Position numbers and translations under genes: made by a program. DNA of 38,760 nt from an uncultured Nocardioidaceae bacterium (GTDB lineage: Bacteria; Actinomycetota; Actinomycetes; Propionibacteriales; Nocardioidaceae): NCBI GenBank assembly GCA_902805845.1, contig CADCUI010000033.1, forward strand, positions 1 through 38,760. Reading direction: 5' to 3'. How positions within the stretch are numbered: the stretch's first letter is position 1; every line of letters begins with the position of its first letter. Positions 1-38,760 of this stretch are shown here, piece after piece. The notes beneath the pieces were generated by a model. That model was not told the DNA's origin. It ran no database searches and saw nothing but the letters and a program-made list of their open reading frames with translations.

Positions 1-139
1 TGCGGAGGACGCCGACTGCGTCCTCGGCGTCCGGGCGCTCGCCGACGCGCTGAGGCTGGAGGCCGGCTCGTCCGATCGGGCGCGCGCCATGACCCGCGCC
101 CGATCGGACGCGGCGGACGCGGCGGACGAGCGGCCATGA
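1..139 (+). CDS. C-terminal end of an M20-family amidohydrolase (allantoate amidohydrolase-like), partial
   Basis: Only the last 45 residues are in the window, read in the frame ending at the TGA at 137-139. The segment EDADCVLGVRALADAL resembles the last helix of M20 amidohydrolases of the allantoate/carbamoyl-amino-acid type, which typically end in a ...DC..G...LA..L pattern. The stop overlaps the ATG of hutF (ATGA), so the two genes are probably one transcript. In related actinobacteria an allantoate amidohydrolase-like gene often sits just before hutF in the histidine-degradation cluster, where it could act on an N-substituted glutamate. The Ala/Asp/Arg-rich last 24 residues are low complexity. 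Family assignment rests on a short tail plus context, so confidence is moderate. Confidence 0.55.
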   Translation, partial: AEDADCVLGVRALADALRLEAGSSDRARAMTRARSDAADAADERP

Positions 140-1455
140 CCGACTACGTCCTCGAGCACGCCTGGGTCGACGGCCGGGTCCAGCCCGATGTCGCGGTGTC
201 GATCGAGCAGGGTCGGTTCGCCCGGGTCGGCGGTGACCCCGCGCCGGGCGCCGAGCGGCTCAGGGGACTCACGCTGCCGGGCTTCGCCGACACCCACAGC
301 CACGCCTTCCACCGGGCGTTGCGCGGCCGGACCCAGCACGGACGCGGCACGTTCTGGACCTGGAGGGACCAGATGTACTCCCTCGCGGCACGGCTCGACC
401 CTGACTCCTACCGGGAGCTGGCGGTGGCGGTCTTCCGCGAGCTCGTGGCCGCGGGCTTCACGAGCGTGGGGGAGTTCCACTACCTGCACCACCGGCCGGA
501 CGGGTCGCCGTACGACGAGCCGAACGCGATGGGTCTCGCGCTCGTCGACGCCGCCCGCGAGGCCGGTGTCCGCATCGCCCTGCTCGACACCCTCTACCTC
601 GCCGCGGGGATCGGGACACCGGCTGCCGGCGTACAGCTCCGCTTCTCCGACGGCTCGGCCGAGGCGTGGCAGGAGCGCGCGGACGAGCTGACCGCCGACC
701 TCTCCGGCGACGTCGTCGTGGGAGCGGCCATCCACTCGGTCCGGGCGGTGCCGTTGCCCGCCATGCGGCTGGTCGCCGAGTGGGCGGACAGGTTCGAGAC
801 GCCGCTGCACGTGCATCTCTCCGAGCAGGTGGCCGAGAACGAGGAGTGCCTGGCGGCGTACGGGCGCACCCCCACCGAGGTCCTCGCCGAGGCCGGCGCC
901 CTGACCGACCGCACCACCGTGGTGCACGCCACCCACCTGACCGAGGTGGACATCGACCGGCTCGGTGCCGCCGGCTGCTTCGCCTGCTTCTGCCCGACCA
1001 CCGAGCGCGACCTCGGCGACGGTGTGGGGCCCTCCCGGCCGCTGGTCGCAGCGGGCGCCCGGTTGACGCTGGGAAGCGACAGCCACGCGGTGGTCGACCC
1101 GTTCGAGGAGATGCGCGCGGTCGAGCTCGACGAGCGGCTGACCTCCCGGGTGCGCGGCCACTGGTCGGCGGCCGCGCTTCTCGACGCGGCCACGGTCGAG
1201 GGCCACGCCGCGCTCGGCTTCGGTGACGCCGGGCGGATCGAGGCGGGCCGGAGGGCGGATCTGGTGACCGTCGACCTCGGGTCACCCAGGACCGCCGGCT
1301 GCGGCGCGACGCCGGAGGCGGCCGTCTTCGCCGCGGGTGCGGCGGACGTGGTGCAGGTCGTTGCCGGCGGTCGGGTCGTCCACCGTGCGGAGGACACCCG
1401 GGACGTGGGTACGGCGCTCGACCGGGTGCTCGGCCGGCTCTGGGCGGCGTCGTGA
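136..1455 (+). CDS. hutF: Formimidoylglutamate deiminase HutF
   Basis: Amidohydrolase-superfamily enzyme that converts N-formimidoyl-L-glutamate to N-formyl-L-glutamate and ammonia in the five-step histidine degradation route. The 439-residue protein has the expected metal-site motifs: HSHAFHR with His54 and His56, HVHLSEQ with His225 and His227, HATH with His264, and [10 protein letters not shown] with Asp315. The segment [13 protein letters not shown] is characteristic of HutF rather than of imidazolonepropionase or guanine deaminase. The length fits the family (about 450). The ATG start overlaps the stop of the preceding gene (ATGA), and the end overlaps hutI (GTGA), so translation is probably coupled. 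A cytosolic enzyme. Presence of HutF implies the HutF/HutG-type branch rather than direct HutE-type hydrolysis; hutG is not in the window. Confidence 0.93.
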
Positions 1456-2618
1456 CCAGTCTGCCCAGTCTGCTCGTGACCGGCATCGCCGAGCTCGTCA
1501 CCAACGACCCGCGTCACGGGGAGGGGCTGGGGCTGGTGCCCGCCGCGGCGGTCGTGGTCGAGGCCGGTCGGGTGGTGTGGACGGGAGGGGCAGCGCACGC
1601 GCCCGCGGCCGACGAGCGCTACCACGTCGGCGGCCGGGCCGTGGTGCCGGGCTTCGTCGACTCCCACACCCACCTGGTGTTCGCCGGTGACCGCGCGGCG
1701 GAGTTCGCCGCCCGGATGGCGGGCGAGCCCTACGACGGTGGCGGCATCCGCACCACGGTCACCGCCACGAGGGCCGCCTCCGACGAGCAGCTCACCGCGA
1801 ACCTGCTGCGGCTGCTGGGCGAGCTGCGCCGGCAGGGCACCACCACGGTCGAGGTCAAGAGCGGCTACGGGCTCACCGTCGCCGACGAGGCCCGCTCACT
1901 GCTGCTCGCCTCCCGGCTGACCCCGGAGACGACCTTCCTGGGTGCGCACGTCGTGCCCGTGGAGCACGCCGCCGACCCCGACGGCTACGTCGATCTGGTG
2001 ACCGGGCCCATGCTGGCCGCCTGCGCGCCGTACGCCCGGTGGATCGACGTCTTCTGCGAGCCGGGGTCGGCGTTCGATGCCGACCAGGCACGGACCATCT
2101 TGGCGGCGGGCGCTGCTGCCGGACTCCACGGGCGGCTGCACGCCAATCAGCTCGGCCCCGGGCCCGGTGTGCGGCTGGGCTGCGAGCTCGGGCTTGCGGC
2201 GGTCGACCACTGCACCTTCCTCGACGCCGGCGACGTGACGGCGCTGCGGGACTCGGGAACCGTCGCCACCCTGCTGCCGGGGGTGGAGTTCTCGACGCGG
2301 TCGCCCTTCCCCGACGGCCGGCGACTGCTCGACGCCGGCGTGGGCGTCGCGCTCGCCACGGACTGCAACCCCGGGTCCTCCTACACCAGCTCGATGCCGT
2401 TCTGCATCGCCCTGGCGGTGCGGGAGATGCGGCTGACCCCGGCCGAGGCGGTGGCCGCTGCCACGGTCGGCGGGGCGGCGGCGTTGCGCCGGGAGGACGT
2501 CGGCCACCTCCGCGTCGGTGCCCGGGCCGACCTCGTCGTGCTCGACGCCCCGTCGTACCTGCACCTGGCCTACCGCCCCGGGGTCCCGCTGGTGCGCGAG
2601 GTCCTGGGGCGCGAATAG
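1452..2618 (+). CDS. hutI: Imidazolonepropionase HutI
   Basis: Hydrolyses 4-imidazolone-5-propionate to N-formimidoyl-L-glutamate, the step just before HutF. The 388-residue protein carries the amidohydrolase metal motif [12 protein letters not shown] (His72, His74), the substrate-pocket segment KSGYGL, the DHCTFL strand and [14 protein letters not shown] with Asp304, all typical of HutI. The length is close to the usual ~400. GTG is chosen as start because it overlaps the hutF stop by 4 bp and gives the normal N-terminus. It appears to be the last hut gene here: no obvious terminator follows, and 88 bases separate it from a small ORF with its own ribosome site. Confidence 0.94.
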
Positions 2619-2706
2619 GGAGTTCTTCCGATGTCGGCGCCTACCTCAGAGGCACAGGATCGAGGTCAGAAGGAATCACTCGACCACCGCTCAAGAGGAG
2701 CCCACC

Positions 2707-2853
2707 ATGTACCAGTCAGACTTCTACGGCCTGCAGTCCGAGCTCGAGTACCGCAAGGAGCGCGCCCGCACGTGGCGCCGCCCGCGCCGCCGGCCCAGCG
2801 ACCCCTACGGAGCCTGGCTGCTGCGGTACGGCGGAGGCAGGAACAGGGCCTGA
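2707..2853 (+). CDS. Small basic protein, 48 residues, unknown function
   Basis: The reading frame begins MYQSDFYGLQSEL and ends GGGRNRA. It is preceded by a good ribosome site, AGAGGAG at about 2693-2699, with suitable spacing to the ATG, which is the main reason to believe it. The product is very basic in its middle part (RTWRRPRRRP) and rich in Tyr, with no membrane segment or signal peptide. It lies between hutI and the LAL regulator and is codirectional with both. Small Tyr/Arg-rich proteins of this type occur in actinobacteria, but I do not recognise a named family. It could be a conserved small peptide or a spurious frame; the ribosome site makes the first more likely. Confidence 0.6.
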   Translation: MYQSDFYGLQSELEYRKERARTWRRPRRRPSDPYGAWLLRYGGGRNRA

Positions 2854-2903
2854 CCAGCCCCACCGGTTCCTTCGGCGGACTGTCGACCGGGACCGCCGGT
2901 TGG

Positions 2904-2909
2904 CAGGAT
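2904..2909 (+). promoter_or_regulatory. Candidate -10 box (CAGGAT) of the LAL regulator gene
   Basis: CAGGAT lies 6 bases before the GTG at 2916, the spacing seen for leaderless actinobacterial genes. There is no convincing ribosome site, and no clear -35 element is visible. Inferred from position and composition only. Confidence 0.4.
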
Positions 2910-2915
2910 GGGGCC

Positions 2916-5903
2916 GTGCCCAGCCAGCTGATCGTGGACCCGCCTCACGAGCTGCTGGGGCGGTCGACGGAGCTGTCCCTGCTCATGCGGCACACCGGCC
3001 TCGCCGGCGCCCCTCCCGGGCGCAGCGGCGGGGCCGTGCTGCTTGCCGGGGACGCGGGCATCGGCAAGACCCGGCTGCTCACCGAGCTGTCGGCCCGTGC
3101 CGAGGCGGGCGGCTGGCGGGTCATGGTCGGCCACTGCCTGGACTTCGCCGACCAGCTGCTGCCGTACCTGCCGTTCTCCGAGATCTTCGGCCGCCTCGCC
3201 GACCACGACCCCGAGCTGGCCGAGCGCGTGCTCCGGGATCACCCCGCCGTGCGGGCGCTCACTCCGGGTCGGCGGCTGATGTCAGGAACGGGCGCCGGGG
3301 ACGGGGACGACGACCGCACCGAGGACCTCGACCGGGCCGCGATCTTCGTCGACCTGCACGCCGCCCTCGAGACCCTCGCCGAGGAGGGGCCGGTGCTGGT
3401 GGTCGTGGAGGACCTGCACTGGGCCGACCAGTCCACCCGCGACCTGCTCAGCTTCCTGTTCACCCGGCCGTTCCGGGGACAGGTCGGCATCGTCGGCTCC
3501 TACCGGTCCGACGATCTCCACCGCCGGCACCCGCTGCGCACCGCGGTCGCGGAGTGGGGGCGGCTGCCGGCCGTCCACCGGGTGCAGCTGCCGCCGCTCC
3601 CCGACGACCTGGTCCGCCGGCTGGTGCGCGCGCTGCACGACGGGCCGCTCCACGAGCGGGACGTCGCCTGGATCGTCGACCGCGCCGAGGGCAACGCCTT
3701 CTTCACCGAGGAGCTCGTCGGGTCGGGCCGGCTCGACGACGGGGACGGCGCGCTCCCCGAGCAGCTCGCCGACCTGCTCCTGGTCCGGCTGGACCGGCTC
3801 GACGACGCCAGCAGGCAGGTCGTCAGAGCCGCCTCGTGCGCGGGGCGAAGGGTCACCCACCGGTTGCTCGAGGCGGTGGTCGGGCTGCCCGGCGACGAGC
3901 TGGAGCGCGGCCTCCGCGCGGCGGTCGAGTCGCACGTGCTCGTGCGGGTGGGCTCCGACAGCTACGCCTTCCGGCACGCGTTGCTGGCCGAGGCCGTCTA
4001 CGCCGACCTGCTGCCCGGGGAGCGGGTGCGGCTGCACGGCCGCTACGTCGAGGCGCTGACCGCGAACCTCCTCGACAGCACCGCCGCCGAGCTGGCCACC
4101 CATGCCCGCGCGTCGTTCGACGTCGACACCGCGATCCGTGCCGGGGTCCAGGCCGGCGAGGAGGCCATGGCCGTCGGCGGGCCCGACGACGCGGCCAAGC
4201 ACTTCGAGGCGGTGCTGGAGATCCTCGCCCGCCCGTCGACCGTCGTCCCAGACGGAGTCGCTCTGACGGGCCTGGTGAGCAGGGCCAGTGAGGCGTTCGT
4301 GGCGTCGGGCCACCCCGGACGTGCCATGGCGCTCGTGCGCGACCACCTCGACCAGGCCCCCAGCGACCTGCCGCCGCGCGACCGCGCGCGGCTGCTGATG
4401 GCCTGGGCGGCTGCGCTGCTCCTGACCGAGCGGCCGGACGACCCGACGGAGGCGACCCGGGAGGCCCTGGAGCTGGTGGGCGAGCAGCCCAGCCCGCTGC
4501 GTACCCGCGCCCAGAGCCTCCATGCCCGGGCGCTGGCGAGGCAGGAGCGGGAGGACGAGGCGGCCAAGCACGCGGGCGAGGCACTCGCGATGGCGCAGCG
4601 CTTCGACCTCGGTCAGGTGGCCACCGAGGCGATGACCACGCTCGCGACGCTGGACGTGGAGGCCGGTGACACCGAGACCGCGGTCCGCGCCCTGGAGCGG
4701 GTCGTCGACGCGGCACGCGAGGCCGGCGACCCGCTGGGCGAGGTCCGCGGGCGGTTCTACATCGCGCAGATCCACCTGGACAACGGCCGGCTGGCGGAGG
4801 CGCAGGAGCTCTTCAGGGTCGCGTCCGCAGGGGCGGCCCAGGTCGGCCAGCCCTGGGCGCCGTACGGCTTCGACGCCCGCTACTACCGCGCGGTCACCGC
4901 CTACATGCGGGGCCGCTGGGACGAGGCCCTGGAGGTGGCCGACATCGCAGGGGAGTCGCCACCGGCCGACCTCGAGGCGATGCTGCTGACCGTGGGCATG
5001 CTGGTCGGCGCGGGGCGCGGCGACGACAGCGTGCTGACCCGGTACGAGCGGCTGAAGCCGGTGTGGCCGCGGGAGGGGCTGGTGGCGCTCAACGCCGGAG
5101 CAGCGGCGGTCGACCTGCACGGCGCTCGCGGCGATCTCGAGGGGATGTGGCGGGTCCTCGACGAGGTGGTCGCCTCCCTGTCCCAGACCTGGACGTCGCT
5201 GTTCCAGGCCCGGTTGCGGCTCTCGGTCCTGGTCCTGGGCCAGCTCGGGACCGCGGCGGCCGTCGCCTCCGCCCACGACCGTGCTGCGCTCCTGAGCCGG
5301 GTGCCCGAGCTGCTCGAGGCGATGGAGGGGGTGCGCCGGCGGACCGCCGACCGGCCGCGGGGATTCGGCCCGGAGGGTCGGGCCTGGCTGGCCCGCGGGC
5401 GTGCGGAGGAGCTGCGGCTGCGGTGGCTGACGGGGTCCGAACCGCCCGACGGTGCCGCGCTGGTGGTTGCCTGGGCAGAGTCGGTCGAGGCCTTCGACGT
5501 GCTCGGCCAGGTCCACGAGGCGGCCCGGTCGCGGACGAGGCTGGCGGCCGCGCTGCGCGCCGCGGGCCGTCCTGGCGAGGCGGTGGCCGCCGCCGACCTG
5601 GCGCGCCGGGCCGCGCTCGACCTGGGCGCGCGTCCCGTCCTCGGCGAGCTGGCCGCCTCGGAGGTCCACGGCCGCCGGACGGGCGCCGGCGATGCCGGCA
5701 CGGCAGGTGACCTGACTCCTCGCGAGCACGAGATCCTCGCGCTCGTCGCCCTGGGGCGCAGCAACGGGGAGATCGCCAAGCAGCTCTTCATCAGCACCAA
5801 GACGGTGTCCGTCCACGTCTCGAACGTCCTCGCCAAGCTCGGCGCCGGCGGTCGCACCGAGGCGGTGGCGATCGCCCGGCGACGTGGGGTGCTCGTCGAC
5901 TGA
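2916..5903 (+). CDS. LAL-type (large ATP-binding) LuxR-family transcriptional regulator
   Basis: A 995-residue MalT/LAL-like regulator. The N-terminal AAA-type ATPase module begins with LLGRSTEL and has a Walker A motif GDAGIGKT (about residues 45-52) and a Walker B with sensor residues, VLVVVEDLHWAD (about 160-171). A long helical, TPR-like region rich in Ala, Glu and Arg follows (about 450-900). The last ~63 residues are a LuxR-type helix-turn-helix, LTPREHEILALVALGRSN to the C-terminus (933-995), with the usual TVSVHVSNVLAKLG recognition helix. The frame is open further upstream, but GTG at 2916 starts right before the conserved N-terminus, avoids overlapping the 48-residue ORF, and has a -10-like box 6 bases upstream. 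Its signal and targets are unknown; proximity to hut genes is suggestive only. A strong hairpin follows the stop. Confidence 0.9.
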   Translation: MPSQLIVDPPHELLGRSTELSLLMRHTGLAGAPPGRSGGAVLLAGDAGIGKTRLLTELSARAEAGGWRVMVGHCLDFADQLLPYLPFSEIFGRLADHDPELAERVLRDHPAVRALTPGRRLMSGTGAGDGDDDRTEDLDRAAIFVDLHAALETLAEEGPVLVVVEDLHWADQSTRDLLSFLFTRPFRGQVGIVGSYRSDDLHRRHPLRTAVAEWGRLPAVHRVQLPPLPDDLVRRLVRALHDGPLHERDVAWIVDRAEGNAFFTEELVGSGRLDDGDGALPEQLADLLLVRLDRLDDASRQVVRAASCAGRRVTHRLLEAVVGLPGDELERGLRAAVESHVLVRVGSDSYAFRHALLAEAVYADLLPGERVRLHGRYVEALTANLLDSTAAELATHARASFDVDTAIRAGVQAGEEAMAVGGPDDAAKHFEAVLEILARPSTVVPDGVALTGLVSRASEAFVASGHPGRAMALVRDHLDQAPSDLPPRDRARLLMAWAAALLLTERPDDPTEATREALELVGEQPSPLRTRAQSLHARALARQEREDEAAKHAGEALAMAQRFDLGQVATEAMTTLATLDVEAGDTETAVRALERVVDAAREAGDPLGEVRGRFYIAQIHLDNGRLAEAQELFRVASAGAAQVGQPWAPYGFDARYYRAVTAYMRGRWDEALEVADIAGESPPADLEAMLLTVGMLVGAGRGDDSVLTRYERLKPVWPREGLVALNAGAAAVDLHGARGDLEGMWRVLDEVVASLSQTWTSLFQARLRLSVLVLGQLGTAAAVASAHDRAALLSRVPELLEAMEGVRRRTADRPRGFGPEGRAWLARGRAEELRLRWLTGSEPPDGAALVVAWAESVEAFDVLGQVHEAARSRTRLAAALRAAGRPGEAVAAADLARRAALDLGARPVLGELAASEVHGRRTGAGDAGTAGDLTPREHEILALVALGRSNGEIAKQLFISTKTVSVHVSNVLAKLGAGGRTEAVAIARRRGVLVD

Positions 5904-5909
5904 CGCGCG

Positions 5910-5935
5910 CCGTCGTCGGTGGACACCGCCGACGG
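5910..5935 (+). terminator. Hairpin terminator after the LAL regulator
   Basis: Stem CCGTCG/CGACGG continues through a single T-C mismatch into CGGTG/CACCG around a very small GA-centred loop. It starts 6 bases after the stop codon. There is no T-run, which is normal for high-GC actinobacterial terminators. Confidence 0.55.
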
Positions 5936-5992
5936 GGGACCGGCCCGACGACGGCCTCACCCCCGTCGAACCGCCCGGGTTGCCACCTGCGA

Positions 5993-5998
5993 GACAAT
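5993..5998 (+). promoter_or_regulatory. Candidate -10 box (GACAAT) of the Ig-like membrane protein gene
   Basis: GACAAT matches four of six TATAAT positions and ends 6 bases before the ATG at 6005. No ribosome site is present between them, which suggests a leaderless transcript. Confidence 0.4.
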
Positions 5999-6004
5999 CG
6001 CGGC

Positions 6005-6568
6005 ATGAGTGGCCCCGGCACCGGAGAGGACCCAGCCGGGCGCGCGCTTCTTGTCGCGCTGGTCGCGATGGTGGGGGTCGCGCTGCTTGTGGGGCTGGCC
6101 GTCGGTGGCGTCGCGATGAGCATCGTGAAGGTAAGCGGCGTCGGCGGGTCGGAGACCCGGCCCAGCCGAGGCGAGGCGACCCTGACCATGCCGAAGTACC
6201 GGCCGACTCGGCAGGCCGGCGGCGACCGCACCCGAGGGAAGTCCCCGGCGTCGAAGGCATCTGAGGGCCCGTCGCCGCGGCCGTCGCCGAAGGTCGACCA
6301 GATCAGGCTGTCCGTGACCCCGCAGCGGGCCTCAGCGGGGGCCCGCATCGACTTCACCGGGGAGTATCCCGACCGTCCAGGCGCCACGCTGCAGGTCCAG
6401 CGCCAGGAGAACGGCACGTGGGTGGACTTCCCGGTGACCGCGACGGTCCAGCCCGGCGGTGCCTTCCAGACCTGGATCGAGACGACCAGGACCGGGCGGT
6501 CGTCGTTCAGGCTCTACGACAAGCAGGCCGACCGCGCCTCCAACGTGGCAGTCGTCACCATCGGCTGA
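6005..6568 (+). CDS. Membrane-anchored protein with extracellular Ig-like domain, unknown function
   Basis: A 187-residue protein. Residues about 14-38 (ALLVALVAMVGVALLVGL and following) form one transmembrane segment. This is followed by a Ser/Pro/Lys/Arg-rich, probably extended linker (about 50-97) and a C-terminal beta-rich domain (about 100-187). The domain has alternating hydrophobic strands and motifs such as DFTGEYP and GATLQVQRQENGTW that resemble bacterial Ig-like or carbohydrate-binding sandwiches. Topology is predicted as cytoplasmic N-terminus, extracellular domain. It is preceded by a terminator-like hairpin and followed by the dnaK regulatory region, so it looks monocistronic. 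No catalytic motif is visible and I cannot name a family with confidence. Confidence 0.75.
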   Translation: MSGPGTGEDPAGRALLVALVAMVGVALLVGLAVGGVAMSIVKVSGVGGSETRPSRGEATLTMPKYRPTRQAGGDRTRGKSPASKASEGPSPRPSPKVDQIRLSVTPQRASAGARIDFTGEYPDRPGATLQVQRQENGTWVDFPVTATVQPGGAFQTWIETTRTGRSSFRLYDKQADRASNVAVVTIG

Positions 6569-6581
6569 GGACGCCAGCGGC

Positions 6582-6598
6582 TCCCCGCGATCGGGGGA
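6582..6598 (+). terminator. Weak hairpin after the Ig-like protein gene
   Basis: TCCCCG-CGAT-CGGGG forms a 5-bp GC stem with a 4-base loop, 14 bases after the stop. It is short and lacks a T-run, so it may be only a weak terminator. Confidence 0.3.
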
Positions 6599-6636
6599 AT
6601 GACTCCGCTGAGGCCGTCGTTGCACCGAACGTCAGG

Positions 6637-6657
6637 GTTGAGTTGAAGCGGCTCAAC
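6637..6657 (+). promoter_or_regulatory. HAIR operator (HspR binding site) of the dnaK operon
   Basis: GTTGAGT-TGAAGCG-GCTCAAC is an inverted repeat with 7-bp arms and a 7-bp spacer. It matches the known HspR-associated inverted repeat CTTGAGT-N7-ACTCAAG at most arm positions. It lies 86 bases before the dnaK start, and the last gene of the operon encodes HspR, the expected repressor. A very similar element precedes clpB. Confidence 0.88.
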
Positions 6658-6671
6658 TTGCTTGACAGAAT
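6643..6671 (+). promoter_or_regulatory. Candidate dnaK promoter overlapping the HAIR operator
   Basis: TTGAAG at 6643-6648 and CAGAAT at 6666-6671 are separated by 17 bp and would place the -35 box inside the HAIR element, consistent with repression by steric block. A second TTGACA hexamer at 6662-6667 has no good -10 partner. Predicted from spacing only. Confidence 0.45.
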
Positions 6672-6743
6672 CGCAGCAGCGGCCTCGCAATGGCCGCTCC
6701 TCAGACCCAGCAGGACAACTCAGCAAGCGTGGAGGTAAGCAAC

Positions 6744-8608
<1,865 letters not shown>

Positions 8609-8612
<4 letters not shown>

Positions 8613-9295
8613 CCGACACCCCCCACACCGTGGAGGAGGAGCGCTCCGCGGCCGCGGGCAGTGACGACCTGTCACCACCCGCGGCCGGGGGGGCCGCTCC
8701 CGCCGGCGACGCCGGCGACGGGGGCGCGGCAGCCGCCGACGGGGGCGCCGCCCCGGTCGCCGGCGCGCCGTACGAGACTCCCGAGGAGATGGCGGCCCGG
8801 ATCCGCGACCTCACCGCCGACCTGCAGCGGTTGCAGGCCGAGTACGTCAACTACAAGCGGCGGGTGGACCGAGACCGGGACCTGGTGCTGCAGAACGCCA
8901 AGTTCTCGATCCTCGCGACCCTCCTGCCCGTGCTCGACGACGTCGACCGGGCCCGGGAGCACGGCGAGCTCAGCGGTGGGTTCAAGGCCATCGCCGAGTC
9001 GCTGGAGCGGCTCGTGGCGGGGGAGGGGCTGGCCAAGTTCGGGGCGAGCGGCGACCCGTTCGACCCCCGGCTGCACGAGGCGCTGATGCACGCGCTCTCA
9101 CCGCACGTGGCCACCACGACCTGTGACAAGGTCGTGCAGGCCGGCTACCAGTTCGGCGACCGGGTGGTCCGGCCCGCCCTGGTGACGGTGGTCGACCCCG
9201 ACCCCGCCGCCCACCCGGGCGACGCCGGGCACCGACAGGACGAACAGGCGGACCCGACGCCGGAGTCGACGCCGGAGCGGGACGAGAACAGCTGA
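8609..9295 (+). CDS. grpE: Nucleotide exchange factor GrpE
   Basis: GrpE releases ADP from DnaK. The 228-residue protein has an Ala/Gly/Asp-rich disordered N-terminus (about 1-60), a long coiled-coil region (about 65-120, including [17 protein letters not shown]) and the C-terminal beta domain with [11 protein letters not shown] and the [17 protein letters not shown] signature. The GTG start overlaps the dnaK stop (GTGA), suggesting translational coupling. The tail after VVDPDPA is an acidic, Pro-rich extension. Slightly longer than E. coli GrpE (197), as is common in actinobacteria. Confidence 0.95.
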
Positions 9296-9314
9296 CCGGC
9301 GAGGAGGTGTACGC

Positions 9315-10478
9315 ATGACCAACACCGACTGGGCGAACAAGGACTTCTACAGGGTCCTCGGCGTGTCCAAGGACGCCTCCGCGGCCGACATCAAGAAGGC
9401 CTACCGGAAGCTGGCGCGCGCCAACCATCCCGACTCCAACCCGGGCAACGCCGCGGCGGAGGAGCGCTTCAAGGCGGTCGCCGAGGCCTACGACGTCGTC
9501 GGCGACGAGGAGAAGCGCAAGAAGTACGACGAGATGCGCACCCTGTTCGGCAGCGGTTACGGCCCCTTCCGGCCAGGGACGGGCAGCCCCGAGGGGCAGC
9601 CGTTCGACCTCGGTGACATCTTCGGCGGTGCCGGCGGGCCGGGCGGCGGCCTCGGCGACATCCTCGGTGGCATGTTCGGCGGGGGTGGCGCCGGCACCCG
9701 CCGTACCACGCGCTCCTCGGCGTCCCGGCGCGGCGCCGACATCGAGACCACCACCACGATCGGGTTCACCGACGCCATCGACGGGGTCACCGTCTCGCTG
9801 CGGCTCGCCTCCGAGGCGCCCTGCCCGGACTGTCGCGGCACGGGCGCCCGGCCCGGCTCGATGCCGCGGGTGTGCCCGGAGTGCGAGGGGGTCGGCATGC
9901 GCGCCGCCTCGGTCGGCGGGGCGTTCACGCTGAACGAGACCTGCCCGTCCTGCCGCGGTCGCGGCATGATCGTCGACGACCCGTGCCCGACCTGCAACGG
10001 GTCGGGCCGCGGGCTGTCGGACCGCACGATCCAGGCCCGCATCCCGGCGGGGGTGCGTGACGGCCAGCGGATCAAGCTGCGCGGCAAGGGTGCTCCCGGT
10101 GAGCACGGCGGACCGGCCGGCGACCTGTACGTCGTGGTCAGGGTCAAGCCGCACCCGGTCTTCGGGCGCTCCGGTGACAACCTCACGATCACGGTGCCGG
10201 TCTCCTTCGACGAAGCCGCTCTCGGTGCGGAGATCAAGGTGCCCACCTTGCTCGGCGTGCCGGTGACCGTGCGCATCCCCGCGGGCACCCCGAGCGGGCG
10301 CACGTTCCGGGTGCGCGGGCGCGGCGCGACCCGCAAGGACGGCACCAAGGGCGACCTTCTCGTCACGGTCGAGGTCCAGGTGCCGGCCGCCCTCTCCGAC
10401 GAGGCGCGGGCGGCGGTGCAGGCCTACCGCGAGGCCACCGGTGGCGTCGACCTCCGCAGCGGGATGTTCGCCTCATGA
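9315..10478 (+). CDS. dnaJ: Co-chaperone DnaJ (type I Hsp40)
   Basis: Stimulates DnaK ATPase and delivers substrates. The 387-residue protein has an N-terminal J domain with the essential HPD triad at residues 38-40 and a Gly/Phe-rich stretch (about 80-130). Four CxxCxGxG zinc repeats lie at about 170-230 ([32 protein letters not shown]), and a C-terminal substrate-binding region follows. The full domain set makes it a class I DnaJ; location next to hspR matches actinobacterial DnaJ1. ATG start with ribosome site GAGGAGGTG just upstream. It ends in a 4-bp overlap with hspR (ATGA). Confidence 0.96.
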
Positions 10479-10885
10479 GCACCGAGCAGCCCGCGGCGGA
10501 CACCCCGTTGTTCGTGATCTCGGTCGCCGCCGAGCTCACCGGTCTGCACCCGCAGACGCTGCGCACGTACGACCGGTTGGGGCTGGTGTCGCCGGGGCGC
10601 ACGGGCGGGGGTGGCCGGCGGTACTCCTGGCGTGACATCGAGATGCTCCGCGAGATCGCCGAGCTGTCCACCGCGGGCATCGGGCTGGAGGGGGTCCGGC
10701 GGATCCTCGAGCTGGAGAACCACGTGGCGGCGCTGCAGATGCGGCTCCGGCATGCCGAGGAGCAGCTCGCGGCCGCGCAGTACGCGCTCGCGACGACCAT
10801 GGCCGACCGGGGGAGCAGCCGCAACCTGCCGGCGGTGCCGTCGGGGAGTGGTCAGTCGGTCGTCCTGTGGCGCCGGCGGCCCTGA
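10475..10885 (+). CDS. hspR: Heat-shock repressor HspR (MerR family)
   Basis: A 136-residue MerR-type regulator. The winged helix-turn-helix covers about residues 10-80 with [20 protein letters not shown] and the [17 protein letters not shown] wing typical of HspR, followed by a coiled-coil dimerisation helix (about 80-110). HspR represses the dnaK operon and clpB by binding HAIR elements, with DnaK acting as co-repressor in Streptomyces. Both HAIR sites are present in this window, at 6637-6657 and 13727-13747. The start overlaps the dnaJ stop by 4 bp, so the repressor is made from its own target operon, giving autoregulation. Confidence 0.93.
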
Positions 10886-10889
10886 GCAC

Positions 10890-10907
10890 GACGTCTCGGG
10901 CGACGTC
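10890..10907 (+). terminator. Possible hairpin after hspR
   Basis: GACGTC-TCGGGC-GACGTC gives a 6-bp stem and 6-base loop 4 bases after the hspR stop. The stem is short and there is no T-run, so this is a weak candidate for the end of the dnaK operon. Confidence 0.3.
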
Positions 10908-10960
10908 ACCGGACTGAACCACCTTTGCCCGCAATGACGGCGTAGCTCCGTATTTGGCGC

Positions 10961-10966
10961 TAGCAT
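10961..10966 (+). promoter_or_regulatory. Candidate -10 box (TAGCAT) of the response regulator gene
   Basis: TAGCAT fits the TANNNT pattern and would give a leader of about 58 bases before the ATG at 11032. No clear -35 hexamer is visible 17 bp upstream. Confidence 0.3.
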
Positions 10967-11031
10967 CACGCAACGGCTCAGGGGTGGGCTGTTCGTGTGC
11001 GAAACTGACGCGACGAATAGCGGGGAGAGCG

Positions 11032-11409
11032 ATGACTGTTGTGCTCGCCGAGGACGATGTCGACATTCGCGACCTCGTCCAGATCGTGCTGGAGGGGCTC
11101 GACCTCCAGGTGAAGGCCGTCGGCACGGGCGCCGAGGCTCTTCAGGCATGCCGTGACAGCGTCCCGCGGCTGCTGCTGCTCGACATCACGATGCCGGGGA
11201 TGAACGGCCTCGAGGTCTGCCGAGCGATCCGCGCCGACGACAACCTTCACGACCTCCCGGTCATCCTCATGACCGCGCGCGCGCAGGCCAGCGACGTGGC
11301 GGCCGGCATCGAGGCCGGCGCAGACACCTACATCATCAAGCCCTTCGGCCCGATCGAGCTGCGTGAGCACGTCGAGGCCATCCTCGCCCGGGACGCCTCC
11401 GCCTCCTGA
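11032..11409 (+). CDS. Receiver-only (CheY-like) response regulator
   Basis: A 125-residue stand-alone receiver domain. The acidic pair Asp8-Asp9, phospho-acceptor Asp51 in LLLLDITMPGMNGLE, the switch Thr81 in LMTAR and the conserved Lys103 in IIKPF are all present, so it should be phosphorylated normally. There is no DNA-binding or enzymatic output domain, so it must act through protein contacts or as a phosphate sink. ATG at 11032 is chosen because of the ribosome site GGGGAGAG and the conserved N-terminus VVLAEDD. It lies tail to tail with a histidine kinase gene, with a 46-bp palindrome between, making that kinase the likeliest partner. Confidence 0.9.
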   Translation: MTVVLAEDDVDIRDLVQIVLEGLDLQVKAVGTGAEALQACRDSVPRLLLLDITMPGMNGLEVCRAIRADDNLHDLPVILMTARAQASDVAAGIEAGADTYIIKPFGPIELREHVEAILARDASAS

Positions 11410-11419
11410 CCCGCCCAGC

Positions 11420-11465
11420 ATGTCTGCCCGACCCGCCCAACATGTTGGGCGGGTCGGGCAGACAT
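11420..11465. terminator. Perfect 46-bp palindrome, likely bidirectional terminator
   Basis: Bases 11420-11442 are the exact reverse complement of 11443-11465 with no mismatch; the centre is AACATGTT. With two mismatches the pairing extends to 11408-11477, where a second GACCCGCCCA-type arm pairs with TGGGCGGGTC. It sits between the ends of the convergent response regulator (11409) and kinase (11491) genes. A terminator for both directions is the simplest reading, although the length and perfection of the palindrome are unusual. Confidence 0.75.
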
Positions 11466-11490
11466 CGTGGGCGGGTCGGCGCGAGGGGGG

Positions 11491-13635
11491 TCAGGCGTCG
11501 CCCCTGGAGCCGTTGTCGGAGGAGTCAGGGTCGGTCTCGGGTCGCTCCCCCAGCAGGGGGAGCCGCACGATGAAGGTGCTGCCCCTGTCGAGCTCGGAGA
11601 CGAAGTCGATGCGCCCCTCGTGGCCGGCGACGATGGAGCTCGCGATCGGCAGGCCCAGACCCACGCCCTGGATCGCCTGGGCGTAGGCGTCGGCCCCGCG
11701 GAAGAAGCGGTCGAAGAGGTGCACCTGGTCCTCGGCGCTGATCCCCACGCCGGAGTCGGTCACGCTGAGGACCGCCTCGTCGCCGTCGGTGCTGAGCCGG
11801 ACGGTGACGAGCTCGCCGCCGTGGCTGAACTTCGCGGCGTTGGTCAGGAGATTGGTCGCGACGCGCTCGAGCTTGTCGGGGTCGCCGAACACCTTGACCG
11901 GCCCGTCCCCCAGCTCCTCGTCCAGCCGCAGCTGGTGGATCGCCAGCGACGGCTGGATGGCCTCCACCGCGGCGTGCACCGGCTCGCGCAGGTCGAGCGG
12001 CACCTTGTCGAAGCGGAAGTTGCCCACCTCCACCTGCGACATCGTCAGCATGTCCTCGATCAGCCCCATGAGCCGGCGCCCGTTGCGCTCGATCCGGCCG
12101 ACGATCTGGCGGTGCATGGTGGGCATCGTGCCGGTGTCGTCGGAGAGCAGCAGCTCGGCGTAGCCGACGATGCTGGTGATCGGGGTGCGCAGCTCGTGGC
12201 TGACCGAGGCCATGAAGTCGTTCTTCGTCTGGTCGACCTGGGCGAGCCGCTCGACGATCTGCTTCTCCTTCTGCAGCGCGGCCTCGACGAGCGACTCCTG
12301 CCGGCGGCGCTCGGTGACGTCCTCGGCCGCCGCGAGGTAGCCCACGGGGCGGCCGTCCTCGCCGAACCGTCGGCTCAACGTCAGCGAGACAGTCCGGACG
12401 TCCCCGTCACGGCGGAGCAGCTGCCAGTCCTCTGTCAGGTGTCCCTCGGAGCCGTCGAGCAGGGGACGGACCAGGGGGTCGAGCCGGTCGGCGTCGCCGG
12501 GCTCCCCCAGCGCGATCTCCAGCTGCCGGGGAGTCGAGTCCGAGGGTCGCAGCACCGCGGGCCGTGCGCCGGTCACCTCCTCGGCGGGGTAGCCGCTGAG
12601 CTGCTCCGCACCCACGTTGAAGAACTCGATGCACCCGCCGAGGTCGGTCCCGAGAATGACGTTGCCCGTGGTCGAGGCGAGGATGTTGGTGACGAGCGCG
12701 TGGCTGTGGCTCAGCTCGTCGGAGGTGGAGACCTGTTGGCTTCTGACGACGGACAGCGGCAGCACCACGAGTGCGGCGGCCACCAGGTGCGCCTGCAGCA
12801 GCAGCCCGATCAGCTCCGGCTGGTGACCGCTGTCCACCACCCCGGCGGCGAACGGGCCACGTCCGTCGGCGGTGAGCACGGAGACGAGCACTCCGTAGAC
12901 GGCAAGCTGGACGCTCATCACCGACGGCGGCAGCCGGACAGCGCCCCAGGCGAGGAAGGGGAACGCCAGGAAGGTGATCGGGATCTGCTCCCGGGGAAGG
13001 AAGACGACGAGGCTGATCGCCACGAGAGACGTCCACTGCAGCACCGACTCGAGGGCCCCGGCTCTTCTGGTGTGACGAGGCGGGAGCGCCATGCCCAGGG
13101 GCCCGAGGATCAGGATCGCCGCCGCGTGGCTGGCGAGGACCGACCACGCCGTGGGCACGAACTCCCCGCCGGTCAGGGCGGCGATCGTGGCGCCGGCGAC
13201 CAGACCGGCGACCAGGGCTCCGAGAAGAGCGGCCTGCGCCAGCCGGACGAGGTCGGCGAGCCCGGCAAGCGTGGGACGCGGCCGACCCCGGCGACTCAGC
13301 CACCAGATCACCGTGGCGGCCTCGCCGGCATTGGCCAGCCCGTACCCGAGGGACACGTCGAGGTCGCGGCCGCCGAGCAGGTTCGCCGCGGTGGTGACAG
13401 CGAGGACCCCGAGGACCACCCACGGTCGCCACCGGGGGAGCGCCACGCAGAGCGCCACGAGCGAGATCCCGGCGTTGGGCCAGAAGGCCGCCGCATGGCT
13501 GCCCGGCGGCGACAACGACAGCGCCGCCTGTCCCAGACCCACCTCGAGCGCCAGCAGGGCAGCGACGACCAGCGCCCGCGTCCGGACGTCCCAGGTCCGT
13601 CCGAGGGCGCTGCCCGAGGTCACCGCGCTGGTCAT
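11491..13635 (-). CDS. MASE1-PAS sensor histidine kinase
   Basis: A 714-residue membrane sensor kinase. The N-terminal ~285 residues hold about eight hydrophobic segments with the pattern of a MASE1 domain (for example FWPNAGISLVALCVALPRW). A PAS domain follows (about 315-440, NVILGTDLGGCIEFFNVG and LAAAEDVTERR). Next is a HisKA domain with His480 in SHELRTPITS, and a HATPase with N-box NLLTNAAKF (about 595-603), DSGVGI (about 627-632) and GVGLGLPIA. All catalytic motifs are intact. The ATG is preceded by GGGAGAAAGG. It is convergent with the receiver-only regulator and starts 192 bases from clpB on the other strand. The ligand is unknown; MASE1 is an integral-membrane sensory domain in kinases and cyclic-di-GMP enzymes. 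Confidence 0.9.
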   Translation of the reverse strand: MTSAVTSGSALGRTWDVRTRALVVAALLALEVGLGQAALSLSPPGSHAAAFWPNAGISLVALCVALPRWRPWVVLGVLAVTTAANLLGGRDLDVSLGYGLANAGEAATVIWWLSRRGRPRPTLAGLADLVRLAQAALLGALVAGLVAGATIAALTGGEFVPTAWSVLASHAAAILILGPLGMALPPRHTRRAGALESVLQWTSLVAISLVVFLPREQIPITFLAFPFLAWGAVRLPPSVMSVQLAVYGVLVSVLTADGRGPFAAGVVDSGHQPELIGLLLQAHLVAAALVVLPLSVVRSQQVSTSDELSHSHALVTNILASTTGNVILGTDLGGCIEFFNVGAEQLSGYPAEEVTGARPAVLRPSDSTPRQLEIALGEPGDADRLDPLVRPLLDGSEGHLTEDWQLLRRDGDVRTVSLTLSRRFGEDGRPVGYLAAAEDVTERRRQESLVEAALQKEKQIVERLAQVDQTKNDFMASVSHELRTPITSIVGYAELLLSDDTGTMPTMHRQIVGRIERNGRRLMGLIEDMLTMSQVEVGNFRFDKVPLDLREPVHAAVEAIQPSLAIHQLRLDEELGDGPVKVFGDPDKLERVATNLLTNAAKFSHGGELVTVRLSTDGDEAVLSVTDSGVGISAEDQVHLFDRFFRGADAYAQAIQGVGLGLPIASSIVAGHEGRIDFVSELDRGSTFIVRLPLLGERPETDPDSSDNGSRGDA

Positions 13636-13726
13636 CGAAGCCTTTCTCCCGAGGTCAACGGCCGAGGAGGCCGCGCGTCACGCTACTCAACCCTGGTTTG
13701 GAGGAGGACACATGGAAAATGGCAGA

Positions 13727-13747
13727 GTTGAGCGGAACAGGCTCAAG
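13727..13747 (+). promoter_or_regulatory. HAIR operator (HspR binding site) upstream of clpB
   Basis: GTTGAGC-GGAACAG-GCTCAAG has 7-bp arms and a 7-bp spacer and matches the HspR consensus CTTGAGT-N7-ACTCAAG at most positions. It is 80 bases before the clpB start. Unpaired half-sites ACTCAAC (13685-13691) and GTTGAGT (13757-13763) flank it and might strengthen binding. clpB is a known HspR target in actinobacteria. Confidence 0.85.
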
Positions 13748-13827
13748 TTTGCCGATGTTGAGTCAGATGCAGGTCACAGGCAGCACGCAACCACGCTCGG
13801 ACAGGAAAAGGGGAGGGTCCTCCGGTC

Positions 13828-16410
13828 ATGGAGATCTCGAAGTTCACGACACGCACGCAGGAGGCGATCGCCGCCGCCATCCAGTCCGCCACGGGGGCGG
13901 GCAACAGCCAGCTCGACGCGGTCCACCTGCTCGCCGCGCTCCTCTCCCAGAAGGAGACGCTCGTTCGGCCCCTGCTCGAGGCGGCCGGCGTGGCGCCCGA
14001 GGAGGTGTCGGCGGCCGCGCAGGCAGAGCTGCAGCGGTTGCCCTCGGCGTCCGGCTCGACGGTCTCGGCGCCGTCGTACTCCCGGGCCGCGATCCAGGTG
14101 CTGACCGAGTCGCAGAACGTCGCCGCGGAGATGAAGGACGAGTTCACCTCCGGCGAGCACCTGCTCATCGCGATGGCCGAGGTGGAGTCCCCGGTCAAGC
14201 GGCTCCTCGTGCAGGCCAAGGCGAGCGCGGAGGCGCTCCGCGGTGCGCTTCCGCAGGTACGCCGGACGCGGATCACCAGCCAGAACCCCGAGGCGACCTT
14301 CGAGGCGTTGGAGAAGTACGCGGTCGACCTCACCGCCCGTGCGGACGAGGGCAAGGTCGACCCGGTCATCGGCCGCGACAACGAGATCCGTCGGGTCATC
14401 CAGGTCCTGTCGCGGCGCACCAAGAACAACCCGGTCCTCATCGGGGAGCCCGGCGTCGGCAAGACCGCCGTCGTGGAGGGGCTCGCCCAGCGCATCGTGA
14501 GCGGGGACGTCCCCGACTCCCTCAAGGGCCGCCGGCTGCTGAGCCTCGACCTGGCCGCGATGGTGGCCGGGGCGAAGTACCGCGGTGAGTTCGAGGAGCG
14601 GCTCAAGGCGGTCCTCAACGAGATCAAGGAGTCCGAGGGCCAGGTCATCACGTTCATCGACGAGCTCCACACGGTCGTCGGTGCGGGTGCCGGCGGGGAC
14701 TCCTCGATGGACGCCGGCAACATGCTCAAGCCGATGCTGGCGCGCGGCGAGCTGCGGATGATCGGTGCGACGACGCTCGACGAGTACCGCGAGCGGATCG
14801 AGAAGGACCCCGCGCTCGAGCGCCGCTTCCAGCAGGTGTTCGTCGGCGAGCCGTCGGTCGAGGACACGATCGCGATCCTGCGCGGGCTGCAGGAGAAGTA
14901 CGAGGCCCACCACGGCGTCAAGATCACCGACGCGGCGCTGGTCTCGGCCGCGATGCTCTCCGACCGCTACATCACCGGCCGCAAGCTGCCCGACAAGGCG
15001 ATCGACCTCGTGGACGAGGCGGCTTCCCGGCTGCGCATGGAGATCGAGTCCTCGCCCGTGGAGGTCGACCAGCTCCGCCGGGCCGTGGACCGGATCAAGA
15101 TGGAGGAGCTGGCGCTGCAGCGCGAGACCGACGAGGCGTCGATCGACCGCCTCGAGCGGCTCCGGGCCGACCTCGCCGACCGGCAGGAGGAGCTGCGGGT
15201 GCTCGAGGCGCGCTGGGAGAAGGAGAAGGCGGGCCTCGAGGGTGCCGGCGAGCTGCGCAAGCAGATCGACCAGCTGCGCGTGGAGGCCGAGCGCCACCAG
15301 CGCGAGGGCGACCTCGGCAAGGCGAGCGAGATCCTCTACGGCCGCATCCCCGAGCTCGAGAAGCAGATCGCGGCGGCGGAGTCCGCCGAGGTGGTCGAGG
15401 ACCCGATGGTGCGCGAGGAGGTCGGCCCCGAGGAGGTCGCCGAGGTCGTCGAGGCCTGGACCGGCATCCCGACCGGCCGGCTGCTCGAGGGCGAGACCGC
15501 GAAGCTGCTGCACATGGAGGACGTCCTCGGCGCCCGGCTGATCGGACAGCGTCCTGCGGTCACCGCGGTGTCGGACGCCGTACGCCGCTCGCGCGCCGGG
15601 ATCTCCGACCCCGACCGGCCCACCGGGTCCTTCCTCTTCCTCGGCCCGACCGGTGTCGGCAAGACCGAGCTGGCCAAGGCGCTGGCGGACTTCCTGTTCG
15701 ACGACGAGCGGGCCACCGTCCGGATCGACATGAGCGAGTACTCCGAGAAGCACTCGGTCGCACGGCTGGTCGGCGCTCCTCCGGGCTACGTCGGCTACGA
15801 GGAGGGCGGCCAGCTGACCGAAGCGGTCCGGCGGCGTCCCTACTCGGTGGTGCTCCTCGACGAGGTCGAGAAGGCGCATTCCGAGGTCTTCGACATCCTG
15901 CTGCAGGTGCTCGACGACGGGCGGCTCACCGACGGCCAGGGACGCACCGTGGACTTCCGCAACGTGGTGCTGATCATGACCTCGAACCTGGGCTCGAACT
16001 TCCTGGTCGACCCGATCCTCGACGAGGAGAAGAAGCGCGACTCGGTGATGTCGGTGGTCCGGCAGCACTTCAAGCCTGAGTTCCTCAACCGGCTCGACGA
16101 GATCGTGCTGTTCGACGCCCTCACCCAGGACGAGCTCGCCCACATCGTCGAGCTGCAGGTCGCGTCGCTGGCGAAGCGGCTGGCGGTACGCCGGATCGGG
16201 CTGGAGGTCACCGACGCGGCGAAGGACTGGCTCGCCCGCACCGGCTACGACCCGGCGTACGGCGCCCGGCCGTTGCGGCGACTGGTGCAGAGCGCCATCG
16301 GCGACGAGCTGGCGCGGCTGCTGCTGTCCGGCACGGTGCTCGACGGCTCGTCCGTGCGCGTCGACCTCGACGACCCGGCGGGCTCGCTGGTGCTGACGCC
16401 GCTGGGCTGA
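13828..16410 (+). CDS. clpB: ATP-dependent disaggregase ClpB
   Basis: Hexameric AAA+ chaperone that pulls apart protein aggregates together with DnaK. The 860-residue protein has the N domain with two Clp repeats (about 1-150), then AAA-1 with Walker A GEPGVGKT (about 206-213) and [20 protein letters not shown]. The coiled-coil M domain (about 405-525) is present, which separates it from ClpC or ClpA. AAA-2 follows with [19 protein letters not shown] (about 606-624) and [12 protein letters not shown] near the end. ATG start with ribosome site GGGAGGG at 13811-13817. It is monocistronic and under a HAIR operator, so it is probably induced with the dnaK operon 3 kb away. Confidence 0.97.
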
Positions 16411-16446
16411 CCGTGCTGGCTGACCGTGCTGGCCTGACCGTGCTGG
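16407..16446 (+). repeat. Three tandem copies of a 13-bp unit at the clpB stop codon
   Basis: CTGACCGTGCTGG occurs at 16407-16419, 16420-16432 and 16434-16446. The TGA in the first copy is the clpB stop. The array fills most of the gap to the next gene and is probably a slippage product without coding role. Confidence 0.8.
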
Positions 16447-16461
16447 GCTGGCCCTGCGTGG

Positions 16462-16467
16462 TGCAAT
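16462..16467 (+). promoter_or_regulatory. Candidate -10 box (TGCAAT) of the duplicated membrane protein gene
   Basis: TGCAAT matches four of six TATAAT positions and ends 7 bases before the ATG at 16475. No ribosome site is visible, so this supports 16475 rather than 16466 as start. Confidence 0.35.
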
Positions 16468-16474
16468 GGACCGC

Positions 16475-17803
16475 ATGAGCTCGCCCGGACCGACGCGCCA
16501 AGGCGCCCCGCCGCCACGGCCGCGTCAGGTGACCCTGGCGGTCGTCATGTCGATCGTCTTCAGCATCGTGCTGGTGGTCAGCCTCTTCGACACGCTGGCC
16601 CGGCTGCGCACCCCCGCGACCCGCGCCTCCGTCGACGAGGTGCTGGCCTCGCCGCCGTCGAGCGAGCTCGGCCTCGAGACCGCGCAGGTGATCGACGTGC
16701 TGCGCGCCATGGCGTTCGCCAGTGGCGCGCTCGCCGCGATGGCCGTGGTGTTCGCGATCTTCATCCTGCAGCGGCACCGTGCCGCCCGGATCGGCTTCAC
16801 GGTCACCGCCGGGCTGATGCTCCTCACCGTCCCCGCAGCCGGGCTGTTCCCCGTCTTCCTGACGCTGGCCGCGATCCCGCTGTGGTCGCGGCCCGCGCGG
16901 GACTGGTACGCGGGTCGCAGCCCGGCTCCCGCAGCCGTCCCCGTACCCCTGCTGAGCGAGGGACCCCACGGTGGCCAGGGCGATCCCTACCCGGGCCCCG
17001 GGCCGCAGCAGCCGGATCCCGGCCGCGAGCCGCTCTACGGCCCGCCCGGACAGCTGCAGCCCGGACAGCTGCAGCCCGGTCAGGCGCAGCCCGGACAGCT
17101 CCAGCCTGGTCAGGCGCCCGGTCAGCCGCAGTCAGGGCCGCCGCCCTACGGCCGTCCCTACGGGGAGCCGGGAGCCGCGCCGCGGGCACCCGACCAGCCC
17201 GGCCCCGACCAGCCTCACGGCTACCAGCCCGGCTACGCCCAGCCGGCCTACGGGTCGACCCCCGTGCATGCGCCCCGGGACCCGGGCAAGCGTCCGGTGA
17301 CGGTGACCGTCGCGTCGGTGATCACCTGGGTCGGCGCCGGGCTCACGGCGGCGTTGATGCTGCTCTTCCTGCTGGTGCTCGCGGTCAGCAGCGACGCCTT
17401 CGTGGAGGAGTTCGAGAACGCGTCCCGCAACACCGAGGTCACCTTCAGCGCCGACCAGGCCATGGCACTCGGGTGGACCGTCGGGGTGGTTGTCCTCGTC
17501 TGGTCGATCACCGCCATCGTCCTCGCGGTGCTGGCGTTCCGGCGCAGCAACGCCGCGCGCATCGCCCTCGTGGTGTCCGCGGCGATGACCGCCCTCCTCA
17601 GCCTGCTCGCGATCATGAGCGTGATCTCGATCGTCACGCTCCTCATGGCCGGTGCCACGCTGGTCCTGCTCTTCACCGGCGGCGCCAACGAGTGGTACTC
17701 CCGCCGGGGCGGCCCCTCCGGCGGGGCGCCGTACGCCGGGCACGGCGACCCGTGGGTGCAGCAGCCGGCCACGACGCCGGGCGAGCGTCCCAAGCCCTGG
17801 TGA
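16475..17803 (+). CDS. Internally duplicated polytopic membrane protein with Pro/Gln/Gly-rich linker
   Basis: A 442-residue protein of unknown function. An N-terminal module (about 18-150) has four hydrophobic segments and ends in WSRPARDWYAGR. A long Pro/Gln/Gly/Tyr-rich linker (about 150-268) contains PGQLQ repeats. A C-terminal module (about 269-415) again has four segments and ends in GANEWYSRR. The two modules look homologous: QRHRAARIGFTVTAGLMLL in the first lines up with RRSNAARIALVVSAAMTALL in the second, and both end in a WY-R pattern. An ATG at 16466 is an alternative start. It is convergent with the aminotransferase gene with only 7 bases between. Probably a cell-envelope protein; no enzyme motif is visible. 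Confidence 0.8.
   Translation: MSSPGPTRQGAPPPRPRQVTLAVVMSIVFSIVLVVSLFDTLARLRTPATRASVDEVLASPPSSELGLETAQVIDVLRAMAFASGALAAMAVVFAIFILQRHRAARIGFTVTAGLMLLTVPAAGLFPVFLTLAAIPLWSRPARDWYAGRSPAPAAVPVPLLSEGPHGGQGDPYPGPGPQQPDPGREPLYGPPGQLQPGQLQPGQAQPGQLQPGQAPGQPQSGPPPYGRPYGEPGAAPRAPDQPGPDQPHGYQPGYAQPAYGSTPVHAPRDPGKRPVTVTVASVITWVGAGLTAALMLLFLLVLAVSSDAFVEEFENASRNTEVTFSADQAMALGWTVGVVVLVWSITAIVLAVLAFRRSNAARIALVVSAAMTALLSLLAIMSVISIVTLLMAGATLVLLFTGGANEWYSRRGGPSGGAPYAGHGDPWVQQPATTPGERPKPW
17045..17119 (+). repeat. Five 15-bp coding repeats for PGQLQ-like pentapeptides
   Basis: Units such as CCCGGACAGCTGCAG at 17045-17059 and 17060-17074 are followed by three diverged copies through 17119. They encode PGQLQ, PGQLQ, PGQAQ, PGQLQ and PGQAP in the linker of the membrane protein. 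Copy number is likely to vary between strains. Confidence 0.85.
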
Positions 17804-17810
17804 GACGGGC

Positions 17811-18983
17811 TCAGGCGGTGAGGTCGGCGTTCGACAGCTGGTCCAGCGCCCGCTCCAGCACCGAGGTCTCCTTGCAGAACGCCCACCGAACCAGGTGGCG
17901 GCCGGCGTCGGCGTCGTCGTAGAACGGCTGCGTCGGGATCGCCACCACGCCCGCTCGGCCCGGCAGCGCCTCGCAGAAGCTCATCGCGTCCGGCCAGCCG
18001 AGCGTGGAGACGTTGCTGAGGGTGAAGTAGGTGCCCTCCGGCCGGACCGGGTCGAGACCCAGCTTGCCGAGCCCGTCGCAGAGCAGGTCGCGCTTGCTCT
18101 GCAGGCCGGCCGCCAGCTCCTCGACGTACGCCGTCTCGTGGTCGAGCGCGTGGGCCACGGCCGGCTGCAGGGGGGCGGCGTTGGTGAAGGTCAGCCACTG
18201 CTTGGCCGACAGCACCGGGGCCACCAGCTCCGCCGGCCCGGTCACCCACCCGACCTTCCAGCCCGTGAAGGAGAAGCTCTTGCCGGCGCTCGAGATCGAC
18301 AGCGTCCGCTCGGCCATGCCCGGGAGGGTGGCCAGCGGCACGTGCCGACGTCCGTCGTAGACCAGGTGCTCGTAGACCTCGTCGACCACGACCACCACGT
18401 CGTGCCGCACCGCCACCTCGGCGATCGCTGCACGCTCGGTGGCGTCGAGGACGGCGCCGGTGGGGTTGTGCGGGGTGTTGACCAGCAGCAGCTTGGTGCG
18501 GTCGCCGACCGTCGCCCGCAGGGCGTCGACGTCGAGCCGGAACTCCTCGCCCACGCGGCGCATCCCGACCGGCCGGCGCACCGCCGCGGCCATCTCGATG
18601 GTGGCGAGGTAGGAGTCGTAGTAGGGCTCGGTCACGGCCACCTCGTCGCCGGGGTCGACGAGCCCGAGGACCGCGGCGGCGATCGCCTCGGTGGCGCCGG
18701 CGGTGACCACGACCTGGTCCGCCGGGTCGAGGTCGATGCCGTAGCACCGGCGCTGGTGGCGCGCCACGGCCTCCCGCAGCTCGGGGACGCCCGGTCCGGG
18801 CGCGTACTGGTTGCGCCCGCCCCGCAGGGCAGCCACCGCCGCCTCGATCACCGACGGTGGACCGTCCTGGTCAGGAAACCCCTGGCCCAGGTTGATCGCC
18901 CCGGTGCGGGCAGCGAGCGCGGACATCGTCGTGAAGATCGTCGGGGGCACACGGTGCAGTCGCCTGGCGAGCCGGTCGGCCAT
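17811..18983 (-). CDS. Class I/II PLP-dependent aminotransferase (probable succinyldiaminopimelate or methionine aminotransferase)
   Basis: Fold-type I aminotransferase of 390 residues. The PLP Schiff-base lysine is Lys235 in SSAGKSFSFTGWKVGW; Asn173 in NTPHNPTG and Asp201/Tyr204 in VDEVYEHLVYDG complete the cofactor site. The N-terminal motif INLGQGFPDQDGP is shared with kynurenine-pyruvate or methionine aminotransferases and with the actinobacterial enzyme annotated DapC (Rv0858c type), which transfers an amino group in lysine and peptidoglycan precursor synthesis. Sequence alone does not separate these substrates, so I leave the symbol blank. ATG start with a TAACGT box 6 bases upstream, divergent from pyrE with overlapping promoters. 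Confidence 0.88.
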   Translation of the reverse strand: MADRLARRLHRVPPTIFTTMSALAARTGAINLGQGFPDQDGPPSVIEAAVAALRGGRNQYAPGPGVPELREAVARHQRRCYGIDLDPADQVVVTAGATEAIAAAVLGLVDPGDEVAVTEPYYDSYLATIEMAAAVRRPVGMRRVGEEFRLDVDALRATVGDRTKLLLVNTPHNPTGAVLDATERAAIAEVAVRHDVVVVVDEVYEHLVYDGRRHVPLATLPGMAERTLSISSAGKSFSFTGWKVGWVTGPAELVAPVLSAKQWLTFTNAAPLQPAVAHALDHETAYVEELAAGLQSKRDLLCDGLGKLGLDPVRPEGTYFTLSNVSTLGWPDAMSFCEALPGRAGVVAIPTQPFYDDADAGRHLVRWAFCKETSVLERALDQLSNADLTA

Positions 18984-18989
18984 GCGGCG

Positions 18990-18995
18990 ACGTTA
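18990..18995 (-). promoter_or_regulatory. Candidate leaderless -10 box (TAACGT) of the aminotransferase gene
   Basis: Read on the minus strand, TAACGT ends 6 bases before the ATG, the usual distance for a leaderless actinobacterial transcript. It is only 10 bp from the oppositely oriented pyrE box. Confidence 0.55.
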
Positions 18996-19005
18996 CCTGG
19001 CTCAG

Positions 19006-19011
19006 TAGGGT
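19006..19011 (+). promoter_or_regulatory. Candidate leaderless -10 box (TAGGGT) of pyrE
   Basis: TAGGGT ends 7 bases before the GTG at 19019, with no ribosome site between. The whole divergent intergenic region is 35 bp, so the two promoters must overlap. Confidence 0.6.
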
Positions 19012-19018
19012 CGCCTCC

Positions 19019-19588
19019 GTGACCGACGAGCAGATCCGTCCAGGCGACGAGGACCACGAGCGGCTCGTCGAGCAGATCAGGGACAAGGCCGTCGTCCGCG
19101 GTCGGGTGACGCTTTCCTCAGGGAAGGAGGCCGACTACTACGTCGACATGCGCCGCATCACGCTCGACGGCGTCGCGGCCCCCCTGGTCGGCCGGGTCAT
19201 GCTGCGGCTCACCGGGGACCTGGGGTACGACGCGGTCGGCGGCCTCACCCTGGGCGCCGACCCGGTCGCGACCGCCATGCTTCACGCGGCCGCCGCGCGA
19301 GGCCGGGCGCTCGACGCCTTCGTGGTCCGCAAGGAGGGCAAGGCCCACGGTCTCCAGCGGCGCATCGAGGGAGCGCCGGTGGCCGGGCGCCGGGTGCTCG
19401 CCGTCGAGGACACCTCGACCACGGGTGGCTCGGCGCTGACCGCCGTGGAGGCGCTGCGCGAGGCGGGCGCCGAGGTCGTGGCGGTGGCAGTGGTCGTGGA
19501 CCGCGACACCGGGGCGGCGCAGCGCGTCGAGGAGGCCGGGCTTCCCTACCTGTACGCCGTCGGCAAGGCCGAGCTCGGGCTCGACTGA
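19019..19588 (+). CDS. pyrE: Orotate phosphoribosyltransferase PyrE
   Basis: Joins orotate to PRPP to give orotidine monophosphate in pyrimidine synthesis. The 189-residue protein has the family layout: KAVVRGRVTLSSGKEADYYVDMR near the N-terminus (about 23-45), GGLTLGADPVA for substrate, FVVRKEGKAHG with the catalytic-loop lysines, and the PRPP motif VLAVEDTSTTGGSAL (about 127-141). The length fits short bacterial PyrE. GTG start preceded by a TAGGGT box. It stands alone, away from other pyr genes, and is convergent with the DedA gene. Confidence 0.93.
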   Translation: MTDEQIRPGDEDHERLVEQIRDKAVVRGRVTLSSGKEADYYVDMRRITLDGVAAPLVGRVMLRLTGDLGYDAVGGLTLGADPVATAMLHAAAARGRALDAFVVRKEGKAHGLQRRIEGAPVAGRRVLAVEDTSTTGGSALTAVEALREAGAEVVAVAVVVDRDTGAAQRVEEAGLPYLYAVGKAELGLD

Positions 19589-19623
19589 GCGTAGGGCTCT
19601 CAGGTGAGGTCGTCGGTGACCTG

Positions 19624-20268
19624 TTAGGCGGCGCCTTGGGCCTGGCGACGGTGCCGGAGGTACTCGACCACCATCGGCAGCAACGACACCGCGACGATGA
19701 CCAGGAGGGCCGCCTCGAGGTTCTCCTGCACGATCTCGTTCCCCCCGACGGCGTAGCCGAGCAGGGTCAGACCGGTCGCCCACAGGACGGCACCGACGAG
19801 GGACCACGTGAGGAAGTGCCGGCGGTTCATCTCCCCGGCCCCGGCGACGACGGTGATGAACGTGCGGACGATCGGCACGAACCGTCCGAGGACGAGCGCG
19901 CGGGCGCCGTACTTCTCGAAGAAGGCGTGGGTCTTGAGGAAGTTCTTCTGGTTGAGGAAGCGGCCGTTGCGCTCGAAGATCGGATCGCCGACCTTGCGCC
20001 CGATCTCGTAGCCCGCCACGTTCCCCGCGAAGGCGGACACGGACAGGATGACGCAGGCGGACACGAGGTCGATGTCGAGGTCGCCGCGGTGGATGAACAC
20101 GCCGATCGAGAACAGGAGCGAGTCGCCGGGAAGGATCGGGAACAGCAGCCCGCACTCGATGAACACCACCGCGACCGAGGCCCAGAACATCTCGGCGCCG
20201 AACTTGTCCAGCCACCACTGCGGGTCCATCCAGTCGAGGCCGAGGAGCAGGGGGGTGATCAGGTCCAC
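19624..20268 (-). CDS. DedA family (SNARE-associated) membrane protein
   Basis: A 214-residue integral membrane protein. It has the DedA core FIECGLLFPILPGDSLLF near the N-terminus, GYEIGRKVG, and the conserved FFEKYGARALVLGRFVP-R region with acidic and basic residues inside the membrane domain. This is followed by three further hydrophobic stretches. DedA proteins are proposed proton-driven lipid (undecaprenyl phosphate or phospholipid) flippases needed for envelope integrity; the substrate here is not known. GTG start with a TAGGGT box 6 bases upstream, divergent from the RNA methyltransferase gene. The C-terminus is basic and cytoplasmic. Confidence 0.9.
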   Translation of the reverse strand: MDLITPLLLGLDWMDPQWWLDKFGAEMFWASVAVVFIECGLLFPILPGDSLLFSIGVFIHRGDLDIDLVSACVILSVSAFAGNVAGYEIGRKVGDPIFERNGRFLNQKNFLKTHAFFEKYGARALVLGRFVPIVRTFITVVAGAGEMNRRHFLTWSLVGAVLWATGLTLLGYAVGGNEIVQENLEAALLVIVAVSLLPMVVEYLRHRRQAQGAA

Positions 20269-20274
20269 GTCGGA

Positions 20275-20280
20275 ACCCTA
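20275..20280 (-). promoter_or_regulatory. Candidate leaderless -10 box (TAGGGT) of the DedA gene
   Basis: On the minus strand TAGGGT ends 6 bases before the GTG at 20268. It faces the plus-strand TACGGT box of the next gene across 23 bp. Confidence 0.6.
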
Positions 20281-20303
20281 GCCGGGGTGCGGAGCGGCTC
20301 CCG

Positions 20304-20309
20304 TACGGT
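20304..20309 (+). promoter_or_regulatory. Candidate leaderless -10 box (TACGGT) of the RNA methyltransferase gene
   Basis: TACGGT ends 6 bases before the GTG at 20316 with no ribosome site between. The expected -35 region falls on the DedA -10 box. Confidence 0.6.
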
Positions 20310-20315
20310 CGGGAC

Positions 20316-21020
20316 GTGACCCCGGACGACGACCGCGACCGGCGAGCTCCCTACGACCCGATGCCCCACGGCCCTCCGGAGGTGGGGGTGGGCCCGTGGC
20401 AGGGTCCGCGGCCCGAGGGACAGCAGTACGACGCGCAGCTGCTGGCCGAGGGCGACCGGCGCAACGTCGTGGACCGCTACCGGTACTGGACGATGGCGGC
20501 GATCATCGCCGACCTCGACCGCCGCCGCCACGACTTCCACGTGGCGGTCGAGAACTGGCAGCACGACTTCAACATCGGCACGGTCGTCCGGACGGCCAAC
20601 GCCTTCCTCGCCCGCGAGGTGCACATCGTGGGGAACCGCCGCTGGAACCGCCGGGGCGCCATGGTGACCGACCGCTACCAGCACATCCGTCACCACGCCG
20701 CGGTCACCGACCTCGCCGAGCGGATGCGCGCGGTCGAGATCCCGATCTACGGCATCGACAACCTGCCGGGCTCCCGGCCGCTGGAGGGGCTCCAGCTGCC
20801 ACGGCGCGTGTGCCTGCTCTTCGGCCAGGAGGGGCCGGGGCTCTCGGAGCCGGCCCGAGAGGCCTGCGACGGCACCTTCTCGATCGCCCAGTTCGGCTCG
20901 ACCAGGTCGATCAACGCCTCGGCGGCAGCCGCCATCGCCATGCACACCTGGGTCGTGCAGCACGCGCTGACCGCCTCGCTGGAGGGGCCCGGTCCCGAGG
21001 CAGGCCACTCCGCGTCGTAG
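20316..21020 (+). CDS. SpoU/TrmH-family RNA 2'-O-ribose methyltransferase
   Basis: A 234-residue SPOUT-class enzyme that methylates a ribose 2'-OH in tRNA or rRNA using SAM. The three SpoU motifs are present: motif 1 WQHDFNIGTVVRTANAF (about 87-103), motif 2 CLLFGQEGPGLS and motif 3 STRSINASAAAAIAMHTW near the C-terminus, which form the trefoil-knot SAM site. The first ~65 residues are polar and Pro-rich, an N-terminal extension compared with E. coli TrmL-size proteins. The exact RNA target cannot be read from sequence. GTG start with a leaderless-type box. Confidence 0.88.
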   Translation: MTPDDDRDRRAPYDPMPHGPPEVGVGPWQGPRPEGQQYDAQLLAEGDRRNVVDRYRYWTMAAIIADLDRRRHDFHVAVENWQHDFNIGTVVRTANAFLAREVHIVGNRRWNRRGAMVTDRYQHIRHHAAVTDLAERMRAVEIPIYGIDNLPGSRPLEGLQLPRRVCLLFGQEGPGLSEPAREACDGTFSIAQFGSTRSINASAAAAIAMHTWVVQHALTASLEGPGPEAGHSAS

Positions 21021-21067
21021 CGGCGTACGGCGCCACCTCCGGGCGGATCGCGCTCGCGGACCGGCAC

Positions 21068-21073
21068 TAGAGT
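21068..21073 (+). promoter_or_regulatory. Candidate -10 box (TAGAGT) of the aldolase gene
   Basis: TAGAGT predicts a start near 21080 and a leader of about 50 bases. The leader would open with a hairpin GCGGCC-ACCGACCG-GGCCGC (21080-21099). A ribosome site GAGGAGAG follows before the ATG. Confidence 0.45.
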
Positions 21074-21128
21074 GGGCCTGCGGCCACCGACCGGGCCGCT
21101 CCTGCCTGCCGACGAGGAGAGTGCACCG

Positions 21129-22157
21129 ATGCCGATCGCAACCCCCGAGGCCTACGCCGAGATGCTCGACCGGGCGAAGGCGGACGGGTTCGCCTTCCCG
21201 GCCATCAACGTGTCGTCCTCGCAGACCCTCAACGCGGCGCTCGCCGGGTTCGCCGAGGCGGAGAGCGACGGCATCATCCAGGTCTCGACCGGCGGCGCGG
21301 AGTACCTCTCCGGCCCGACCGTGAAGAGCATGGTCACCGGCTCGCTCGCCTTCGCGGCCTACGCCGCCGAGGTGGCGAAGGGCTACCCGGTCAACGTCGC
21401 GCTGCACACCGACCACTGCCCCAAGGACAAGCTCGACGGCTTCGTCCGGCCGCTTCTCGCCGCGTCGATCGAGCGCGTCAAGAACGGCCAGGACCCGCTG
21501 TTCCAGTCCCACATGTGGGACGGCTCCGCCGTACCGCTGGAGGAGAACCTGCAGATCGCGGCGGAGCTGCTCGAGCAGGCCGCAGACGCGCGCATCATCC
21601 TCGAGATCGAGGTCGGCGTCGTCGGCGGCGAGGAGGACGGGATCGTCGGGGAGATCAACGAGAAGCTCTACACCACCCCCGGCGACGCCCTGGCGACCGT
21701 CGAGGCGCTCGGCGCCGGCGAGAAGGGGCGGTACATGACCGCGCTCACCTTCGGCAACGTGCACGGCGCCTACAAGCCGGGCCACGTGAAGCTCCGTCCC
21801 GAGATCCTCAAGCTGGCGCAGGACGCGGTGGCCGAGAAGCTGGGGCTCGAGTCGGGATCGCGTCCCTTCGACCTGGTCTTCCACGGGGGCTCCGGCTCGC
21901 TGGCCGAGGAGATCGCCGCCGCAGTCGACTACGGCGTGGTGAAGATGAACGTCGACACCGACACCCAGTACGCCTTCACCCGGCCGGTGGCCGGCCACAT
22001 GTTCACCAACTACGACGGCGTCCTCAAGATCGACGGCGAGGTGGGCAGCAAGAAGGCCTACGACCCGCGGGCGTGGGGCAAGGCGGCCGAGGCCGGGATG
22101 GCGGCCCGGGTCGTCTCGGCGTGCGAGCACCTCAACAGCACCGGCCACAAGCTCTGA
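21129..22157 (+). CDS. fbaA: Class II fructose-bisphosphate aldolase
   Basis: Zinc-dependent aldolase of glycolysis and gluconeogenesis, cleaving fructose 1,6-bisphosphate to dihydroxyacetone phosphate and glyceraldehyde 3-phosphate. The 342-residue protein has the zinc and active-site motif NVALHTDHCPKDKLD, the glutamate-rich segment LEIEVGVVGGEEDG, the histidine in FGNVHGAYKPG and the phosphate-binding FHGGSGS. It belongs to the class IIA group (GEEDG insertion). The frame is open upstream, but ATG at 21129 has the ribosome site GAGGAGAG and gives the conserved MPIATPEAYAEML start. The DUF3151 gene follows 5 bases later, an arrangement also seen near fba in mycobacteria. Confidence 0.95.
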   Translation: MPIATPEAYAEMLDRAKADGFAFPAINVSSSQTLNAALAGFAEAESDGIIQVSTGGAEYLSGPTVKSMVTGSLAFAAYAAEVAKGYPVNVALHTDHCPKDKLDGFVRPLLAASIERVKNGQDPLFQSHMWDGSAVPLEENLQIAAELLEQAADARIILEIEVGVVGGEEDGIVGEINEKLYTTPGDALATVEALGAGEKGRYMTALTFGNVHGAYKPGHVKLRPEILKLAQDAVAEKLGLESGSRPFDLVFHGGSGSLAEEIAAAVDYGVVKMNVDTDTQYAFTRPVAGHMFTNYDGVLKIDGEVGSKKAYDPRAWGKAAEAGMAARVVSACEHLNSTGHKL

Positions 22158-22162
22158 GCGCC

Positions 22163-22579
22163 ATGTCCTTCGATGACCTGATGGCCGGCCCCCCGCCAAC
22201 CCAGCTGCCGCCGGACCCGGCCGCCGCCGAGCTCGACTCCGGTTCGTCCGCCGCCGAGGTCGCGCGCCACCACCCTGAGTCGCCGCTGGCCTGGGCGACC
22301 CTCGGCGAGGAGGCCCGGGCGGCCGGGTCCGACGACCTCACCGTCTACGCCTATGCACGGGTCGGCTACCACCGCTCGCTCGACCTGCTCCGCCGCAACG
22401 GCTGGAAGGGCCACGGCCCGGTGCCGTGGGAGCACGAGCCGAACCGCGGGTTCCTGCGCGCCCTGGCGCTGCTCTCGCAGGCCGCCGCCGCCATCGGGGA
22501 GGCCCCCGAGGCCGAGCGCTGTGCGGTCTTCCTGAGGGACTCCAGCCCCAGCGGCTACGACGCCCTGCTCGGTTCCTGA
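22163..22579 (+). CDS. DUF3151 family protein
   Basis: A 138-residue cytosolic protein with the actinobacterial DUF3151 pattern: a Pro-rich start (GPPPTQLPPDP), then a TPR-like helical body with HPESPLAWATLGEEA, VYAYARVGYHRSLDLLRRNGWKGHGPVPW and EPNRGFLRALALLSQAAAAIGE. It ends at a short polar C-terminus. Function is unknown for the whole family. It starts 5 bases after the aldolase stop and is almost surely cotranscribed with it. The conserved linkage to fba across actinobacteria hints at a link to central carbon metabolism, which is inference only. Confidence 0.88.
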   Translation: MSFDDLMAGPPPTQLPPDPAAAELDSGSSAAEVARHHPESPLAWATLGEEARAAGSDDLTVYAYARVGYHRSLDLLRRNGWKGHGPVPWEHEPNRGFLRALALLSQAAAAIGEAPEAERCAVFLRDSSPSGYDALLGS

Positions 22580-22636
22580 CCCACTCGCCGTCGCCCTCCC
22601 CCGCTTCTTGTGCAGGGTTGTGGACGCTTGCCGAGG

Positions 22637-23026
22637 GTTGTACGGCCGTTCCGACTGCAGGTACTCGCGGGTCAGCCTCGCCTTGGTGGCTCTCCGGTTC
22701 CGGCCGAGAAGCTCGGGCCAAGTGACACGCGACATGCCGTATCCGCCGGCGTAGCCCCGCAGCCAGTCCTCTCGCTGCTTCTCCTCCCACACCACCCGCG
22801 CTGCGTGCACCCTCAGCCGGTAGCGACCGTCCTCGTCGAGCCCGTCCCAGGTCGCCCGCTCGCAGTACACGCCGCGGCGGAGCGCGACCCACGCGCCCCT
22901 CGCCCCGGTCAGCGTCTTGAGCTCGCGCTCCCGGTAGCCGCACCCGATTGCTTGCCGACGGGTGACCACGCCACCTTGCCGGCAGGCCAGGGCACGCAGC
23001 TGGGGTCGCACCTGTTCACCGTGCAC
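22637..23026 (-). pseudogene. Relic of an AbiEi-type antitoxin-domain/DUF559-like gene with an internal deletion
   Basis: The minus-strand frame from a GTG at 23026 gives an N-terminus typical of AbiEi-family winged-helix proteins (RALACRQGGVVTRRQAIGCG, then RGVYC and DGRYRLRVHAAR). It then jumps at about residue 77 (near 22795) straight to a segment that resembles the extreme C-terminus of the same long proteins (VVWEEKQREDWLR and GMSRVTWPELLG). Intact relatives are about 280-320 residues, so some 150-200 residues are missing while the frame is kept. There is no stop at the expected end; the frame runs on antisense through the DUF3151 gene. Most likely a decayed gene; an expressed mini-protein is possible but unlikely. 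Confidence 0.65.
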
Positions 23027-23122
23027 GGCGCGCCGACGATCAGCCCGTGCGGACGGAATGGCTGTGGACAGGGTCGCCCGGCGTCGGGGTGGGGACGAGT
23101 TGCGGCGTACGGCGGACCGGCG

Positions 23123-24040
23123 TCAGGTCGGGTCAGGTACGTCGGAGCCGGTCGGATCACTGGCGGGCAGGTACATCGTCGTCGCGCCGGATCGGACCTC
23201 CCAGCGACGGGACCGGTGCGGTCCCGACACCTCGCCGTCGGTGGTCAGCCAGAAGTCCTCGCCTTCGACCGTCACCTCCGACCCGGTGATCCTGGTGACC
23301 TCGCGCATGAGGTGGTGCGTGCCTCCACGCAGACGCGCGAGGTAGACCAGTCGGCTGCTCAGCCCGGCGGCCCGCGACACGATCACGACGAGCCGCCCGC
23401 TCGCAGGGTCGGCCCCAGGGATGAGCTCGGTGCCACCACCGACCGACGACCCGTTGCCGACCGCGACCTGGGCGACCCGGGTCCCGGGGGCCACGGGCTC
23501 GCCGTCCACCGCCACGCGGACCCGGATGAAGTCCGGGCGCACCATGGCCGACAGTGCCCCCACGACGTAGCCGATCCGTCCGAGCCGCGACTTCCACTTC
23601 GACGCCTTGCGACTTGCCTGGGTGCCGACCCCGAGGTGGGCGTTGTTGATCACCACGAGACCCGCGTCGTCGACGACGACGTCGATGGGCCTGGTGTGGC
23701 CGGCGGTGACGATCCGCGCCGCTTCGGCGGGGTCGAGAGGCAGCCCTACGGCGCGGGCGAAGTCGTTGCCGGTCCCGAGCGGGATCAACCCGATGCTGGT
23801 GGCGCTGAGGAGGTCGAGGCGGTAGAGCGCGTTGACGACCGCGTGCAGGCTCCCGTCGCCGCCGGCCACCACGACGCTGCGGTCGCCGCCCTCGACACAG
23901 ACCTCGTCCAGCTCGTCGGGGTGGGTGGTCGAGACCACGACGACGTCCGCGTTCTCCTCGAGAACCGCCAGGGCGGCGTCGATGGCCTCCTGCTCGTGGG
24001 TGCCCGCGGCGGCGTTGGCGACCAGCAGGATGCGTTCCAC
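23123..24040 (-). CDS. Diacylglycerol kinase family lipid kinase
   Basis: A 305-residue member of the DAGK catalytic-domain superfamily (DgkB/YegS/LCB5 type), which phosphorylates a lipid hydroxyl using ATP. Motifs: the N-terminal strand ILLVANAAAGTH, the nucleotide loop VVVAGGDGSLHAVVNAL (GGDGS at 60-64), IPLGTGNDFAR (86-96) and the C-terminal beta-sandwich domain ending in VEGEDFWLTTDGE. The substrate (diacylglycerol, sphingoid base or an actinobacterial lipid) cannot be told. GTG start with a TAAGGT box 7 bases upstream on the same strand. Divergent from purA. Confidence 0.9.
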   Translation of the reverse strand: MERILLVANAAAGTHEQEAIDAALAVLEENADVVVVSTTHPDELDEVCVEGGDRSVVVAGGDGSLHAVVNALYRLDLLSATSIGLIPLGTGNDFARAVGLPLDPAEAARIVTAGHTRPIDVVVDDAGLVVINNAHLGVGTQASRKASKWKSRLGRIGYVVGALSAMVRPDFIRVRVAVDGEPVAPGTRVAQVAVGNGSSVGGGTELIPGADPASGRLVVIVSRAAGLSSRLVYLARLRGGTHHLMREVTRITGSEVTVEGEDFWLTTDGEVSGPHRSRRWEVRSGATTMYLPASDPTGSDVPDPT

Positions 24041-24047
24041 GCCGCGG

Positions 24048-24053
24048 ACCTTA
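24048..24053 (-). promoter_or_regulatory. Candidate leaderless -10 box (TAAGGT) of the lipid kinase gene
   Basis: On the minus strand TAAGGT ends 7 bases before the GTG at 24040, with no ribosome site between. Confidence 0.55.
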
Positions 24054-24092
24054 CCCGTCGACGCACGCTGGGGCGGTGGATCCGGCCGGTGG

Positions 24093-24098
24093 TAGCGT
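24093..24098 (+). promoter_or_regulatory. Candidate -10 box (TAGCGT) of purA
   Basis: TAGCGT fits TANNNT and predicts transcription from about 24105, giving a leader of some 70 bases with a proper ribosome site (GAGGAGG, 24163-24169). The hairpin-forming element described next overlaps the predicted start. Confidence 0.4.
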
Positions 24099-24101
24099 GA
24101 G

Positions 24102-24130
24102 GCCGCAAGAGCCCCGGGTGCTGTTGCGGC
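24102..24130 (+). promoter_or_regulatory. Interrupted palindrome in the purA leader (operator or RNA hairpin)
   Basis: GCCGCAA and TTGCGGC pair over 7 bp. After a G-G mismatch, AGC pairs with GCT around the loop CCCGGGT, so the element is symmetric over 29 bases. It lies just after the predicted purA -10 box, a position that suits a repressor site or a 5' RNA hairpin. No known purine riboswitch motif is visible. Confidence 0.5.
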
Positions 24131-24164
24131 AGTGATGCACCGACGGGGTTCTTGTCACGTGTGA

Positions 24165-25463
<1,299 letters not shown>

Positions 25464-25510
25464 GGGAGCGTCCACAGCCCCGCGCTGCCTCCGGGGTGGG
25501 TGACGGTGGC

Positions 25511-25516
25511 TAGCCT
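25511..25516 (+). promoter_or_regulatory. Candidate leaderless -10 box (TAGCCT) of purD
   Basis: TAGCCT ends 7 bases before the GTG at 25524. This supports GTG-25524 as the start and gives purD-purB a promoter separate from purA. Confidence 0.55.
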
Positions 25517-25523
25517 GAGGCCC

Positions 25524-26762
25524 GTGAGGACGCTCGTGATCGGCGGTGGCGGGCGGGAGCACGCGCTCGCCCTGGCGCTCTCTCGGGATCCCGAGGTCAC
25601 CGAGGTGCACGCCGCCCCGGGCAACCCCGGCATCGGCGAGGTGGCGAGGCTGCACCCGGTCGACCCGCTCGACGGCGCCGCGGTGGCGAGGCTGGCCCGG
25701 GACGTGCAGGCCGACCTCGTCGTCGTCGGTCCGGAGGCGCCTCTGGTGCGGGGGGTCGCCGACGCCGTCCGCGCGGCGGGTGTCGCCTGCTTCGGTCCCA
25801 GCGCCGACGCAGCCCGGCTCGAGGGGTCCAAGGCCTTCGCCAAGGAGGTGATGGCCGCCGCCGGCGTACCCACCGCGGCGTCCCGGGTGTGCGAGACCGA
25901 GCAGGAGGCGGCCGAGGCCCTCGACGCGTTCGGTTCTCCCTACGTCGTCAAGGACGACGGCCTGGCGGCGGGCAAGGGCGTCGTGGTCACCGAGGACCGG
26001 GAGGCCGCGCTCCAGCACGCCAAGGTCTGCGGCCGCGTCGTCATCGAGGAGTTCCTCGACGGCCCTGAGGTCTCCTTGTTCGCGATCACCGACGGTGAGA
26101 CGGTCTATCCGCTCCAGCCGGCCCAGGACTTCAAGCGCGCGCTCGACGGCGACCAGGGCCCGAACACCGGCGGCATGGGCGCCTACACCCCGTTGCCGTG
26201 GGCGCCGACCGGTCTGGTGGCCGAGGTGCAGGAGCGGGTGCTCGTGCCGACGGTGCGCGAGATGGCTCGTCGTGGTGTCCCGTTCCAGGGGCTGCTCTAC
26301 GCCGGCCTGGCGCTCACCGCGCGCGGGGTCCGGGTGGTGGAGTTCAACGCGCGGTTCGGTGACCCGGAGACCCAGGCCCTGCTGGGACGGCTCGAGTCGC
26401 CGCTGGGTGCGCTGCTGCACGCCGCCGCCGAGGGCCGGCTCGCCGAGGTGGAGCCGCCGCGCTGGCGGCAGGGCGCCGCGGTCACGGTCGTGATGGCGGC
26501 CGACGGCTACCCGGAGGGCCCCCGCACCGGAGACGTCATCACCGGCATCGAGGACGCCGCGGCCCTCGACGGGGTGGACGTCATCCAGGCCGGCACCGCG
26601 CGGAGCGAGCGGGGGCTGGTGACCGCAGGCGGTCGGGTGCTGGCGGTGACGGCCGCCGGGGTCGATGTCGCCCAGGCACGGACCCGGGCGTACGCCGGGG
26701 TGGCGCTGGTCGACTTCGCCGGCGCCCGGCACCGCACCGACATCGCGCAGGAGGTGCCGTGA
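25524..26762 (+). CDS. purD: Phosphoribosylamine-glycine ligase PurD
   Basis: ATP-grasp enzyme joining glycine to phosphoribosylamine, the second step of purine synthesis. The 412-residue protein starts with the conserved VRTLVIGGGGREHALALAL. It has the VVVGPEAPLVRGVADA and FGPSADAARLEGSKAF motifs, the ATP-grasp loop VVKDDGLAAGKGVVVT, QDFKRALDGDQGPNTGGMGAYTP and EFNARFGDPETQ (metal binding). The open frame extends 24 bases further, but GTG at 25524 gives the family N-terminus and has a -10-like box 7 bases upstream. Its stop overlaps the purB GTG, so the two are one operon. Confidence 0.96.
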   Translation: MRTLVIGGGGREHALALALSRDPEVTEVHAAPGNPGIGEVARLHPVDPLDGAAVARLARDVQADLVVVGPEAPLVRGVADAVRAAGVACFGPSADAARLEGSKAFAKEVMAAAGVPTAASRVCETEQEAAEALDAFGSPYVVKDDGLAAGKGVVVTEDREAALQHAKVCGRVVIEEFLDGPEVSLFAITDGETVYPLQPAQDFKRALDGDQGPNTGGMGAYTPLPWAPTGLVAEVQERVLVPTVREMARRGVPFQGLLYAGLALTARGVRVVEFNARFGDPETQALLGRLESPLGALLHAAAEGRLAEVEPPRWRQGAAVTVVMAADGYPEGPRTGDVITGIEDAAALDGVDVIQAGTARSERGLVTAGGRVLAVTAAGVDVAQARTRAYAGVALVDFAGARHRTDIAQEVP

Positions 26763-28180
26763 CCGCGCTTCCCAACGTGCTGGCGTCGCGCTACGCCAGC
26801 CCCGAGCTGGCCGGGATCTGGTCGCCGGAGCACAAGGTCGTCCTCGAGCGCCGGTTGTGGATCGCGGTCCTCAAGGCCCAGCGAGACCTCGGCGTCGACG
26901 TCCCCGACGGCGTCGCGGAGGCCTACGAGAAGGTGGTCGACCAGGTCGACCTCTTCAGCATCGCCGCCCGGGAACGGGTGACCCGTCACGACGTGAAGGC
27001 GCGGATCGAGGAGTTCTGCGCGCTCGCCGGGCACGAGCACATCCACAAGGGGATGACCTCCCGTGACCTGACCGAGAACGTCGAGCAGCTCCAGGTGCTC
27101 TCCTCCCTGCGGCTGATCCGAGTCCGGGTGATCGCGACGCTGGCCCGGTTGGCCCGGCTGGCCACCGAGCACGAGTCCCTGGTGATGGCCGGCCGTTCAC
27201 ACAACGTCGCAGCGCAGGCGACCACGCTGGGCAAGCGCTTCGCCACCGTCGCCGACGAGCTCCTGGTCGCGTTCGACCGGCTCGAGGAGCTCATCGCCCG
27301 TTACCCGCTCCGAGGGATCAAGGGGCCCGTCGGCACCGCCCAGGACATGCTCGGCCTGCTCGACGGGGACGTCGACCGGCTCGCCGAGCTCGAGGACCGG
27401 GTCGCCGCCCACCTGGGTTTCCAGCGGCTCCTGACCAGCGTGGGGCAGGTCTACCCCCGCAGCCTCGACTTCGACGTCCTCTCCGCGCTCGTGCAGCTGG
27501 CGGCGGCACCGTCCAACCTCGCCACGACCATCCGGCTGATGGCCGGCCTCGAGCTGGTCACGGAGGGTTTCGCCGAGGGACAGGTGGGCTCCAGCGCCAT
27601 GCCGCACAAGATGAACACCCGTTCGTGCGAACGGGTGAACGGACTCGCGGTGGTGCTTCGGGGCTACCTCTCGATGGTCGGTGAGCTGGCCGGTGACCAG
27701 TGGAACGAGGGTGACGTCTCGGACTCGGTGGTGCGCCGCGTCGCGCTGCCCGACGCCTTCTTCGCCGCCGACGGGCTGTTCCAGACGGTCCTCACCGTGC
27801 TCGACGAGTTCGGGGTGTTCCCGGCGGTGGTCCAGCGCGAGCTCGACCGCTACCTGCCGTTCCTGGCGACCACCAAGGTGCTGATGGCCGCGGTCCGCCA
27901 GGGCGTGGGTCGGGAGACCGCCCACGAGGCGATCAAGAGGGCCGCCGTCGGCACGGCCCTGGACATGCGGCGCGGACAGGCCGACAACGACGTGCTCACC
28001 CGGCTCGCCGCGGACCCGGAGCTCGGGCTGGGCGAGGCCGAGCTCCGTGGGCTGGTGGCCGAGCCGATCGGCTTCACCGGCGCCGCGGTCGGCCAGGTCG
28101 AGGCAGTCGCACGTCGGATCGAGGCGCTGACGGCCGCCGAGCCGGAGGCGGCCGCCTACCGTCCCGGGCCCATCCTGTGA
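26759..28180 (+). CDS. purB: Adenylosuccinate lyase PurB
   Basis: Member of the fumarase/aspartase superfamily that splits both SAICAR and adenylosuccinate, releasing fumarate. The 473-residue protein has the N-terminal RYASPELAGIWSPEHKV, the catalytic-histidine regions HEHIHKGMTSRDLTEN and GRSHNVAAQATTLGKRF, and the superfamily signature GSSAMPHKMN (about 277-286). It starts at GTG overlapping the purD stop (GTGA). Convergent with the TetR gene, 49 bases from its end. With purA and purD nearby, this is a small purine cluster. Confidence 0.96.
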   Translation: MTALPNVLASRYASPELAGIWSPEHKVVLERRLWIAVLKAQRDLGVDVPDGVAEAYEKVVDQVDLFSIAARERVTRHDVKARIEEFCALAGHEHIHKGMTSRDLTENVEQLQVLSSLRLIRVRVIATLARLARLATEHESLVMAGRSHNVAAQATTLGKRFATVADELLVAFDRLEELIARYPLRGIKGPVGTAQDMLGLLDGDVDRLAELEDRVAAHLGFQRLLTSVGQVYPRSLDFDVLSALVQLAAAPSNLATTIRLMAGLELVTEGFAEGQVGSSAMPHKMNTRSCERVNGLAVVLRGYLSMVGELAGDQWNEGDVSDSVVRRVALPDAFFAADGLFQTVLTVLDEFGVFPAVVQRELDRYLPFLATTKVLMAAVRQGVGRETAHEAIKRAAVGTALDMRRGQADNDVLTRLAADPELGLGEAELRGLVAEPIGFTGAAVGQVEAVARRIEALTAAEPEAAAYRPGPIL

Positions 28181-28229
28181 GCTGACCGAGTCCGCGCTCC
28201 GCGCCGGCGGTGACGCAGCCGCGGTCTGC

Positions 28230-28985
28230 TCAGTCCGAGCGGCCGAGCCACGCGTCGATCAGCGGCGCCAGCCGGTCGACCTCCGCGGAGATGCCGAGCA
28301 GGAGGGCCTGGCCGCTGAGCATGCTGCGGAACATCGCCGCACTGTCGATGATCCGGGGGTCGCAGTGGCCGAAGACCTCGAGCGTCACCACGCCGTACAG
28401 CTGGGCCCACGACTGCATGCAGACCCAGACCAGGGTGCGGGCCTCCTCGGGCAGGTCGTCGACCTTCGCCGGGATCATCGGCTCCGCGAGCGCGTCGACC
28501 ACGAGCGGGTCGAGGTCGGCGACGTCGGGCAGCGGGAAGTCGTACTTCCGCCAGAGCCTGAACAAGAGCTCGGTGAAGACGTAGCCGGTCTGCTGGTCGC
28601 TGAGGTCCTCCACCCCCTCGGCCGGAGCGGCCAACGGGTTCGCGAACACCAGCGCGAACTCCTCGCGTCGGGCGAGCGCCCAGCGGCGGAAGGCGACGGC
28701 AGCACAGATGATCTGAGCGGCCGGGTCGTCCTCCGGTTGGCTGTCGCGCGCCTCACGCAGCATCGCGGCGGTCTCGTGGTCGATGTCCCGGGTGACGAGC
28801 CGGAGCAGGCCCTGGTAGTCGTCGACGTAGCGGTACAGCGCCGGAGCGGTCATCCCCATCTTGACCGCGACCGCGCGGAGCGAGAGCCCACCCGGCTCGC
28901 TGAGGAGGCTGCGGGCGGCCTCGACGATCTCGTCCACGGTCGCCTGACGTTGCCGCTCGCGACGGGTCATGGGGACGGTGCTCAC
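28230..28985 (-). CDS. TetR/AcrR-family transcriptional repressor
   Basis: A 251-residue regulator. The N-terminal helix-turn-helix (about 10-60) reads ATVDEIVEAARSLLSEPGGL, then LRAVAVKMGMTAPALYRYV, the classic TetR pattern with YRYV in the recognition helix. The remaining ~190 residues are an all-helical ligand-binding domain of the WHG-like actinobacterial type. The frame is open to 29069, but GTG at 28985 is preceded by AGGAGGAC and avoids running through the operator region, so I prefer it. Divergent from the MMPL transporter with a palindrome between, which argues for local repression of that transporter by a small ligand. Confidence 0.88.
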   Translation of the reverse strand: MSTVPMTRRERQRQATVDEIVEAARSLLSEPGGLSLRAVAVKMGMTAPALYRYVDDYQGLLRLVTRDIDHETAAMLREARDSQPEDDPAAQIICAAVAFRRWALARREEFALVFANPLAAPAEGVEDLSDQQTGYVFTELLFRLWRKYDFPLPDVADLDPLVVDALAEPMIPAKVDDLPEEARTLVWVCMQSWAQLYGVVTLEVFGHCDPRIIDSAAMFRSMLSGQALLLGISAEVDRLAPLIDAWLGRSD

Positions 28986-29039
28986 GCCGTCCTCCTCCCT
29001 GGCTGACCGTGGGGTCCGGTGTTGACGAGATCTGAGTTT

Positions 29040-29053
29040 ACAGTGTTCACTGT
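29040..29053. promoter_or_regulatory. Palindromic operator between the TetR and MMPL genes
   Basis: ACAGTG-TT-CACTGT is a perfect 14-bp palindrome. GTTTAC is repeated directly on either side (29036-29041 and 29052-29057), giving a larger AT-richer element unlike the GC-rich surroundings. It lies between divergent genes, 44 bases before the MMPL start, where TetR repressors usually bind. Confidence 0.65.
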
Positions 29054-29096
29054 TTACGGCGTTCATCATCGTAACGCACGTTCACGGAGGTACGAC

Positions 29097-31274
29097 ATGG
29101 TGGATCGATGGGGCGCGGTCGTCGCCCGCCACGCGGCGCTGGTCGTCGTGCTGGGCGTGCTGGCACTGGTCGGGGCCGCGGTGCTCGGCTCCAGCGTCTT
29201 CGACTCCCTCTCGCAGGGCGGCTTCGACGACCGCAACAGCGAGTCAGCCCGTGAGCAGCGTGCCGAACGGGCGGTGTTCGGCAACCGGGCGGTCGACGTC
29301 GTCGCCGTCTACTCCAGCGAGGACCGGTTGGCGACCGACCCGGCCTTCCGGTCGGCCGTCCAGGAAACCCTCGACGGCATCCCGGAGGGCACCACCACGC
29401 ACGTGGTGACCTACTACGACACCGAGTCGCCGGACCTCCTCAGCGGCGACCGCCGCAGCACCCAGGTGCTCATCTCGCTGGCCGGTGGCAGCCAGAAGGA
29501 GCTGCTGAGCAGCTGGGACGAGCTGAAACCGACCCTCGAGGCCGAGGGCCTGCGCACCGACCTGGCAGGGTCGTTCGCCGTCTACGGCGACGTCAACCAC
29601 ATCAGCGAGACCGACCTCCGACGAGCGGAGCTGCTGACGCTGCCCATCGTGCTCGTGCTCTCCCTGCTCATCTTCGGGAGCCTGGTCGCCGCCAGCATGC
29701 CGGTGCTCGTCGGCGTCTTCTCGGTGGTGGGCGCGCTCGCCGTCCTCCGGCTCCTGGCCGCCGTGACCGACGTCTCGGTGTTCTCCGTCAACGTCGTCAC
29801 GCTGATCGGGCTCGGGCTCGCGGTCGACTACGCGCTGTTCATCGTCAGCCGCTTCCGCGAGGAGCTGGGCCGGCGCCCCACCGACGACCCTGACGCGGTC
29901 GCGGCATCGGTCCGCACCACGATGGCGACGGCCGGCCGCACCGTCCTCTTCTCCGGGCTCACGGTCGCGGCCGCGCTGTCGTCCCTTCTGGTGTTCCCCC
30001 AGACGTTCCTGCGGTCCATGGGGTACGGCGGCATGGCGGCCGTGCTCGTCGCCATGGTCACCGCCCTGACCGTGCTCCCGGCGGTCCTGCGGCTCCTGGG
30101 ACGGCGCATCGACCGCGGACGGGTACCGCTGCTCAACCGGCCAGCAGCCGTCCAGGGGGCGGCCGAGCACGGCGCCTGGGCGCGGTTGGCACGCAGCGTG
30201 ATGCGCCGTCCGGTGACGTACCTCGTCGTCGTCACCGGTGCGCTCCTCCTGGTCGCCTCGCCCTTCCTCAACGTCGTCTGGGGCGGCGTCGACTACCGGG
30301 TGCTGCCCGAGGACGCTCCGTCGAGGGTCGCCGCGGAGCGGCTCAACGAGGACTTCGGCCCGGAGCGGTCCAACGCCGACGTGCTCCTCCGCGACGCCGA
30401 CGGGGAGGCCGTCCAGGCGGTGACGACCGAGCTCGAGGCAGTGCCGGGCGTCACCGCTGTCCAACCCGTCGCGCGGAGCGGCGACGACACGCTGCTCCGC
30501 GCCTTCTGGGAGGGCAACAGCCAGAGCCAGGCGTCCCAGCGGATCGTCACGGACCTGCGCGCGGTGACGGTCGACGAGGGGTCGGTCCTGGTGGGCGGGG
30601 TGACCGCAGCCACCGTGGACCTGCTCGACTCGATCGGCTCCCACCTGCCGTGGATGGGGCTGATCGTGGTCGGGGTGATGCTGCTCCTGCTCTTCCTCGC
30701 CTTCGGCTCGGTGGTGCTCCCCGTCAAGGCGGTGCTGATGAACATCGTCTCCATCACCGCGGCCTTCGGGGTGGTGACCTGGATCTTCTCCGACGGTCAT
30801 CTGGAGGGGCTGCTGGGCTTCGAGTCCCAGGGCTTCCTCGACGCGACCCAGCCGATCCTCATGCTCGCGATCCTGTTCGGCCTCTCGATGGACTACGAGG
30901 TCTTCCTGCTGTCACGGGTGCGGGAGGAGTGGGACCTCTCGCACGACAACACCCGCGCGGTCGCCGTCGGGGTGCAGAAGACCGGACGGATCATCACCAG
31001 TGCGGCGCTGCTGCTCGCGGTCGTCATCGGGGCCTTCAGCACCTCGGGCCTCGTGTTCATGAAGCTCATCGGCATCGGCATGCTGGTAGCCCTGCTCGTC
31101 GACGCGACGGTCGTGAGAGCCCTGCTGGTGCCCGCCACGATGAAGCTGCTCGGGCGGCTGAACTGGTGGGCCCCGGCACCGATGCGCCGCTGGTGGGACC
31201 GCCACGGGTTCCACGAGAACGACGCCGCAACGCCCGCCCGTGCCCCGCAGTCCGCAGTTGAGAAGGCCGCCTAG
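29097..31274 (+). CDS. MMPL/RND-family membrane transporter
   Basis: A 725-residue exporter with the RND layout: a first transmembrane helix (about 12-32), a periplasm-side domain (about 35-175), five to six helices (about 180-350), a second external domain (about 395-520) and a final five-helix block (about 520-690). Typical MMPL features are GLGLAVDYALFIVSRFREEL in the first half and LFGLSMDYEVFLLSRVREEW in the second, showing the internal duplication with charged membrane residues used for proton coupling. ATG at 29097 has the ribosome site ACGGAGG. Probably exports a lipid or hydrophobic compound; substrate unknown. Likely repressed by the divergent TetR protein. Confidence 0.92.
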   Translation: MVDRWGAVVARHAALVVVLGVLALVGAAVLGSSVFDSLSQGGFDDRNSESAREQRAERAVFGNRAVDVVAVYSSEDRLATDPAFRSAVQETLDGIPEGTTTHVVTYYDTESPDLLSGDRRSTQVLISLAGGSQKELLSSWDELKPTLEAEGLRTDLAGSFAVYGDVNHISETDLRRAELLTLPIVLVLSLLIFGSLVAASMPVLVGVFSVVGALAVLRLLAAVTDVSVFSVNVVTLIGLGLAVDYALFIVSRFREELGRRPTDDPDAVAASVRTTMATAGRTVLFSGLTVAAALSSLLVFPQTFLRSMGYGGMAAVLVAMVTALTVLPAVLRLLGRRIDRGRVPLLNRPAAVQGAAEHGAWARLARSVMRRPVTYLVVVTGALLLVASPFLNVVWGGVDYRVLPEDAPSRVAAERLNEDFGPERSNADVLLRDADGEAVQAVTTELEAVPGVTAVQPVARSGDDTLLRAFWEGNSQSQASQRIVTDLRAVTVDEGSVLVGGVTAATVDLLDSIGSHLPWMGLIVVGVMLLLLFLAFGSVVLPVKAVLMNIVSITAAFGVVTWIFSDGHLEGLLGFESQGFLDATQPILMLAILFGLSMDYEVFLLSRVREEWDLSHDNTRAVAVGVQKTGRIITSAALLLAVVIGAFSTSGLVFMKLIGIGMLVALLVDATVVRALLVPATMKLLGRLNWWAPAPMRRWWDRHGFHENDAATPARAPQSAVEKAA

Positions 31275-31277
31275 CCT
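31272..31277 (+). promoter_or_regulatory. Candidate leaderless -10 box (TAGCCT) made from the MMPL stop codon
   Basis: TAGCCT begins with the TAG stop of the transporter gene and ends 7 bases before the ATG at 31285. The same hexamer and spacing precede purD. Confidence 0.5.
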
Positions 31278-31284
31278 GGGCGCC

Positions 31285-31857
31285 ATGCGCATGTTCACGG
31301 CGGTCGTGCCGCCCGAGAGCGTGCTGGAAGGTCTGGAGGAGTTCCTGGCCCCGCGCCGGGAGGCCGAGGCGCTGCGGTGGACCCTCCCCGACAGCTGGCA
31401 CCTGACGCTGGGGTTCATGGCGGAGGTGCCCGAGCGCCGCCTCGACGACCTGCAGGAACGGTTGCAGCGCGCCGGGCGCAAGCGGACGCCGTTCGCGTTG
31501 ACGCTCGCCGGCGGCGGCGCGTTCCCGAACCCGGCCCGGGCCAAGGTGCTGTACGCCGGGGTGGAGGCGGAGGAGTCCGCCGCCGAGGAGCTCCGCCGGC
31601 TGTCCGTCGGAGCCCGGGCCGCGGCCGCCAAGGCAGGGGCGCCGGCCGCGGGAGCGACGTTCCGCCCACACCTGACCCTGGCCCGGATGGGCCGGCCGGT
31701 GGAGGCCACCCGCTGGCTGCGGGTGCTGTCGGCCTACCGTGGTCCGATGTTCGAGGTCACCGAGTTCGCCCTGGTCGAGTCGCACCTCGGTGAGGGGCCG
31801 GGCAACCGCCCGCGCTACGAGACGGTGGCCTGCTTCCCCCTGGGCGGAGCACAATGA
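31285..31857 (+). CDS. thpR: RNA 2',3'-cyclic phosphodiesterase (2'-5' RNA ligase family)
   Basis: A 190-residue 2H phosphoesterase. Both catalytic HxTx motifs are present: HLTL at 39-42 (SWHLTLGFM) and HLTL at 129-132 (RPHLTLARM), about 90 residues apart as in ThpR. The N-terminus MRMFTAVVPPESVL matches the family start. It hydrolyses 2',3'-cyclic phosphate ends of RNA in vitro; the physiological role is unclear. The open frame reaches 45 bases further upstream into the transporter gene, but ATG at 31285 gives the normal N-terminus and follows a leaderless-type box. The ACT-domain gene begins 43 bases after its stop. Confidence 0.9.
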   Translation: MRMFTAVVPPESVLEGLEEFLAPRREAEALRWTLPDSWHLTLGFMAEVPERRLDDLQERLQRAGRKRTPFALTLAGGGAFPNPARAKVLYAGVEAEESAAEELRRLSVGARAAAAKAGAPAAGATFRPHLTLARMGRPVEATRWLRVLSAYRGPMFEVTEFALVESHLGEGPGNRPRYETVACFPLGGAQ

Positions 31858-31900
31858 CCGGACGAGCCGGTGCCGAGCCGGCCCGGGATGGGGTGTCTCG

Positions 31901-32545
31901 ATGCCGTTCCTGCTGAGAGTCGAGCTGCCCGACGTGCCCGGGTCGCTGGGTCGGGTCGCCACCGCGATCGGCGAGGCCGGCGGGGACATCGAGGCGATCG
32001 AGATCGTCGAGCACCGCGGCGACGGCACTGCCGTGGACGACGTGCTGCTGGAGATGGCGCCCGGCATGATGCCGGACTCGGTGGTCTCCGCCTGCAACAT
32101 CCTCGACGGCGTCCACGTCCTGTGGGTCTCGCGCTATGCGGCGGGCGGGAACCTCTTCCTCGACCTCGAGGTCGTCGAGCAGCTGACCAGCAACCCGGGG
32201 ATGGCGCTGGACGAGCTGGTCGACCTCCTTCCCGTGACCTTCCGTGCCGACTGGGGGGTCCGGCTCTGCCGGACCGACTCCGGGGTCAAGCAGGTGCACG
32301 GCACCTCCGCAGCGCCGGACCTCGGCGACGAGCAGTCGACCTGGCTCCCGCTCACCCGCGCCTCGCGGCTCCCGGTCGCCCTGGAGTGGAGCCAGCTGGA
32401 CCACAACCAGGTGGCCGGGGCCCCGCTGGACGAGAACCAGATCGTGGTGATCGGCCGCCGCGGCGGGCCCGACATCCTCGACTCCGAGGTCGCCCGCCTG
32501 GGCCACCTCGCGGCGCTCGCCGTCACGATCGCCGCCGCCGGCTGA
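31901..32545 (+). CDS. ACT-domain amino-acid-binding protein
   Basis: A 214-residue protein. The N-terminal ~75 residues form an ACT domain (FLLRVELPDVPGSLGRVATA, then GGDIEAIEIVEHRG), the small ligand-binding fold found in amino-acid-regulated proteins. The C-terminal part (about 80-214) has no catalytic motif I recognise; a stretch from NPGMALDELVDLLP to the end may be a GAF-like or degenerate regulatory domain. No enzyme is fused to it, so it may be a stand-alone sensor of amino acid levels. ATG at 31901 has GGGATGGGG upstream. A possible -10 box, CACAAT (31850-31855), lies at the very end of the preceding gene. Confidence 0.82.
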   Translation: MPFLLRVELPDVPGSLGRVATAIGEAGGDIEAIEIVEHRGDGTAVDDVLLEMAPGMMPDSVVSACNILDGVHVLWVSRYAAGGNLFLDLEVVEQLTSNPGMALDELVDLLPVTFRADWGVRLCRTDSGVKQVHGTSAAPDLGDEQSTWLPLTRASRLPVALEWSQLDHNQVAGAPLDENQIVVIGRRGGPDILDSEVARLGHLAALAVTIAAAG

Positions 32546-32562
32546 CGCCGAGGACGGGCACG

Positions 32563-33228
32563 GTGGTGGACACCGCAGGTGGTGAGGAGCCGGGGCGGCT
32601 GTGGCGTGAGGTGGCCGGTGCGACGGCCGGGAGCGACTACGCGCGTGCCTACGCGTCCCGGTTCGACTCCTTGGCCGCCACCGGGCGCGACGTCCACGGC
32701 GAGGCAGCGTTCGTGACCGGGGTCGCGGCTCCCGGCGCCCACGTCCTCGACGCCGGCTGCGGCACCGGCCGGGTCGGAGCGCGCTTGCAGGACCTGGGCC
32801 ACCCGGTGGTCGGCGTGGACGTCGACCCGGCGATGATCGAGGTCGCCGGGGAGCGCAGACCCGACGTTTTGTGGGTGGTGGCCGACCTCGCGGCGCTCGA
32901 CCTGCCCGAGGCGTTCGACGTGGTGGTGGCGGCCGGGAACGTCGTCCCGCTCGTCGGCGCAGGGTCGGCCCCGGCGGCGGTCGCCGCGTTGGCCCGGCAC
33001 CTGCGTCCTGGCGGGCTGCTGGTCGCTGGCTTCGGCCTCACGTCGTCCCAGCTGCCGCCCGAGGTGCCGCCCGTCGCGCTGTCGGCGTACGACGAGATGT
33101 GCGAGCGGGCGGGGCTGCGCCTCGTCTCGCGCCACGCCGGCTGGGCCGGGGATCCCTACGACGGCGGCGGGTACGCCGTGTCGGTGCACCGAGCGCCCGG
33201 AGGCGACACGGCCGACGGGGGCGACTGA
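32563..33228 (+). CDS. Class I SAM-dependent methyltransferase
   Basis: A 221-residue Rossmann-fold methyltransferase. Motif I is VLDAGCGTGRVG (about 61-72), the acidic end of strand 2 is VVGVDVDPAMIEVA, and motif IV is FDVVVAAGNVVPLVG, followed by LARHLRPGGLLVAGFGL. The substrate is not evident. Two adjacent GTG codons (32563 and 32566) could serve as start; the first is used. It follows the ACT-domain gene by 17 bases in the same direction and is probably cotranscribed. The protein ends in a short Gly/Asp-rich tail. Confidence 0.87.
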   Translation: MVDTAGGEEPGRLWREVAGATAGSDYARAYASRFDSLAATGRDVHGEAAFVTGVAAPGAHVLDAGCGTGRVGARLQDLGHPVVGVDVDPAMIEVAGERRPDVLWVVADLAALDLPEAFDVVVAAGNVVPLVGAGSAPAAVAALARHLRPGGLLVAGFGLTSSQLPPEVPPVALSAYDEMCERAGLRLVSRHAGWAGDPYDGGGYAVSVHRAPGGDTADGGD

Positions 33229-33305
33229 CGGGGCCGAGAGGGACGATTGACGGGGTTCTGGTGAGACACCGGTCCCGGCTGGTGGTTGGCGCCGCCCGGG
33301 TGCCC

Positions 33306-33311
33306 TAGGTT
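33306..33311 (+). promoter_or_regulatory. Candidate leaderless -10 box (TAGGTT) of the transhydrogenase operon
   Basis: TAGGTT ends 7 bases before the GTG at 33319, with no ribosome site between, and supports that start over upstream in-frame codons. Confidence 0.55.
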
Positions 33312-33318
33312 TCCTCGG

Positions 33319-34620
33319 GTGAAGATCGCTGTTGCCAGGGAGACCCGTCCGGGAGAGGCCCGGGTGGCGATGGTCCCCGAGCTGGTCGGCAAGCTGACCG
33401 CCGTCGGCTACACCGTGGCGGTGCAGCCAGGGGCCGGCGTGTCTGCGCTCTACGCCGACGAGGACTACGCCGCCGCCGGCGCCGAGGTCTCGGAGGGCGC
33501 CCCGGACGGAGCTGCCCTTGTGGTCTCGGTCAACCCGCTGGACGGCGAGGAGCGCAGCCGGCTCGCCCCCGGCACCAGCGTGATGTCGTTCCTGCCGACC
33601 GGACAGCTGCCCGACGTGGTGGTCGAGCTGCGGGACCGTGGCGTCACCTCCTTCGCGATGGAGCTCGTGCCTCGCATCAGCCGGGCCCAGTCGATGGACG
33701 CGTTGTCGTCACAGGCGCTGGTGGCGGGCTACCGCAGCGCGGTGGTCGCCGCGGGGCTGCTGCGCCGGTTCTTCCCGCTCAACATGACGGCTGCGGGCAC
33801 CGTGCCGCCGGCCGAGGTGGTCGTGCTCGGTGCCGGGGTCGCCGGGCTGCAGGCGATCGCGACTGCCCGACGGCTCGGAGCGGTGGTGAAGGCCTACGAC
33901 GTCCGCGCCGCCGCCGCTGAGGAGATCCGGTCGGTGGGAGGCCAGGCCATCGACCTCGAGCTCGACACCCTGGAAGGTGCTGGCGGCTACGCCCGCGAGA
34001 TGACCGAGGACCGCGCCCGGCGGCAGATGGAGCTGCTCACGCCGTACATCGCGGCCGCGGATGCTCTCATCACGACCGCCGCCGTGCCCGGCCGGCAGGC
34101 GCCGCTGCTGGTGACCGCGGCGATGGTGGAGCAGATGAAGCCGGGCTCGGTCGTGATCGACCTCGCCGCGGAGACCGGCGGCAACGTCGAGGGCTCGGTC
34201 CCGGGCGAGGTGGTGCGCATCGGGCACGCGCAGGTGTGGGGCGGCGCCAACGTGGCCTCGCAGCTGCCGCAGCCGGCCTCCAAGCTCTACGCCCAGAACA
34301 TCGTCAACCTGGTGACGCTGATGACCCGCACCACCGACGGCGTGGCCGCGTTCGACCCGGACTTCGAGGACGAGATCGTCTCCGGATCGTGCGTCACCCG
34401 CGGCGGCGCCATCCTGCACGAGCCGACTCGCGCGGCCATCGAGGGGCCGGGCACACCGCAGCCGGCCCCGCCCACGAACCCGACGCCGGGTGGCCCGCCG
34501 CCGGCAGGACCGCCGGCGGGGCCGCCTGCCGGGCAATCTGCCGGGCCAAATGCCGGGCCGCCTGGTGGTGGCGCGCACGTCGCCGGAGCCGACACCTACG
34601 CCGAAGGGGAACCGTCGTGA
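33319..34620 (+). CDS. pntAA: NAD(P) transhydrogenase subunit alpha, NAD(H)-binding part (PntAA)
   Basis: Soluble domain I of the proton-translocating transhydrogenase, which moves hydride between NADH and NADP+. The 433-residue protein starts VKIAVARETRPGEARVA, has the NAD-binding VVVLGAGVAGLQAIATARRL (about 169-188) and the conserved PGSVVIDLAAETGGNVEGS. Bacterial three-subunit enzymes have a PntAA of about 380 residues. This one carries an extra ~56-residue Pro/Gly/Ala-rich tail (378-433) built partly of GPPA-type tetrapeptides before the stop. GTG start; the stop overlaps the next GTG by 4 bp. Confidence 0.94.
   Translation: MKIAVARETRPGEARVAMVPELVGKLTAVGYTVAVQPGAGVSALYADEDYAAAGAEVSEGAPDGAALVVSVNPLDGEERSRLAPGTSVMSFLPTGQLPDVVVELRDRGVTSFAMELVPRISRAQSMDALSSQALVAGYRSAVVAAGLLRRFFPLNMTAAGTVPPAEVVVLGAGVAGLQAIATARRLGAVVKAYDVRAAAAEEIRSVGGQAIDLELDTLEGAGGYAREMTEDRARRQMELLTPYIAAADALITTAAVPGRQAPLLVTAAMVEQMKPGSVVIDLAAETGGNVEGSVPGEVVRIGHAQVWGGANVASQLPQPASKLYAQNIVNLVTLMTRTTDGVAAFDPDFEDEIVSGSCVTRGGAILHEPTRAAIEGPGTPQPAPPTNPTPGGPPPAGPPAGPPAGQSAGPNAGPPGGGAHVAGADTYAEGEPS
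34507..34566 (+). repeat. Five 12-bp coding repeats in the pntAA tail
   Basis: In-frame 12-base units from 34507 encode GPPA, GPPA, GQSA, GPNA and GPPG. The third and fourth units contain the less GC-rich codons CAA, TCT and AAT, unusual in this gene. Probably a flexible linker that grew by slippage. Confidence 0.75.
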
Positions 34621-34937
34621 CCGAGGGTGTCGTCTGGCTGACGATCTTCGTCCTGAGCGTCTTCGTGGGGATCGAGGTGATCTCCAAGGTGTCCTCGACC
34701 CTGCACACCCCGCTGATGTCGGGCGCCAACGCGATCCACGGGATCATCCTGCTCGGGGCGATCCTGGTGACCGGTACGACCGAGTCCACCTTCGCGCTGA
34801 TCGTCGGGCTGGTGGCGATCGTGCTCGCGACGGTGAACATGGTCGGGGGCTTCGTGGTGACCGACCGGATGCTGCAGATGTTCACCCGCAGGAAGCCTGC
34901 CCGGTCCCCGGCGGACACCGACGGGGGTGCCCGCTGA
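34617..34937 (+). CDS. pntAB: NAD(P) transhydrogenase subunit alpha, membrane part (PntAB)
   Basis: A 106-residue membrane subunit carrying the helices that in E. coli form the C-terminus of PntA. Three to four hydrophobic segments are seen (LTIFVLSVFVGIEVI, AIHGIILLGAILVTG, LIVGLVAIVLATVNMVGGFVV), with the conserved LHTPLMSGANAIHGII and the NMVGGFVVTDRML end. It contributes to the proton path. GTG start overlaps the pntAA stop (GTGA) and the stop shares one base with the pntB ATG (TGATG), so the three genes are tightly coupled. Confidence 0.93.
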   Translation: MTEGVVWLTIFVLSVFVGIEVISKVSSTLHTPLMSGANAIHGIILLGAILVTGTTESTFALIVGLVAIVLATVNMVGGFVVTDRMLQMFTRRKPARSPADTDGGAR

Positions 34938-36325
34938 TGCCGACCTGGGTCCAGGTTGTCTACCTCCTCTGCGCCGTCGGCTTCATCCTGGCGCTGAAGG
35001 GGCTGTCCGGGCCGAGGACGGCGCGCAGCGGGAACCTCATCGGTGCCGCGGCGGCGGTCGTGGCCTGCGTCCTGCCCTTCGTCTACGTCGACCGGCTCGA
35101 GCACGTCCCGCTGATGCTCGGCGCCGTCGCGGTGGGCACCGTCGGCGGCGTCCTCGGTGCCCGACGGGTGCAGATGACCCAGATGCCGCAGATGGTGGCG
35201 CTGTTCAACGGCGTGGGCGGCGGCGCGGCGGCGCTGGTCGCGCTGCTGGAGCTGCGGCACATGACCGACGCCGTCGGCGGCGGCGAGCTGCCGGGCTTCG
35301 ACCTCGCCGCGACGGCGTTCACGATCTTCGTGGGCTCGGTGTCGTTCGCCGGCTCGCTGGTCACCTTCGCCAAGCTGCAGGAGCTGATGACCTCGAGGCC
35401 GGTGACGTTCCCCGGTCTTCCCGCCCTGTTCGCGCTCCTGCTGGTGGGAGCGATCGCCCTTTCGGTGGTCACGGTCACCGACGCCGCGCTGGCCTGGGCG
35501 GTCGTCCTGTGCGTCGTCGGGCTGGTCTTCGGCGTACTCCTGGTGCTGCCGGTCGGTGGCGCCGACGTGCCGATCGTGATCTCGCTGCTCAACGCGTTCA
35601 CCGGCCTCACTGTCGCCGCGGGCGGCTACGTGCTGGGCAACACCGTCCTGCTCGTGGGCGGCACGCTCGTGGGCTCGGCGGGCACGTTCCTCACCCTGCT
35701 CATGGCGCGGGCCATGGGGCGGTCGGTGGCCAACATCATGTTCGGCGCGCTCAAGGGCGGCTCGACGCTCGGTGGCGGAGTGGCGTCGGACCGCCCGGTC
35801 AGGTCCGCTGGGCCCGACGACGTCGGGATCGTGCTGGCGTACGCCTCCCGGGTGATCATCGTCCCCGGCTACGGGCTGGCCGTCGCCCAGGCGCAGCACA
35901 CGCTGCGCGAGCTCGTCGACCTGCTCCTCAAGCGCGGCATCAAGGTCGACTACGCGATCCACCCGGTGGCCGGCCGCATGCCGGGCCACATGAACGTCCT
36001 GCTCGCCGAGGCCCAGGTCCCTTACGAGCAGCTGATCGAGATGGACGACATCAACGGCGAGTTCAAGCACACCGACGTGGTGCTCGTGGTGGGCGCAAAC
36101 GACGTGGTGAACCCGGCGGCGAAGACCACTCCCGGGGCACCGATCTACGGGATGCCGATCCTCAACGCCGACGAGGCGCACCAGATCGTGTTCATGAAGC
36201 GCTCGATGCGGCCCGGCTTCGCCGGCATCGAGAACGAGCTGCTCTTCGACCCCAAGACGACACTCCTCTTCGGCGACGCCAAGGACTCACTGGCCAAGCT
36301 GCTCAAGGCCGTCGAGTCGCTCTGA
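34937..36325 (+). CDS. pntB: NAD(P) transhydrogenase subunit beta (PntB)
   Basis: A 462-residue subunit with about eight N-terminal transmembrane helices (1-265) and the C-terminal NADP(H)-binding domain III (about 290-462). Domain III shows VIIVPGYGLAVAQAQH, the YAIHPVAGRMPGHMNVLLAEA region with the essential HPVAGRMPGHMN motif, and VLVVGANDVVNPAA. It completes the enzyme that uses the proton gradient to make NADPH. It lies last in the pnt operon and is convergent with upp across a strong hairpin. Confidence 0.96.
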   Translation: MPTWVQVVYLLCAVGFILALKGLSGPRTARSGNLIGAAAAVVACVLPFVYVDRLEHVPLMLGAVAVGTVGGVLGARRVQMTQMPQMVALFNGVGGGAAALVALLELRHMTDAVGGGELPGFDLAATAFTIFVGSVSFAGSLVTFAKLQELMTSRPVTFPGLPALFALLLVGAIALSVVTVTDAALAWAVVLCVVGLVFGVLLVLPVGGADVPIVISLLNAFTGLTVAAGGYVLGNTVLLVGGTLVGSAGTFLTLLMARAMGRSVANIMFGALKGGSTLGGGVASDRPVRSAGPDDVGIVLAYASRVIIVPGYGLAVAQAQHTLRELVDLLLKRGIKVDYAIHPVAGRMPGHMNVLLAEAQVPYEQLIEMDDINGEFKHTDVVLVVGANDVVNPAAKTTPGAPIYGMPILNADEAHQIVFMKRSMRPGFAGIENELLFDPKTTLLFGDAKDSLAKLLKAVESL

Positions 36326-36330
36326 GGCCG

Positions 36331-36373
36331 CCCGCGGGCGACGGCTCCGGCCGCCGTCGGGAGCTCCCGCGGG
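36331..36373. terminator. Bidirectional terminator between pntB and upp
   Basis: Inner stem CGACGGC/GCCGTCG (36339-36345 and 36353-36359) is enclosed by CCCGCGGG at 36331-36338 pairing with CCCGCGGG at 36366-36373, with a 6-base bulge on one side. It occupies most of the 57-bp gap between convergent genes. Confidence 0.7.
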
Positions 36374-36382
36374 ACACCCTCG

Positions 36383-37024
36383 TCAGTGAGCCAGGCCGTA
36401 GAGCCGGTCGCCGGCGTCGCCGAGCCCGGGGACGATGTACCCCTTCTCGTTGAGCTTGTCGTCCAGCGCCGCGGTGACGACCGTGACCGGGACGGCCATG
36501 CCGTCGAGCTCCTCCTCCAGCCGGCGGCAGCCCTCGGGTGCGGCGAGCAGGCACAGCGCCGTGATCGCCGAGGCGCCGCGGTCGGTGAGGAACCGGATCG
36601 CCGCTGCCAGTGTGCCGCCGGTGGCCAGCATCGGGTCGAGCACGAAGCACTCGCGGTCGGAGAGGTTCTCCGGGAGCCGCTCGGCGTACGTCGAGGCCAG
36701 GAGCGTCTGCTCGTCACGCACCATGCCGAGGAACCCCACCTCGGCGGTCGGGAGCAGGTGCATCATCCCTTCGAGCATGCCGAGCCCGGCCCGCAGGATC
36801 GGGACCACGAGCGGCGTCGGCGCCGCCAGGTGCAGCCCGCGCGCCGGCGCCACGGGTGTCTGGACGGTGACCTCCTCGACGCGGACCTCGCGGGTCGCCT
36901 CGTAGGCCAGCAGCGCCACGAGCTCGTCGGTGAGCCTGCGGAACGTGGGGGAGTCCGTGCGCTCGTCCCGCAACGTGGTCAGCTTGTGGGACACGAGCGG
37001 GTGGTCGACCACGTGCAGGCGCAT
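36383..37024 (-). CDS. upp: Uracil phosphoribosyltransferase Upp
   Basis: Salvages uracil by coupling it to PRPP to form UMP. The 213-residue protein begins [20 protein letters not shown], the normal family N-terminus. It has [15 protein letters not shown], the PRPP loop [13 protein letters not shown] (about 126-138) and [15 protein letters not shown] at the end, which binds uracil. The frame is open 51 bases further upstream, but ATG at 37024 is supported by alignment to the family and by a TACGGT box 7 bases upstream. Divergent from the TadA-associated gene. Confidence 0.96.
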
Positions 37025-37031
37025 GTGCGTC

Positions 37032-37037
37032 ACCGTA
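37032..37037 (-). promoter_or_regulatory. Candidate leaderless -10 box (TACGGT) of upp
   Basis: On the minus strand TACGGT ends 7 bases before the ATG at 37024. The same hexamer precedes the RNA methyltransferase gene at 20304. Confidence 0.55.
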
Positions 37038-37171
37038 ACGGCTCCCAACGTCGCTGCGCCCGCCAGCCGGTGCACCCGCTCGGGCTCCGTTCACCCCTGG
37101 CTGCCCCAGCGCGTCGGTGCCATGATCGACCGAGCACGTCGGCGGAGGCCGGCCCGAGCAGAGGAGGGATG

Positions 37172-37678
37172 ATGCCGCAGGACACCGCGGTGATCGACCT
37201 TGACGCCGAAGGTGTCGACTTCGCCCTCGTGGCCTACCGCGAGGAGAACGTCTGGCGGATCGAGGAGATCGGCGACGACCCGCTGCACGACCTGGACGCG
37301 CTCACCGCCGAGCTGCGCCGGTGGCCCGGCGACTTCGGCTCGCTCGGTCTGGTCGCCATCGACGAGGACTTCTTCGTGCTCGTGCGGGTCGCCGGGGAGC
37401 AGACCCGCGTGCTGCTCTCCGACGTCACCGCCGCCACGGAGTGGCCGCTGGCCCGGTCGGTCCTGGAGACCCTCGACATCCCGATGCCCGATGACGACGA
37501 CGAGCAGCTGCCCGCGGGCGACCTGGCGATCGTGGCCGACCTGGGCATCCCGGCGATCGACATGGGCGCGCTCCTCGACGACATGGAGCTCTATCCCGAC
37601 GAGCTGCTCGGCGAGGTGGCTCACAAGCTCGGCTTCGGGTCGCTGTTCGACGACGTCGTCGGGCTCGCCGCCCCCTGA
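37172..37678 (+). CDS. tRNA adenosine deaminase-associated protein
   Basis: A 168-residue acidic protein of the actinobacterial family always found next to TadA. It is rich in Asp, Glu and Leu, with DFALVAYREENVWRIEEIGDDP near the N-terminus (split as DFALVAYREENVW and RIEEIGDD) and conserved PMPDDDDEQLPAGDLAIV and LHDD-like acidic loops. The C-terminus is ELLGEVAHKLGFGSLFDDVV. Two adjacent ATG codons (37169 and 37172) exist; the second is better spaced from the ribosome site GAGGAGGG. tadA begins 8 bases after the stop, so they are one operon. The biochemical role is unknown; a helper or regulator of TadA is inferred from linkage. Confidence 0.86.
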   Translation: MPQDTAVIDLDAEGVDFALVAYREENVWRIEEIGDDPLHDLDALTAELRRWPGDFGSLGLVAIDEDFFVLVRVAGEQTRVLLSDVTAATEWPLARSVLETLDIPMPDDDDEQLPAGDLAIVADLGIPAIDMGALLDDMELYPDELLGEVAHKLGFGSLFDDVVGLAAP

Positions 37679-37686
37679 TCCCTGCC

Positions 37687-38196
37687 GTGGCACTCGAAGA
37701 CCGGTGGACCGGTCCCATGCGGCTCGCTCTCGAAGAGGCGCGGGCAGCCCTGACGTCCTCCGACGTACCGGTCGGAGCGGTGGTGCTCGACGCCGACGGG
37801 GCCGTGCTCGCGCGTGGCCGCAACCGCCGCGAGGCCGACGGTGACCCCACCGCCCACGCCGAGATCGTCGCCCTCCGCGAGGCGGCGCGGGTGCGCGGCG
37901 GCTGGAGGCTCGACGGCTGCACCCTGGTGGTCACCCTGGAGCCGTGCACCATGTGCGCCGGCGCGGTCGTGCTGGCGCGGACCCAGCGGCTGGTCTTCGG
38001 GGCGTACGACGAGAAGGCCGGAGCCGTCTCCTCGCTCTGGGACGTGGTGCGCGACCGGCGCCTGAACCATCGCCCCGAGGTGCTCGGCGGCGTGCTGGAG
38101 CAGGACTGCTCGGCGATCCTGCTCGAGTTCTTCGCGGCTCGACGCCGCGCTCCGCGCACCACGGAACCGGGTTCCGTGGCCGAGGCAGGCCTCTAG
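37687..38196 (+). CDS. tadA: tRNA-specific adenosine deaminase TadA
   Basis: Zinc deaminase that converts the wobble adenosine of tRNA-Arg(ACG) to inosine; essential in most bacteria. The 169-residue protein has the zinc-site signatures HAEI (His57, catalytic Glu59) and PCTMC (Cys87, Cys90). It also has RWTGPMRLALEEAR at the start and LVFGAYDEKAGAVSSLWD, characteristic of TadA rather than of free-nucleotide deaminases. GTG start 8 bases after the associated-protein gene. The last codons contain a 21-bp palindrome, and a tRNA-Ser gene begins 13 bases after the stop. Confidence 0.94.
   Translation: MALEDRWTGPMRLALEEARAALTSSDVPVGAVVLDADGAVLARGRNRREADGDPTAHAEIVALREAARVRGGWRLDGCTLVVTLEPCTMCAGAVVLARTQRLVFGAYDEKAGAVSSLWDVVRDRRLNHRPEVLGGVLEQDCSAILLEFFAARRRAPRTTEPGSVAEAGL
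38159..38179 (+). terminator. Perfect palindrome inside the 3' end of tadA
   Basis: CCACGGAACC and GGTTCCGTGG are 10-bp perfect inverted arms around a single G, inside the last 13 codons of tadA. It could form a hairpin near the transcript end and act as a terminator or mRNA end-protector. There is no T-run. Confidence 0.45.
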
Positions 38197-38202
38197 TACC
38201 CT
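38197..38202 (+). promoter_or_regulatory. Candidate -10 box (TACCCT) of tRNA-Ser
   Basis: TACCCT starts directly after the tadA stop codon and ends 7 bases before the first base of the tRNA, so transcription would begin at or next to the mature 5' end. Confidence 0.5.
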
Positions 38203-38209
38203 CGTCGGC

Positions 38210-38296
38210 GGTGGCGTGTCCGAGCGGCCTAAGGAGCACGCCTCGAAAGCGTGTGTGGGGGTAACTCCACCGTGGGTTCAAATCCCACCGCCACCG
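38210..38296 (+). tRNA. tRNA-Ser (anticodon CGA)
   Basis: An 87-base class II tRNA. The acceptor stem GGTGGCG (38210-38216) pairs with CGCCACC (38289-38295), with discriminator G at 38296. The anticodon stem CACGC/GCGTG encloses the loop CTCGAAA with anticodon CGA at 38244-38246, reading UCG codons. A long variable arm (around GTGGGGGTAACTCCAC) marks it as a serine tRNA. The T arm GTGGG-TTCAAAT-CCCAC is perfect. CCA is not encoded. Serine tRNAs are common integration sites for mobile elements. Confidence 0.97.
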
Positions 38297-38370
38297 CGGT
38301 GCGTCGGCGGCATCCTTGCAGGTCAGCGACCTGTCAGGGTGCCGTCGGTCGTCGTTCTCGGGCTGATTGG

Positions 38371-38502
38371 TCACGACGTGGTCACCGTGGTCCCCGCGTA
38401 GATCGCTCGGATGCGTCCGGCCACCAGGGTCTGCGCGGTGTCGGAGTCGGCCGCGATGATGGCTAGTAGCCGCTGAGCCTCGTCCACGGTTCCGTTATTC
38501 AT
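38371..38502 (-). CDS. Short ORF (43 residues), unknown function, downstream of the lower-GC gene
   Basis: Minus-strand frame from an ATG at 38502 whose first bases overlap the stop of the preceding gene (GATGAATAA), giving MNNGTVDEAQRLL at the start and VTTS at the end. No membrane segment; a helix followed by a small basic region (AGRIRAIY). The overlap suggests translational coupling, but the frame is short and has no separate ribosome site. I do not recognise a family. It lies in DNA of lower GC than the rest of the window. Confidence 0.45.
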   Translation of the reverse strand: MNNGTVDEAQRLLAIIAADSDTAQTLVAGRIRAIYAGTTVTTS

Positions 38503-38760
38503 CACGCTCAGTGTCGCCGCGTTCTCGCGCCAAGGAGCTGATCACGTCGCGAATGGCTTGGTCCATGACCAGGCCTTGAGAACGAGCGAGCCGCCGTTGG
38601 GTATCGAAGATCTCTTGGCTGACCCCCTCGGGCAACAGGGAGTTCGGGTACTTACCTGTCTCCCGAGCCGCCATCGTGTCGAAGTGGTGAGCTTTACCGA
38701 GCGCACGAACATGCTCCGCCAGGTCTACCTGTTCTTGCCGCAGGGTCTCGAGCTCGAACG
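38495..38760 (-). CDS. Partial protein of unknown function, C-terminal 87 residues, lower-GC region
   Basis: The gene enters from the right edge on the minus strand; its stop is TAA at 38495-38497. The visible part is hydrophilic and helical, containing RQEQVDLAEHVRAL, GKYPNSLLPEGVSQEIFD and an Arg/Glu-rich C-terminus (SLARERGDTERDE). No catalytic motif or membrane helix is visible and I do not recognise the family. Two 60-base lines counted by hand hold 36 and 34 G/C, about 58%, clearly below the ~70% elsewhere, which together with the adjacent tRNA suggests horizontally acquired DNA. Confidence 0.6.
   Translation of the reverse strand, partial: FELETLRQEQVDLAEHVRALGKAHHFDTMAARETGKYPNSLLPEGVSQEIFDTQRRLARSQGLVMDQAIRDVISSLARERGDTERDE

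Follow-up and report, generated by a model that had tools for sequence, protein, structure and literature searches.

A low-GC contig end beside tRNA-Ser(CGA) in an uncultured Nocardioidaceae bacterium and IS481-family elements at the tRNA ends of its relatives

Features at the end of contig C33

The window, meaning the whole stretch of 38,760 nucleotides analysed here, spans contig C33 from end to end, in an assembly of 91 contigs and 3.28 Mb (96% complete) from an uncultured Nocardioidaceae bacterium, and it ends 463 bases past an intact tRNA-Ser(CGA) gene. An earlier note, made on the letters of the window, had called this tRNA and proposed it as a possible genomic-island boundary; ARAGORN and Rfam both bore out the call (Table 1), while the next 10–50 kb downstream, which the note had recommended for inspection, are absent since the window is the whole contig. 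The tadA-like deaminase gene is the usual left neighbour of the tRNA: some part of a query joining tadA and the tRNA was matched in 57 of 58 genomes (own genome included), and in several of these 57 the two lie apart from each other. As an observation on another tRNA call of the window, ARAGORN places a tRNA-Met(CAT) at 23362–23460 whose length of 99 bases is unusual and which has no Rfam support at the gathering score.

Table 1. Coordinates of the features around tRNA-Ser(CGA) at the right-hand end of the window
Feature	Position	Strand	Basis
tadA-like deaminase gene, usual left neighbour of tRNA-Ser(CGA)	37687–38196	+	Pfam MafB19-deam 1.9e-36, dCMP_cyt_deam_1 2.9e-29
tRNA-Ser(CGA), intact	38210–38297	+	ARAGORN; Rfam 53.6 bits
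Low-GC, putatively accessory tail, cut by the contig end	38298–38760	.	GC 0.635; 0 of 757 other windows as low
23-bp hairpin containing the palindrome of the earlier note, probable tRNA terminator	38301–38352	.	fold -38.5 kcal/mol, z -4.56
44-aa ORF, probable C-terminal part of a broken gene	38371–38505	-	last residues, AGRIRAIYAG, similar to those of the second G214 ORF (55% identity over 20 aa)
87-aa ORF, open at the contig end, probable central part of the same gene	38495–38758	-	profile and search with the G416 protein

Directly behind the tRNA the base composition changes. The GC content of the tail is 63.5%, and 61.3% in its last 261 bases, against a window average of 72.1%, so that the drop described in the earlier note is real and its figure of 58% too low. 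Of 757 further windows of equal length sampled at a step of 50, none is as low as the tail, though the margin is small, with the next lowest at 64.1%. Third-position GC amounts to 68% in the larger and 82% in the smaller ORF of the tail, compared with 89% in tadA and 95% in upp.

The palindrome CAGGTC-AGC-GACCTG that had been noticed between the tRNA and the ORFs is present, one base away from its first placement (at 38319–38333), and forms the tip of a 23-bp stem whose fold was equalled in stability by none of 200 shuffles. As the tip of a long hairpin that carries no mark of an att site, it was ruled out as an att or regulatory site. In 20 relatives, the 75 nt past the same tRNA reach a folding z-score of -2 or below in 13 (8.8% among 136 control windows) and show no significant hairpin in the other seven. 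Left ends of IS481-family elements account for four of the 13 hairpins, which leaves a hairpin of another kind in nine of the remaining 16 relatives. The hairpins occupy the same position though their sequences are mostly unlike, for which a transcription terminator is the simplest reading, and the hairpin of the window is probably the terminator of tRNA-Ser(CGA). It is missing from the list of a terminator scan because no T-run stands behind the stem.

Both overlapping minus-strand ORFs that the earlier note had described in the tail exist, the larger one running off the contig end, and are best read as a single broken gene. Searches of Pfam, PHROGs, PADLOC and NCBIfam returned no usable family for either of them, the matches being weak (POF1B_HlH with an E-value of 0.14 and one 12-residue PHROG match of unassigned function with 8e-4). 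Conservation of the same ORFs at this place in most relatives, which the earlier note had named as evidence against an island boundary, was not seen: among the 293 other family genomes, the 87-aa ORF has a match in G214 alone, where it does not lie beside a tRNA, and none in the four genus mates searched. A two-row profile built from the window and G214 found one further credible relative among 391 genomes of the order, own genome included, namely in G416 (E 0.003); a match in G487 (E 0.007) was set aside, as it seems to reflect chance resemblance within a coiled coil.

In G416 one unbroken ORF encodes the homologue, a protein of 170 aa that has a hydrophobic stretch at its N-terminus. Searched against 296 genomes of the class, evidently drawn without G416 itself, this protein had the window tail as its sole match (E 2.5e-4 over about 80 aa), and the homology is weak, at 19–23 bits. 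Since G416 carries one ORF of 170 aa, two independent genes in the tail were ruled out, and the two ORFs are, as far as sequence comparison can tell, most likely one gene of a rare membrane-anchored family broken by a frameshift, whose N-terminal membrane anchor would lie past the contig end. The frameshift may be real or may be an assembly error near the contig end. The copy in G214 is also broken, at another place than that of the window, and is followed by a second ORF whose end resembles that of the 44-aa ORF; as this copy is likewise split, at a different point, the tail may instead hold a coupled two-gene arrangement. The N-terminal continuation of the gene was not found in the own assembly (best E 0.5), and no confirmed relative was found in the plasmid and phage collections or in viral_contigs and genome_contigs, the scans of the latter two being insensitive since they start from exact 8-residue words. 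The neighbours of the homologues include an AAA_15 ATPase in G214 and an Mrr_cat_2/ResIII restriction gene in G416, with transposase-like ORFs around both according to our own reading of their N-termini, and the roughly 20 kb read around them contain no tRNA.

The far side of the gap and the origin of the tail

The DNA downstream of tRNA-Ser(CGA) was read in the 20 relatives over about 19 kb in 13 of them and over 0.9–14.7 kb in seven; they were picked among genomes that have tadA and the tRNA together and are not a random sample. Parts of one order recur, running tadA, tRNA-Ser, a variable interval, a block of gntP, usp and a permease gene, then an aminotransferase gene, an antiporter gene, dnaX and recR, and at least one marker of the downstream block is present in 16 of the 20, counting G026, from which most queries were taken. 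The comparison of the locus across relatives, which the earlier note had suggested, thus reveals a 3' interval that varies among the 20 genomes read. In the genus mate G003, gntP starts 149 bp past the tRNA. The own genome has the aminotransferase and antiporter genes on contig C57, whose far end carries gntP (84% identical to that of G003); the 2,103 bases between this gene and the contig end hold a STAS-domain gene, one whose product is probably secreted, and a truncated ORF. Added to the 463-base tail of C33, this puts gntP no less than 2.57 kb from the tRNA even before the unread gap is counted, where G003 has 149 bp, the link between C33 and C57 being one of synteny and not of reads. At the very end of C57 (L067, 14480–14634) lies a small secreted-protein-like ORF of repetitive look, with NVNVGDVTILEDVNVGV in one frame, and repeats at this end may have broken the assembly.

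The DNA that follows the tRNA looks accessory; it is compositionally distinct and is absent from this place in the relatives. The reading we favour, with a probability of roughly two in three, is that tRNA-Ser(CGA) has a hot spot for insertions on its 3' side and that, in this genome, accessory DNA gained by horizontal transfer separates the tRNA from the gntP-usp-permease block. The visible parts of this DNA are the first 463 bases on C33, with the hairpin and the broken gene, and the last 2.1 kb on C57. The composition, the rarity of the gene and the synteny with G003 are observed, as is the lack of a recognisable integrase beside the tail and of an att repeat in the DNA read; the C33 tail and the C57 end would then be parts of one insertion, and this DNA would have arrived by horizontal transfer. 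Against this reading stand the small GC margin and the third-position GC of the short ORF, which at 82% is near the 89–95% of the host, as well as the contig break that hides the middle and leaves C33 and C57 joined by synteny only. The extra genes on C57 could also be old vertical genes that were lost in G003.

It is doubtful that a tyrosine integrase put an island into the 3' end of tRNA-Ser(CGA), the integrase and the att repeat lying in the unassembled gap or outside the bin. The position at a tRNA, the low GC, the accessory gene and the contig break at the same spot would suit such an event, and so would G014, in which a tyrosine-integrase fragment follows the same tRNA at a distance of about 1.5 kb, behind an IS481 element. 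However, integrases usually lie directly beside the tRNA, and the gene beside it here is no integrase. The earlier note had found neither an integrase nor a second tRNA 3' end within the window; the assembly, 96% complete, yields no integrase beyond three matches to PF00589, namely XerD (C10), XerC (C8), both so named from our reading of sequence and neighbours, and a partial one (C62). On the C33 tail and the C57 end, which lie on either side of the unread gap, no integrase was seen. A 24-mer of the tRNA end, allowing up to three mismatches, matches the own assembly at the tRNA itself and nowhere else, and the longest exact match of the tRNA end on the C57 end is 10 nt long, which is at the level of shuffled sequence (mean 8.7, maximum 14).

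Among the matches listed, G014 is the only one of the 20 relatives with an integrase up to 20 kb downstream of tRNA-Ser(CGA), the contigs being short in seven. The DNA between its IS and the integrase begins with a tRNA-Pro tail, which speaks for recombination between two IS copies or for misassembly, so that tRNA-Ser(CGA) is not shown there as an integrase site; the integrase may belong to a tRNA-Pro. Of the boundary proposed in the earlier note, the accessory-looking DNA stands, at a place that varies among the relatives read, whereas neither an integrase beside the tRNA nor an att repeat turned up in the sequence available; an integrase-made island at tRNA-Ser(CGA) is a hypothesis that is neither demonstrated nor supported here. 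Two details of the integrase loci may be recorded. The partial match on C62 (about 21.1–21.9 kb; L036, 9136–9903) is a short, possibly degraded tyrosine-integrase ORF between an apparent operon for pyrimidine/hydantoin degradation, transporter included, and a cysteine-desulfurase-like gene, these names being our own reading. On contig C139 of G014 (L046/L014), the IS481 element at tRNA-Ser(CGA) has the tRNA-Pro tail as its right flank, followed by the end of the tyrosine integrase.

A vertically inherited intergenic region with an old, decaying lineage-specific gene, in which the GC dip reflects decay and the contig end is an accident of coverage, is unlikely. Decay would agree with a gene that is broken here and, at a different place, in G214, with the small GC margin over the contig and with the 82% third-position GC of the short ORF, but the four genus mates searched gave no match, the larger ORF has a third-position GC of 68%, compared with 89% for tadA and 95% for upp, and the two credible homologues sit in mobile or defence-type surroundings. 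Very improbable is an assembly artefact in which the final few hundred bases of C33 were joined on as a chimera; the tail does lie at a contig end, has no second match in the assembly and lacks a continuation of its gene there, yet the context of tRNA and hairpin looks natural and the ORF is homologous over about 80 aa to a protein of another genome.

IS481-family elements at tRNA ends

The accessory-insertion reading treats the 3' flank of tRNA-Ser(CGA) as a place of recurrent insertion, and four of the 20 relatives carry an IS481-family element or its left end at the end of this tRNA: in G001, G002, G014 and G022, TGTGATGTCTCAGGACATCG starts two bases past the equivalent of window position 38297. 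An antisense transposase follows the motif in G014, the one element for which the family was tested, and belongs to the IS481 family by NCBIfam NF033577 (232 bits, cut-off 224), with an rve match at 3.8e-14. In the own genome the motif is absent from tRNA-Ser(CGA), and its only exact copy (L248, C16:29963–29981, minus strand) lies three bases past the 3' end of the tmRNA, where a strong hairpin-like repeat but no transposase was noticed.

A pattern search for the motif behind a tRNA T-loop, with 8–24 bases allowed between the two, found the arrangement at 91 places, spread over 65 of the 294 genomes of the family, all 91 with a gap of 14–16 bases as computed from the lengths, while the reversed pattern gave none in the same search. 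Exact matches to the motif number 155, summed over 86 of the 294 genomes, so that 59% stand at tRNA ends by the strict pattern alone. When 30 of the 155 loci were inspected, the strict pattern was missing before 11. Four of these follow a right IS end and a 15-bp tRNA tail, in tandem, and were for that reason dropped as exceptions to the tRNA rule; one follows a tRNA-Ala, one is that at the own tmRNA and five have none of these before them. One of the five, L238, is a true exception, a complete element with a full IS481 transposase and no recognisable tRNA.

In the genomes of GTDB species, a looser T-loop pattern with a permitted gap of 9–20 matched at least 118 stretches. The matches listed (80 titles) come from many actinomycetotal genera and one Chloroflexi MAG, and 116 of the 118 listed have a gap of 15 or 16. 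These 118, together with 30 of the 91 family loci, make up the 148 loci examined, of which 143 are distinct, as five duplicates (the same place twice or identical neighbourhoods) were left out of the recount. Among the matches listed, ARAGORN finds a tRNA ending 0–4 bases before the motif at 109 of the 143 distinct loci; its type there is Pro at 40, Ser at 24 (CGA at 17), Arg at 21, Leu at nine, Met at eight and another at seven. As a pattern, the tRNA-end IS481 elements of the relatives are well supported.

A transposase match was found downstream of the motif at 65 of the 148 loci, and all 87 such matches among those listed are antisense to the tRNA. Among the 105 distinct loci listed with at least 600 bases downstream, the transposase is intact at 20, broken at 28 and absent at 57; at the latter, the motif alone may be a host terminator. 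Complete elements measure 1.27–1.37 kb and contain one transposase. Inverted TGT...ACA ends are present in 19 of 20 candidate elements, with the right end at +1266 to +1373 and 16–23 of 26 bases matching, where in eight of the 20 an inner repeat scored equal or better and the outer one was taken; L148 has no recognisable right end. In 16 of the 20, 13–15 bases of the tRNA end are repeated past the element, as in CTGTCAGCCCGACCA, and L186, L102 and G014 have right ends but lack a duplication that matches their own tRNA. By a mechanical count with a threshold of 12 identical bases in 13 between the tRNA end and the DNA after the element, the repeat is present, among the matches listed, at 12 of 18 distinct loci with an intact, four of 22 with a broken and none of 51 with no transposase, compared with 18 of 360, three of 440 and none of 1020 in the respective mispaired controls.

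A possible mechanism and related systems

On balance we think that the tRNA ends of Actinomycetota, including that of tRNA-Ser(CGA), are a dedicated target of a single-gene IS481 lineage that inserts in one orientation, duplicates about 15 bp, may stack in tandem and decays to a new tRNA terminator; the tRNA of the window would be an unoccupied or differently occupied site. The transposase, or a target complex joined to it, would recognise the end of the tRNA gene and make a staggered cut of about 15 bp, from the 3' strand of the T-stem to the CCA position, leaving the tRNA whole on one side of the element and a 15-bp copy on the other. The hairpin in the left end would terminate the transcript of the transposase and could also terminate that of the tRNA, in which case the left end and its hairpin would outlast the decay of the element, as behind the own tmRNA. 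A further insertion behind a tRNA that already has an element would displace the older copy, and tandem arrays would result.

With the islands that tyrosine integrases form at tRNA genes, the window shares an intact serine tRNA that is immediately followed by accessory DNA of low GC, variable between relatives; it differs from them in that neither an integrase beside the tRNA nor an att duplication was found, the middle being unassembled. The elements of the relatives resemble the IS481 family in the transposase of G014, which scores above the NCBIfam cut-off and has an rve domain, and in their 5'-TGT/ACA-3' ends, an end rule that the parts of PMC11406308 consulted give as common to IS481 and Tn7-like elements. 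Unlike the IS481 elements described in the excerpts consulted of two further papers, those of the relatives sit at the 3' ends of tRNA or tmRNA genes and are accompanied by a duplication of about 15 bp: for the actinobacterial ISLxc2 the target repeat is NCTAGN (PMC2516522), and the IS481 elements of P. fluorescens SBW25 insert into REP sequences with a duplication of 4 bp (PMC11708052). Tn7-like transposons directed by TniQ or a guide RNA are similar in that a DDE transposase system acts at tRNA genes (PMC11406308, in the same parts), whereas the elements of the relatives, with about 1.3 kb and a single transposase gene, are too small to encode TniQ, an ATPase or CRISPR components as well. 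The literature searched, which includes portions of PMC9569102, PMC3751702 and PMC9208149 and excludes ISfinder, contains no recognisable description of tRNA-end targeting by IS481, and neither term is present in PMC2770080; the novelty of these elements is provisional.

If this picture of the lineage is true, a lone DDE transposase settles at tRNA genes much as phage integrases and Tn7-like elements are known to do, and a one-protein transposon with a fixed, harmless and universal target would be a testable model for the site specificity of DDE transposases. It would also be a caution for island finders, as a duplicated tRNA end need not mark an integrase. The window itself is ordinary, a tRNA-flanking accessory region cut by a contig end, and the interest lies in the tRNA-end elements; what the window illustrates is that DNA marked off by a tRNA and a drop in GC can be genuinely accessory even where nothing points to an integrase, and C57 is the place of the missing half.

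A minor observation concerns several genomes in which end motifs lie about 1.2–1.5 kb apart, apparently as tandem IS481 copies, for example G267 (C1:2093016, 2094410 and 2095801) and also G164, G265, G273 and G291.
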